Shown piece after piece: positions 1 through 64,000 of a stretch of 64,000 nucleotides of DNA; the first letter of the stretch is position 1; every line of letters begins with the position of its first letter. The position numbers were made by a program, and so were the translations under genes. The stretch spans positions 170,078-234,077 of the forward strand of contig KL197710.1 in the NCBI GenBank assembly GCA_000697665.1, in the 5' to 3' direction. The stretch is from Jaapia argillacea MUCL 33604. Taxonomy: Eukaryota; Basidiomycota; Agaricomycetes; Jaapiales; Jaapiaceae. Under the pieces are notes generated by a model, which saw only the letters and a program-made list of their open reading frames with translations, ran no database searches and was not told the DNA's origin.

Positions 1-18
1 GTCGCTGATTCTTTGCAG

Positions 19-1966
19 AGGCAATTGGGGAGTAGACCTACAAGCCGGGTCGCAATATGGATATAAACTTCTCTTTATTGTTTTGTTGTCTGGTCTGTTT
101 GCCGTATTTTTCCAGGTGTGTGAATTCCTTGCGTCTCCCGTTGAACCACACTGATGTCTTCGAAGGCTTTGGCAAGCCGCCTAGGCTGTGTAACTGGGCT
201 AGGTACGCTGAATACTCCATACTCCTGCCGGGATTCCTGACGTCTCTGTCGTAGACCTGGCTGCCCATTGTCGACTACTGCTTTACAATCGATCCAACCA
301 CCCAAGAGTAATTCGATGGACCATGCTCTATCCTCTATATGTGCTCTCCGAGATTGCTGTCATCGCTACAGACTTGGCGGAGCTTCTGGGATCAGCAATC
401 GCCCTCTGTATGCTCTTTCCCAGTCTGCCCTTATGGGGAGGCGTGCTCCTCACTGCCTCCGACGTCCTTCTTCTCTTGGCTATTGGTGATCCCTTGCGCG
501 GACGCCCTGCAAAGTTGTTCGAATCAGTTATCGCTATATTGGTGAGTCAACAGACGTATTGTTCGATGCTGCCAGTCATTAATCTCTCGACGAAGGTTCT
601 TGCCGTTTTAGTTTCCATGTCAATCATCATCTCAAAAATCTCTATCAACTGGGGGGATGCATTTGACGGATTCATCCCTTCCAAGCCTGTCTTCCAGTCT
701 GGCGGCCTGTATACCTGTGAGTATCCCCGGACATACTTCGAGGGTATCAACCCTTACATCCATTTCTAGCAATTGGAATTATTGGTGCCACTTGCATGCC
801 TCGTAAGTGTTCAGACGATTTTATGCTTACAATCGATTCTTATAGTCTACTCAGATAGCATATTTCTTGGTTCTTTCCTCTCCACGCAGGATAGAACTAC
901 CTCCGTGAAGATCGACCTCCCTTCCACTTTCTCAAATTCCAGCATATCTTTAGAAACATCTGCATCTTCTCCACCGCAACCTCGCCATGTAGCCCCATCT
1001 CTCCGTAGATACTTCATCAATATGTTTCGTCCCACGCAGTCAGAGAGGGTTTTCGACGATGTCAAATGTCACGCCGAAAGGGAGAACAATTCGCTTTCGT
1101 TCATCCGTCGTCATCTGTATCACGGATACGTCGATTTGGTCGTCAGTCTCCTTGGAGTTGCAGTTGTGATCAACGCTTTGTGAGTCCTTTTCATTTCTCT
1201 TAACTTTGGCATGCGCTCATGTTGGTACCTCTTCAGTATTTTGATTCTTGCCAGCGCCGTGTTTTATTATGGCGACGGGGAAAACCCATCAGTTGTACCG
1301 GCCAGTCTTTTCGATGCTCATGATCTCATCGGAACCTGGGTCAGCAAACGTACGTCCGAGATAATTCCAATCTGCATTGTTTACTCATTATCTATTGCAG
1401 CCGCCGCCGTTTTATTCGCATTGGCCCTGCTGTGCGCTGGTCAAAGTTCCTCGATTATTGCGACAGTCGCCGGCCAGGTCATTTGTGAGGGCTTCATTCA
1501 TTGGAAGATTTCGGTGGGTTCTCCACCTTCACCGCATGCAGCACGTTGTTGATGGTTTCTCTAGCCTGTTCTACGTCGCCTCTTCACCAGGACTCTCGGG
1601 CTCATCCCTTCGGTTGTCGTGGCCGTCGCAGCAGGTCGTCCCGGCATTGACACCTTGTTGGTCGCTTCCCAGGTCGTCCTTTCCATTGTTCTTCCTTTCA
1701 TCGTCTTTCCCTTGGTATTCCTCACGTCATCAAAGTCGATCATGTCGGTCAAGAAACCCATAGACATCACGGACTCCGCGCCTGTTGATTTGCCGGCCCA
1801 GAACGAATCCGCAGAGATTGTTCCCACTGTTGCAGAAGCGAGCGTAGAGGTTGTGTCCTTCGCGAACAATGTCTTCACAAAATGGTTGGGCTATCTCGTT
1901 TGGCTCGTCATACTGGTCGCGAACGTTTATGTGATAGTGACTCTGGCTTTGGGCGAGGACTCTTGA
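19..1966 (+). CDS. NRAMP-family divalent metal transporter (5' part outside window)
   Basis: Proton-coupled Mn/Fe-type metal transporter of the NRAMP/SMF family, a polytopic membrane protein. The visible part starts at an exon beginning at 19, just after an acceptor; it reads GNWGVDLQAGSQYGYKL, the end of the family's TM1 metal-binding DPGNW motif, whose D-P must lie on the previous exon. Later exons give ATDLAELLGSAIAL (TM3 region), WGDAFDGFIPSKPVFQSGGLYT, and the TM6 motif MPHS. That motif is split by an intron at about 800-852 and restored exactly by splicing (C-MPH-SIFLGSFLSTQDR). The C-terminal exons carry further hydrophobic helices and a final membrane segment ending TLALGEDS before TGA at 1964-1966. 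At least six introns of 45-80 nt are visible. Both signature motifs are intact, so it looks functional. Whether the substrate is Mn or Fe cannot be decided here. It is convergent with UTP14 (stop at 2154). Confidence 0.95.
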
Positions 1967-2153
1967 AATAGCTAGAAGTAATACATTGTATCATCAGCCA
2001 CAGGTTGTTTGTTAAATTCATTTGGGATTCCTGAAACAATGTAATACCAATTAGCAGCGACCTAGAGGTCGTTCCTTTGAATGGCACCAATTTTGATACA
2101 GGATGTGAGCAGATATTGACGTGGACATTAAAACATGGGGAGAGCGGTGTGGA

Positions 2154-5100
2154 TTATGATAGCTTCTCCAGAGGGTTGATGATCGCTCCCATCTGAACGT
2201 AGAATCAGCAGGGGTTTCAACCATAATGTGCTCATAGAACCCACCTTCTTGACGACTTTGGGCAAGGTTCCCCGTTGGAACCCAAGCCGTGTATTCCATT
2301 CAGTACCTATTGGAGCCTCAATACTGCGCTCGTACTGGGCTTTGCTCGTATACGGGTAAGGGAGGTCCTTAACCATATACTTGGCCGCCTTCTTGTCACG
2401 TTTCTCTGAGATGATAACGTGTGCCTTGTTATAGTCGGCTCGAGACTTGGGATCGACACCCGCGACCTTTTTGATGAGGTGAGGTTTTGGTGCTTGGCGT
2501 CGGGCACCTTTTCCTCCCCACGAGCCCTGGGAAGAAGTTAGGTTGAATTGGGGAGTATAGAAGTGACGATGAGACCCACCCATCCAGGAAGAGTGGTGTC
2601 AACTTCATGAGGAGCGTCCTCTTGCATCTCCTTTCGCTTCATTGCCTCGAATTCCTAGTGGCGTAATGTCAATAGCGAATCTCCTGGCTATATCGAATAT
2701 GCTCACTTGAACGACATTGTCGCCAGCAAACGCGCGAGCTACCAAGTCTCGTTGTTCGAAAGGCTTAACCCCACCCTTCTTGCCCTTCCTTTCAAGAGCC
2801 TTCTCCTGCTCTTCGACTTCACTGTCACCATTCTCATCCTCCGATCCTTCTCGTCGAGGCTCCTGAGCCTTTTTCTTCTCAGATTCTGTTGTCGATGTCG
2901 AAGCGCCGGGTTTGTCGATAACCAGCACATCATCCATCGAAATCTCAACCAAAGCGTCCTCCTTGGCCTTCTCCTTCTCCTCCTCCCTCTTCTTCATCCT
3001 CTTTCTCAACTTATTCTTCGACTTGTCAACGCTGGCACTCTCTTTCGCAACTACTACTTCGTTCTTCTTTCGAGGTGCTGTAGTGCTGGTGGTTTGGGGG
3101 GCGAGCCACGGGTTGACTTTCTCTGTAGAAGAAGCGGATGGGGGTGGGGGTGGGGAATAAGCCGGAGGGTGATGTTCCGGCAGGTCGGTGGATTTGAGTG
3201 TGACACTGGAAGTGTCAGAAGGTAATGAACCTAACTGTCGGGGCTGTTGTCCCGTCTACGAAATAAACAATGAGATAAAACGGGCATCGCAAACCAAAGA
3301 ATCAAGTACTGACCAATGTACCTGGTCTTGCCTGCACTCGCCCTCCAACTCTTTGAACAGCCACACCACTCGATTCACCCTCCCCAACTTCTCCTCCAAC
3401 TTCCTCATCGCCCTCCCCTTCTCCTCCCACACCTCCCATCTCTTTAACGAAATCATCAGCCACCCTATCCGCCTTCTGCCGATCCCTAGCCATAGCATCC
3501 TTCATAAACTTCATATTAAAAATGCTCTTGTGTCCCCTCGCCACCTCCTCCTCCCCTACACCTCCATCCACCTCCAGCGCAGCGAGCTCTTCGAACGCAC
3601 TGGCTTTCAACTGCTCCAAATCTCCCTCCCCTCCTTCGTCATCATCATCCGATTTACCATCATCAGATCCACTCCCCTCACCGCGAATCTTCTTCCTCAA
3701 CTTCTCCCCCCTCTCCAACATCTCCAACATCTCCATCCTCTGATCACCATCCAATTCATTCCTGCCTTTCATAGCTTTCGCCCACTTGCCAGTATTCTTG
3801 TGTCTCAACGTAGCCCTCTCCTTCGCCCTCTCCACCTCTCTCTTCATCCTCTTTTCATCATCATCGTCATCTTCTCCATCTCCTTCCCCGCCATCAAGCT
3901 TAGCCAACAACTTCGCCTTCTCCCTCTTCTTGATCTTCCGAAAAGTCTTACTCTTAATCTTCGCAACCCTCTTCGCCTTAATCTCAGCTCTAAACATCAA
4001 ATCCCGCATCTTCCGTAACTCGGCTCGACGAGCAGAGACTTCTTCGATGGAAAGCGCGTTCAGTTTCAGTTCTTCCGTTTGGGAGATTTCAGATTCCCGT
4101 AGGTTGGCTAGTTTGAGGAGTTTGTCGACGGAGGATTCGAGTTCGGTCGTAGGCTAACACACCCAAAAAGCAAAAACGGGATCGCGTTCAGATCTAATCC
4201 AAAATGAAGGGGGAAATGGACTTAACGTACCTTGAACTTTGCAGTCAACTCCATATTAGAGCTCCTCCCGATAGGATGAGATTGTAACGGGAAACTGAGA
4301 TGATCAGCTTCCCTAATCCTCTTCATACTCTCCTTCCATTTATCAACCTCCTCCTTGGTCTGTTCATAAGCAGCCTCCCTATCCAACCTATCCTGCGTCC
4401 TTTGGGGTAACGGAGCTGATAACGGACCGGATTTGGAAGAAGATGACGCGACGAGAGGTTTGATGGATTTCTTTAGGGAGAGGAGGGTGGAGGATTGGGA
4501 GGCGAGAGGAGCGAGGAGGTCATTTAGGCTTAGTTTATTTGGACCTAGGATACGGAGTTGTAGGTTAGAAAGATTTTTCGTAAACGAAGCAAGATGGAGA
4601 CATACCGGAAGATGTCCCAAACTCATTCTCCATCCCAGCAGATGTCATCTCCTTCAAATATCGACGTTTGCGTGCGGGGGCACCCACATCCCCTTCGTCA
4701 TGGTCGGAACCTTTGCGTTTTTGAGATGTGGAAGGGAGGGAGGTTATGAATGTGTTGAGGGTGGATAAGGCTTCTGGGTCTGGTTCTTCGTCCGAAGGTG
4801 AGATATCTGAGGTGGGGTGCATCGGCTCGTCTTCCCCCTCGTCGTCATCGTCATCGTCCTGTTCATCTCCCTCCGAACCGTCCTGTCCATCTACTTGCGA
4901 CTCGTTCTCGTCTACATCCTTCTCCACGTTCCTAGGTCTCTCATACTCGACAGACCCAGCTTCGCTCGCGATATCAGGATCACCCCTCCCATCCAGCACT
5001 TCCAGAAGATCAATAAATTCATCATCCTCTCCCTCTTCTTCTTCATCCTCGTCCTCATCTGACCCGTCGCCTTCAGAAATTCTCCGTGAAGACGGTCGAA

Positions 5101-5710
5101 AAGCGGGTTGATCTTCATCCCCATCATCATCCTCATTCAAATCCACCTCAGCGAACCTAACAGACCTCTCACCAACTTTCCCCTTCCCGTTCCCCTTATT
5201 CCCTCCCGCCGAACCAGCCTTTCCTTTCTTCTTCACACCCGCCAAAACCCGTCAATCCATTTTCGAAATCAGAAAAGAATAGAAGCAAGTCACCTTCAAG
5301 TCCGAAGCAAAAGTAAACCCAGCAAATCTCTCCTCATCACTCTCCTCAAAAGCCTCATCACTATCAATCTCTTCATCATCCTCTTCATCTATTTTCTCAT
5401 CATCGACGTTCTCACCTATCAACCTTGGTCTTCCTCCTCCACTCCCTCCTACCCCTTCCCAGCCTCCCCCCTCATCATCATCCTCATCCTCATTACGCAA
5501 AGGTAGGTCTTCGTCTCGATCTAGAGTTAGAGAGACACCGGCTCTTGACCGGCGAGTTTTTTGTGTTTCGTATTCGTATACATCCTCAACTCCTGGTTTG
5601 GAGGAGGATGGTTTGCGGGAGTGACGGTTTGCGTAGCCTATTGCGTTAGATTTGGCTTTGGATTTGTGTGATGGTTTGGACGGCCGAAGGGGTTTATGTG
5701 CTCGGGCCAT
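2154..5710 (-). CDS. UTP14: U3 snoRNP-associated protein Utp14 (SSU processome)
   Basis: Component of the small-subunit processome in the nucleolus; Utp14 activates the helicase Dhr1 during 18S rRNA maturation. The start is the ATG at 5710 (MARAHKPLRPSKPSHK), not the upstream in-frame non-ATG codons. The N-terminal third holds long Asp/Glu runs; the middle is a Lys/Arg-rich coiled-coil region (e.g. RAEIKAKRVAKIKSK). The C-terminal block is the most diagnostic: an exon ending TTLPGW joins GSWGGKGARR, then HLIKKVAGVDPKSRADYNKA, ISEKRDKKAAKYMVKDLPYP, and GFQRGTLPKVVKK. A final intron (GTGGGT...TTCAG) leads to MGAIINPLEKLS and a TAA at 2156-2154. Roughly seven exons; length (about 900 residues) is normal for the family. 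Small gene-to-gene distance to the ubiquitin gene (365 nt). Confidence 0.96.
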
Positions 5711-6074
5711 GGTCGAACCAGTGAATGCAGTTGAAGCTGCTGGTGGTTGCAGGAGAGAAAAGTCGAGCACGTGATGTTTTCTGGAAAATGAAGTCGTTAC
5801 TTCGAGCATGGATTTAGGAAACCTTCGACGTTCATTGTTGTAGGCAGATCGGGCATTACAGATGACAGGGCTCTCAAATACTTGGACAGTATGGAATGTG
5901 GATCGAAGAGGTTCCCAAACCCGTAACGAGGTCTCTCATATGCATGTCATGTTTTGCATGTTGAAATGAGATACATAGAGAACTGGCGTGCAACTCATCA
6001 TCCTCCCCACAGCGTAGAGCTCCCTACCACACAGCGCTTCCAACGCCACCACAATCCGAATCGAAGCGAGTAGA
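5711..6074. other. Intergenic: UTP14 promoter / ubiquitin-eL40 3' flank
   Basis: Between the 3' end of the ubiquitin-eL40 gene and the UTP14 start. No reading frame with family character and no repeat was seen. Confidence 0.6.
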
Positions 6075-6782
<708 letters not shown>

Positions 6783-6972
6783 TTACTTGTTTGATTTCAG
6801 TTCTCAACTTTATTGTCGTTTGACTCTGGTGATACTTTACCCCCAGGACTTCTGGCCATGCTGCTACCTCACTCACCCATATCAGGAATGTTGTCGTGCG
6901 CTGTTTCTGGTACCAGGACGCCAGCAAGTCTACCTCCTGTGTCGTTCATAAAAGGACTTGGGATTTCATGTT

Positions 6973-7035
6973 CCCTCGGAAGTTATCCCGGGTTCATCGC
7001 CGTAATCTCCAGAGACTGGTCCTTCTGTTGAGATA
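6973..7035 (+). repeat. Imperfect direct repeat, copy 1
   Basis: Shares about 50 aligned positions with 7183-7240, including CTCGGAAGTTATC, CATC.CCG and ATCTCCA, with a few indels. Noncoding, probably an old local duplication. Confidence 0.55.
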
Positions 7036-7182
7036 CGGTGTCTGGAAGAACCAGTCCTGCCTCGTCTTTGGAAACTCTCGTCGCTCCCGCCCATTGGGAT
7101 GGTGGCCGTATCTCCATGCCATCGTGTACAACGACGCGGTATGCTACAATATCAGTCCAACAAGCCTCCCGTTGTCTGGCTC

Positions 7183-7240
7183 TCTCGGAAGTTATCCGGA
7201 TACATCTCCGCGATCTCCAACGTCTTCTGCTGACAACGAA
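7183..7240 (+). repeat. Imperfect direct repeat, copy 2
   Basis: Partner of 6973-7035, about 210 nt downstream in the same orientation. Confidence 0.55.
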
Positions 7241-7387
7241 CTATGAATACCAAATGATATCATATCAGGATCACTACTAGCCCAGGTCTTTGTCATCCAT
7301 CCCACTTCCAACCCAACGAGATATAACTTCCCTACCTCCCCTCCAATTCTTCTCCAACAATCCGAAGCCAAATACCACTGACCAACC

Positions 7388-8528
7388 ATGGCTCCCATCC
7401 CCCAAATGCAAGCAATCCATTTCTCCAAACCCGGATCCCCATCCGTCCTAACTCTTACAACAACGCACCTCCCTTCCCTCGAATCACCCTACGACATCCT
7501 CGTCAAGATCCACAGTTGCGCTCTCAACCCCGTAGACACCAAGATCCGTCAAGGCGCTTTCCCCTCGCACCCCATCCTCGGATTCGACGCATCGGGCACG
7601 GTAATCGCTTCATCCCCTCAGGCCCTATATAAACCGGGGGATGAAGTCATGTATGCTGGCGCTCTTGGGAGGTCAGGATCGAATGCTCAGTATGGAGTTG
7701 TGGATTCTAGGATTGTTGGGAGGAAACCGAAGGGATGGACGTGGGAGGATGCAGCGGGATTACCGTTGGTTGGGTTGACTGCTTGGGAAATGCTTGAGGG
7801 GCATTTTGGGTTGAGGCCATTTGAGGGGACGAAGAAGGAAGAGACGCTTTTGATTATTAATGGTGCTGGTGGGGTCGGGAGTGCAGCTACGCAACTTGCT
7901 AGGAAGGTGTGTTCGAAGTCGTTGCCCAGGGGCGGTTCTTTTGATTTACTGATGGATGGAAAGGTTTTTAATATTAAGAACGTGGTTGTTACAGCGTCCA
8001 GGAAGGAAACTATTGAGTGGGCCAAGAAGAACGGTGCAACCCATGTTATCAATCATCATGAAGAACTCGGTATGTCGTCCGGGCTCAAACGCACGATCCC
8101 AAAAGCTAACGTCCATATCAGCTCCCCAGCTCGAGAAACTAGGCCTGGTCCCCACACTGGCCTTTATCTGCTACGATACCACCACTTACCTCGAACCCCT
8201 CTGCAAAGTGATGTCTCCATGGGGCAAAATCGGTTCCATAGTCGAAGTAACTCAACCGCTCAATTTCCATATCATGGACGCATTCTCCAAATCCCTTTCC
8301 TTCCACTGGGAATTCATGCTTTCAAAACCTGCGCATCAGTTTGATTTAGAATCGCAAGGGAGGATGTTGAATGATTTAGCCAAGGCTGCTGAAGAAGGTT
8401 TGGTGGGGAGTTTGGTTTGGAGGAAGGAGGTGTTGAGTGTGGAGAATTTGAGGAAGTATCATGAGATTGTTGGGGAAGGGAAGGGGATGGGTAAGGTTGT
8501 GTTTGAGGTTAGGGATACGATCGAGTGA
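7388..8528 (+). CDS. Zinc-type alcohol dehydrogenase / quinone oxidoreductase-like protein (MDR superfamily)
   Basis: NAD(P)H-dependent oxidoreductase of the medium-chain dehydrogenase/reductase superfamily, close to the zinc-binding alcohol dehydrogenase-like/quinone reductase group. The ATG at 7388 gives MAPIPQMQAIHFSKPGSPSV. A GroES-like N-terminal domain (residues about 1-135) includes ALNPVDTKIRQG and LGFDASGTV; then the Rossmann domain with INGAGGVGSAATQLARK, the canonical GxGGVG nucleotide-binding loop. Two introns follow: one after ARK (GTGTGT from about 7908) and one after NHHEEL (GTATGT). They join VVVTASRKETIEWAKKNGAT and APQLEKLGLVPTLAFICYDT. The stop is TGA 8526-8528. There is no cluster of zinc-ligand cysteines, as expected for quinone-reductase-like members, so catalysis is probably zinc-free. 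The substrate is unknown. Confidence 0.92.
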
Positions 8529-9222
8529 TTGTGAGGTGGTCGGTGGAGCTGTGGGAGAATGGGTGAGGTATCGTGGTAAGCTGTATCGCTATCTTTATCG
8601 AATATAATCGTCTTTGTGTTCTTCCCTGTCTACCTGTCTCTCCTTCAACTTATCCCCATGTCTGAGCGCTCGACGATAGGCAACGCCTATGGGTCGAAGG
8701 AAGCTTGAAGTCTGATCGACACATCCTCGATTCGAGCTTCTTCTCCATATGCTATAGTGTGCCGAACAGCCTTGGAATCTACCCTCCCTCCGAGCTGATA
8801 ACAATCCAGTCACTTGTCCCCTTCCACCTTTGTGTCCCGTGAAAAAGTAGGGTCACGGCGATCCATGCCCATCAGAACGCTCGGTGATTACGCACCTCTG
8901 AACTTTTCAAGGGGTAAGAATCGAAGGGAACAGCCAATGGAGTTGCATATACTCATCCCCTGCGACCGGCAACTGTTCGTAGCATACGCATCCCTGCTTA
9001 CAGCCGTTATCACCAGCTGCTTGGTAGCTATTATACCCTATGCGGACCACCCCCTTCTTCACTGTCTGAAAAAGTCTAGGCTGATTTCTTGGCATATACC
9101 CCACTGCTAATTCGCTTTACGTTCACCAGTCGCTTTGCTTGCTAACACTAATAACGCTCGTTGTCGTTCAAAACAATCTTTTTTTTGAGGAGTCGCAGCT
9201 CGCGTAGAGACGGCGTTTGTTG
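8529..9222. other. Intergenic
   Basis: About 690 nt with no supportable gene on either strand; a T-run lies at 9179-9186, upstream of the next gene. Confidence 0.6.
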
Positions 9223-11231
9223 ATGGCGGATTTTCAGCTCGTTGATCCTCGTGGTTGGGAGTATGATCTTCAATCTGTCCGTCTTTTCATCTCGCCTTTG
9301 CGTTTGGAGGGTCGTTCTATTCATGCCATCTTTACTATATCTTGTTAGGTCTACTCGGCGTACCTTGGACACTTTCAACTTTACAACATACCCTGGTGAG
9401 TCTCCCTTCCGCGTTGCCAGGGCTGGGTGGGGTTGACGCCGGGAACCGACGTAGGTATGAACGGTCCTGGGGAGTGTTATTCGAGTCCTTCGACGACTTT
9501 CTGGCGTTCTCGTGGCCCGTCATCGCCGTCACGGATGCTTGGACTGGAAAAGCTCACGTCGTAACTCGGATGACTTCCATTGGTGCTTTCCTCAAAATGA
9601 TCAAAACAAGGTAAGAGGACCCCGTCCTTCCATCGCCGCAGAACACCAATATCCCCTCCCAATCCAGATTTGGCGAAACCCTACCCAACGTCGAAAATAT
9701 CCTCAAGGTCTCCCCATTCGAGAACAACCAACGACCGCTCCGCACGGTATCCGACTGGTCCTCGTACAAGAAGATATACGCGACCCTCCCTGCTGTAACT
9801 CAAACCGCCTACCGAACGCGTGTAAGGCAAGGAGAACCCAAGGCGATTAAGGAGTTGTGGGAGAGGAAGGATAGGACGTTTTTGGCTATTGATTTTGAGT
9901 GGTCTGAGAGGAATACTTCGAGTTGTTTGGAGTGGGGTTATGCTGCTGTTCGGTGCGGCCATTTAGAAGCGTACGTGTTTTGGATTTGTGATTTATCTAT
10001 GTGTTGGGTTTATGGTTTGGTGGTAGGCTTGGAGCTTGGCCACCTGTTCCGGAGAGAAATTATCGGTTTGTGTTCTCGGTTGTTATCGGGAGTTGGGTTT
10101 GCTGATGATGGATTATCAGGAAAGGGCACTATATCGTGCAAGAATATGTCGACAAAGTCCAGAATAGACATCAACCAACGTATCCATGGCAGGTGAGTCC
10201 TTCCGGACACCCTACGATGATCCTTCGGTTGACGTTTCACTCTTCTAGTACGCGGTAAGATCTCCCTCACGAAGTGTCGCCTTGTCATCTGTTTGACCAT
10301 TTCCTCAGTTTGGCCAAAGTCAAGTTGTCGGCAAGGCAAAGCTACCTCAAATTATTCAGGCCGTTATCAGGTTTGAGTCCTATGCAGTCCTGCAGCCAGG
10401 CCAAGATGCTCATCCTTCATTCTTTTCTTTGTCGTCTGTAGTAGTCTGGTCAGCCCTGACTCGGAAAGCACTCCAAACAACCTCGTCCTAGTCGCACATG
10501 GGATCAGTGGGGACCTCAATCGTCTCGAAGAGATGAAAATCAGTGCGTCCTTTCCCTTCTCCTACCCGTAACCCAAGAGTAATAAATCTAATTTCGCAGA
10601 GATACCACATAACGTCCTCATAATCGACACCGCCTCTTACGAACGCGAGCTCTTCAACAAAGGTCACCGAGGTGTAATGGAAGACGCCAAAACCGGCAAA
10701 CCTCGTCTCCCAGGTTCGACGCTGTCACTCGGCAGTCTCATCGGCTCGCTCGGTCTCGAAGTTTCATGCACACTTCACAACTCCGGCAACGACGCTTTCT
10801 TGTGTTTGTTGGCTCTTCAAATGTTGTTGGATCCTGAGAATACGAAGATTCCACCAACTATGGTTGGGAATGGACAGGGGCAAATGGGGATGATGGTCAG
10901 GGCTGGGAGTAGGAGTCCCGTGCCTCCGCCGATGGGAACGACCATGTCGATGCCGATGATGACCGGTTATCCGTATATGCTCACTCCTTCTCCCATGGGT
11001 TTATCGTCTTCGATGTCAACTCCACCCCCGGACGGGTACTTCGACGATTCCACTCGAGGTCGAAAGGCCAAGTACGCTTCAGCCTACCTCCCTACGCCCG
11101 GTAGTAGTAGAAACTCCAGGAAGACGACTGCAATGGCCGTATCAGATGAGTTGGGAATGAAGAGCCAGCCGGTGAATAGTGAGGCTCTTAACAGATCGTT
11201 GAGGAACCTGACTCTCGCAGAGAATCTGTAG
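9223..11231 (+). CDS. Gfd2/YDR514C-like protein with DEDDh exonuclease-type fold
   Basis: Fungal protein of the Gfd2/YDR514C C-terminal domain family (ribonuclease H-like fold); the yeast relatives are linked to mRNA export. The core runs from about 9866 to 10850: FLAIDFEWSE (D-x-E of exonuclease site I), GYAAVRCGHLEA, then exons for GHYIVQEYVDKVQNRHQPTY, NNLVLVAHGISGDLNRLEEM (Asp of site II) and LHNSGNDAFLCLLALQML (His...Asp of site III). All DEDDh residues appear present. Upstream, SFDDFLAFSWPVIAVTDAWT and RFGETLPNVENILKVSPFEN are typical flanks. The tail after 10860 is Met/Pro/Gly-rich and low-complexity. The start at 9223 (MADFQLVDPRGWEYD) is inferred: a 77-nt intron beginning GTTAGG joins it in phase to LGGVDAGNRRRYERSW. 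About seven introns. Stop TAG 11229-11231. Family call firm, start uncertain. Confidence 0.82.
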
Positions 11232-11366
11232 TTGTTACTTTTCCGCTTGGATTCTTTTGGACATTAGGGACTCAGAAACGGACACTTCCCAATCCTTTAT
11301 AGTACCGTACCCGCACCGAATGGATATGCGATTAATAACAGATGTACAAAAAGCACATCACGAAGC

Positions 11367-13263
11367 TCAGACTATCAGATAATCTTCCGTTGTAACACTC
11401 GCATCCTCCGAGAAGACAGTCTCAGCGCCGTTGTCTGCTTGAGTGACGGAAGTGACGTGTACACCAGCCATGCTTCCTTGGCCGACGAAAGTGGCTCTAA
11501 CGGGGAAGAAGGCCCCAGCATCGTCACCGCCGACGGTGAATTCGAGAGAACCGGAAGAGTTGGACGAGGAAATAAGGGGTATCGTCCAGTCCAGTGAGTG
11601 ACTGGAGCCGTTTAAAGCCCAATCACCTGAGTGGGAGGATACGGTAGGATATGACCCATCACTAGAGGAACCAGTAATCAGCGAGGTGAAACCACGAGTT
11701 GGGAAAATCTTACGGGAGGGGGATGGAGATGACAACGTCGTAGAGGGTAACATTTTCATTCTCGAGCTCGTACTCAATGTTGACATCGCATGTTCCGTCG
11801 TTCGACGGTGTGGGCCAGCAATTAACTGAGGAAGTCGGCTTAGTATCACCGTACCGTTGTGGCTGTTATGGGGTACTCACTGGATAGCGGAACGAGACTC
11901 TCATCCGTGCCGGCATACCTCCATCGCAGGACAGCCAGCGATTGTCCAACAGGGAAGCCACGGGAAGGATCTTTCAGCGCAATCACCCTCTCCTTTGATG
12001 GGACAAACTTCTCTACTTTAGGATGTTGTTTGAATTGTAATTCCGACCCCAGGTCGGTGCTGGGCGATGACAAGGATAGCTTGACACGAGCCAATGAGGA
12101 ATCTGAGATGAGCAAGTTCATATCACCCTTGAGTTCCATCGACTTGACACCGCCTTCACGGACGAGGGAGATCGAGATTTGCTCTTTGATAGCGATATGC
12201 ACGCTGAGACAAAGGGAGATTGATATGGTGGATTCAATGAAAATTTGGATCCTCACCTTTCTTGCACAACGGCAGGCAGACTTCCCCTCGCAGGTTTGTG
12301 CAAGGTAGGCTCAGGGCTAGCAGCCACAGCAGGAGTAGAGGGTGCCGAATCCTCAGGAGTATGAATCTCGCCGCCAAGCGCATCCAAAAGCTCTGCCTGC
12401 TTCGACTTCTTGCCCCCAAGCTTCATACCACCAGTCTTGAATTGTGGTCCTCGAGTGGAGGAAGCAGCCGGAGAAGAAGTACGAATGGGCGTAACATCCT
12501 GAGGAGGTTCGAATCGTGGGATTTGAGAATAGCCAGTAACGCCTCCACCCATGTATCCTCCACCACTTCCGCCACCATGGGTAGCTGCCCGTCGTTGTTG
12601 TTCACGTCGTTGCATTTCCAGTTGCTTGGCACGGCGTTTGAGTTCCTCTTTAGCCTCTGCTTCTTTATTCTGCGATGGGCTTAGTGGTGGTCAGGGAGAA
12701 CACGGGTCACACATACCCTGGCGATGATCTCTTGGATCTTCTCTTCGTGACTCTCCATCTCCAACACACTTCTAACCTGCATGAGATTGATCGGCTCCCG
12801 ATACCCTAAGCTCACAATCTCGTCGAATGCTCCCAACAGCTCAAACGAATTCTTTAGTATCTCTCGCTCTTCGGCGGTCCTGCACATATCTGAAACCACT
12901 CGGGCAAACAAATGAAGGGTGTCGATATCTTGGAGGATGTTGGAGGCTTTATTGGTGATAAGAAGAATGTAGAGGTCTTCCAGTGGTTGGTAGACATAAC
13001 GGACGTCCGCAGTTTCGATGGAGGTGTGCTGGGTGTTGGTCGGGATGAGTTTTGGGAACGATGCGAGGAGGGATTCAATCCTCGCTCGATTCATATCGCG
13101 GAATTGGCGAGAGATGACGGCTACTCCAGGGTGAGTAACATATCAGAAAGCGATGGTGAAATCCCTCACGCTTGCCGCCCTTCGTGCATATCGAGGCTGC
13201 GAGAACAACCTGATGAGAGTTCAGTTACTTGTATTGGCCGAAGCGGACGACAAGTCGTACCAT
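11367..13263 (-). CDS. RET2: Coatomer subunit delta (delta-COP, archain)
   Basis: COPI coat subunit of the F-subcomplex, acting in Golgi-to-ER retrograde transport. The N-terminal longin-like domain gives VVLAASICTKGGK, then SRQFRDMNRARIESLLASFP and VRYVYQPLEDLYILLITNKA. A Gly-rich linker (GGGSGGGYMGGG) and a Lys-rich patch KTGGMKLGGKKSKQAELLDA precede the C-terminal mu-homology domain: KEQISISLVREGGVKSMELK, RGFPVGQSLAVLRWRY, and LEFTVGGDDAGAFFPVRATF. Stop TGA 11369-11367. The start is unusual: the first exon appears to be only the ATG at 13263-13261, followed at once by an intron (GTACGA...CATCAG) and then GTT GTT CTC. A second intron splits the GGK-PVISRQF junction. Roughly seven exons; family length is normal. 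Confidence 0.95.
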
Positions 13264-13563
13264 GGTTAAAAGGAAACACTGTCCAGGTCAGACAAGAATT
13301 TTATAGGTCTAGTGTTGCGAAATGGAACTCCAGACGTGGCAAGCGTGAAGACCACAATGCAACCAGAATTAGTACGAGCTCAACGGTTTCGATTTCGAGA
13401 TGGACGTGTCCAGTGTGACAGTATATGCGCGTGACGTTTCGTGACAAGTTCTCCTCGAGACTTGTGGGTGTGAAGTTCATGAATCTACGTTGCAGTGATT
13501 CTACTCCTAATGATACAACATTTGCGTTCTACTACAAGCCTCCATACATAAACAGCAAGACGC

Positions 13564-15345
13564 CTAGAGCCTGCCGAACTTGTCAAGAGGAGACCTTCCC
13601 CAAGTGGGCTGCGAAAGGAAACCAGTCAGAGAACAATCGCGAACGAAAAGGCAAAGTTATCGTACCTCAGGCTCAGGAGCATTGCCCAAGATGGACTCAA
13701 TCTTCTCCATAACAGCAGGCGTCAATTTCGGGAGGACATCAATTGCCTTCAAGTTATCGAGGACCTGTTGAGGCTTAGATGCACCCATAATGACCGTGCT
13801 GGTGTTGGGGTTCTTGGCAATCCAAGCGAGAGCCAGCTGAGCGACTGTGCAGCCGAGCTCTGCAAGACCGAAAACCCGAGGGCAATTAGCACCGTCTCAA
13901 GGTGGATATTAAGAGGAAACGACGAACCACCCTCAGCAAGTTTGGCCAATTGACTAACTTGGTCAAGCTTCTTCTTTCCCTCCTCCTCACTGAAGCTGTC
14001 CGTCAGCTTCTTCAAGAAGTCGAGGTCCTTGTGCTTGGCGAGGCGAGAGTCTTCAGGGATGCCATTGTTGTACTGCAGATAACAAATTTTCATTCATATG
14101 ACAATGCTTGGGAATGGATGCGGTGAGACGAACCTTGCCAGTGAGGAGACCGCCAGCGAGAGCTGAGAAAACGGTCGTTCCGATGCCGTAGTTCCTGTAG
14201 ATAGGACTATACACTGGGGTTGGCAACCTGTGGATGACATTTGCGAAGATGGCATTACGCACGCATATTCCTTCTCTGGGCGCTCACGGTGCAACATGCT
14301 GTTGAAGTGCATGAGCCTCATGACAACGGATATCAGTACGATCATAGGAACACTTACTGATGCTGGCATTGCTCTGCAATGGGGCCCATCAAGCCGTACT
14401 TGTCCGCAATGTCTGATATATATGGGGGAGATTGGCGTTAGTTCACGGGTGGGATCGCACGTAAAAACCTACGGAAAGCCTCCTCGATTTGTTGAGCGGA
14501 CCATTCGGATGTCGCCCAGTAGAATACCTAGCCGAGTCTTGATAAGTGAAGGTTACGGGGTAACAGAAAATGTCCGATCATACCCAACCCTGCTCAATAA
14601 CAAAATTGAAGGCACGGACAATCTCCTCCATAGGGACTGCGCGACGATCAGAAGCAATCGCTCAAAAGGCAAGAAAGGAACGTACCGGTTGGATCGGGAC
14701 GGTGGGCAAACAGGACATCAACATAGTCAAGACCCAAACGTTGCAAGCTTCCCTTGGTTCCTTCGATAATACTTCACGTACAACTCAGTTCATGTCAAAC
14801 CTTAACCCAAGGATAGGCGCTTACTGTTTCCTCGACAGACCCATATCATTTGGGTTCTTTTGGTGGAGACCCCAGAAGAGCTTGGTAGTGATAATGATAT
14901 CACTTCGTCGCCAGTTGAGCTCACGGATGACGCGACCCCTGATCAAGTCTTATCAGTTCCATATTTCCCTCGTAGCAAAATTCATTGCACACATTTCGAT
15001 CTCGGACTGGCCAGCGGCGTAGCCTTCGGCGGTATCAAACATGTTGACACCGTTTTCGAAGGCGACCTTCATGATTTCCTAAAAATGTCATACATGATTA
15101 GGATCAAGGTAGACAATCCGGTGGATGGGGATCGAAGTCACCTTGACGGGATCGCCGAGGACGGTCCCACCCAAAGTCAACCCTATAAGATAATGATATA
15201 AGTCAATAAACCCTCCAACGACTTCCGCCCGCTCAACTCTTTACTCACATCCACCGAGGGAGAAGACGGGGACACGCAAACCGCTAGGACCAAGCCTGCG
15301 GAAAGGCATGTTCTTGGGGTCATACTCAGCGTATTCCTTTGCCAT
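13564..15345 (-). CDS. Aldo-keto reductase, voltage-gated K+ channel beta-subunit-like
   Basis: NADPH-dependent aldo-keto reductase of the Kv-beta (AKR6-like) group, cytosolic. The ATG at 15345 begins [20 protein letters not shown]; exons then give [31 protein letters not shown] (catalytic Asp and Tyr), [33 protein letters not shown] and [20 protein letters not shown]. Cofactor-binding residues follow in [20 protein letters not shown]. The last intron (GTACGA...CGCAG) joins PEPE to [14 protein letters not shown] and TAG at 13566-13564; reading through it would stop at 13659-13657, which I consider wrong. About nine introns of 50-80 nt. A TATA-like TATAAA lies about 95 nt upstream. The family is certain; the physiological substrate is not. 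Confidence 0.94.
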
Positions 15346-16247
15346 TTTTGTTTTTCGTCTTCAACGGAAAAAATCACAGATGATAAAGATAAGAGTCAAA
15401 AGGGTCGGGGTAAGCTGATGCGCTCTCGCAAAAGCAGCTTTATAAGAGTCCTTCAGACATTCCTCACGGGCTCCCGACAATCGCTTGGTGAAGTACCAAG
15501 ATGACCGAGGTTTGACCGACGAGTGAGGTTGAATATCAAGTTCGGCCCGTTCTCCTGAGGATTTTTCAACGAGAGAGCTATATTTGGCGGGTGGAGGTGG
15601 AGGTGGGGTAGGGTGTTCACGTCTGCTAAGTACTCACGGCTAAACATCATGTCTAGGTGGCGGCTATAGTCGGTAGAAATGGCGATGTTGAGTAATTTCT
15701 CCATTAAAATGGACTAGGCAGCGGTCACTTGGGACGGTGGAGGCTGTAGAATGGATATGTACTAGCTGTGGTATCATGGGGAAATTAGGTTCCTACCTGA
15801 AGGTTACCCGAGGAGCAAAAAGTACCTTGTCCACGGATGTACACCCGGACGCGAAGGGGGCCATCGAGCGTTTGGAACTAGGACGGCTCCGACCGAGATG
15901 GATGTGCAGAAACTCACTCTCCGTCAGAGTGTGGTGCTACAAAGCGAAGTGCCCAATCCAGATATGTCAGTTGTTATATTTTTTGTTCTCCGACAACGAT
16001 ATCGACGGAGGTTTGCGTAGACAAGGCCCAAGGCACTTTGTCGTCATTCCCGAGGATCGACATGCTGGTGCAGAACTGGTATCCCGCGGTGTAGCAAGGT
16101 AGGATATGGAACATCGCAGCAGTGGGTTGTAACTTGGAAAGGCACAAAGTCATGGTTAAAGTCAAAGATGTATCTCGGGGATAGCCGATCAGGGGTCATG
16201 GTCACTTTGCCTTGGACTTCCAACTCCATCCTTGCCTTGTGCCCACC
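15346..16247. other. Intergenic: divergent promoters of the aldo-keto reductase and FAS1 genes
   Basis: About 900 nt between two divergently transcribed genes. A TATA box serves the aldo-keto reductase; no further gene is supported. Confidence 0.6.
15439..15444 (-). promoter_or_regulatory. TATA box of the aldo-keto reductase gene
   Basis: Minus strand reads TTATAAAGC, with TATAAA about 95 nt before the ATG at 15345, a spacing common in strongly regulated fungal genes. Confidence 0.55.
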
Positions 16248-17161
16248 ATGAGGTTTCATCTTCTAGCCTTCCTCTCTGCTTGTCTCCCCTGCCTCACCCT
16301 CGCATCAACCGAGGAGCAGCTTGTATTCCCAAACCCATCGCTGCCCGGAATGATCAACGATGTCACGCCAGAATCGCTGCCTTTCGTTCAAGCACAACCG
16401 CGCTTGTCTGACCTTCTGACCATCGAGTCTTCGGCGTCTATCTTCTACTCGTATGCCAGAGAGACGGAAATGAGTCAGCTTTTTAGTAATGAGGGCGTGA
16501 AGACCACCCTACTGGTACCCACGAATAAGGCTGTTATGGCCCTCGCTCGGAAACCGTGAGTGACTTCCTCTTTCATCTGATGGATGGGATAAATGTGTCC
16601 GTGGGCATGACCTTGACTCGGTCACTTCGGAATACCAACAGGCACCAAGGTCCCGCGCCTTTGGAAGACGACATGGAGATATCGGAGAAAGAGTATGATG
16701 AACGATCGAAGAAGAACGTTGAGCGTTGGATCTCTGCGCATATCATTCCCGTGAGCATGTTTTCATATGCCTAGATTAGTCTAGGAAGAGAGAGCAAGGC
16801 TTGTGATCGGGCGTTTAGTCGCCCCCTCTCACTTCGCTCGCTTGACTAACCAAACTGTTATTTCACACATTTCAGCAGTCGCCCATATCTCTTGGTTCTT
16901 CTCACACTTACGACACACTGCTTAGCGGGAAATCAGTTAGCTTCAAGGAGATTAGGAACGATGATGCTGAGGCACCTGAGTGGGCTCGTGTCGTTCTTGA
17001 AGATGATATTCGGATTATCGGCATGAAAGAGGTGAGAGAACTGTCGTTTTCGGCGTTGTGATAAGCATTGTCGTTGACTCAGGCACACCTCTCTCACATC
17101 TCGTACACAGGCGATGAATGGTGTATTCTATCTTATAGACGGCACTGTCAGGATTGACTAG
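16248..17161 (+). CDS. Secreted single-domain fasciclin (FAS1) protein
   Basis: Predicted extracytoplasmic protein with one fasciclin domain, similar to short fungal FAS1 proteins of the YDR262W/Fsc1 type. The ATG at 16248 (Kozak-like CCACCATG) begins a signal peptide, MRFHLLAFLSACLPCLTLAS. The FAS1 box follows: RLSDLLTIESSASIFYSYAR, then VKTTLLVPTNKAVMALARKP (H1 motif TLLVPTNKA). Exon 2 gives RSKKNVERWISAHIIP, exon 3 TYDTLLSGKSVSFKEI and DIRIIGMKE, exon 4 AMNGVFYLIDGTVRID (H2 motif NGVFYLIDG). Stop TAG 17159-17161. Three introns, the middle one about 120 nt and longer than usual. There is no C-terminal GPI or TM segment, so it should be soluble in the secretory route, vacuole or wall. Confidence 0.9.
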
Positions 17162-18815
17162 ATTTCTCTCGCAATTTTGGCTTCCTGCCCAAAGTCCCTC
17201 GATCATCATGTCTTCGATAAGTTTGGGACGAGAACGATTTGTCACGATTATTACAACTCCCGATGATGTGCTGTAGGATCAGTGTACGACATCCCTACCA
17301 ATCCATTTATTTACATTGGAAAGATCGAACGATATTTGAAGCAAGGGACCTACTCATTTCATCACATGTATGCTGCCAAGTTCCTCTGCGTGAATGTTCG
17401 GATGTATGTTTGATTCCTGGACGATCTCGTGGTGGGCAGGGTTTGCCGCGCGTTCCGAGCTTGAGCCTTTGTGTCGGAGAAGCCAACGTCTTGAGCGTCA
17501 TTCATGTCCAGAGAAACGCGATGCCGAACATGCGCACGAACACGAGGAAATGAATCCCCCTGCAACAAATCGAACACAAAATTGGGGTGCTCTGCGGGTT
17601 CAAGGCTTGGGCTATCAACACACGAGCCGAAATATTCTGGACGCCTGCCACAACTTATCAAGAAAAGTTATAATCAGGGTAAAGTATGGTGAGAGAGTGC
17701 CCACCCACAAATGACAATCGTATTTCCTTCCCATCGAGGGCCAAACATAAACGGGGTGACCGCCACCAAGAATACAGAATGAATAACGGAAGATACAACG
17801 AGGCCCATCCTCCGCTCCTCCGACCCCGTCTCGAAGAGAAAGTTCACGAAGGACAAAAAAGCATGGGAATCACACTAAGTTGACCCCATGGGGTTTCTTC
17901 TACCTCGAGGGGCAGGAACTCAAGTGGAGTCGCAGAGTGCCAAGGTAACCTTTTGTGAATACGTTATCAGTTGCCGCCAACTGGCCGATGCCTGACCACA
18001 AGTTAGGTTTGGGGCGTGATACGATTTGGCTGTACCGGAGCCGTAGGAACGCCCTCGTCTCTGAACAACGAAGGAACCTTACGCGCGTCCGGAGTAATGA
18101 TACCCAGTGCTACTCCACAATATCCTATGGAATCGGAAGAACGAAACAAAACCTTGGATCGAGGACATAGAGGATGTATAAAACTCACACGTGTGTAATC
18201 TGGGTGTAATCTGGGAAGTTCGAAGATCACCATACAAAGTTGAGAGTAAAGGGTCGCACTGAGCATCGTGACGGGATGCCATACATACTCTTACGACCCT
18301 TCGCACTGCTGTCGGATGCAAGGCATGATCGGTCAATGTGATCCCCCAGTCGGCATAACTTTCGTTTGGAAGAGCTATTGCTGCTGTGCGGTGGCGTCGG
18401 AGACAGTTGGGGCGCTCGCAGCACACGGGAAGTGCTAAACTGCATCGTGCATCAGAAACTTCTCAGATCATTCAGGATATCAGCCAGTCATTCTTCTTTC
18501 CCAAGCTTTGCCGGATTAAAGGCTGTCCCGTGAAGAGTTCTCTGGGATATTCTGAGGTTTACGCACTTTGACTGAAAATCAGAGATGGCAGGAAATGTTT
18601 GATGCTGGAAGTGAATGTTTGATGGCTCGGCGATGCGCCACAGCGGGCCGGGGACCTCCATAATCGCGGCCGGTAATCCGGTCACATGGACACGACGCGT
18701 CGTGTTTTGGTTCCCACGGTTCTCAACGCCAACCACCAGCCACAATTCAACATTGAGTTCCACCTCCTGCCGTCTCCTCGCACTTACACCTGTTGGACTT
18801 GTACTCTATCTCGCG
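17162..18815. other. Unassigned 1.65-kb gap with weak minus-strand coding signal
   Basis: No protein family was recognised. On the minus strand, 17856-17674 stays open and encodes a hydrophobic stretch (MGLVVSSVIHSVFLVAVTPF from an ATG at 17808, then WEGNTIVICGWALSHH). Around 18440-18200 all three minus frames are broken but one contains ITLTDHALHPTAVRRVV. These may be exons of an unrecognised small membrane protein or a decayed gene; I could not join them convincingly. Confidence 0.3.
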
Positions 18816-20896
18816 ATGCCGCCGTTCTCCTTTGCGGAGCTTAGTCTCCATCACTTACCAGAGCTCAGTGTTCAGCACTTGCCTGATCAATCTGAGATTT
18901 CCTTTCAAATCCCTGCTGCAGCAAACTCTGGCGATTTACTGCTTGCAGATGATAGCGATGACTTTTTTCGAAACGCCGGTGCCGACTCTACATTGAGTAC
19001 ACCGATGATCCCGAAGAAGGCGCACCAACGCCCATTGGTTCCTCTAGATTTGACCCCCAAATCGAATCCCGGTGTCCAAACCACCAAGTCACCCCTGACT
19101 CCGATATCTGTCCCACAATCAATAGAGGACGCGATGGCAACTTCACTCCTGGAGACACGGAGTAGCTTTAACACCGAGTTATCGAAACGTGCCAACCCTG
19201 ATTCGCAACCCCAATCTGTTGCGATTGCTGGCATGAAGGGTATCGCTGAGAATAATCAGCCTCCGGAGAAGAAGAAGACCAAAAAGCCTATTGCGCGCGC
19301 GGAGTCTGCTGCACGACCAGCTCCACCGCGCCCAAACAACGTTGGTGTTGCATATTGTGATTTTCTGGCATATGGAGATGTTCACGCATTTCTTACCTTC
19401 TATCTCGTAGCGATCAAACCCCAACGTCGGTGAAAATACCTCAGAAGCCCAAAGGGGGGCGATCCAGAAGCCCCCTCCAGCACAGCCTCCGCACCACGTT
19501 TCTTCGTCGGTGTCAGAAACTACCGATACCTCGATGGCCGACATGAGTGCTAGCTCCAGTCTGAGCGGTGTGGCTCAGAGGCTCGTGATGTTCAGTCAGG
19601 GTCTGATGGGACTATCCAGGTGCGATGATCTCGCTTCTACAAGTGCGTGGCGATTCCGCAGCGCCTAACTCGCGGTCTGTGCTTCTACTAGTGCTGCTAA
19701 TTCGGAGTATCAAGCAGCCACTGTTACGGGCACGGGAGGCCCCGGACCCATACCTAACGCGGGGAGATTTGGTATGGCAGCCGACTCGGATTGGTCTCAG
19801 GACCAGCCTCGAGGCTCACCTCCGAGTCTCCCTCTGGAATCTCTCCACGTCGACCCTCTCACGCTCTCCCAGATCTCTCCTCGAAAGGAGGTCGCGCCTA
19901 TCTCTTCATTTAGCCATCCTGGGGATCAACAACATCATGACGCTACTCAGGCACCGATCTCTCCAATGCGAACCTCCAGCAAGCGCCCCGCTTCGCCATC
20001 GTTGAACTCTGCTATCACGACTGGTCTTGAGAGCAGAAAGAAGGGGAAAACCGTTGCCGTAGAGGAATCAACTACTCGTACCAAACCGCTCGGCATTCCT
20101 AGGACGGATAGGGTAACAAAACCTAATCGGAGGCGCAATATCATACCCTCGTCAACTCGAGCTACGAACCTAGCGGGAAGCAAGTCAGCGGTTCTTCGTG
20201 AGCGACCGCCGATTACAGACGTCACGTCCTCGGTCGCAGAATCGTCAACCAAGCCCAGAGTAGCTCATGGCTCCTCAAGAGAGAAGAATTCATCCGGAAG
20301 TGGACGGCCAGTCGTGCCCGATCAGCCCACGCTGCGACGAGGACAAATATCAACGTCTGAAAGACCGGTAAGTTCGAGTGGCGATGCTGATCGACATTGA
20401 ACTGATAACTTTGCAATATCTCTAGTATAACGCGTTTTCTTCCGGTGCTTTGACGAAACCGACTGAATTTCGTTTCGAGTCGGATCTACATTTTGAAGCG
20501 CGAAAAACCGAAGAATCGGAGACGATTAAGAAGTCTCTCAAGAGGTCGACTGGGCATCATGTACATCCCATTCCCGATTTCAAGGCTTTGCATGCGATAC
20601 AAGAAGCTGCGCTTGCCGCACGCAGAGATCATATCGCGCTTACTATCCCCGAACCGCTGGAGTTTAGTACAGATATCCGGGCAAAGGAAAGAGAGAAGTT
20701 TGAAGAGGCTAGAAGGGCTCGAGAACGAGAGCTTGAGCGACAGCTGGAGGAGAGAAGAAAACAGAAGGAGTTGGAGGAAGCGAAGGAAATTCGTGAATTG
20801 AGGAAACGAGCAATTCCCAAGGCGAACGAAGTTCCAGATTGGTATGCTGATGCGCCGAAGAAGGCCGGTGGCAGCAGCAAGGACATCAAAGGCTGA
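18816..20896 (+). CDS. TPX2-like (Xklp2-targeting) spindle protein
   Basis: Microtubule-associated protein of the TPX2 type. The start is taken at ATG 18816 (MPPFSFAELSLHHLPELS); an in-frame extension to 18615 exists but lies in what looks like 5' leader. The N-terminal half is Ser/Pro-rich and disordered, with a basic NLS-like KKKTKKPIARAES. An intron near 19333-19416, a second at about 19620-19690 and a third at about 20369-20425 precede the C-terminal domain. That domain reads TEFRFESDLHFEARKTEESE, HVHPIPDFKALHAIQEA, IPEPLEFSTDIRAKEREKFE, then a highly charged coiled coil (EEARRARERELERQLEERRK) and PDWYADAPKK near the end. The F-x-F-x-[ST]-[DE]-x-R-[AE] pattern is the TPX2 C-terminal signature. 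Stop TGA 20894-20896. Divergence of the N-terminal half is expected. Confidence 0.8.
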
Positions 20897-22212
20897 TATC
20901 CTCGGATTTGGTCGTCTGCGCAGCTATGTCCACCTGTTCAGTCTTATGGTTTATCTCGTGATGTCACCTGTACTACTTACAACCGCGAGTGCGCTATCAG
21001 ATATTTCACATCTTCTATCTAGCAGTGCCTTCTATTCTTCTGTGCCTCGGCTTGCAACGTTCACACCTCCTTGGTGCCCAAGAAAGAACCTAAATCCTTT
21101 CTTGTAAGTCTGTGCATTCATATGAACAATGGGTCCGGACACCACGGAAAATAGCACGGGTTCCATGGACAAAGGTGCTGGGCTACGAATTGATCTCTAT
21201 TTCGCACCCAACTGCTAAATTCAGATGTGACAAGAAGGTGTAGACTCGTTCCATGGCGTCCTTGCGCTTTTGGTAACAATGTCCCCAATTCGGTGCAGTG
21301 CAGATGTCAGGCAACCCAAGACGGTCAAGAACGCCATCGCAACTTGAGGCTTCTGCGTTTCGCTTGGTACCTTTCTCAACACCTTCCGCGACGCTCTATT
21401 CGGGTGAACCTTTCTAACAGAATGGATTTGTTGCGTAGAATGGTCCCCCCCGCATCGGGTGAAGATTTGGCTTCGAGTATTCGCAGGTGGATCCTCGCGC
21501 GCCACTCGTCGGTTCCTTATCACACGGAGGGCTTTTGGGAGTGGTTAGTGAGCGTCAAAGGCAAATGCTTTTTCAACTGTCGTTAGAAGCATCGCTGAGT
21601 TCCCGCTGAGTGGCAGCGGAAGTAAATGCAATTTACGATCGACCACCCTGACAATCTTCTAGACTGGCTCCAGACCACATTGTTGTAGCACTGCTGTTCT
21701 TTGCAGAGCTTTGATGTTTCGTTCATGACGTTCATGCACGAGTTTGCCCCGATACGCCAAGTCGTGGTGTGCGCGTGTACATCTTGTGATCATCGCCTTG
21801 TAATCACTTTCAGTCGGAAGGTCGGTACGACCCCGAGTTTCGGCTTTACAGACGCACGTCTAAAAACTCCTTCCGGTCTAGTTCGGTTTTGGCTCACAAT
21901 CAACTCTTTTCTTGGATCACAGATATCGCATCTTCGGAATTGTTGACTTCTTTATCCTTTGTTTCCGTGGTCTGCATCATCCATGAGTCATGGTTATCGA
22001 CTGCCTTTTATGGTTAATAAAGGGGGCTCCCTTAGCATGGTTCTGCAGATACGGAGGATGATCCGTTTCAGATCTTTCTTGTTCTTTGTCATATCAACCA
22101 TTCTGTTGGCACGAAAAAATATTGCAATATGTGCTCGGCGCCACATACGCACTCACTATTTGGTCCTTCCCAACTCATGGGACCGCAAGACCGAAGCCGG
22201 TCCTGGACGAAC
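20897..22212. other. Intergenic, no recognised gene
   Basis: About 1.3 kb. Short open stretches on both strands around 21221-21586 are mutually overlapping and have no family character. Nothing further seen. Confidence 0.55.
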
Positions 22213-22219
22213 ATAAAAG
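22213..22219 (+). promoter_or_regulatory. TATA-like box of the CGWRG small-protein gene
   Basis: ATAAAAG about 100 nt before the ATG at 22319, followed by a pyrimidine-rich leader and CACAAACACAATG, features of highly expressed fungal genes. Confidence 0.5.
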
Positions 22220-22318
22220 CTGGGGCTGGTCGCCCTCTATTCCTCCACATCCCGCTAGTCGATCACCCGCTTTCCACTCCAAAGCCTTCGACTTATCTAC
22301 CACTTCTCCACAAACACA

Positions 22319-22534
22319 ATGTGCTCCTGCTCGACAACTACCATGATCTCTTCATCTGCCTCATCCTCATCGCAGACCTGCTCCCATTCATCGTCACCAT
22401 CACCCATATCCTCCATGCCCGTGTCCACTCATTCCACCACACACGGTCAGGAATCTTGGGTCAACCAGAACGCTCCCCAGTGCTGCCACTGCGGATGGCG
22501 CGGCGCTCATTCGCCTAGCTGCCCATTCAAATAG
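22319..22534 (+). CDS. Small Cys-rich protein with C-terminal CGWRG zinc-knuckle-like motif (71 aa)
   Basis: A 71-residue open frame, ATG 22319 to TAG 22534. It begins MCSCSTTTMISSSASSSSQT, continues Ser/Thr-rich, and ends NQNAPQCCHCGWRGAHSPSC followed by PFK. The tail fits C-x2-C-x5-H-x3-C, a one-residue variant of a zinc knuckle, so it may bind a metal; this is inference. I recall similar very short basidiomycete proteins ending in CGWRG-x-H-x-P-x-CPF, but cannot search. The gene has a TATA-like box, CT-rich leader and good start context. There is no signal peptide and no CAAX box, so it is not a pheromone precursor. An intron-like GTGAGT after the stop suggests a spliced 3' UTR. The overlapping frame across 22129-22518 is treated as its shadow. 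Confidence 0.6.
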   Translation: MCSCSTTTMISSSASSSSQTCSHSSSPSPISSMPVSTHSTTHGQESWVNQNAPQCCHCGWRGAHSPSCPFK

Positions 22535-23209
22535 GCTTTGTCTGTGAGTACAACTCTTCTACCGGAACCTGTCGTTCGTACTGAAGTCTCTTCCAGTGTC
22601 AGTTCCCGCGACCCTATTGTATCCATTCACGCATTTTGTCTGTCGCATTGTACTGCGTGAGTCCCTTCTCCGTCCGTCCTTCGATGTCGTTATTCAAGTC
22701 CTTCCTTAGTCCGCCACGCCGCATTATATTCGTCCTTTGTCGTCACCTATGACGCTTGTACCACTCGTATACCATCACCATCGCGCACAGTATTAGACAC
22801 TTATAATTCGAGCCCGTTGGGCCGACCGTCTGTATGAATAGGAGGACTTTCCGTCGGTTTGGCTGTACCGATGCTATCGATATGTTTTTGCCATTGCTTT
22901 CGGTCCGATAATTTGCATCAATTTTCTGGGCAATGCAACTCCATGCCAACCACCATTAGGCTGAACATTCTAATGGATAAGAGTTGACATAGCTCCGGGC
23001 GTAGATGGCAACGGGATTAGATGATCTTATCGGTCTGATCGGTCGGGACAAGATAAACGTGCACATAACCCAAGCGCTAACGGTTCGGCTATTTTACTGC
23101 CGGACATCCATTTCAATTTCCCCATGGCACCAGGTTCCTGGTCATTCTTCCCAGCGCGACAGATCCTTTCAAGTCCACGTTTGCTTCAAAGTTGCCCTGA
23201 CATTCTGTC
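22535..23209. other. Intergenic: 3' flank of the small-protein gene and enoyl-CoA hydratase promoter
   Basis: T-rich and C-rich noncoding sequence with possible 3' UTR intron (donor GTGAGT at about 22542). No gene supported. Confidence 0.5.
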
Positions 23210-24450
23210 ATGCTCAAACCTCCAACCCACTCTAGCGAAATTGAAGTATCTTTCCCCGCGGAACATGTCTTTCAATTGACTCTCAATCGGCCGAAGTCGC
23301 TGAACGCGATGACGCCGCAAATGGAAGCTGACATCAACAATTTGTTGAACTGGTTTGACGAAGAGCAGAGCTTATGGTTGGCATTTTTCTCCAAGTGGTC
23401 AGTCAGAATGTATGCCGATGTCAGGGTAACCACAGGGTTGTCATAATCACAGGCGCCGGTCGGCTCTTTTGTGCTGGGGCAGACTTGAAAGCGTGCGTCT
23501 TGTCCTAAACCTACCCTGGGTTAAATTGGCCATTAAACCTTCCGTACAGGTGGAGCAACCGACAACAAGGTGGCCAGAGCAACGAACAAGAAGGCATAGT
23601 GACTTCGCCTCATGGCTTTGGAGCTGTATCCCGTCGCTCGGTTTCTTCGAAACCCATGATCGCAGCTGCGAACGGGGGCGCCTATGGTGGGGGAGTAGAA
23701 ATGCTCCTGAACTGTGACCTCGTCATCACCGGCGACGACGCGCAATTTGCACTCCCGGAGGTAAAGCGTGGCGTCATTGCCTCGCAAGGAGGTACGTTTC
23801 GATGAGCGAGACTTCACCTCGATGGCCATTCATTTGCTCATCGTCCACGATAGTTATCCCTCGACTAGCCAAGGTCGCTGGGCATCAGGTATTTGGACCA
23901 CTAGTACTTGTTGCGGCGTTCATGCGAATAATTGTTATCTAGCTAGCTTCCGAGATGCTCTTACTAGGAAGGACGATCACCGCACGTGAAGCTCTCGATC
24001 GTTTCCACTTGTGAGCCTTTTTTTATGCCCCTTATATTTTTACATTTCGCTGAGAGATGGGCGCATGGTCAGTATCAATTGTGTTGTACCCAAGTCAGCG
24101 GTTTTGGCAACCGCCGTAGAATGGGCCCAACAGATTGTCCAGAATTCTCCTGATGCCGTACAGTGTACCAAGCGGGGTCTCATACTAGCTGGGCAACATG
24201 GGAATATCGAGCAGGCTGTCATTGCTCACGCTTGGTCGCCTGAGAGCAAGAGGGAGTATAAGGGTGCCAACATCAAGGTACGATCGTATATCAGAAACTT
24301 TGAAGCTAGGTTATTGATCTTCGCGTACAGGAAGGTTTGAAGGCTTTCTCTGAGGTATGTTGAATTAAATCAGAGATAACCACGCAAGGTCTGACTTGAT
24401 CTTTACTGCAGAAACGGAAGCCTGTGTGGACAAATCCTGCCAAGCTGTAA
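23210..24450 (+). CDS. Enoyl-CoA hydratase/isomerase family protein with PTS1 tail
   Basis: Crotonase-fold acyl-CoA enzyme, probably in peroxisomal fatty-acid or side-chain catabolism. The ATG at 23210 begins MLKPPTHSSEIEVSFPAEHV; the crotonase core follows: FQLTLNRPKSLNAMT, then after an intron VVIITGAGRLFCAGADLKA (oxyanion-hole GADLK), MIAAANGGAYGGGVEMLLNC and FALPEVKRGVIAS. The G of GGAYGGG forms the second oxyanion hole. Catalytic Glu candidates are in YGGGVEM and LPEVKRG. Later exons give IPRLAKVAGHQ, TITAREALDRFHF, NCVVPKSAVLATAVEWAQQI and RKPVWTNPAKL. The last three residues AKL form a canonical peroxisomal targeting signal 1. Stop TAA 24448-24450. About seven short introns; family length is normal (about 290 residues). 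Confidence 0.9.
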
Positions 24451-25679
24451 AGCAACACAGATCGCCAATCAGTTGTTCACGAGACATGGTGGCCTGCTGA
24501 TTGCTCATATGGGGGCTATCGTTGATCACAGTCGACTTGATTTCGATGGACGCCACTGCATGCCATCTTTGTTAGCGTCGCGGGGATAAAGTGAATGGAA
24601 TGGTCTCCATGCCGTCGGTACGAACTCCTACAGACGCCGGATTATGCTCAAATGTCGGCGTTTCTTGTCCTCAACTCTCGCAAACTACCGCTATCAAATC
24701 TATACAGCCCCACAGGTAGACTCAGGTGGACGAGAAACTAAAATTTGAACTCAATACAACACCGGGAGACGCCGCCACAGTGCACATGCTATCCGAAGGA
24801 AACGGGCCGCTGTGGTCCACAAGAAGAACTGAACTTGGGGAGAATCAAGGGAGGATAATCGAATATCGTGGTGTCCGATGCAAGTGGAACTTCGCGGGCC
24901 CTCGTGCTTTCGAGGGGCGATTGAGAGTAGATGATTATCCAGCATTGGCCATATGAGAATCTCTGTTCGCGAAGCTGCAAGCAGAACGAGGTTGGTGCCT
25001 AGCCCTCTCGCGAAGCGTTGTGCGACTCGTCATATTGAAACGCGAATACAAATTCGAACAGTAGTCGTGAGGTTACGTTGCTTCCCGCGAGGAGGGCAAG
25101 AATATTGACAGAAAGCGAACAAGAAAAGGGGTGCATCGAAGAAAATCAGGGGGGGAAGACGACGTTTGAAAGTAGCTGTCAAACAGCGCCTCGGCTCGGT
25201 CGAAGGCTCCTGTTATGGCACACAGGCGGTCGTCCGACACGGCAGCTGGAGCGATGCCGAAGGTTCGAGGTAAATGCAGGGTAGGAGACATGACACAGCT
25301 CAATTAGAGAAGTCAAGGTGCGGAGAGGCGAGCAGTCAGAACGCGGAACAGTTCCGTAAGGATGGATGAACAATGGACAACGCTGAAACTTTGAGCTTGG
25401 GTAGCAGGTGCATAGGCAGGACATGACAGCTCGCTGAGAAGCCACGCCGGGGCCTGGGCACCAAGGAGAAGCCAGTCCACGAAAGTGAGTACTTCCGACA
25501 CGCAGATCATCGCGTGAGCCAATGAGGATCCGCGCCAACCACCAGTCCAGACGGTGGACAGCAAGGTCCGTCTGTGGCCCACCAATCAACGACCCTGGAA
25601 TCTTGAGTTCGAGATGTGGCGTGCCTTGCATTGCGCTCATTAAATCCACTGTCCACTTGGCGGGTGAAAGATGGGCTTG
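24451..25679. other. Intergenic or unrecognised; 1.2 kb
   Basis: No family recognised. On the minus strand a stretch from ATG 25640 (MSAMQGTPHLELKIPGSLIG) stays open to 25179 but lacks supporting features, and a second frame across the same bases is similarly long, so neither is called. Confidence 0.4.
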
Positions 25680-26516
25680 TTACATAAATATTCCATAAGG
25701 TCTGGAAATATATCGGTAGCAGAGACCAACCACAGGGAGAGGAGACATCAAGTCTGCCACGACGGGGACGAGTACCAGGTGTTTCGACATTTCGAAGTTC
25801 TGACCCGAGTGCCCTAGATGTGTCGGTCGTGGCATAGATGTCGCCGAGCCCTCGTTCCCGGAAAACATCAAGATTCTCAGCCTCGGCGCTGAAGAAGAGT
25901 GGTAATTGCTTATCAGGGCTCCGTCAATATGGTATCCAATCCGAGGACTGACGCCCGATGGAGAGGATTGTCCAACGAGAACTTTCAATTCCACTCACCT
26001 TGTAAGCGACGGCAGTGGGTAAAACGAAGACCCTGGCGAATCCAGACGGGAAGGCGTTAACCCCAGCAGTACATCGTCTGGGCATGTGTACTCTGGAAAA
26101 CCCCCGCGAAATTTCGAGAACCCGCGGATTGCTGCCAGATGAGGGGCTGAGGCGGTCCGCAGAGATGGTATCTCCTGTGTGATGTCCGAGAAGAAGATGC
26201 TAAATGACCCTAGCTGAATGGGAGTGATGAACACGTTGCCAAACGAGGAGGTGTCTGCAGATTTCGGCACTATCACGACATCATCAAGGCCCAAGGGAGC
26301 AGAACAGCAGTGCCTCGCACCCTCTTCACATCCATGGGACATTTGGAGAGCTAAGAAAGAAGTCCCAAGCTCGCGGATAGTCTTTGGAATGTTCGAGACA
26401 TTGGCAGCGGCATGCGAGTAGAATCCAAGCCAGGAAAGAGTTCGGCGCCGCTGAACTGGCGAAGGGTGTTGGAAGGAAGAAGGATGGGGCATGCAATGTG
26501 GTCCTGTGTTTGCCAT
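25680..26516 (-). CDS. Hypothetical protein, two exons, head-to-head with ATP23
   Basis: Unrecognised. Exon 1 begins at ATG 26516 (MANTGPHCMPHPSSFQHPSP), is open for about 170 codons and ends YPLPSLT before the donor GTGAGTGG near 25996. A 51-nt intron ending GGCGTCAG contains an in-frame stop but is a multiple of three, so splicing restores the frame to SPRIGYHIDGALISNYHSSS and the protein ends RYISRPYGIFM with TAA at 25682-25680, about 260 residues. Composition is Ser/Pro/Leu-rich; there is no clear signal peptide or membrane helix. The 5' end lies only 59 nt from the ATG of ATP23 on the other strand, so the two would share a promoter. The alternative is an antisense open region with no product. 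Confidence 0.4.
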
Positions 26517-26575
26517 GTGGCGCCTCCTTCCTTGGCCGAACGGTGGCTGTAAAAACAATCCTCACTTTGAAGTCC

Positions 26576-27520
26576 ATGAGCGCATCTTCTTCCAGTCCAC
26601 AACCATCGGATTCCATCCCTCGCGATGATGGTACTTTCGAACGATGGCGCCGCCGCTTTTCCGTGATTACTGGGCTGGGAATGTCGGAAGGAGAACGTGC
26701 GCTCGCAATGGACTCAGTCCACCACCAGAACTGCGAAAAGTGGAAGATGCATCTCATGAAATATAGTTAGTATTAATGGGTTCGCACTCCATTCTCTTCC
26801 AACTGTGCTTCGTGTATTTACGCCACCTCGTACGTGGGTTGAACTTTGATTAGGTCCTGCTGTGGTCTTCATGTTGAAGCACCTCGAGCTTTCAGGTTGT
26901 CCCGTTTCACCCGCCAACATCCAATGTAGGCCTTGCGATTATACAAGATCCGGAGGGTTCACTCCCGAGGGCGCTGTGATCCTTTGTCAAGGTCGATTCT
27001 TCAGTCGTGGTCATATGGAAAACACGCTCGTTCACGAGCTAGTCCATATGTATGATCACTGTAAGTTCAAGGTCGATTGGCTCAACTTGCGACATCACGC
27101 GTGCAGTGAGGTGAGTTCTATCAGGTCATTTATCCACACTGTGTGTATTAAGACCGTCATGCAGATCCGAGCGAACAGCCTCGGTGGGGATTGTAGATGG
27201 ACCCGTGAGCTTAGGCGAGGGTTCTTGTCGTTCTCGAAGCAGCATCAGGTTAGCCCATTTTACTCTGGTGATATCTGCTCACGTCTTAACTTAACCCTAT
27301 ATCTGTCTTCCTCGTTCCATAGGCATGTGTGCGCCGTAGAGCAGTACTTTCAGTCCGTGCCAATCCTGCTTGCCCGGATGCCGCCGCGGCTGAACGAGCT
27401 GTCAACGAGGTCTGGGAGAGTTGTTTTGACGACACACGGCCTTTTGACGAGGTATGAGCATCTTTTTGTTACGCAGTCGTGCTTCCCTTCTTACTCGGGA
27501 TCCATGTTTAGATCTATTAG
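26576..27520 (+). CDS. ATP23: Mitochondrial inner membrane metalloprotease/chaperone Atp23
   Basis: Intermembrane-space protease that processes Atp6 and helps assemble the F0 ring of ATP synthase. The ATG at 26576 begins [20 protein letters not shown]. Exon 2 gives [20 protein letters not shown], then [18 protein letters not shown] and the zinc site [20 protein letters not shown] (HExxH: His, Glu, His present). Exon 3 is [20 protein letters not shown], exon 4 [20 protein letters not shown] to [11 protein letters not shown], and the last exon is just I-Y before TAG 27518-27520. The many conserved Cys residues (e.g. [13 protein letters not shown]) fit the disulfide-bonded Mia40 substrate. Four introns, all with good donors. 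Length is normal for the family. No presequence is needed for import of Cys-motif proteins. Confidence 0.95.
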
Positions 27521-27835
27521 TCTGGCAAGCCCGACGCCGAGGCTTGCCTTGCGCCCGTTCGAGTTGGAAATTCTATTTGATTCGTTCAGCTAGAACGTCG
27601 TAGTCTTTACTGTCCGGAGGCCGATCATAGGTTAGCTAGATGTGCATGAGCATCCCACTGCCAGCCCACCCCTTGCGTACTATGTTACAGCTTGGGAACT
27701 AAGTACGAAAATTGACTGGAACGAAGAGCGGAAGTTGCAGAACGACGTGGAAAAGTTCCCAACCATCGTGAATGATCGTGCCGACGTCTTCACATCCGTC
27801 ACATGAAAGGCGCGGGGTCTATTTTAGCCTCACGG

Positions 27836-27843
27836 TATATAAA
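27836..27843 (+). promoter_or_regulatory. TATA box of the GPI-protein gene
   Basis: TATATAAA about 98 nt upstream of ATG 27941, followed by a C-rich leader. Such a box suggests strong or regulated expression. Confidence 0.6.
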
Positions 27844-27940
27844 CCTGGGCGTCAACTTCCCGGCCTCGCATCGAACTTGTCCGCACTCCTCGTCGTGATA
27901 TCCTTCGTTCACGTTCCTCACGTTAACCAAAAGTACAGTC

Positions 27941-28723
27941 ATGTTCGCTCAACTTAGGTGGGTTCCCAGCATACATGTCGCGTATTGTCGCTGATAGCAC
28001 CAACGATAGCACCCTTGCCCTCCTCCTTCCCTTTGCCACTGCTCTGACACTGAGCACTCCAACTGGCCTCACATCTGGTGGTCCCGCCACCGTCAATTGG
28101 ACGGCTACCACTACCGATGTTCCATTCTCACTCGAGTTGGTCAACACTCTCTTCCACAACTCCTTCGCAATCGGCAACAACCTTCAGCCGGGACTCGGCA
28201 CCTACAGCTTCACCATGCCCACCGTGCCCATTGGGTGAGTACTAAGCTCTATGTAGATTCTCTGGTACTTACCGCTATCGATAGTGATGGATACACCTTG
28301 GAGGCTGTTAACATTTCGTGAGTGGCGCGACTGGTGTCCAGTTGTGAACAATATCCTGATAGACCTTTTTAGCAACATCAACCAAATCTACGCTTCCAGC
28401 GGGGATTTCGCTATTGCCCAGGCTCCCAGCACGACCGCCTCGTCGACTGGGTCTTCCACAAGTACTGGCTTGCCACCGTACGTATTCACCGTTGTCTTGA
28501 GTCTCGACCTTGTCTGACAACCGATGTCTTCGTGTTCAGAACCGTCTCCGCCAGCATGACCTCCCCTCTGTCGACTCCATCATCCGGCTCAACCGGCTCA
28601 TCTGCCCCCAGCGCTAGCACAACAGCTTTCAACAGTGGGGCACTTGCGAAATTCTCCTCGTCGACTGGCACTTACGCAGCAATGCTGCTTGGTGCTGTCG
28701 CCGGAGCTGCCATGATCCTCTAA
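27941..28723 (+). CDS. GPI-anchored Ser/Thr-rich cell-surface protein, Kre9/Knh1-like domain
   Basis: Extracellular wall or plasma-membrane protein of the fungal Ser-Thr-rich GPI-anchored family (Kre9/Knh1 N-terminal-like domain). Exon 1 is only MFAQL plus part of a Ser codon; after an intron the signal peptide continues TLALLLPFATALT. The domain core is LSTPTGLTSGGPATVNWTAT, then ELVNTLFHNSFAIGNNLQPG and YSFTMPTVPIG; splicing adds DGYTLEAVNIS and NINQIYASSGDFAIAQ. The second half is a Ser/Thr/Pro stalk (STPSSGSTGSSAPSASTT) and the C terminus is the hydrophobic GPI-signal AAMLLGAVAGAAMIL with TAA 28721-28723; omega-site candidates lie near NSGALAK/SSSTG. Four introns. The call rests on architecture and on the GG.ATV.W motif. 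Confidence 0.88.
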
Positions 28724-29259
28724 AATGTTACCACGAGTGTCGTGGCATGAACCGTGTGGGACTTGACACTTTTTTTGGGTTCTCATCGGTCATGAAGACA
28801 TTCTACTTTTGGCTGACCTGGATATTTCTGGACAATGATTAGGACAATCATGGACTTCGAGTTATGATCTCCTCCCACCGCATCTTCTGCACCCTGTTAA
28901 TAGTCCAACCTTACGACCTTCTGATGTTGACCAGTTTTCGTGTTTTGAACCTTGCATTATCGTAGCATAGTTGTTGTAGTCATCTCTGGTTTGCATCCAA
29001 TTGAACGATGCACATTTTCTGATCGGACTGTCCTCCGTGGTGTTGAACTACAAATTGTTGAGCGGTGAAATTAGGTATGCAGTGGGTGCTCAAGGGCGAC
29101 GGAGGCTAATGACGGGTATATAGCTTGGTGTAGTCGTACAGCCAGCGTACTACAGACTACCTGCGGTGTGAGAGGGAGGGCATAGGGTACGATGGGGGGA
29201 ATATAGTGTACATGCGGGTATAGTGAATAAATACGGTGACGGAATCTTGTCGGGTGACC
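28724..29259. other. Intergenic, convergent 3' flanks
   Basis: Between two convergent genes; AT- and GT-rich untranslated sequence, no gene seen. Confidence 0.6.
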
Positions 29260-30096
29260 TTAGAATCCTCCCAAGCATCCATCGAGAGGCGGCTCCGCGA
29301 AAGAGCTCTTGGTGCGTTGTAGAGGCGGCCGGCGTGGCTTGGCAGCTGGGGTGCTACTTCTCTTCCTTCTCACACCTTCCTGCATCTCCTTGGGAGAAGC
29401 CGAAGGGGCGTGGGGTAGGAATGATAAAGCCCTTTCCAACTTCTCAGACGTGGGTATCGATAATGGGATATGTGAAGTATGACGACGAGATGCAGCGGCT
29501 GCGTGGGATATCGACGCGGAGGAAGATGCGTGGACGTCAAGGTCGGGAGGAGTAGTCACTGAGTCCGATTCGTCAGAGGATGACGAGGACAAGTCAGGGA
29601 CGAGGGTTGGGGCTGAACAAATGGAGACGAACATGCCGTAGAACTCGTCGTCGGAATCGGTGAAGTCACTGGTGCGGTCTTCGATGCCTGCGCCAAAGGC
29701 GGCGTCGTACGTAGCATCGGGTGAAGCCTCCCGCCCGCCGGACGCCTCATAAGCCCGGGGGTGGAAATAACTCCCCTTGACGTTGATGCTTTTCCCTGAC
29801 ATCGTCCTGCCTCGACAATCGTCCAACCTTCCAGCTTGACCCGAACATTCCCCTAGTGAATCTACCTCGTACTCCCGCTCGTTGCGGTGAGGTAGCGCGC
29901 ACGAGTTTGGTGAAACCAGAATAGGAGCGCGATCGTACGTAGATGGTGAGTGTGCTGGGTGCGTCGAAGTTAAGATTGGGGTTGGTGGGAAGTGGACGTG
30001 GGGGGAGAAAGGGGGTGCCGGGCAAGATGCGAATGGAAATGGACTGGAGGCTGAGGTGCAGGGTAGTTGTCGCTTGAGGATAGGTCTCGGGGACAT
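29260..30096 (-). CDS. Ser/Pro-rich hypothetical protein, intronless (278 aa)
   Basis: Unbroken frame from ATG 30096 (MSPRPILKRQLPCTSASSPF) to TAA 29262-29260; a non-ATG extension upstream is ignored. It contains SPHVHFPPTP, STYDRAPILVSPNSCALP and the acidic TSDFTDSDDEFYGMFVS, ending with a basic patch RRKRSSTPAAKPRRPP and SFAEPPLDGCLGGF. No catalytic family is recognised. The PRPILKR and VHFPPTP blocks resemble short linear motifs conserved in several agaricomycete proteins; VHF could be a degenerate RVxF phosphatase-1 docking site, which is inference. There is no signal peptide or membrane segment. Likely a disordered cytosolic/nuclear regulator. A TATATA sits at about 30222, roughly 125 nt upstream. 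Confidence 0.7.
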   Translation of the reverse strand: MSPRPILKRQLPCTSASSPFPFASCPAPPFSPHVHFPPTPILTSTHPAHSPSTYDRAPILVSPNSCALPHRNEREYEVDSLGECSGQAGRLDDCRGRTMSGKSINVKGSYFHPRAYEASGGREASPDATYDAAFGAGIEDRTSDFTDSDDEFYGMFVSICSAPTLVPDLSSSSSDESDSVTTPPDLDVHASSSASISHAAAASRRHTSHIPLSIPTSEKLERALSFLPHAPSASPKEMQEGVRRKRSSTPAAKPRRPPLQRTKSSFAEPPLDGCLGGF

Positions 30097-31034
30097 GCTG
30101 GAAGTAATGTCGTCTACGAATAGCCCTGTTCTGGAGTAATAAGGTGCGGAGGATGCTGGTGTGAAGGCGACTACCTGCAGGCTCGGCCTCAAGGAGCCCT
30201 CAATTCCTCCTGCTTACAAGGTATATAAGGGATTTGATCATTTGTAGAACATTCCACGTTTGGAAACATGGCGGAAATTTCACGAGCACTGGCCAGTTTG
30301 TGGAGCGAGTATGATTGGAGTCGATTGAGGAGAGCAGCTCTTCTTCCGACGGACACTGTGGTGGCACGGGTGTCACCTGTATGCCTTCACCAGAATGACA
30401 GTCAAACCTACGAGCATGTTCGGATCAACGGAAGATCAAAGGTAGCTCCACGATTGCGATGAAATGGGAGGCCAGTCACGGTGAACAAGCAAGACATTCC
30501 CAGAGCAGAATAGAGCTGGTCATGCCTCCTGATCAGGTTGAGATCATACAACAATTTCATCGTCGAGATCCTGCGCTAATCGTGCGCTAGCATTCCAGTA
30601 GGCTGGCAGGAACAAACCTGTGTGGGTAGGCACGAGGGTACTGTGGAGCAACCGAAGCGAGGATGATAAAACATCCGATGCAGTTGATCATGAGCGAGAA
30701 GTTACACCTTGGCAAATGACATTCCTGAAGCAATAACCACGCAGTTGCACGAAGAGCCGCGAGATGCCATGCAGTGGAGCAAGCCCAACCCTACATTCCG
30801 AGGAGCAGGTAGAGTTTGAGTCACGATTTCAGGTCAAGTGTGAAGAGATGGACGAAGATATGGTGTCCGGTAGACGTAAAATGTGGTATCTAGATGGAGA
30901 ATGTAGTAGAGCCCGTGTCCGAGTGGATGAGACTATGTACGATGGTGAAAGGTTACGATGAGAGACAAATGTCGATTAGTTGTGAAATGAGACAAACATA
31001 AGGAGGAAGAATACACCAAGTCGACCCTGCCCTC
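30097..31034. other. Intergenic
   Basis: About 940 nt. Short plus-strand frames at 30268-30462 and 30764-30961 have no supporting features and are not called. TATATAA at 30222-30228 may serve the minus-strand gene. Confidence 0.55.
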
Positions 31035-34000
31035 CTATCCCCAAGGATTCGCGTTGAACGCAGCCTTCCTCCAGTCCGTGGTGGCCGAAGGCGTCGTCGC
31101 ACTAACTGGTGACGAATCCAACGTTATCGTGCCATCCGCTCCACCAAAGGACAACGAGGCACCTCCAGCTAGCGAACTTGTGGAAGATGCAAAGGGATTC
31201 TGAGGTATCGTGAAGGGTGATTGATACGCCGACCCGGAACTGGTTATCGATCCGTCGTTGCGCCCGAACGACAGAGTGCTCGCTAAAGGATCAGGCTTTC
31301 CCATCGTCGACACCGGGCCGAACCCAGCAGATCCGTTATAGCTCGAAGACCTGCCGAAGTCTCGGAAGCCGTATGGCCCATTTGTAGTGGTCTCTTCTGG
31401 AGGTGCCCATACAGAACCATCATTGGAACCGAAGGATAGTGCACGAGCAGGAGGTGATCGAGATATCGATGTGGTACTCAGAGCTGGAATCTGGGAGCCG
31501 AATCTTGAGGGTGTGGGTGAGGTTCGTGCAAATGACATCGTAGATGCTTCCTCGTCCTCGCGATTCTGTGCTTGATACAGTGACATTGACCGAGAGAAAG
31601 ACGACGGTAGCTCGCTGCCTAGCGATGACCTCCCTAGGGAACGTACGCGGTCTGCGCTCTTGGGCAACTGTAGTGAAGGTTTCTGTACGGGCGTAGAAGG
31701 CATCGGCACCTCCACAGCCAGCGGGGGTGTTGATTCTGACCGGTGGGTGGGTGAGTGTGGCGGGACATGGAAACTATTCTTTCGTGGCGATGGATCTATT
31801 TCGCGAGAGTCAGAACCCGTATCCTCAATTACGTCCTTGATAGCGCCGAAGTCAAAGCCAGCCTTCTTCGGTGGAAGGGCAACGGTCGAACTACTTGCTT
31901 CGCTATCAGCTGAATATGGTGCAGAGCCGAGGGTAGGGGGTGGGGGCAGCGGGAGAGCCGAGTTAGCAACGGAAGTATCCTTGGTTTCTTCTCGTGGCGG
32001 TAAGTCCTCCTCGGCACTTGAACGAGGACTTGTGGATAGCCTGCTGGATTTGGCGATTCCGAAATTTGCGGCGGAGGGTGGACGGGATGCTTTCGGAATA
32101 TGCTGAGGCTGCGATTTGGTCCTCCCAAACCACCCCTTCTTCTTGGGTACTTCGTCCCCTTCCCTGACAACAATACGATCCTCGTTGAACTCCGGTTGCT
32201 AGACCACATCTACCATCAGCTCCTAAACCGTGGTCCCAAGCTACTAAGTTACTCACCTGCGGTTCATCGAAATAATCCGCCGACACCGGGAACCCAAGTT
32301 GATCCAAAATCAGCGGCATAAAAGTCCTATAACTCATATGCCCTGAAATCTTATCCGTCACATCCACATTCTCCAAACCCGGCACTCCATCCAACGGTCT
32401 CAACCCAGCGACAGCATTCAATCCGCCCCCAGCAGCCCTAAACAAATAATTCAACACCCAATCATTCCTCGCAAACCCATTAACGAATCTCCCCGACACT
32501 ACAGACCGCGCTTCGATCCAAGTCCGTGTGGGCGCTGTTACTGTGGCACCGAGGAGGAACACGTCTTGGACAATACCGAATTGTTTCTGTCTGTGGAGTT
32601 CGATCAGGCAGTAGAATATTACTCGGGCACCAAGGGAGAATCCGATCAAAGAGATTGGACGGACGCCGAGGTGGCGTTGAATTAGGACGTCTGCTAGAAC
32701 TCCACCGGCGGATTTGGCTCGGTCGCAGGCGTTTGACCAGGGGTTATCGATCAAGTACCCAAGCTTCGTCAGCACTGTAGTGGAGGAATCACTGTCAGAA
32801 TTTATTGGTTGGCATTGAATGAGTGATTATGGAACTCACCGATGGGCCACTGTAAAGCACTCATGAGGGCGGTCATAACAGTCGCGGATAACACAGTTTG
32901 ACCAATCTGTGTCAAAACCTCTGTCGTCAAAATCTTGAGAGCATCACCAGTCTCCTGGATCATCTCCGGTTCCCAAAGCACACTAAACACATCTCCAATG
33001 ATAGGATCTAAAACGCTGAAAGGCAGCCGTACATCGTCTTGAGCTCCTGTCATGAATCTATCCAATATTCGAAATAAGAGGGATCAGCAATTCGCCCTTG
33101 CAGCCTCCAGAATACAAGACCCACCCAGGAACGGTGACAAGACAATTCACCCTCTTGTTATTATGCAGTGGGAGTAGATCAAAAGTCCGAACATGTTTCG
33201 TTCTCCTCGCCATGCCTTTCGCAGCAATACCGGACCCAGTCAAAACACCACCTGCGGTGATGGCTGCAGCACCTCCGGTTCCAGCTAGGAATCCAGTAGT
33301 TCCAGTAACACCGATGGTAGTAAATGCTGCACCAAGACCGGCACCAATGACTGGAGCTAGCAAACCCGCCGAAAGCCCAATAACGAGGCCACCGCCTGGA
33401 AGGATTCCAAATATTAGATTCAGAAGCCATGAATATGGTAATTGGAAAGTCTCGAAGAGAAGGGACGCACCAAGTGTAGCAAGACCAACCATCATATACC
33501 TCTTCTTCTTCGTCATCTTTTCTCTCCCTTCCACAATCTCCCTCTGCTCCATCTTCTCAACGCCCTCCTGAATCTCCAAAGCCTCTGTAACTCTCTTCTC
33601 AAACTTTACCACGTCCAACCATCCCAAACCCAACTTCAACGCTACCTGTTCTAACAAGACTCTTGATCGGGCATCGTAGACGGAATCGGCTACGAGGAGG
33701 AGGAAGAGGTCGCAAAGCACTGTCCAGCGAATGTCGAGGGTAACGTTGGCGTCGGATGGGGATAGGGACGTGGAGACGCCAGGGAGTGGGGCCGTGGAGG
33801 TTTCTTCGAGGACTCGGTGGGTCGTTTGGAATGTAGCGGATGGGGATGGGAATTTCATATTGTCGGGTGTTGGTGTGGTTGGCGTCGAACGAGGTGGTTC
33901 GACGAGTGTGATCTCGGATTTACCATCATCACAAACATCATCCAACTTGACGTCGTTAGCTGGAGGTTCGGGCGGATGGAGTTTCGCCTCTTCAGCTTGT

Positions 34001-34784
34001 TTTCGTGCTTGAACAGGATCGTATTCAGGATTTGCGATGGTATGTGTGGTCATAAGTGACGGAACGAGATCTTCAGGTCTCACACCATGCACACCCAAAC
34101 TTTCAATCATCTTCTGCTCTGTCGGAACAGATGGGCTTTCAATCAACAATCACCATCTAAAACAAACACGAAAGGAATAGCTGTGTGTTATTCACCTGCA
34201 GTTTCGAGCTCCATATGATAATACAACCGACCCATGATTTTGAGCGCCCACAACTCCATGCTATGTATCGCCGCCTTCAAATCCTTGTCCTTGTTCTTCC
34301 CATTCTCAGTACTGATGCTCCGTAACTTCTCTGTCATCTCCCTACTCGTTAGCGCACACACGCCAACATACGCGATCCTCTGCGCCTCGGTCAACAGATT
34401 CTTCGTAGCCTGCATCTGACTGAGAGGAGTCATAGCTTTATCCTCGTCAAACAGATATCTCGTCCTGAGATGCACCTCATCCGCGTCTTCTTCTTCATTA
34501 AGCCGTAGCCTCGTGTATTCACTCTCGTTCTGATCGGACTTGGTACGCCATTCGATACCAAGATCATCAACGTCCAAGAGGTTTCCTGTAGCGTTACCAG
34601 CGTGCGCGGTGCCGCTTGAGATGTCGGATTTCTTGGTAGGGGCAACGTAGTGGTATCGCTTTTGGTCTTCTTCGTCTAGACCGCTAAAGTCGTCCGACTG
34701 AATGACAGGCATGTCTTGCCAGCCATCTTCGTCGTCGTCGAACAAATCCGGTTCAATTGGACGGGTCGGGGGTGGAATGGGCAT
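31035..34784 (-). CDS. Mil1/TMCO4-like DUF726 alpha/beta-hydrolase membrane protein
   Basis: Homologue of yeast Mil1 (YFL034W, an AP-1-interacting protein) and human TMCO4. The ATG at 34784 begins MPIPPPTRPIEPDLFDDDED, with WQDMPVIQ. The intron ending TTCCGACAG joins MELETA to EQKMIESLGVHGVRPEDLVP. The central region has TKKKRYMMVGLATLGASLLF and Gly-rich membrane helices (PGGGLVIGLSAGLLAPVIGA, TGFLAGTGGAAAITAGGVLT). Then comes the DUF726 hydrolase: CLVTVPG spliced to FMTGAQDDVRLPFSVLDPII, LGYLIDNPWSNACDRAKSAG, ISLIGFSLGARVIFYCLIEL (nucleophile elbow G-F-S-L-G) and VDVTDKISGHMSYRTFMPLI (His). The cytosolic tail is long and holds three copies of LSFG-x-x-DG-[ST] near the end, then AFNANPWG and TAG. 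About five introns. Function beyond trafficking is unknown. Confidence 0.93.
31100..31470 (-). repeat. Three LSFG-x-x-DG-[ST] repeats in the Mil1-like tail
   Basis: Minus-strand translation contains ALSFGSNDGSVWAP, TLSFGRNDGSITSS and SLSFGGADGTITLD, each separated by 40-60 residues of Ser/Pro-rich linker. Approximate outer limits given. Confidence 0.75.
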
Positions 34785-35353
34785 TGAAAAGTTAGGGTAG
34801 ATGAAGCCAGGGTAGGAAGAAGAGGGAGTCAGTTATCGGGATAAGGATGCGATGTTGGCGCCGACCGTATACATGCCGTCGGTGCATAGGTTCCCACGGT
34901 CAGACTCGTGGTTTTCTGGCTTGGCTTACCCGTACTGTCTCTCAGATTCAAACTAATCGTGTGTTCATCTCACAAAGACAACAGACAAGGGATCAGCAAT
35001 CACAGACAGGGTATAGGAGATTCCCAAAATCCTGCCATACATTGAGTTGTGTTGAAGGGGAGTGGTGAACCCAGGCGAAAGGGTGACATGCGGTCGTTCA
35101 CTCACTCAAGTCAAGGTTCGAGACGGCGTATGTACTGAAATGGCACTCAAATCGCCATTTGGCGGGCCAAATCACGCACACAAGAGCACGGGCAGTCGTC
35201 AAACTAACCAATGAAGCCGTAGTCGGATACATGATCTTGTGTACAATATCTACACTGGTCTAATGGTAGATCTATGAGCATGAAGTAGGGACGCCAAAAA
35301 TAATGGCAATCACTCACCAAGAAAAGCATAAAATCAACAATACCACCAAAGAA
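34785..35353. other. Intergenic between SRP14 3' end and the Mil1-like gene
   Basis: About 570 nt of noncoding sequence; contains the Mil1-like promoter. No gene seen. Confidence 0.6.
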
Positions 35354-36085
35354 CTACAAAATCTTCCCTTTTGCTCTGGATTCTTCCTTCACTGCCGCCC
35401 TCTGTCTCGATTCCTCCTGCTTTAACGCCGCCTTCAACCTCCTCTGCCTCTTTTTCCTTCCACTACCTCTCTTGGGTCCTTCGATGGGTATAGGATCAGC
35501 TAACCGTTTCTTTTTCCGTGCGAGGTCTTCTGCGCGTTGTTTTTCGCGTTTCTTGTCTCGTTTTCGGAGAGTTGTCATTGATGATTTGAGGAGAGTGCCG
35601 TAGGTCGTGTGAAAGGCATCGAGGTGACCGGGTTCGACCTTATGGGGAGCAAGCAATGATTGAATCGTGGTAATCAGGCAAAGTTGGAGATGGGATCAGT
35701 TTATGGATCATAAACTAGATGATCAGAAAAAAACTCACGCGAGTTGAGAGATTTATTTCCTTTCCGTTCGTAGCACGGATAAGACACGGATACTCTCTTG
35801 TATCCTCTCCATCCTCTGCCGAAGCCATGGCAGCATCATCTCCATCATAACGGACTATGTAACCTCCTCATCAGCAACCAAGAAACATCCATCGATCAGC
35901 ACGAACACGAGGGGAAAAGGCGTACATCGTTTATGAGTCAACCATATGGACCCGTGTTCTCTGGTCGTCTCAAACAGTGAGCCCAACTGTTTTAAAAACT
36001 AAAGGCCTATGATCAATATTTCCTAGGTACCGCTCCTAAGAAAAGGCGAAGGAGAACTGACTGTATCGTTGTCCACCAGCTGCAT
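35354..36085 (-). CDS. SRP14: Signal recognition particle subunit SRP14
   Basis: Alu-domain protein of the signal recognition particle, needed for elongation arrest. Exon 1 from ATG 36085 gives MQLVDNDT; after an intron ending CCTTTAG comes FLKQLGSLFETTREHGSIWL and THKR. Exon 3 gives RYDGDDAAMASAEDG and CLIRATNGKEINLSTR, and exon 4 VEPGHLDAFHTTYGTLLKSS, followed by a strongly basic tail (KKREKQRAEDLARKKKRLAD) and SRAKGKIL before TAA/TAG-type stop at 35356-35354 (CTA on the plus strand). The N-terminal VDNDTFLKQL matches the family signature LDNDTFLTEL. Three introns, sizes 60-120 nt. The Lys/Arg-rich C-terminus is typical of fungal SRP14. Confidence 0.92.
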
Positions 36086-36279
36086 GAAGGCTGGTGTCTT
36101 AATCCAACGCCACAATCCTGTACCAATAATCCGGCAAAGGCCGAGCCCTGTGATTGCTCATTCTCTCGACAAGATTTCGCGCAAACGGACCGTGTCAACT
36201 GTTACAGATTCATTTTCTCTATAATCTTCGGTTTTACGATGCCTGTCTTTTCCAATTCCCATTCCCCCCCTCACTCGAG

Positions 36280-38238
36280 ATGCAAGAAACCGCTGCCCCC
36301 GTTTACCCCACTCCGAAATCTGGAGCAAGCTTGTTGATCTCGTTCCGAGTTCAGGACAAGCTCGTCTTGATTGTGGGAGGGAATGTCTTGGCTGCTTCGC
36401 GAGCTTTTGCTGCGCTTGAGGCTGGGTCGAAAGTGGTGGTACTCGTCAAAGGTGGTGCTGAAACTGCCTGTGAGGAGTTGAGGTGGAGAGCTAAGCAAGA
36501 GCAGATCACTCTGGCTGATCTCGACCTTCTCCCCGATTCAACTCCGTCGCCTGGGGACGTAGAAACTTTCGAGGCATACCTGAGGGCATCCCAAAAACCC
36601 ATCAGCCTAGTCTGTGTAACAGACACTGTCATCGCCTCCTCTTCACCCTCCTCTGCACCCCAACGTTCCCGCTCCTCAGCCCTCGCTCTCTACAAAAGCT
36701 GTCAATCGCGTTCCATCCCAATAAACATAACCGACATGCCAGACCTCTGTGACTTTACCTTCACCGCTACTCATCGGTTTATCGATGCCGAGAGTGGTGA
36801 GCCGTCGGGTCTGCAAGTCGGTGTCACAACCAATGGTGAGGGTTGTAGGTTGGCCGGAAGGGTTCGGAGGGAAATCGTGGGGTTGTTACCTCGAGATGTG
36901 GGAAGTGCTGTTAGGAATGTGGGCAAGTTGCGTAACTTTGCCAAAGGCGTTGATGGTGAAGAAGCTACAGAGGAGGTCACGAGTGGCGAGGTGAACGAAG
37001 AAAATGGTATATCGACACCGAATGCACCCGTTCCTCAAAGAACGAGGAATACCGAGAGTTTGTTGGAGAGTCAGAGGAGGAGGATGAAATGGGTCGCACA
37101 GGTTAGCGAGTATTGGCCTATCAGTCGGTTGGCCAGTATGACAGATGAGGAGATGAGAGAACTCTTGAACGGAGAAGGAGGTTGGGAGAATAAATTGGTG
37201 TCATCTTCGGCAGAATCGGATCCATCTGGCCAGTCCCGGCCATCCGGTGCTGTCGTTCCCTCCCAACACTCACTCCCATTAATCCCCCCGCCTTCCCATC
37301 CTTCTTCTTCCCGTGGCAGGATCCTCCTCGTAGGCTCTGGACCAGGCCACCCATCTTTACTGACTATCGCAACCCATACCGCTCTAACTAAACACGCCCA
37401 GCTCGTCCTATCAGACAAGCTAGTTCCTGCTGCCGTACTTGCTTTGATTCCACCCGAGGTGGAAGTGAGGATAGCAAAGAAGTTTCCTGGGAATGCTGAG
37501 GGTGCTCAGAATGAAATGATGGAAGCCGCTGTTGAGGCCGCTCGAAGTGGCGTCACAGTCGTCCGGGTAATCTCCTTCAACTCTTTCTCATATATGAACC
37601 CGTGTTAATCTCCAGTTTTTCTCCAGTTAAAACAAGGCGACCCAATGGTATACGGTCGAGCAGGCGAAGAAGTTCTCTACTTCCGCGCACATGGGTTCGA
37701 ACCCATCGTCATCCCAGGTCTCTCCTCCGCCCTCGTAGCACCTGCATTCGCCGGAATCCCCGTAACCCAACGAGGAGTCGCAGAATCCTTCATCGTATGC
37801 ACAGGCGTCGGCAGACAAGGCAAAGAAGTCAAACTACCCGGCTACGAGCGTTCTCGAACTCTCCTAATCCTAATGGGCGTAGCCCGCTTACCTCAAGTCC
37901 TCAAAGCCCTCTTAACCGACGAACCCGATCAGAAATCAAGGAACGGACCTGCGTACCCCGAGAATTTACCCATTGCGATTATTGAGAGGGCTAGTATGCC
38001 TGATCAGAGGGTTATTGCTAGTACGTTGAGGAATGTAGAGAGAGCGCTGGAGGGGGCTGGGGAGCAGAGGCCGCCCGGGATGATTGTTGTTGGGTGGAGT
38101 GTGTTGGCTTTGGAGGGGAAGGGGGATGTTAGTGTTCTAGATCAGGGTGGGGATGATGAAGAGAGGGTTGGGAGGTGGCTTGGGGAGAAGAGTTGGAAGA
38201 TTAGGGATGGATTGGATGTTGATTGGGATCATTTATAG
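36280..38238 (+). CDS. MET1: Bifunctional siroheme synthase: Met8-like N-terminal domain fused to uroporphyrinogen-III C-methyltransferase
   Basis: Makes siroheme, the cofactor of assimilatory sulfite (and nitrite) reductase. Start ATG 36280 (MQETAAPVYPTPKSGASLLI). The N-terminal domain (residues about 15-220) resembles precorrin-2 dehydrogenase/Met8: VQDKLVLIVGGNVLAASRAF (NAD-binding GGxxxA), INITDMPDLCDFTFTATHRF, GLQVGVTTNGEGCRLAGRVR and RREIVGLLPRDVGSAVRNVG. The C-terminal SUMT domain begins GRILLVGSGPGHPSLLTIAT, then after a single intron (about 37567-37626) LKQGDPMVYGRAGEEVLYFR (SAM-binding motif), PVTQRGVAESFIVCTGVGRQ and PPGMIVVGWSVLALEGK. Ends GLDVDWDHL, TGA/TAG-type stop at 38236-38238. 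A Ser/Pro linker (residues 340-385) separates the two halves. The last ~150 nt are duplicated at 41597-41735. Confidence 0.93.
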
Positions 38239-39184
38239 TTGTTGCATACATTCGTCTATGCTGCTCAGTGCTAGTTGTCCCGTTTTTCGTTCATGTACCA
38301 TACACATCGTGCCAATGATATTATAACCGTTTCTTGACCGTTTCTGAAATTCTTGGTCCGAAGATGTCGCATGTTGCAGTCTCAAAACCAAACTCTGGTG
38401 TGAGGGAGGCAGAATGGACACCACGCCTTCCACTCGTGCACATTTTCTCGTTCTCTCAATCTACTTCATTTCTGCCCCAGCGATTAACCTTGCGTACCCT
38501 GGCGTGCACTGTAGAGACTGGTTTCAGTCTACGCATGTCCCGTCGAAAATTTAAAAATCCAAAAAAAAAAAGCCAAAAAAAAATCGAGAAAAACTACTGC
38601 TCCACGGAACCACACTCTACCGCTCACTGTTCAACCTGTCTCCTGTCTGTGGAACGTCGACTTAAACTTCGTTTGGCACGCGGAATGTTGCTTGTTCAAC
38701 ACAATACTCTCCAGGCTTAGCGCGCTGGTAAAATCTCAGGAACACATATATACGGGTGTGGGTGCGCGAATCTAGTGACCTTCGAGTGAAGAGAGAAGAA
38801 AAGCGATACCTTCCTGAGTGCTGAATGCCGGGAGGGGCGAAATGCCGGGCGCGACCAGCATGCAGGCTCGCATAGGTCAGTCCTGCTGCATTTCCAGGCT
38901 TCCAGCTCTCGTCGGACATGAATTTCCGGTTGTACAAAGTCGCCCGAACAACCCCGATCAAACTTTCAACAGTTGGACATTACACCAGCATCCCAGTTTC
39001 ACCACATCCCTCATGATCAAGCCTCCTATCACTGCGGCGAACTTACCTAACTGGATTGTGGTGGAGATGTGGATCATACTCCATGTGACGAGAACACGAT
39101 AACATGGATGTCTTATAAACGCTCATCCTGACTTGCTCTCAGCCTACGATTCGTGTCTTCTTTCCTCTCTGAAACGACACGAAG
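38239..39184. other. Intergenic; carries ~600 nt absent from unit B
   Basis: No gene seen. 38557-38592 is A-rich (two A-tracts). Sequence between about 38325 and 38935 has no counterpart in the downstream copy, where the flanks are joined directly near 41790-41800. TTATAAA at 39114 is the likely TATA box of the peptidase gene. Confidence 0.65.
39114..39120 (+). promoter_or_regulatory. TATA box, S33 peptidase copy A
   Basis: TTATAAA about 70 nt upstream of ATG 39185, conserved in copy B at 42024-42030. Confidence 0.55.
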
Positions 39185-41499
39185 ATGCCCTCCACCCCAA
39201 GGGAAAAGGTAGAGTACTCAGACGACAAGCCCCGCCTTCGCTCGTATGGCGGCGAATCGGAAGGTCGGACACAATCTGGGAGAATTTCCAGCCAGTGGAT
39301 CTTCCGTCTCCTGAGCTTTGGAGTCCTGGCCTTCCTTGCTTTGAAAGACGGTCATATTTCATTGTCGAAAGGACTCGAGGCTCTAAACTCTGGGTTTGGG
39401 TTCCTGTCCTCGGCGTCAAATTTGGTGGGAGGTGTGGAGTGGAAGTCATGTGGCGAAGGGTTTGACGGGTTCCAATGCGCCAACGTCTCCCTTCCGTTGG
39501 ACTATCACAATGATAGTGATCCACGAACTGTTACGATCTCTGTCAATAGGTTCTTGGCCACCAACACGACTCATAGGTAGGAGTCCGCACCCACTTTGTT
39601 CAACTTGACTTGACGTCCTTTGCAGGGAAGGAGCGGTGTTCATTAACCCTGGAGGTCCAGGTGAGGCTGACCCGCTCTATGGGTGGACACGAATATCGAT
39701 TGGATGTTAAGGTGGTTCCGGATCGTCCATGGGCTTCACAAAAGGCCCCTACATGTCCAAAATTTTCAAAGGTACGTGGAAAACCTCATAAGTTCGCCTA
39801 TAATATACATTGACTGACATTTTGTCGAAAGGACGATACGACATAATCGGTTTCGACCCTCGTGGCGTCAATCAATCTCTACCATATACTTCTTGCTTCG
39901 AGAACCAATTGGATGGAAATGTTTTCTCGGCCCTTGTGGATGGACTCGAACTGAATCTCCCGACGAATATGACTCTGGATAGCACAAGAGACTTGACCAA
40001 CCAGCTCACGAAAAGGGTGGCGGAGTTTACGGCGCTCACTGCGAAGTGCTATGAGAGAACCGGGGATGTGTTATCGTACTTGGGTGTGTGTTGCGATGGT
40101 TTTTGTTGTAGGCGACACAGACTCATGTACGAACGGTCACAGGTACTGAGGCTGTCATTCGGGACATCGACTCACTGTCCAAGATCATCGAAGGCGAGGA
40201 CGCCAGAATCAATTGTATGGAATTGTCTGTCTAGTTCGTCAACCCACTGACCGAGGACTGCTGATATCAGACTGGGGCTTCTCCTACGGAACTATCGTAG
40301 GACAGTATCTCGTCAAAATCCTTCCGCCCTCTCGAATCGGCAGAATCATGATTGATGGTGTTGTCAACCCCGACATCTATTCCGACTATCCTGTCAAGAC
40401 ATTTGATAGTTCGTCCACCTCCACCTAATCCGATGACCCCGTTGACCTATGGATCCCATTTAGACTATCTCATTGATTTGAGCAACCTTCTGACGTCTTT
40501 CGCTTCGTCTTGTGCGACTGCCGGCGAAGGTTGCGCCCTCTCTCATCTCAAACCGACCGAGATCCTTGCCAAAATTGACCACACGATCGATTATCTGTAT
40601 TACAACCCAGTCCCCATTACCGACTTGCGCGTGCCGACAATCCTCACAGCCTCTCAACTGCGAGAGATGCTCTTCCTAGACATGTACAAAATTCAAACTT
40701 GGCCTCAGCTGGCGGAACACCTTGATCAAGCATTCAAGGGGAACTTCAGTGGGATTGCGAACGCCACTATGCCTACCGTTCATGGTGATGGGTATCAAAA
40801 GCATGACGGGTCGACTTATGCTCACGAGGCTATCTTGGTGCGCATCTTCCCTGGGTTGAGAGACAACACCGAACGCTGACGTTGTGGCATTAGTGCGCTG
40901 ACATGAAACCATACTCTTCCGACCGTCCTCCCCCCACCATAGTTGAACTCGTGGAATACATAGTTGACGCCCTCTTCAAGTTTGGTCCCCCATTTGGGGA
41001 CAAATTCTACAGTTGGTCTCTCTGTGGAATATGGCAAGACACCGTCCCGCAAAAAAGTCGATACAAGGGTTCCTTCGATTTGGTCGACGACACTTTGGAC
41101 ACGCCGGTTCTCGTTCTATCGTATGTCGTTATTCTCTCATAGTCGTGACAGCTATTGAAAATGGTTCGCAACGATCTTAGGAACACATTCGACCCTGTCA
41201 CCCCCCTCCTCAACGCCGAATACGCCAACGAACGTCTCGGTAACAACGCAAGACTCGTTCAACAAGTTGACGGCTGGGGTCATTGCACTATCGCCCAAAA
41301 GTCGTTCTGCACCGCTGAAATTGTCCATGTATACATGGTGGAAGGAAAAGTGCCCGAACAAAAGCGCACACTTTGCGATATCGACGAAGAGCCTTTCAAG
41401 CCGTTCAACGACACTGTTTTCCCTCGTTCGCAGAATAGCGTGGATGCGGAGCTGCGGCAGGCTTGGATACAACTCACCGACAATTGGGAATGGGATTGA
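39185..41499 (+). CDS. S33 (TAP-like) serine peptidase with N-terminal membrane anchor, copy A
   Basis: Alpha/beta-hydrolase peptidase of the tripeptidyl aminopeptidase-like S33 group, probably releasing short peptides. Start ATG 39185 (MPSTPREKVEYSDDKPRLRS). A signal-anchor helix lies at about residues 38-55 (WIFRLLSFGVLAFLAL), giving a type II topology with an outward or lumenal catalytic domain. The core reads FDGFQCANVSLPLDYHNDSD, oxyanion motif INPGGPG joined by an intron to GSGSSMGFTKGP, YDIIGFDPRGVNQS, nucleophile WGFSYGTIVGQY, then NTFDPVTPLLNAEYANERLG (Asp) and VDGWGHCTIAQKSFCTAEI (His). The triad is intact. About eight introns; TGA 41497-41499. Nearly identical to copy B. Confidence 0.92.
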
Positions 41500-42023
41500 T
41501 TGTTAATGCTGACCTACTTGAGGAAATTTCCTTGCTCAAGTACTCTCGAATGTTCTCCGGTCTAAAGTCCCAGTTTGAAACTTGGGTGGCCACTACTATG
41601 TTGGCTTTGGAAGGGAAGGGGGATATTGGTGTTTTGGATCAGAGTAGGAACGATGAGGAGAGGGGAGGAGAGGGTGGGGAGGTGGGGAGAAGAGTTGGAA
41701 GCGATAGGTTGCATGTTGATTGGAATCATTTATAGTTGTTGAATACTTTTTTATGCTCTTTTGTGTTAGACGTCTTGCACGTGCCAATAATATCACAAAG
41801 TCGCCCGAAAATGTGTTCTCAAACTTTGAACAACGTTACACCCTATCTTCACGTCGATGCCAGCATCCCAGTTTTAACTTTTCGCCGCATCTGCTCTGAT
41901 ACGTCTTCGGCCCTCATGATCAAGCCTTCTATCACTGCGGTGAACTTGCCTGGGGACAAACTGGACTATGGTGGGAGATATGGACCATGCGCCATGTGAC
42001 GAGAACACGATAACATGGGTGTC
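41500..42023. other. Intergenic between S33 copies; contains orphan siroheme-synthase tail
   Basis: 41597-41735 encodes, in the same frame as the upstream gene, LALEGKGDIGVLDQS...HVDWNHL plus its stop, a decayed copy of the siroheme-synthase C terminus with no start; it is the left edge of duplication unit B. Confidence 0.8.
41597..41735 (+). pseudogene. Orphan 3' fragment of the siroheme synthase gene
   Basis: Reads LALEGKGDIGVLDQSRNDEE and ends VDWNHL with TAG at the same place as the parent (LALEGKGDVSVLDQGGDDEE ... VDWDHL). The middle has changed (a 6-nt-scale indel near GGEGGEVGRRVG) and there is no upstream coding sequence, so it can only be a duplication by-product carried with the peptidase gene. 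Confidence 0.85.
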
Positions 42024-42030
42024 TTATAAA
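42024..42030 (+). promoter_or_regulatory. TATA box, S33 peptidase copy B
   Basis: TTATAAA about 70 nt upstream of ATG 42095, at the same offset as in copy A. Confidence 0.55.
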
Positions 42031-42094
42031 TGTGCATCCTGACTTCCCCCAGGCTGCGATTCGTGTCTTCTGTCCTCTCTGAAACGACACGAAC

Positions 42095-44401
42095 ATGCCC
42101 GTAATCCCAAGGGAAAAGGTCGAGTACTCGGACGACAAGCTTCCCCTTCACTCGTATGGCGGCCAATCGGAAGGTTGGACATCGTCTCGGAGACTTCCCA
42201 GCCAGTGGATCTTCCGTCTCCTGAGTTTTGGCGCCTTGGCCTACATCGCTTTGAAAGACGGTCATATTTCATCGTCGAAAGGACTCGAGGTTCTAAACTC
42301 TGGGTTTGGGTTCCTGTCCCCGACATCAAACTTGGTTGGAGGTGTGGAGTGGAAGTCATGTGGCGAAGGGTTTGACGGGTTCCAATGCGCCAACATCTCT
42401 CTTCCGTTAGATTACCACAATGATAGTGATCCACGAACTGTTACGATCTCTGTCAATCGGTTCTTGGCCACCAACACGACTCATAGGTTGGAGTCCTCAT
42501 TTACTTTCTTCAACTTGATTTGACGTCCTTCTCAGGGAAGGAGCAGTGTTTATCAATCCTGGAGGTCCAGGTGAGTTTGACCCTCTCTACGGGTTGACAC
42601 GAATATTGATTGGATGTCAAGGTGGCTCCGGATCGTCTATGGGCTTCACAAAGGGCCCCTACATTTCCAAAATATTCAAAGGTACATGGAAAACCTCATA
42701 AGTTCGCCTGAAGTATACATTGGCTAACATTTTTTCGAAAGGACGATACGACATCATCGGTTTTGATCCTCGTGGTGTCAATCAATCTCAGCCATACACT
42801 TCTTGCTTCGAGAATCAACTGGATGGAGATGTTTTCTCGGCCCTCGTGGATGGACTCGAACTGAATCTCCCAGCGAATATGACTCTGGATAGTATGAGGG
42901 ACTTGACCAACCAACTCACGAGAAGGGTGGCGGAGTTTACGGCGCTCTCTGCAAAGTGCTATGAGAGAACCGGGGATGTGCTATCGTACTTTGGTGCGTG
43001 CCGAGTTGGTTTTACTGCGGACGACACCGACTCACGTCGGCCACAGGTACTGAAGCTGTCATCCGGGATATCGACTCACTGTCCAAGATCATCGAAGGCG
43101 AGAACGCCAGAATCAATTGTATGGAATTGTCTATCTAGTTGGTCAACTCACTAACGAGGACTGCTCATATCAGACTGGGGCTTCTCCTACGGAACTATCG
43201 TAGGACAGTATCTCGTCAAAATTCTTCCTCCTTCGCGGATAGGTAGAATCATGATTGATGGCGTTGTCAACCCCGATATTTATTCCGACTATCCTGTTAA
43301 GACGTTCGATAGTTCGTCCACCCCCATTTCCTCCGATGACCCCGTTGACCCATGATTCCACGCAGACTACCTCATCGATTTGAACAACGTCCTCACGTCC
43401 TTCGCTTCGTCTTGTTCATCTGCTGGCGAAGGTTGCGTTCTCTCTCATCTCAAGCCCACGGAGATCCTTGCCAAAATCGATGACACTATCGATTATTTAT
43501 ATTACAACCCAGTCCCCATCACCGATCTGCGCGTGCCGACAATCCTCACAGCCTCTCATTTGCGAGGGATGCTCTTCCAAGATATGTATAAGATTCAAAC
43601 TTGGCCTCAGCTGGCGGAACACCTTGACCAAGCATTCAAGGGGAACTTCAGTGGGATTGCGAGCGCCACTATGCCTACCGTTCACGGTGACGGATATCAA
43701 AAGCATGATGGGTCCAATTATGCTCACCAGGCTATCTTGGTGCGCACCTTCGCCTGGTTGAAATGGAAGATTGAACACTGAAGTTGTGGCATCAGTGCGC
43801 TGACATGAAGCCATACTCGGCCGATCATCCTCCTCCCACCATAGCTGAGCTCGTGGAATACATCGTTGACGCCCTCATTGAGTATGGCCCCCGATTTGGA
43901 GACAAATTCTACAGTTGGTCGCTCTGTGGAATATGGCAAGACACCGTCCCGCAAAAGAGTCGATACGAAGGCTCCTTCAAGTTGGTCAACAATACTTTGG
44001 ACACGCCGGTTCTCGTCCTATCGTATGTCGTTCTCCTCTAGTAGTTGTGACATCTATTGAAGATGGTCGACAACGATTTTAGGAACACATTCGACCCTGT
44101 CACCCCCCTCCTCAACGCCGAATATGCCAACGAACGTCTCGGTAACAACGCAAGACTCGTTCAACAAGTTGACGGCTGGGGTCATTGCACTATCAGCCAA
44201 AAGTCATTCTGCACTGCCGAGATTATCCATGCATACATGGTGGAAGGGAAAGTTCCCGAACAAAAGCATACACTTTGCGATATCGACGAGGAGCCATTCA
44301 AGCCATTCAATGACACTGTTTTCGCTAGTGCGCAGAAAGGTGTGGATACGGAGCTACGGCAGGCTTGGATGCAACTCACCGATGGTTGGGAATGGGATTG
44401 A
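42095..44401 (+). CDS. S33 (TAP-like) serine peptidase with N-terminal membrane anchor, copy B
   Basis: Tandem paralogue of the preceding gene, about 85-90 percent identical by eye at protein level. Start ATG 42095 (MPVIPREKVEYSDDKLPLHS); anchor helix WIFRLLSFGALAYIAL. Same intron positions, including GGPG/GSGSS (donor GTGAGT, acceptor TGTCAAG). Motifs present: YDIIGFDPRGVNQS, WGFSYGTIVGQYLV, NTFDPVTPLLNAEYANERLG and VDGWGHCTISQKSFCTAEII. TGA 44399-44401. Differences from copy A concentrate in the N-terminal 40 residues and surface loops (e.g. KLPLHS versus KPRLRS; SSAGEGC versus ATAGEGC). Reading frame and splice sites look intact, so both copies are probably expressed. Confidence 0.92.
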
Positions 44402-44894
44402 TTGTTGATGCTGACTTGCTCCAGAGAATATCCCTGCTCGGTAGCGTTATCCAGTTTGTATCAATTAAATAGTTGGAAGTTCATTCGGTCTCAAGTTCCA
44501 AAGCTTGGGCGACTAGGACCTTCAGAGTCGACCACAAATTTAAGACTTCCTTCATTAGTAAAATGTTGCCAGAGATTTCACTGCTCCAACTCGCAGTCAA
44601 AAGAGCCTCTGCATCGGGGTGACCCAGGCTGCTGCTACAGTAGCGCTCCGCCGTTGTGGTCTGCATCCGATCCTCTTCACGATCCTGCCTCCTCAAACTT
44701 GGTAGGCTGGACAGCTGGCCGTGGGTCAAAGAGAGTCAACCGAGCTCAGTACTAGTGATATCGTCACCGTGGGATCGTCTCAAGGCGTTCGGGCACAGAG
44801 ATACCCGGTAATAAACACAGAACAGTTATAAAGCCTGCAGTCAACGCCAAATCGAGGATGAGAACCGGGCTTGCCGCACTATCCGTTTTCCCCA
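44402..44894. other. Intergenic before the hydrolase cluster
   Basis: The first 110 nt belong to duplication unit B; the rest holds the promoter of the first alpha/beta-hydrolase gene. No gene seen. Confidence 0.6.
44826..44840 (+). promoter_or_regulatory. TATA plus AGCCTGCAG block, hydrolase copy 1
   Basis: TTATAAAGCCTGCAG about 55-70 nt upstream of ATG 44895. The AGCCTGCAG immediately after the TATA element recurs at the same place in the second copy (TATATAGCCTGCAG, 46655-46668) and third copy (TATGTAGCCTGCAG, about 48432-48445). Confidence 0.6.
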
Positions 44895-46191
44895 ATGACT
44901 TCTCCCTCGTCGAATGATTTCTATCGTTACCGCCACAAGCCTATCAAGACTCTCTACTTGATTTATCAATTCTTCTCGACAGTCTTCGTCAGGATTCCAT
45001 GGTGGATCATAGTATCAGTCCTTCCGGCCATGAGACCTCGGAGGTCGTGGTCCATCGGGCGTTGCTTCCATGTACGCCTGATGAGGCATCTCATCTATGT
45101 TGGGTATCAGTGAGTCGCTTCCTTTTCCATCACCATACGCCTCAGACATCGAACGAGAGCTTGAAACGTATCGTAGCGCTGGTCGACTTCAGAAGCGTCC
45201 CAACCATCTTGCCATTCCAGAAGGAGTCAACATCAAAGGCGTATGGGTTGACCCGGCTCCCTCCCTTCTCACTGCAGAGCTCAGATCCTATGGATCGATC
45301 TCCTCTGTCGAACCAGCCCGTATCCCTGGCTACTGGCTCGACAAAGTCGGCCAAGACCTCCCGATCGCCTCACCTCCTCTCCCTCATGAGAAAGTCGTCT
45401 ACGCACTCCATGGAGGTGCCTACATCTCTCTATCCGCCCACCCGGAGGATGTCACCGCGAACATTGCGAAAGGGTTGCTGGAGCATTGTAACGATGTGCA
45501 TCGAACTTTTTCCGTCGAGTACCGACTCTCCGTTGGGGCTCCATTCAAACCGAGCAACCCCTTCCCAGCTGCTTTGTTAGACGCGTTGGCAGGATATAAC
45601 TATCTTGTCAGTATCGTTGGTTTCTCGCCTTCCAACATTATCGTAGAAGGAGATTCGGCAGGCGGGAACCTTGCATTGGCCCTCACACGCTACCTCGTGG
45701 AAAATCAGAATAATTCCGAAGGTATCAAGTTACCTGCGCCTCCCGGCTCACTCCTTCTATTGTCGCCTTGGGGTGATCTCGGACATTCACACAACATCCC
45801 TGGATCGTCTGTGACCACTTGCGCATCATCCGATTATATCGGTGGATTAGGATCATTACAGTTCATCTACCCTCATCTCGCTTTTACCGGCCCACACTCC
45901 CTCGAAGCAGCCGAGACGAACAGATACATATCTCCTGCCTCTAGGAACCCTGCGATGGGAAAGGTGTCCTTCAAGGGTTTCCCGAAGACGTTCATAGTTG
46001 CGGGAGGTGCGGAGGTGTTGTTGGATTCGATCAGGACTTTGAGGAATAAGATGGTTGAGGACTTGGGTGAGGATGGAGATGGTGGTGTCACCTATTATGA
46101 GGCTGAAGATGGAATTCATGATTATTTGGGGGCAACATGGCATGAACCAGAGAGGTCGGAGACTCTGGCCGCCATCGCCGAGTGGATTTGA
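44895..46191 (+). CDS. HSL-type alpha/beta-hydrolase (esterase/lipase), intact copy 1 of 3
   Basis: Serine hydrolase of the hormone-sensitive-lipase/alpha-beta-hydrolase-3 family. ATG 44895 begins MTSPSSNDFYRYRHKPIKTL, followed by a membrane helix LIYQFFSTVFVRIPWWIIVS; the protein is probably membrane-anchored. The single intron (GTGAGTCGCTTCC...TATCGTAG) joins HLIYVGYH to AGRLQKRPNHLAIPEG. The core reads VKGVWVDP-like VNIKGVWVDPAPSL, ARIPGYWLDK, oxyanion motif YALHGGAYISLS, FSVEYRLS, nucleophile IIVEGDSAGGNLALALTRYL, AGGAEVLLDS (Asp) and EDGIHDYLG (His). All catalytic residues are present. TGA 46189-46191. The sequence SLQFIYPHL carries a three-residue insertion relative to the other copies. 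Confidence 0.9.
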
Positions 46192-46649
46192 ACCTCGAGC
46201 TCCTCTTCCGCCCCTTCCCGTGTAACATTATGCACTACCAGTTGCGAGACCGTTCATATCGCTTGCATTAACCTCCGGAAGCTTGTGCTGCGGCTCCGGA
46301 TGACCCCTACGTTACTGGAGAGCGTCTGACCGGTATTAGGGAGCTTTGGTTCGGTCCGTTCTGACCCATCCGTGACCGACCATTAGCCCTAATTACTCCG
46401 CGATCAACCAGGAGAAATCAAGTGGCGGATGCACCATCGAGGTACCTGAACACGAAGGAGGTGCATTTGATCCTTGACATGAATTTCTTGGAGAATTCAT
46501 CAATCATGGAGACGTATCTCCCTCGCCCCACAGCTCTAGCAACTCAACTGGTGGCTGGTTGGAAAAAATCGCATTCTTATGAAACGTGCTGTAAACGTCA
46601 AGTTGGTTATATCGTCATTGTACTGTGGATCGGGAAAACACAGTTTAAC
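46192..46649. other. Spacer between hydrolase copies 1 and 2
   Basis: The first 110 nt are conserved 3' flank; the remainder is unique and noncoding. Confidence 0.55.
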
Positions 46650-48112
46650 CTGACTATATAGCCTGCAGCAACTGATCCATCCAAGATGAGAAACAGTACT
46701 CATCTGTTGTCCCCAATGACTTCTCACTCGCCGAATAACTTCTATCCTTACCGCAACCAGCCAACCAAGACTCTCTACTTGACTTAGCAGTTCTTCACGA
46801 CAGTCTTCATCAGGATTCCATGGTGGATCATATCGTCGGTCCCTCCGGCCATGAGACCCCGGAGGTCATGGTCCATCGGGCGCTGTCTGCATATACACTT
46901 GCTGAGGCACTTTATCCATGTTGATCATCGGTGAGTGGCCTTCTTTTCCATGACCATGGGTTAGACATTGACCGAGAGTAAACATATTACAGCGTTGGTC
47001 CACTTCACAAAAGTCCCAGCCATCTCGCCATTCCAGAAGGAGCCAACGTCAAAGGCGTATGGGTTGACCCAGTCCCCTCCCTTCTCACCGCAGAGTTCAG
47101 ATCCTTTGCATCAATCTCCTCGGTAGAACCAGTCCGCATCCCGGGCTACTGACTCGACAAGGTCGGACAAGACCTCCCGATCGCCTCACCTCCTCTCCCT
47201 CATGAGAAAGTCGTCTACACACTCCATGGAGGCGGCTACACCGCTCTATCCGCCCACCCAGAGGATGTCGCCGTGGACATGGCGAAAGGGTTGCTGGAGC
47301 ATTGTAAAGATGTATATCGAACTTTTTCGATCGAGTATCGACTCTCCGTCGGGGCTCCATTCACACCGAGCAACCCCTTCCCAGCCGCTTTGTTAGACGC
47401 GTTGGCGGGATACAACTATCTCGTCAATATCGTTGGGTTCTCCTTCCAGCATTATTGTGGAAGGAGACTCGTCAGGCGGGAACCTTGCTTTGGCCCTCAC
47501 GCGCTACCTAGTCGAAAATCAGAATAATTCCGAAGGTATCAAGCTACCTGCGCCTCCCGGCTCACTCCTTCTATCGTCACCTTGGGGTGATCTCGGAAAT
47601 TCGCACAACATCCCTGGATCCTCTGTTACCACTTGCGCATCATCCGATTATATCGGTGGATTAGGGTTCATCTACCCTCAACTCGCTTTGACTGGTCCAC
47701 ACTCCCTCGAAGCAACCGAGACGAACAGATATATATCTCCTGCCTCTAGGAACCCTGCGATGGGAAAGGTGTCCTTCAAGTGTTTCCCGAAGGCATTCAT
47801 AGCTGCCGGAGGTGCAGAGGTAATGTTGGATTCAATCAGGACTTTGAGGAACAAGATGGTTGAGGATATAGGTGAGGAAGGAGATACTGGCGTCACCTAT
47901 TATGAGGCTGAAGATGCGGTTCATGATTATTTGGGGGAGGCATGCCATGAGCCAGAGAGGTCGGAGACTCTTGCGGCCATCGCAAAGTGGGTTTGAACTT
48001 GAACCTCCTCTTTTGCCCTTTTCCGTCTTGTTGTCTCGTATGTGTAGCATTATACATGACTAGTTGCCAGAATGTCGATGTCACTTGCGTTCCCCTCCAA
48101 AAGCTTGTGCCA
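46650..48112 (+). repeat. Hydrolase tandem unit 2
   Basis: Second unit, with the same promoter block and 3' flank (AAAAGCTTGTGCC). Confidence 0.8.
46716..47996 (+). pseudogene. HSL-type alpha/beta-hydrolase, copy 2, decayed
   Basis: Corresponds to the intact gene throughout and keeps VKGVWVDP, LHGGGYTALS, GDSSGGNLALALTRYL and EDAVHDYLG. It is not translatable as one protein: the first exon has an in-frame TAG where copies 1 and 3 have TAT CAA (Tyr-Gln; about 46786), the GYW codon in the second exon is TGA (about 47151), and two bases are missing near 47438, shifting the frame just before the nucleophile motif. The intron donor GTGAGT is retained. The base changes are few, so decay is probably recent. 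TATATA and AGCCTGCAG are kept upstream. Confidence 0.85.
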
Positions 48113-48431
48113 ATGGAAACATCTAACCGGCAGGCCAATATTATGGTCCGACTTGCTCCGCGAGAATCCAGGAGGGGTATGCGCCATGGACGTACCTGGG
48201 CACCAAGTGGGGGCATCCGATCCCAAACCCATGTCCTTCATATGCATTCCTCGGAGAACAGACGTTGGCTCCCGTGTACTTGGTTGAAGCCGGACTCCTT
48301 TCAGTTGCCACAGCGTGTGAGCTTTGTCCCGAAAAGTAGTTAGAATCCCAAAAAGTAGTTAGGCGTTAGCTAACTACTTTTTAGGACAAGTTGAAATTCC
48401 AGGTATGACTCCAGAGCCGTTTCCCGAACGA
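47997..48431. other. Spacer between hydrolase copies 2 and 3 (contains the foldback element)
   Basis: 3' flank of copy 2 followed by unique sequence and the foldback element at 48323-48389. Confidence 0.55.
48323..48389. mobile_element. Miniature foldback element (about 66 bp) with terminal inverted repeats
   Basis: Left end CTTTGTCCCGAAAAGTAGTTAG, right end CTAACTACTTTTTAGGACAAG; the right end reverse-complements to CTTGTCCTAAAAAGTAGTTAG, a near match to the left. Inside, AAAAAGTAGTTAG and CTAACTACTTTTT form a perfect 13-bp stem with a 7-nt loop (48350-48382). A third copy of AAAAGTAGTTAG starts the left end. No coding capacity; possibly a truncated MITE. Confidence 0.5.
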
Positions 48432-49933
48432 CATATGTAGCCTGCAGCGAGTCCAGGATGAGAACTCGGACGTGCAGCGCCTACCGTTTTGTCAAATGAC
48501 TTCTCACTCGCCGAATAATTTCTATCCTTACCGCCACCAGCCTATCAAGGCTCTCTACTTGACTTATCAACTCTTCACGACAGTCTTCATCAGGGTCCCA
48601 TGGTGGATTATATCGTCAATCCCTCCGGCCATGAGACCTCGGAGGTCATGGTCCATCAGGCGTTGCCTCCATATCCGTTTTTTGAGGCACGTTATCCATG
48701 TTGATAATCGGCGTGTCGCTTTCTTCCCCACCACCGTGGACCTTAGACATTGACCGAGAACAAACCTACTTTGTAGTGTTGGTCCACTTACCAAAAGTCC
48801 GAACCATCTTGCCATTCCAGAGGGAGCCAACGTCAAAGGCGTATGGGTTGACCCAGTCTCCTCCCTTCTCACCGCGGAGCTCAGATCCTTTGCATCAATC
48901 TCCTCGGTAGAACCAGCCCGCATCCCGGGCTACTGGCTCGACAAAGTCGGACACGACCTTCCGATATCCTCACCTCCTCTGCCTCATGAGAAAGTTGTCT
49001 ACGCACTCCATGGAGGTGGCTACGCCGCTCTATCTGCCCACCCAGACGATCTCACCGCGGACATCCCGAAAGGGTTGCTGCGGCATTGTAAGATGTGCAT
49101 CGAACCTTTTCGATCGAGTATCGACTTTCTATTGGGGCTCCATTCACACCGAGCAACCCCTTCCCAGCCGCTTTGTTAGACGCGTTGGCAGGATACAACC
49201 ATCTTGTTAATATCGTTGGGTTCTCACCATCCAATATTATCGTAGAAGGAGACTCGGCAGGCGGGAACCTTGCACTGGCCCTTACGCGCTACCTCGTCGA
49301 AAATCAGAACAATTCCGAAGGTATCAAGTTACCTGCGCCTCCCAGCTCCCTCCTCCTATTGTCGCCTTGGGGTGATCTTGGAAATTCGCACAACATCCCT
49401 GGATCCTCTGTTACCGCTTGCGCATCGTCCGATTATGTCGGCGGATCGGGGTTCATGTATCCTGTACTCGCGTTCATCGGTCCGCACTCCCTCGAAGCAG
49501 CCGAGACGAACAGATATATATCTCCTGCCTCTAGGAACCCTGCGATGGGAAAGGTGTCCTTCAAGGGTTTCCCAAAGACGTTCATAGCTGCCGGAGGTGC
49601 AGAGGTTATGTTGGATTCAATCAGGACTTTGAGGAATAAGATGGTTGACGATATCGGTGAGGATAGAGATGGTGGTGTCACCTATTACGAGGCTGAAGAC
49701 GCGGTTCATGATTATTTGGGGGTGGCATGGCATGAGCCAGAGAAGTCGGAGACTCTTGCGGCCATCGCGAAGTGGGTTTAAACCTCGAGCTCCTCCTTCC
49801 CGCCCCGCATCTTGTTGTCCATATATCCTTCCAGATTGTAGTACGGTTTTCATGATCTTGTATAGCATTATCTATTACCATTTACCAGAATCGCTCGCGT
49901 TCACCTCGGAAAGCTTGCGCTGCGGCTCCGGCC
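48432..49933 (+). repeat. Hydrolase tandem unit 3
   Basis: Third unit. The TATA-like element is weakened to TATGTA but AGCCTGCAG and the 3' flank (AAGCTTGCGCTGCGGCTCCGG) are conserved. Confidence 0.8.
48496..49781 (+). pseudogene. HSL-type alpha/beta-hydrolase, copy 3, probably non-functional
   Basis: Starts MTSHSPNNFYPYRHQPIKAL with the anchor helix and keeps HGGGYAALSAHP, IIVEGDSAGGNLALALTRYL and EDAVHDYLG. One base is missing near 49088 (CATTGTAAGATG versus CATTGTAACGATG in copy 1), shifting the frame before EYRLS. The intron donor appears changed from GTGAGT to GCGTGT at about 48715. The rest is open. A GC donor can splice, so the frameshift is the stronger sign of loss. The promoter TATA is also degraded. 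Confidence 0.75.
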
Positions 49934-50042
49934 CGCGGTGCTTTCGATGATGGCTTCCCCACATTCTGTTGAGCGTGTGCCAACTCACACCCTCCGACTC
50001 GGTGACACTTTTCTCAAAAGTCTCTCGACAGCGTAGGGCACC

Positions 50043-52723
50043 ATGTCCGAGCCAACTCTACGCCAGCGAAAGCAGAATCTGGCGAAGACGTCAAGCTCAG
50101 GGTCGACGACGAAGTCTCCTTCAAGAGTTCGTACACCGTGGGGGTACTGAGATCTTCGACGCTGGTCTAACTTTGGAATTATAGTCACCAGTTCGCAAAG
50201 CATCGTCGTTTGGCCCAGGGTTTTATGTCGTATGCTGTCTTGTTCTTAGCGCTGTTGTTTTCCTGGTACGTCCTCAGACCGCCACCTGCCACCATCCCCG
50301 AAGTTCGTGATCGACACTCATACTCGAATAATTTCGTGTAGTATCCCAACCCAGCTACGGAGCTCCTACAAACCTGGCTAGGAGCCGACTGGGGGGCGTC
50401 CTTGCCAGGAGGGGGTGCAGATTCGGTTGACTTGACCGCTGATGTTGCGAAACGAGATGCAGTTGTAGCAGCCTTCAAGGTGTGCAATCCCTCTTGTGCT
50501 TGTCTTTGCTACGCCTCATAACGGCTTATCTTAGCATGCGTGGCTTGCATATGGTGAGTTGTGCCCTATGATTATATGTGGGAAGAGCGCGGCGACTGAC
50601 ACGACCAGAGAGGGACGCAATGGGCGACGACGAGTATCACCCGATATCACACAAGGGGTCAAACTTGACAGAAGCCGGTGGAATAGGTTACACGGTCGTC
50701 GACTCCATCGACACCATGCTAATCATGGGCCTCGACGAGGAATATCAGAGGGCCAGAGAGTGGATTAAGACGAAGATGACCTTGGACAGGGACGCGAACT
50801 TCAATACATTTGAAGTGCGTTCTTCGTCCTCTCTCATCTAACGGCATGGCTGATGGATTACTTGTTCACCATCAGACTACCATTCGCGTACTGGGAGGCC
50901 TCCTCTCAGCTTACCACCTCTCCTCTGAAGACCCTCTCTTTCTCGAACGTGCCACAGACTTGGCTGACCGTCTCCTAACCACCTTTGAAACACCCTCCGG
51001 CCTCCCTCTCTCAAACGTCAATCTTGCCATTCCTGAAGGGCGGGCAGACTCCAACTCTCCGGGGCTGGTTAGTACTGCAGAGGTTGCGACTTTACAATTG
51101 GAGTTCAGGGATTTGACGATGGTAACGGATGAGGATATGTATTGGAGGAAGGCGGAGAAGGTTATGGCTGTCATCAAGGCGGCTACTATGCCACCTGGGC
51201 TGGCTCCGATATACATGAAGTGAGTTAACTTGAGTGTTGCGAAGGAATGAGTGCTGAGTTGTTTGGTAGTTATGAGCAGGGTCGCTTCGTTCCTTCTGCC
51301 ATTCGTCTAGGGTCGAGGGGTGATTCATACTATGAATATTTGTTGTAAGACCATTCCTTCCTTCCGACCTACGTTACCACTCACCCCAATCCTAGGAAGC
51401 AATTCTTACAAACAGTATGCTTTAATAATTCCTCTGTTTATTACTTTCTTGTTCACATTGAACGCAGAATCGCACGGAGCCGATCTATCGCCAGGTTCGT
51501 CATCGGTCTTGACGTAACTTTTCTCGAAGCTCTCGTCTCATAACCCCAATAGATGTATGAAAATGCGATGACTGCAATTCATAACCACCTCATCCAGAAG
51601 AGCACTACCGCGGGTTTGACCTACACATCAGAGCTCATTCCGGAGCGAACCCAAGAGGGTGAACTGTACGTCATCACAAAGTGACCTATTCGTTCACTAA
51701 GCCCGACTCACCATCATCCTTTACAGGGCATGGCGACTCACTCCTAAGCAAGACCACCTTGTCTGTTTCCTTGGTGGATCCCTTATGCTTGGGGCTGTCA
51801 CAGCGGGAGCTGTCGTTGACAAAGTTTCTATCCCACCTTCTCCCAACCAATTACTAGAACAGGGTATCCGAGATTGGAGCACTGGCGTTGAGTTGATCAA
51901 GACCTGCATGGCTACGCACGACACTGCTACGTGCGTAGACTTCTCCCTTACCCATTCTTGTCATATTTTAATGTCTAGGAGTGGACTGTTACAGAGGTTT
52001 GGCCCCGGAGATTGTCCATTTCCGTATCCCAAGTGACGGATTGTCTGAATTTATGGCTCCAACAGATTGGTATATTAAGGGCGCGAGGTTTGTCCCCCAC
52101 TGCTTGTACACTTACCTACTTAACCTTTGAGCAGGAAGGGAGCCCCCGCGTCCTATGATGCTAGATATATCCTTCGGTTTGTCGTGTTTTCGTCCCGTCA
52201 ACCTGCTTGAAGCCTAAACCTGCGAATATGTAGTCCCGAGACCGTCGAGTCCCTCTTCATTGCCTTCCGATTGACGGGAGACCGGCGTTATCGCGACTGG
52301 GGATGGAACATCTTCCAATCCATCGAGAAGCATTGCAAGATTGCCTCAGGAGGATATGCGAGCGTCATCAACGTGGACGAGGTCCCTGTTACACATGAAG
52401 ACAAGATGGAGACCTTCCTGATGGTGAGTATACCCCTGAAAAGGACCTTGATATCTTTTGACGCATGAATCGTCAGAGCGAGACCTTCAAGTATCTTTAC
52501 CTGTTGTTTGCGGATTCGAGTGTCATACCACTTACCCGTGAGTGAACCATGTTTTCGTTGTTAAAATCTCATGTCTCAAGCGTCTTTCACCCTGTAGAAT
52601 ATGTTTTCAACACTGAAGTATGTGTGATACCTGATACGCCGCCCCTGCATTTACTGATCTATCATTGTTTAGGCCCATCCTTTACCGATCTTCAACCCCA
52701 CCATCCGCACTGGCTTCTCTTGA
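50043..52723 (+). CDS. GH47 alpha-1,2-mannosidase (class I, ER/Golgi N-glycan processing)
   Basis: Type II membrane glycosidase trimming high-mannose N-glycans. ATG 50043 begins MSEPTLRQRKQNLAKTSSSG; after an intron a signal anchor, FGPGFYVVCCLVLSAVVFL. The GH47 domain follows over about a dozen exons: ISHKGSNLTEAGGIGYTVVD, SIDTMLIMGLDEEYQRAREW, NTFETTIRVLGGLLSAYHLS, IPEGRADSNSPGLVSTAEVA, EQGRFVPSAIRLGSRGDSYY, EYLLKQFLQT, AWRLTPKQDHLVCFLGGSLM, then RPETVESLF-type LRPETVESLFIAFRLTGDRR, VTHEDKMETFLMSETFKYLY and EYVFNTEAHPLP. The NTEAHP near the end supplies the calcium-binding Thr. Catalytic acids lie in SxGDSxYE, ETVES and ED-K-METF blocks. TGA 52721-52723. Length (about 580 residues) is normal. 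The tail IRTGFS is short. Confidence 0.93.
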
Positions 52724-53186
52724 GGGGGCCTCTTTAGATTGACATCTTGTATGTAACATATCTGGGATTATACGAACTCTCAATCCCCAGCTATCCATGA
52801 GGGTATTTCAGGTCCTATCCAGACCAGGAAAGCCGAGCTTCGCACGGATCAAGGACTCTTCAACTCATGCAATAATTCAGTGTGAACTGTTATGATTCGG
52901 CGAATGGTAAATTGACAACAATTGGAAAGTGGCTAAAATACAGTAAGTGCTGATCAACTGGAAGGTCTAGGAGAAATGTTCCCCAGGATCGCAAATAGGC
53001 TTGTGTTATGACAAGAAGGACAGCGAAGTTAGTACGATAAGTCTAGGGGGAGGAAAGACGGTATTCGTCACATTTATGGACGATAACTGAAGTTGAGTGC
53101 GGACAACAGCGGCGACGACGAATTCGAACTGGAACCCATGAACGACGAGAGAGATCCACAGCGACCCAGAGTGTGCAGGAGTCGCT
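52724..53186. other. Intergenic, convergent 3' flanks
   Basis: Between the mannosidase and the MFS gene; nothing seen. Confidence 0.55.
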
Positions 53187-55449
53187 CTAAGAAGGAGCGG
53201 CACGTTTTGAGCGAGCACGGATTGATTTGCCGTACTTGTAGAAGGCGAACGGTATGGGACACTGCGCGACGATAATCATGAGAAGTCGACATACAAGGAT
53301 TGGAGCCAAAGAGCTTACAATTGCCAATGAAAGGAAACCGAGGAGGGATGCCGCCCATCCATTGCCAAGATGATGGAACATTTGCACTGTATGCGAACGT
53401 GAGCGGAGTTTCTAAGAAACATGCGATAGCACTCACCGATGAAGAGGGGCATCGCCGCGCCCATGCCACTCCTCACCACTACCTTCGCCGCCAGCGCCGA
53501 TGCGACGTAAGCAGGGAAAGCGTCGATGAGATAGGCATTCGCAGCAAAATAAATGACAACCATTCCGAAACCGAATGGGATACCAGATATTAACGGTCCA
53601 ACCCAATTTGCACCATGAGCAGCGACAATCGACGGAGAAGTCCAACCGAAGATAAAGAGCGCTATGACGAGGTGAGTATCCACCAACGAGACACGGAGTA
53701 ATAAAAAGGGGGACTCACAGATAGGCACAAATGGGGCTCCGAGCATCATACCAGGCAAACGGTGTTCCGGGTCGGCCTTTCCACCGCCTTCTTCAACCTT
53801 CTTCATATAATACTTCTCCAGTTGGGGCGTGACGAGTAATGCGAGAGCAAGTCCGACAAGGACGCTGCAGAGTGTAACGCCGACAATGCCGTCGCTGAAG
53901 TGATAGCCCTCTCCGAACACGACGGGGAAAGAAAAGAAGAAGGCGTATAGCAAGCCGTAGATCATGGAAATGTACAACGACATGAGGAGTAGGATCGGCT
54001 CAGTAAGAAGCATTTCTATGATGGGGCATGAGCGACTAGGTCGGCGCTGAAGAGATAACAGGACTTACGGAATGGACGAATGAGGGTCTCGACCAACATT
54101 TCACCAAATGGCTTTGGGAACAACTCTTGCTCAGTAACGATATTGTCGCGGTCAAGTTCGACTCGCAACTTGGCAGCTCTTTTGCGCAAAAGGACAGGCG
54201 CATAAGTCTCGGGCAAGATCGTCACAAAGATGGCTCTGAACATTGAATTAGTGGTTGTGAATGAGTAATGCAAAGAGCAACTCTTACGCTACAGCTGCGA
54301 GAATCATGTTGACCCAAATCATCCACCGCCAGCCGATGCTTGAACCAATGAACCCTGGATATCATCGTGAGCGACGATCAAAAAGTAAAGAAGGCTCACT
54401 TACCACCGACGAGTGGGGCTAGAACGGGCCCACCATAGGGCGCGGCAGCGAATAGCTAAAGAAGAATATAAGGGCTAGCGATGACAAGGAGAGTCGAGAT
54501 ACGTACTGCGATGGCAAATCCCCGCTCATTGTTGTCAAATACATCACTTATGGCACCCCCAGCGAGGGTCAAGGGGGCACTGGCAAAGAAACCGCAAAAG
54601 AACCGACAGATGAGGAGTGTCTCAATGTTCTTCGCCAAGGCACAAGGAATATTGAAAACTGGAAAAAGTATGATGAATTTCGGGGCTCTCCCACAGAGAG
54701 AAGTGATGATACTCACTGACATATATCCACATAGGGATCGCGAGTAATGGCTTGCGTCCGTACAGCTCACTGAGCGGGGAGAATAGAAGAGGACCAATTC
54801 TGAATGAAGTTGAGTCAATTCGAGCATATTCAGCGGTAATAAATTGACAAACCCGAAGCCAATGACCATCAGTGATACACTCAAAGCGACCACGACTTCG
54901 CTAACGGCAAATTCTTTTTGAATACCGGGGAAGTCGCCAGTAACAATGGCACTTCCAAACGCGACCGAGATCACAGCAAGACCAACATTCATGGTGATAA
55001 CTATAGAACAATACTAAGTCTGCTGATAATAATGAAGGAAAAAGTGAGATAAACGTACACCACTTGTACCATTTCGCCCAGTTTCTGGGGTCCTCCGGAT
55101 CGTCCTCCTTCCACACAACCAATTGGACATCTCTGAGTGCATCGGCTTTCTCGGGGTCGATCTTATGTGCACCTCTGGTAGGGGCCCGGTGGAGAGCTCC
55201 CTGTAGTGGGATGACACCAGATCGACTAGTTTCGCGGTATTCATTGGTGATACCTGCACGAAGATAGTCGGTGGTTTGGTACGGAAAGCTAAGATCGGGC
55301 TGGTGGCGATCATGGGAGGCTGGGAGATGAGCAAGCACATCGCCATTGATTGTCGGCGAAGGGGACAAGGAGCGGGTTGAGCTATAACCCGATGCATGAG
55401 GATGCTCGTTCAAAGTGACAGCTGGAGAGTTCGAATTCGTTGTCGTCAT
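53187..55449 (-). CDS. Major facilitator superfamily transporter, DHA1 (drug:H+/polyamine-type)
   Basis: Twelve-helix proton antiporter resembling fungal multidrug/polyamine exporters. ATG 55449 (MTTTNSNSPAVTLNEHPHAS); a long Ser/His/Arg-rich cytosolic N terminus precedes KEDDPEDPRNWAKWYKW, the DHA1 pre-TM1 motif. TM1 and TM2 follow, then motif A, SPLSELYGRKPLLAIPMWIY. Exons give LLICRFFCGFFASAPLTLAG, APYGGPVLAPLVGG (motif C), FIGSSIGWRWMIWVNMILAA, AIFVTILPETYAPVLLRKRA, ISMIYGLLYAFFFSFPVVFG and FGWTSPSIVAAHGANWVGPL. The last intron (GTAAGC...GCGCAG) joins the final helix to CPIPFAFYKYGKSIRARSKR, ending AAPS with TAG at 53189-53187. About ten introns. The substrate cannot be inferred. Confidence 0.92.
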
Positions 55450-56130
55450 GATGAAGAGAAACAAAGAGGAGAGGGGAAATGGGGAAGAGAGGAAAGGAAA
55501 AGGAAAGGAGACAGTCGAGAAATTGGGAATGAAGAAATGAACCCAGGACTGACCTCGTATTTATATTCGCGAATTACCCTATCCACACCAGTTACAAGTG
55601 CCGTCTTTATGACTCTTTACGATGAGCCAGCATCGGCAGTTTCCCGAGGGTGAAGCTTGCTCCGTTGTTGCAGAGCTCTCCATTGGTTGTTGAAGTCGAG
55701 AGTGAAGGTTGACTTGACCGTTTTCACTCGGCAATTAACCGCTGCAGACTTGTGCCGACCAATTGGTAAGCAGCCTTTCGCGCCGACAATGGTCTGCAAT
55801 GTAGCGACCGGCCAAGTTTGAGAATAGATAGCCGGAAGAGGAAAACGTTGATGGTGCCAGTACTGAACATGGCAGCAGCAAGATATCATGAAGAGAAAAG
55901 AGACACAGACGACGCGAAGAGCAAACATCTGGTGTAGCCAGGGATGAGCGTGACCAAATTGTGACACCAACTTTCTTACTGACCTTCCAAGTTGGGTCAG
56001 AAGACCTCCCGCACCGAACGCATCATTGTGTCAAAAATTTCGAAACCGTATCTCAGCTACTGAGTAACTTGCACTTCTTCAATCCGTCGGCCACGCAACC
56101 TCAACAAAAGATTGGTTTGCCATCGTATTT
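55450..56130. other. Intergenic upstream of the MFS gene
   Basis: About 680 nt; purine-rich on the plus strand at 55447-55560. No gene supported. Confidence 0.5.
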
Positions 56131-57629
56131 GCCATGGCCACTCGGCAGCCAACAGTTCTCGCCGATGCAACGGATGCAACGAGCCAATTTTTGGCAACTA
56201 AAATGTTGTCAAAAATGTTTTCTAACATGCCCATGGCCCAGCCATCTCCAAATGCTCGCCAATAGACCACATACTCTCTCGGTAATGCTTATGTTTTCTC
56301 ACTTTATTCCACTCTGTTGACCGAATCTGTACGTGTACAGGACATCCGAGATGCTGCCTTTTTCCTCGTTATCCAAAACTCCTCTCTTATCGACAGATCA
56401 GCCGATGGAACATGTGCTTTATTAGTGGGAGTGGCTCAGGCCGAACTCCAGTCATCTTCCGGCTCTCATTTCTACCCGTGAGTCATGACTGCTATCTATC
56501 TTGAACTTGAAGCGCTCAAGCCGGTGGGCGGGGCTCCCTCAGTGATGTATTCGCATTGCAGGTGATTGCTCCCCGGCTAACTGTGACGGAATGCATCGAC
56601 ATCTTTACCTCGTCAGCATCCCACTCCCGTCGTGTCTTCGGATTTCGGACTTGCAAGGCTTCTGGAAGCCACCGCAGACGGTGTTGAGCTACATCCAGTG
56701 GCCACTTTATCGGCCATTTTACAATCAATCCCATCCCCTGCTAGGAGCCCTCCAGACTTGGCGAACTCTGACTCGATATTTCGATCCGGCTTATCTCGCT
56801 ATCCTGTTCCATCAGGTTTGGTGTTCGGATTTACTGGAACTGGAAGAACGACGAAGGGCTTCATTATGATCTAATGGCCTTCCTATCGTCACCCAAACGA
56901 TCAAGCCCTTCATCTGCCTATCAAGTCCTCCTGCTTTGTAAAGCCTTGAAATCTACTCCTGGTCACCACCACTCAGGCTGCGTCTTCCGCCCTCGGATTT
57001 TATCGCCGCTTGGCCCAGCGTTGGCATGTCTGCCGAAGACTAGACGGAGATACTGCTTCGCGATAAGACCAGCCAATCGCATACTCCGTCACCCGACGTG
57101 CGGTTCTGGGTCCCCTTGACAGCACGCTGTCAGATTGGTGTCTCTTCGCCGCTTCATCGGTTCCTCTCAACAGTTTCCAACTTCCAATAAATCCGTTCTC
57201 TGGGCATTCCCAGATCGGACATAATTTGCCAACAACGTGGACGATATGATCACCTTGCCCCCGACGCCGACACCTACTCGACTCCTCGCGAGTATGCCGC
57301 CTCATGGTAACTTCGGTCATCGCTCCCTGAAACCCCCTCAATTGACCGCAGAGGATTCTATTTTGTGGTTGACCATCGCCATAGTCGCGGCCTCACACTC
57401 AGCCCCACCGTACATATCTCCTTCGACTTCCCAATATCTATTCGCTCCCCTCGGTATCATTGTCATGCCCCAGGATAGGAGCAAAGGTTGGGTCCGAGTA
57501 ACCCCCGCCATCATCGCTCGCGGTCTCAATACCACTCCGGCACAAAGCATCACCTTTTCTCCATATATTCTCGTTCCAATTTCCGTTGACGGCCTCGCGC
57601 AATCGCCGGGCTGCCAAAGAGCCAAGTAA
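56131..57629 (+). CDS. Uncertain spliced or decayed gene, unknown function
   Basis: Several open plus-strand stretches separated by splice-like sites. 56341-56478, after an acceptor GTACAG, reads DIRDAAFFLVIQNSSLIDRS and ends at a good donor GTGAGT. 56590-56870 is open in two frames (one gives SSDFGLARLLEATADGVELH, the other TRYFDPAYLAILFHQVWCSD). 56960-57230 gives SSALGFYRRLAQRWHVCRRL and LDSTLSDWCLFAASSVPLN with one in-frame stop between. 57246-57629 is a clean terminal stretch (MITLPPTPTPTRLLASMPPH to SPGCQRAK). I could not build one consistent model, and recognise no family. It may be a real multi-exon gene, a decayed one, or chance. Confidence 0.3.
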
Positions 57630-57854
57630 TCACCACCAAACCCCAACTGGTTTATTCAGATTTCTACTACGCAATGCTGATTAACCGCTCAAAACTGTAA
57701 ACAATCACTGGTCCATCATACATAGTATCAAATAAGTCACCACCTCCATCCTACCAATTACGAAGTATTCTATTGATATCATGCAATGCGCTGGTCAAAC
57801 TCCCCACTTCTCGTCACCCAGTCCTTGTCATCGTACATCACCACAAAGGGTCCA

Positions 57855-58568
57855 TCACAAGCGCGAAACGACTTGTGCATAAGAGGGTATCTTTGACTTG
57901 GTCTCATCATCGTCCTCGCTGCTGGAGACGTGCTCCCAGGGCTCGTCCAGCTCGAGATCACCGTCGGTGAAATCATCTGGTAAGACGATGACAGAGCGAA
58001 CATGGGGAACGACCTCATAATCCGCGTCCGACGAGCCTAAAGACCAAGAGTCAACATTAGGGTTCACATTGTCAGCCACAAATGACTCACCCTTGGGTTT
58101 GCGAGTCTTACGACCAGTCGCAATCAGGTCTTCCAGTTTCACTTCCACCTTGTCAACCTTGATGTCGCCACACGCAAGCGATGGTGGCGACACCTCATCG
58201 ACAGTGGTGTCAGGGGACAGTGGAGAGATGTCTCGGTCCTCGTCGGTGTTCCATACGGAAGCGACGTTGGGACCTCTCCTCTCCTTGGCACCGGAGTCCT
58301 TTCCAGGCGCGTCCTTCCTCGACCTCAAACTCTGAAACAATGTCTTCCCCCGCTCCTTCCTTTCCTTCGTCCTAGCAAAGTCCTCCGTCTTCTTGACGCG
58401 TTGTCTATCGTGCTCATAAGCACGCAATGCCTTGAGAACGGAGCTATTCAGCTCCTTCTCGGGTTCCGAGCTACGTGTCGTCTCGGACTTGGGCGCGACG
58501 CCACTCTCCCTATCAGTCGTCGTGGTTGCGACGGCGGAACGACGAAGAGTCAGAGTAGAAGAGGCCAT
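57855..58568 (-). CDS. Charged hypothetical protein, two exons (about 215 aa)
   Basis: ATG 58568 (MASSTLTLRRSAVATTTTDR). The first exon carries a basic/charged helical segment (LKALRAYEHDRQRVKKTEDF, RTKERKERGKTLFQSLRSRK), then an acidic Ser/Pro region DISPLSPDTTVDEVSPPS and VKLEDLIATGRKTRKPK. An intron of about 65 nt (GTGAGTCATTTG...CTTTAG) is likely, giving GSSDADYEVVPHVRSV and a C-terminal ELDEPWEHVSSSEDDDETKS; ends SYAQVVSRL, TAA-type stop at 57857-57855 (TTA... on the opposite strand not shown further). The skipped piece is in frame, so retention is possible. No known domain; disordered and probably nuclear or cytosolic. Confidence 0.65.
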   Translation of the reverse strand: MASSTLTLRRSAVATTTTDRESGVAPKSETTRSSEPEKELNSSVLKALRAYEHDRQRVKKTEDFARTKERKERGKTLFQSLRSRKDAPGKDSGAKERRGPNVASVWNTDEDRDISPLSPDTTVDEVSPPSLACGDIKVDKVEVKLEDLIATGRKTRKPKGESFVADNVNPNVDSWSLGSSDADYEVVPHVRSVIVLPDDFTDGDLELDEPWEHVSSSEDDDETKSKIPSYAQVVSRL

Positions 58569-58987
58569 GGTGATTGTTAGGTAGTGAAGGTTGAGATGGA
58601 GGGAGGAAGGGAGAATCAGGAAGTGAGACAATAAGATGATATAGTCCGCAGATAGCGGGGTCGAGAGGGGCTATACGGACTGTAGCGGCTGTCCCCACTT
58701 GAAGTGATAAGTTCGGAAGTGGGCTATGACGAGATAAGCCCATACTGACTTTTATCCTGTTTTGGGTGCTTCCTCGCCTTAGCCGACTTGTTGACGCGTT
58801 GTTTGGCGCGCCACCACACGTGAGCTATCTATACGCTCCTTTGCGCTGCTGTACATGGTTACTGGCTTGTGCAAGTATACACTGTCGTATGGACACGTTC
58901 GTATAGTAGCTAAATGTGGAACCGAAGCTCTGATGAGAAATGCTACATAAATGATGCCAATACATTAGGGACAATGAACAAGATTCG
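58569..58987. other. Intergenic
   Basis: About 420 nt; no gene seen. Confidence 0.6.
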
Positions 58988-60241
58988 TCAGTCGGAAAGG
59001 GACAAGCACCGCGAACAGAAAAGACCCGAGGGAGAAGATGAAATCGGACGCATGTTCCTCAACACCAACTCTTCAGGATGAAACGCAGACATCACCGCCA
59101 CATAATCCAACTCCACCGAATCAAGGACCAGCCTATCCAACTTGTTTCGCCGCCGTGAGACCGTGACACTGCAGCTTCCGTCATCGACCGAGTCGGAGAA
59201 AGCTGCAGTGCCACGCCACCTCTCCCCCCTCACCATCAACTCCTTCAATGATGGGAATGAGCACGCAACCCGTAGAGCCAAGAGTGGCGTCATCTGGGGT
59301 TGTCTTGAAAGCTCCAACGTTCGCAAACTACGCACGCACGCCCACATAACCACCTCTGACCATACAGGGAACAAACCTGTCCGGTCGATCCGCAACGTGC
59401 GGATGTTTGGACAGGCACGTTCCAGTGCGGTCATAACGCACGAGAGCATTGGCTGTCCAGACGACTCCGTCGACGGTCCCGTACCACATAAACTCAGCTC
59501 CTCCAGCGAAGCCGGTAAGGATTCGAGTAACTGGGCCAGCGGACCATCATCCGACATAGTTACCCCTTGAATATAGAGTTGACGGAGATTTGACGGAGGA
59601 TTGGGTGATTGGAAGACTTGTACGAGCGCCGAAAAATACTCGAGAGATTCATGATAGGCGAAAGTCCCCGGGAGATCGACGGAAAGTCGAGTGAGGTTGG
59701 GGGAATTGAGGAGGATCGAGGTGTGTGAGGCGATATATCTGGTCAACCCTCCTTCAGAGGGATGGTTCTCCGCAGGAATGCTGAGCTCCAGACACCGACA
59801 GTGATGCCCAAAGCTCGGGAATATTGCCTCGGCGTAATAGGTAACCAAGACATGGCTTCTCCCCGACAGATTGATGACTCGATACACGACAATATTGCAT
59901 ATTTCTCTCCACTCCACACTCAACCTGGACAATACTGCAGTAAGAACCCAAGAGAAAACTGTTCGATGGTTTGTGGCGACATACCTTTCTAAATGCCCCA
60001 ATGGGTTGGAACTTGACGGTGTGACATACAATTCCTCGGCGATCCGAAGCTTTGCTTGGAAAGGGAGAGTGAAGAAGCTAACGGGTAGGATTCCTCGACT
60101 AGGGGTGATTGGAGATGGAAAGCCTACGCTCGAGTTTGAATCGCCGTCCACCATTGACACTAGTTGTTCAACAGTGCTGAAATTCGATGGCGAGTACCTC
60201 GAAAGTGACGAGCAACACGAAAGATTAAGCGTCTTGGGCAT
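58988..60241 (-). CDS. F-box-like / leucine-rich-repeat protein, intronless (417 aa)
   Basis: Single-exon frame from ATG 60241 (MPKTLNLSCCSSLSRYSPSN). The 130 N-terminal residues include FFTLPFQAKLRIAEELYVTP, an F-box-like helix start, followed by a variable region. From about residue 150 come LRR-like segments of 25-28 residues: LELSIPAENHPSEGG, NSPNLTRLSVDLPGTFAY, SNLRQLYIQGVTMSDDGPLA, SLEELSLCGTGPS, NIRTLRIDRTGLFPVW, SLRTLELSRQP, SLKELMVRGERW and KLDRLVLDSVELDYVAV. Such proteins act as substrate adaptors of SCF ubiquitin ligases in basidiomycetes, where they are often expanded. The F-box match is weak, so the adaptor role is inference. Intron absence is typical of this family. Confidence 0.75.
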   Translation of the reverse strand: MPKTLNLSCCSSLSRYSPSNFSTVEQLVSMVDGDSNSSVGFPSPITPSRGILPVSFFTLPFQAKLRIAEELYVTPSSSNPLGHLERYVATNHRTVFSWVLTAVLSRLSVEWREICNIVVYRVINLSGRSHVLVTYYAEAIFPSFGHHCRCLELSIPAENHPSEGGLTRYIASHTSILLNSPNLTRLSVDLPGTFAYHESLEYFSALVQVFQSPNPPSNLRQLYIQGVTMSDDGPLAQLLESLPASLEELSLCGTGPSTESSGQPMLSCVMTALERACPNIRTLRIDRTGLFPVWSEVVMWACVRSLRTLELSRQPQMTPLLALRVACSFPSLKELMVRGERWRGTAAFSDSVDDGSCSVTVSRRRNKLDRLVLDSVELDYVAVMSAFHPEELVLRNMRPISSSPSGLFCSRCLSLSD

Positions 60242-60575
60242 GGTTGTGGTCGCAATGGGGTTGTTCCTCTAGGTGTCTGAGGAGGGCGAAAGGGGGAGAG
60301 GAGAAAGCGCCGCCCAAATCTCCCAAAGCATTGTCTCTCTTATCCACCGGCTTATCACGACTCTGGATTACCATTGCTGTGAAGGGGGACCTACATACGT
60401 CGGAAGACCAAGGCATCCACACAAGCAGCAGTGACAGAAATGGAAGGAACACCCAAATGCGACGAGCTGAGTTGTCGTCCCGACGGCCAAAACACAAAAT
60501 CGGGAATTGCCGAAGGCGAATCCAGGTGTAACGACCTTGAATAAGTCATTGACCCAAATCAGCTCTTCCAAGGCA
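60242..60575. other. Intergenic: divergent promoter between the LRR gene and the PNPOx-like gene
   Basis: Divergent genes; no reading frame supported. Confidence 0.55.
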
Positions 60576-61343
60576 ATGATGGCGCCAAATATGCCATGGT
60601 TATCGGCCGTGCACAAAGCTGTCGCTGAACTCGGAGATGAGGCCCGAGGTAAGCCGTGCTCTCCTCGTCCGCCATTGATGGAGGGCTGACGGCCTTTTCA
60701 AGCATTCGCTCTTGCAACAGTCGATACCAATGGTATGCCACATGTTCGTACGTATATGTATCGGAGTACGCTGGCGTCCAAACCTTTCCCCCAAATACCC
60801 ATCCTCATCTCCTCCACCGACATACGTGCTGCAAAGGTTGACCAGATGGTCGACAACCCCTCGAATCCTACGGGAGAAGTCGAGATGTGCTTTTGGATCG
60901 CCTCCACGATGGAGCAGATCCGCATCCGGGGGCATGCATTCGTTTTGCCAGCACTTTCTCATCCCCTCTCCAAAAAGTTCCACCTAGAAAGATTCCCCGG
61001 GTTGGAGGGGTTAGTCAAAGTAGATGGCATTGATTTGGAGAGCGTGCGCAGGAATACTTTTGAAAACATGCCGCCCGACCTAAAGGTCAGCTGGTGTGGT
61101 CCCACCCCAGGTAGCGTTCTGCCTGGAGGTTATCGAGCTTCGACTGGAGGACCGGAAACGCTCCCCAAGTTCAGTGAAGCTACTGAGGAGAGACAGAATT
61201 GGGAGGATGCGTTCGGAAAATTTGCATTAATCGGCATAGAACCGTTTGAAGTGGATTATGTAGAGATGAAGGTTACGCCGAATCGCAGGAGGAGGTTTTT
61301 GTTGGAAGAGGATGAGTGGAAGGAGACAGATGTTGCGCTGTAA
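60576..61343 (+). CDS. Pyridoxamine-phosphate-oxidase-like FMN-binding protein (Alr4036 family)
   Basis: Flavin-binding split-barrel protein of the Alr4036/pyridoxamine 5'-phosphate oxidase-like group; the physiological substrate is not established. ATG 60576 (MMAPNMPWLSAVHKAVAELG). One intron (GTAAGC after GDEAR, acceptor CAAG near 60699) leads to LATVDTNGMPHVRTYMYRST, the FMN-binding strand pair with R-x-Y/x-R. Later come VDNPSNPTGEVEMCFWIAST, EQIRIRGHAFVLPALSHP, WEDAFGKFALIGIEPFEVDY and VEMKVTPNRRRRFLLEEDEW. The last parts match the family's C-terminal P-x-x-R-x-R-F/Y pattern. TAA 61341-61343. Length about 235 residues, typical. Its neighbour is divergent, so a shared promoter is possible. 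Confidence 0.82.
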
Positions 61344-61638
61344 AGTTAACCTGCAAATTGCCTGCAAATGTAAGATTAGACAAGTCATGATACAGCAATC
61401 TGAGTAATCCAATGGCTATACAGCATATTCTTGGAATACCATCATCAAGTTTAGACCTCAGGCTCTTCGCCTCCGGGTCCCACTCATAATATTGCACCCG
61501 AAGATGAATGACGACCCTCCTTCGGTCTTATAGATGTGAGAACAGCTCTGTAAGGCTGCCGTCAAGTCCAACTTTCTTCCAGCTCGACTCCCAAGTCTTA
61601 GCATCGCAGGTCACTTGTCAATTCTCATACCCTTCAGG

Positions 61639-62285
61639 ATGGCGTCTCAAACTCCTGCTCGCCCACCAAAGGCAGTACACACGGCGTTCAACGAGGATGT
61701 GGAAGAGAGTGACGAGTACGATGATATTGAGGTCAGTTCAGTCACTACTCTTGTTCTTGTCCAGGGCTCATAGTTCGACAATCATTGAAGGAGGAAGGGG
61801 ACGCTGAGGCAGGGGGCTACCAAGACGATGAAGAGGAGGAGGGCGAGGACGACGAGGACGATGAGCAGGTAGGACATAAAACTCTCGCGACATTCGGGTC
61901 TCTCACAGCTGACATAAAAACTCCAGAGAAAACAAAGTTTGACAGCGCTGCTCCTTGCCGGTGTAAGTTTCGCTCCAGTCCTATCTTCACCAGAACCGCT
62001 CATCATTGTTGGGTGCAGCAAAATGGTGGAGAGGAAGAGTATGAAGACGATGAAGACGCAGATGAAGATGACGAGTACACCGAAGAGACGAAAGCGCAGT
62101 ACGTCACTGCCACTGCCAAAGACAAGGCCCTTCCCGTTGTCGCTGAAGCGGGCGTGAAACGATCTCGAGGTGAGATCGATGAGGATGAGGAGCCTGGCGT
62201 CATTGGAAGTGCCAGTTCGGCTGGGGAAGGGGTCGAGGAGGAGGGTGGTGACGACGAGCAAGGTGCCAAACGTGTCAAGGTTTGA
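61639..62285 (+). CDS. Small acidic nuclear-type protein
   Basis: ATG 61639 (MASQTPARPPKAVHTAFNED). The first exon ends VEESDEYDDIE; an intron of about 60 nt follows (GTCAGTTC... to ACAATCATTG-like acceptor). The second exon is a Glu/Asp block GYQDDEEEEGEDDEDDEQ; a third begins QNGGEEEYEDDEDADEDDEY and ends with EETKAQYVTATAKDKALPV, KRSRGEIDEDEE and AKRVKV. TGA 62283-62285. Over half the residues are acidic; the basic KRSR and KRVKV look like nuclear-localisation clusters. No domain recognised; could be a histone- or ribosome-associated acidic protein. Tail-to-tail with the SDR gene. Confidence 0.65.
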
Positions 62286-62455
62286 CAGACCCAAAGCGAA
62301 GCTCGACAGAGTTCGACACGTCCGCAGTAGTATTTTGGACATTATTCCTAACTTTTATTCCCATAACGCCTCGTCGATTTTGTGCTCTGATTGTTTGTGC
62401 TTTGTTGTAAAGATATCCAGCTATTTATTCTGTCATCGTCCCCGCTTGGTCCAAA

Positions 62456-63538
62456 CTAGAACTGTACACCTCGCGTCAACGCCCCGTCTACGAGCAAGTT
62501 CGTCCCAGACGTGAATGAGCTGGCAGGACTGGCAAGGAACACCACACTCTTCGCCATTTCCTCAGCGGTCCCCATTCTACCTGTTGGATTCAGAGCCAAT
62601 GCCTTGCGGTAAAGTTCCGGGTTGTTGCGCTTGATATCATCCCAAACGCCACCCTCGAAGAAAGTGTTCCCGGGGCTGACAGTATTGCTATTGGCCAGAA
62701 AAGGGGGGTTGGATGATGTTATTTTGAGACTGAGAGCGCGCGGTGAGAGATGAACTCACACCCGAATTCCCTCAGGAGCAAGTGTGTAGGCCAACTGCTG
62801 AGAGTAGTGGATCAGTGCTGCTTTAAATGTCCCTGAAATTTCTCGAGAGTCAACGTTGGGCTGAAGCCGTTGAGAAGGTCGTACGAACCATAGGGGCCAG
62901 CTGCAGAAAAGTCGATTTCTTTTCCAGACACCGACGAGCTGTAATAAAGAACCAAAAAGATGAATATTGTGGGAAGAGCAGCCAAATGGCCGAAGAATGC
63001 GGGACAAACATAGTCACAATCGACGCAGCCTTGGATTTTCGCAGGTACGGCAGGGTAACCTCGACTAAGTTTACGAATGCCATCATGTCCACATCGAAAG
63101 CCGACTTCCAATTCTCTGGCGTAGAGGCGATAAGCAACGCAGAGACTTAACGGGTATAGTTGGTACGTTAATAACTTGAATGACCAGCTAATAGGTCCAG
63201 GTTTCACATACCATTGCTGACAACGATATCAACTCCGCCAAACAACTGAGCGCTGCCTTTCACCCAACCATCCAAAGCGTCCTTGTTAGCAACGTCGAGT
63301 GCCGTGAATACTGCCTTCCCCCGGTACTGGCCCGAAGAGAACCTGTCTTTCTCGCCTTGCGGTTCAGATCTTGCGCAATATGCGACATTACTTCCTTCCT
63401 CAAGGAAGTGCTCAACGATGGCTCGGCCAATGCCTTTAGTGCCACCTGCAAAGAGATTAGGGAACAGAGACAGCGGAATCGATATCGAAGAATCGCACCA
63501 GTGACCAAAACCGTCAAGCCATCGAGCTGGAGGTGCAT
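62456..63538 (-). CDS. Short-chain dehydrogenase/reductase
   Basis: NAD(P)-dependent oxidoreductase of the classical SDR superfamily. ATG 63538 gives MHLQLDGLTVLVTG (Rossmann TGxxxGxG begins here, continued on the next exon). Exons then give IVEHFLEEGSNVAYCARSEP, TALDVANKDALDGWVKGSA, FGGVDIVVSN, STPENWKSAFDVDMMAFVNL and VTLPYLRKSKAASIVTM; splicing after ATG joins SSVSGKEID. The active site is GPYGSY spliced to KAALIHYSQQLAYTLAPEGI, giving the Y-x-x-x-K pair, with Ser upstream in SSVSG. Later NTVSPGNTFFEGGVWDDIKR and SFTSGTNLLVDGALTRGVQF. Stop TAG 62458-62456. About six introns, family length (about 265 residues). The substrate is unknown; the PGNT and ALTRGVQF ends match acyl-type SDRs in fungi. 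Confidence 0.9.
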
Positions 63539-64000
63539 GGTGCGAAAACTGCGAAGTTCTCGATCGTGAAACAAGCGAGAGGATGCAGACGGAAGTACGA
63601 GGAAACGTTGCTCTCAGCCTCCCGCCTAAGAATAAGAGCCCTCGCGATAAGGATTAGAACCCGTCAAACCCACGCCTTATCGAACTCATCGTTGGGTCGC
63701 AAAAAGCATGCCATATCAGATGGGTTATAGACGCGAATCCGTGGTACAGGGAGTGACTATCAGCAGCAGGTGAGTAGGTTCTCGGACAAAGGCAACAACA
63801 AAGTTCCAGATGGAAGCAAAATGAACGACTGGATATGAAAATGAAGCGAGGGAGTTATAGAGCATATAGTGTACAAACTCAACAAGTGACTTTAGAACCA
63901 AGGTACCCTGTTCCACTGAACCCAAGAAGCAGTCGAATAACCAACCAACCCTTGCGGGTGACACTATACATCCATTTCAAGTCGTTTTGAAGTATGGGGA
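63539..64000. other. Window end, 460 nt
   Basis: A minus-strand stretch open from 63964 to 63725 is hydrophobic (SLVEFVHYMLYNSLASF, NFVVAFV), but starts at a non-ATG and may be untranslated sequence or the last exon of a gene beyond the window. Not called. Confidence 0.4.

Follow-up and report, generated by a model that had tools for sequence, protein, structure and literature searches.

Tandem duplication of a predicted TAP-like hydrolase gene together with the tail of a neighbouring siroheme synthase gene in Jaapia argillacea

Introduction

Tandem units that combine a complete gene with part of its neighbour are well described in budding yeast. The CUP1 array of Saccharomyces cerevisiae is built from units of 1.2-2.0 kb, and YHR054C is a partial copy of RSC30 (PMC4232551). 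In the type 1 arrangement, the unit includes 1 kb from the end of RSC30, its neighbour; a full RSC30 remains at the end of the array. Homology at the junctions amounts to at most 3 bp in types 2-5 and is absent in type 1; nonhomologous end-joining is the mechanism that the authors prefer (PMC4232551). Another route to segmental duplication in yeast is template switching between microhomologies, which depends on Pol32 (PMC2518615).

Here, we analyse a window of 64,000 nucleotides (C2:170078-234077) from a genome of 43.7 Mb in 95 contigs, in which a predicted hydrolase gene is present twice in tandem. In the open-licence literature, none of the matches listed (title and start of abstract) dealt with this locus, and the combination of 'tandem duplication', 'tripeptidyl aminopeptidase' and 'basidiomycete' returned zero papers.

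Results

Two direct tandem units and their junction

A first-pass annotation of the window had proposed a tandem duplication comprising a peptidase gene and the tail of the adjacent siroheme synthase gene, and had suggested comparing the window with itself. Self-BLAST bears this out, with two off-diagonal matches that cover both units: 39008-41513 against 41911-44415 (88.3% over 2516 columns) and 38102-38249 against 41599-41746 (80% in a gapped alignment of 153 columns, E 1e-23). The latter is the orphan siroheme tail that had been noted upstream of the second peptidase copy. Unit A extends over ~38.10-41.58 kb and unit B over ~41.59-44.51 kb, in the same orientation. Each direct tandem unit comprises the end of the siroheme gene, the promoter, a gene of nine exons and eight introns, and ~100 nt beyond the stop codon. 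The units are not collinear throughout, as A carries ~600 bp (38322-38934) that are absent from B. The features are as follows:

36154-38238, + strand: full siroheme synthase gene, source of the copied tail (Pfam, tblastn); the range begins at the stop-to-stop frame, not at an assigned start codon
38090-38102, + strand: left break point, within the final exon of the siroheme gene (self-BLAST, sequence inspection)
38322-38934, no strand: repeat segment specific to unit A and related to a TIR element; it may be decayed and has partial copies elsewhere
39008-39184, + strand: copy A promoter with 5' region (identity to B, 157/176 aligned columns)
39185-41499, + strand: copy A, predicted TAP-like (S33-type) alpha/beta hydrolase (gene model, Pfam, PDB chains)
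Copy A exons 1-5, + strand: 39185-39576, 39626-39660, 39712-39771, 39832-40083, 40143-40214
Copy A exons 6-9, + strand: 40271-40408, 40464-40837, 40894-41120, 41181-41499
41582-41598: duplication junction, at which the 3' flank of A joins the siroheme tail (self-BLAST, unit alignment)
41599-41735, + strand: orphan siroheme tail, a relic (blastn, tblastn, translation)
41911-42094, + strand: copy B promoter with 5' region (alignment with A)
42095-44401, + strand: copy B, predicted TAP-like (S33-type) alpha/beta hydrolase (gene model)
Copy B exons 1-5, + strand: 42095-42486, 42536-42570, 42622-42681, 42742-42993, 43047-43118
Copy B exons 6-9, + strand: 43174-43311, 43366-43739, 43796-44022, 44083-44401
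44505-44515: right end of unit B, equivalent to the ancestral right break point (unit alignment)

The break points fall about where the first-pass annotation had placed them: the left one at 38090-38102, the right one 104-114 nt after the stop codon of B, and the junction at 41582-41598. The motif TTGGG occurs at the left parent (38090-38094), the junction (41582-41586) and the right parent (44505-44509); given that the junction is blurred over ~17 nt and that five bases can match by chance, it is a candidate microhomology only. Self-BLAST of the window at E 1e-10 detected no repeat pair at the break points apart from the duplicated unit itself, so that the parental break points share little or no homology, at most the candidate 5-bp motif. 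Since no homology longer than TTGGG was found, joining by end-joining or template switching is favoured over homologous unequal crossover. Of the earlier proposal of one unequal event, the single event is supported, and 'unequal' is better not taken to mean homologous crossover.

The siroheme synthase gene and its orphan tail

The full siroheme synthase gene matches the Pfam families NAD_binding_7, Sirohm_synth M and C, and TP_methylase, and its last exon ends at 38238. The fusion of these domains, together with the short introns of the hydrolase genes described below, fits a fungal genome. When the C-terminal part was searched against the own genome, the candidates scored at E <= 0.001 came from two places, the full gene and the relic. 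The relic matches its source at 123 of 143 aligned nucleotides and differs from it by four indels, which cancel and leave its length unchanged; at the protein level, identity is 52% over 50 residues (tblastn). At this protein identity, the relic looks unconstrained. It contains an open frame of 45 codons (41598-41735) whose ATG lies at the junction and for which we claim no translation; with this frame, the relic resembles YHR054C in miniature.

The two hydrolase copies

Gene models for both copies were built by hand at the coordinates of the first-pass annotation. Each predicted model comprises nine exons and encodes 622 aa in a frame that is open after splicing, and the eight GT-AG introns (49-60 nt long) occupy matching positions. 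The proteins are identical at 559 of 622 residues. The copies had been called nearly identical: intron positions and promoter are indeed common to both, but identity reaches only 88% at the nucleotide and 90% at the amino acid level. Searched with the DNA of copy A, the own genome yielded A and B alone among the best candidates, which, as in the siroheme search, were the only ones scored. A genome scan also recorded a fourth TAP-like match on C5.

Copy A matches PF00561 (Abhydrolase_1, 2.4e-11) and PF08386 (TAP-like C-terminal, 7.8e-15), both above the cut-off; for copy B, the assignment draws on the match of its last exon to PF08386 in the genome scan and on its 559/622 identity to A. The catalytic triad, described earlier as intact in both copies, is present in A and B as S275 (in GFSYG), D521 and H551. 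The closest solved structures by sequence are Hip1 / CaeA (Carboxylesterase A), which align to copy A residues 83-576 with the GxSxG serine, the aspartate and the histidine in register; the triad of copy A was aligned with that of Hip1. The relationship is distant (E 3e-29), and the function of both proteins is predicted only. By domain composition and triad, both copies are predicted to be TAP-like / S33-type serine peptidases. An N-terminal hydrophobic stretch is present in A and B, with a best 19-residue Kyte-Doolittle hydropathy of 1.51 and 1.13, respectively. These values lie below the usual threshold of 1.6, which just a distant paralogue (paralogue C, see below) passes, at 1.96. The membrane anchoring proposed in the first-pass annotation is therefore no more than a possibility for A and B.

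A repeat segment upstream of copy A only

The segment present in unit A only is ~613 bp long, lies ~250 bp upstream of the copy A start codon, and has TA at each end (ends TATAACCG... and ...CGGTTGTA). The distance from the siroheme stop codon to the peptidase start codon is 587 nt greater in A than in B. Parts of the segment recur at four further genomic sites (five matches, 69-91% identity). One such locus, L004 (C21:400189-401362), is an element of ~1.17 kb whose terminal inverted repeats (TIRs) are 76 bp long and 93% identical; it starts with TACAACCGTTTCGG and is apparently TA-flanked, and a related end is found at C9:423932 with 3 mismatches. Aligned with the TIR of this element, the left end of the A-only segment scores 58 and the right end 38, a value that none of 2000 random 60-mers from window positions 1-36000 reached (largest score, 27). 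On the basis of the dispersed related copies and of the match of both ends to the terminal repeats of a proven-TIR element, we call the segment related to a TIR element, possibly in a decayed state.

An intact MITE was considered and rejected, as the segment's own two ends do not form a significant inverted-repeat pair: blastn detected none between them, and their direct alignment scores 24, as high as or lower than that of 60 of 2000 random 60-mers. For the other partial copies (L005, L006 and L007), blastn likewise found no TIR pair. We also discarded a hidden gene as the nature of the extra ~600 bp, its 133-aa frame (38319-38720) being without a Pfam match.

Unit B is uninterrupted at the corresponding site. 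Compared by eye with B, the predicted empty site shows two differences in 28 bases, of which one falls in the TA; the same reading by eye makes TA the likely target site of the segment. The simplest order of events would be duplication first and insertion into A later, loss of the segment from B being the alternative.

Divergence of the duplicated parts

Copies A and B differ at 76 of 438 intron columns, at 43 of 263 four-fold sites and, in the siroheme relic, at 20 of 143 positions. Promoter differences amount to 19 of 176 columns (0.108). The 3' flanks (17/86 columns) and the stretch past the siroheme tail (14/51) align poorly. Divergence is uneven along the unit, with differences at neutral sites ranging from 4/39 to 8/20 per 300-nt window. 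The parts nevertheless diverge broadly as expected if the whole unit had one age, which falls short of proof. No evidence of gene conversion between A and B was detected, the longest identical run being 29 in 701 neutral columns, a length reached in 39.75% of 10000 shuffles.

Selection and relative rate of the two copies

The coding regions of A and B align without gaps over 1869 nt, and the introns contain 4 indels in 438 columns; at the intron rate, ~17 indels would be expected in 1869 unconstrained coding columns, and none was seen. Three methods placed dN at 0.049-0.055 and dS at 0.26-0.34. On the basis of the missing coding indels and of dN and dS, both copies look to be under purifying selection.

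Changes were polarised with paralogue C (L038; 630 aa, nine exons, modelled on A). Over 613 columns, 24 derived residues were assigned to A and 6 to B, with 31 of the 61 differing sites left unassigned by this outgroup (chi-square 10.8, binomial 0.0014). Derived nucleotides numbered 74 in A and 48 in B (56 without assignment; chi-square 5.5). Nonsynonymous changes were distributed 33 to 15 (17 without assignment; binomial 0.013) and synonymous changes 41 to 33 (39 without assignment; binomial 0.42), the outgroup being saturated at synonymous sites (codon branch 2.8). Maximum-likelihood branches point in the same direction, at 0.27 for A and 0.08 for B with codons and at 0.091 and 0.021 with protein. 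Copy A is perhaps the faster-evolving of the two. The two classes of change do not differ significantly in how they are split between the copies (33 vs 15 nonsynonymous against 41 vs 33 synonymous, Fisher 0.18), so that relaxed constraint on A, and with it a change in dN/dS, is no more than suggested.

A broken esterase-like array and a second locus

Directly downstream of unit B lies a triplicated esterase-like gene, aligned as 44852-46240, 46672-48050 and 48452-49830. It matches Abhydrolase_3 and, more weakly, Say1 (steryl-acetyl-hydrolase-like) and BD-FAE in Pfam. The three copies are 85.5-88% identical, and the first has an open main exon. Relative to copy 1, copy 2 is broken by a stop at 47150 and a 2-nt deletion near 47435, and copy 3 by a 1-nt deletion near 49083; sequencing indel errors are a possible source of these breaks. 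At similar divergence, the extra esterase-like copies are thus broken and both peptidase genes whole, and the former give a picture of what copies that are not kept look like at this locus. The array spacers contain short repeats (46356-46473 and 48275-48418) with matches on C7 and C8.

A second locus lies ~165 kb away, at C2:378-392 kb, and contains:

L038:4335-6664, opposite strand: peptidase paralogue C (predicted model)
L039 about 4450-8050, 8 kb from paralogue C: two tandem esterase-like paralogues

Peptidase and esterase-like genes differ in relative orientation between this locus and the window. Among frames of at least 50 codons in a 20-kb stretch of the second locus, only those over the peptidase and esterase-like genes had matches in the window at E 1e-6. 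The linkage of peptidase and esterase-like genes at two loci may descend from an old segmental duplication.

Discussion

The order and orientation of the units, their approximate break points, two open gene models and broadly comparable divergence can be read directly from the window. One tandem duplication explains how the units are ordered and oriented, why an orphan tail is present and why the parts have diverged to a broadly similar degree. We consider it most probable (about 0.88) that a single ~2.9-kb tandem duplication was followed by insertion of the repeat in A only, with both copies kept by purifying selection. In such a history, a point ~100 nt past the stop codon of the ancestral TAP-like gene would have been joined into the last siroheme exon with little or no homology, either by end-joining or by microhomology-mediated template switching at a broken replication fork. 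Each copy would have retained its complete coding region together with the intergenic promoter. Copy A would have lost its own distal 3' flank and received the siroheme tail and 3' flank instead, which may supply its poly(A) site. The ~613 bp TIR-related repeat would have entered later, ~250 bp upstream of A, a polarity suggested by the uninterrupted site in B. Purifying selection since then would most likely have maintained two working hydrolases, possibly with different regulation and mildly different rates of change.

The same observations could be read as a split in regulation at the birth of the duplicates, with A moving toward a new or narrower function and B remaining in the ancestral role. 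Copy A would then have gained a siroheme 3' end, possibly with its terminator, and subsequently an upstream repeat, and would have changed its residues about four times faster; the presence of the hydrolase locus (peptidase plus esterase-like) twice on the contig would indicate a region that duplicates repeatedly. We regard this as unlikely. Homologous unequal crossover between earlier flanking repeats could draw on the TTGGG common to the left parent, the junction and the right parent, and is nonetheless very unlikely given that self-BLAST at E 1e-10 revealed no repeat pair at the break points beyond the unit itself.

Alleles of some fungi can be highly divergent, and an assembler might in principle have placed one gene, or the two haplotypes of a dikaryon, in tandem. 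A divergence of 12% is unlike the collapse and re-expansion of one gene, a tail with 52% amino acid identity, 123 of 143 matching nucleotides and four indels is unlike an allele of a working gene, and the A-only segment is missing from B. Assembly error is on these grounds an unlikely source of the two copies, and we give such an artefact only a slim chance. Repeat DNA beside copy A might instead suggest that the peptidase gene inserted or transposed twice independently, the least probable of the explanations weighed here: introns are retained, the orientation is equal, the siroheme tail was carried along, and the repeat sits within the upstream region of A and does not frame the unit.

The junction is comparable to those of the Pol32-dependent duplications in having short homology and a gene fusion at the join; those are experimental yeast events, whereas the mechanism proposed here is deduced from an old and blurred junction (PMC2518615). 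Another parallel is CUP1/YHR054C, which shares with our locus a tandem unit containing a gene and part of a neighbouring gene, and little or no homology at the junction. CUP1 is present in more than two copies in most strains, whereas the locus studied here has two copies at 88% identity with a repeat beside one of them. CUP1 dosage matters for copper resistance; no known benefit attaches to the present peptidase copies.

The locus is a readable record: both break points, the join and what is probably a later insertion can be arranged as successive steps, and the adjacent broken esterase-like array provides an internal comparison. General knowledge of gene duplication is unchanged by it: in architecture it is CUP1-like, ordinary in kind and well resolved. 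New here are the A-only repeat, the apparent selection on both copies, the triplicated esterase-like gene and the linked paralogues ~165 kb away. To the CUP1-type architecture, the locus adds an old and diverged example, and it offers a case in which a 3'-end swap following duplication can be tested.
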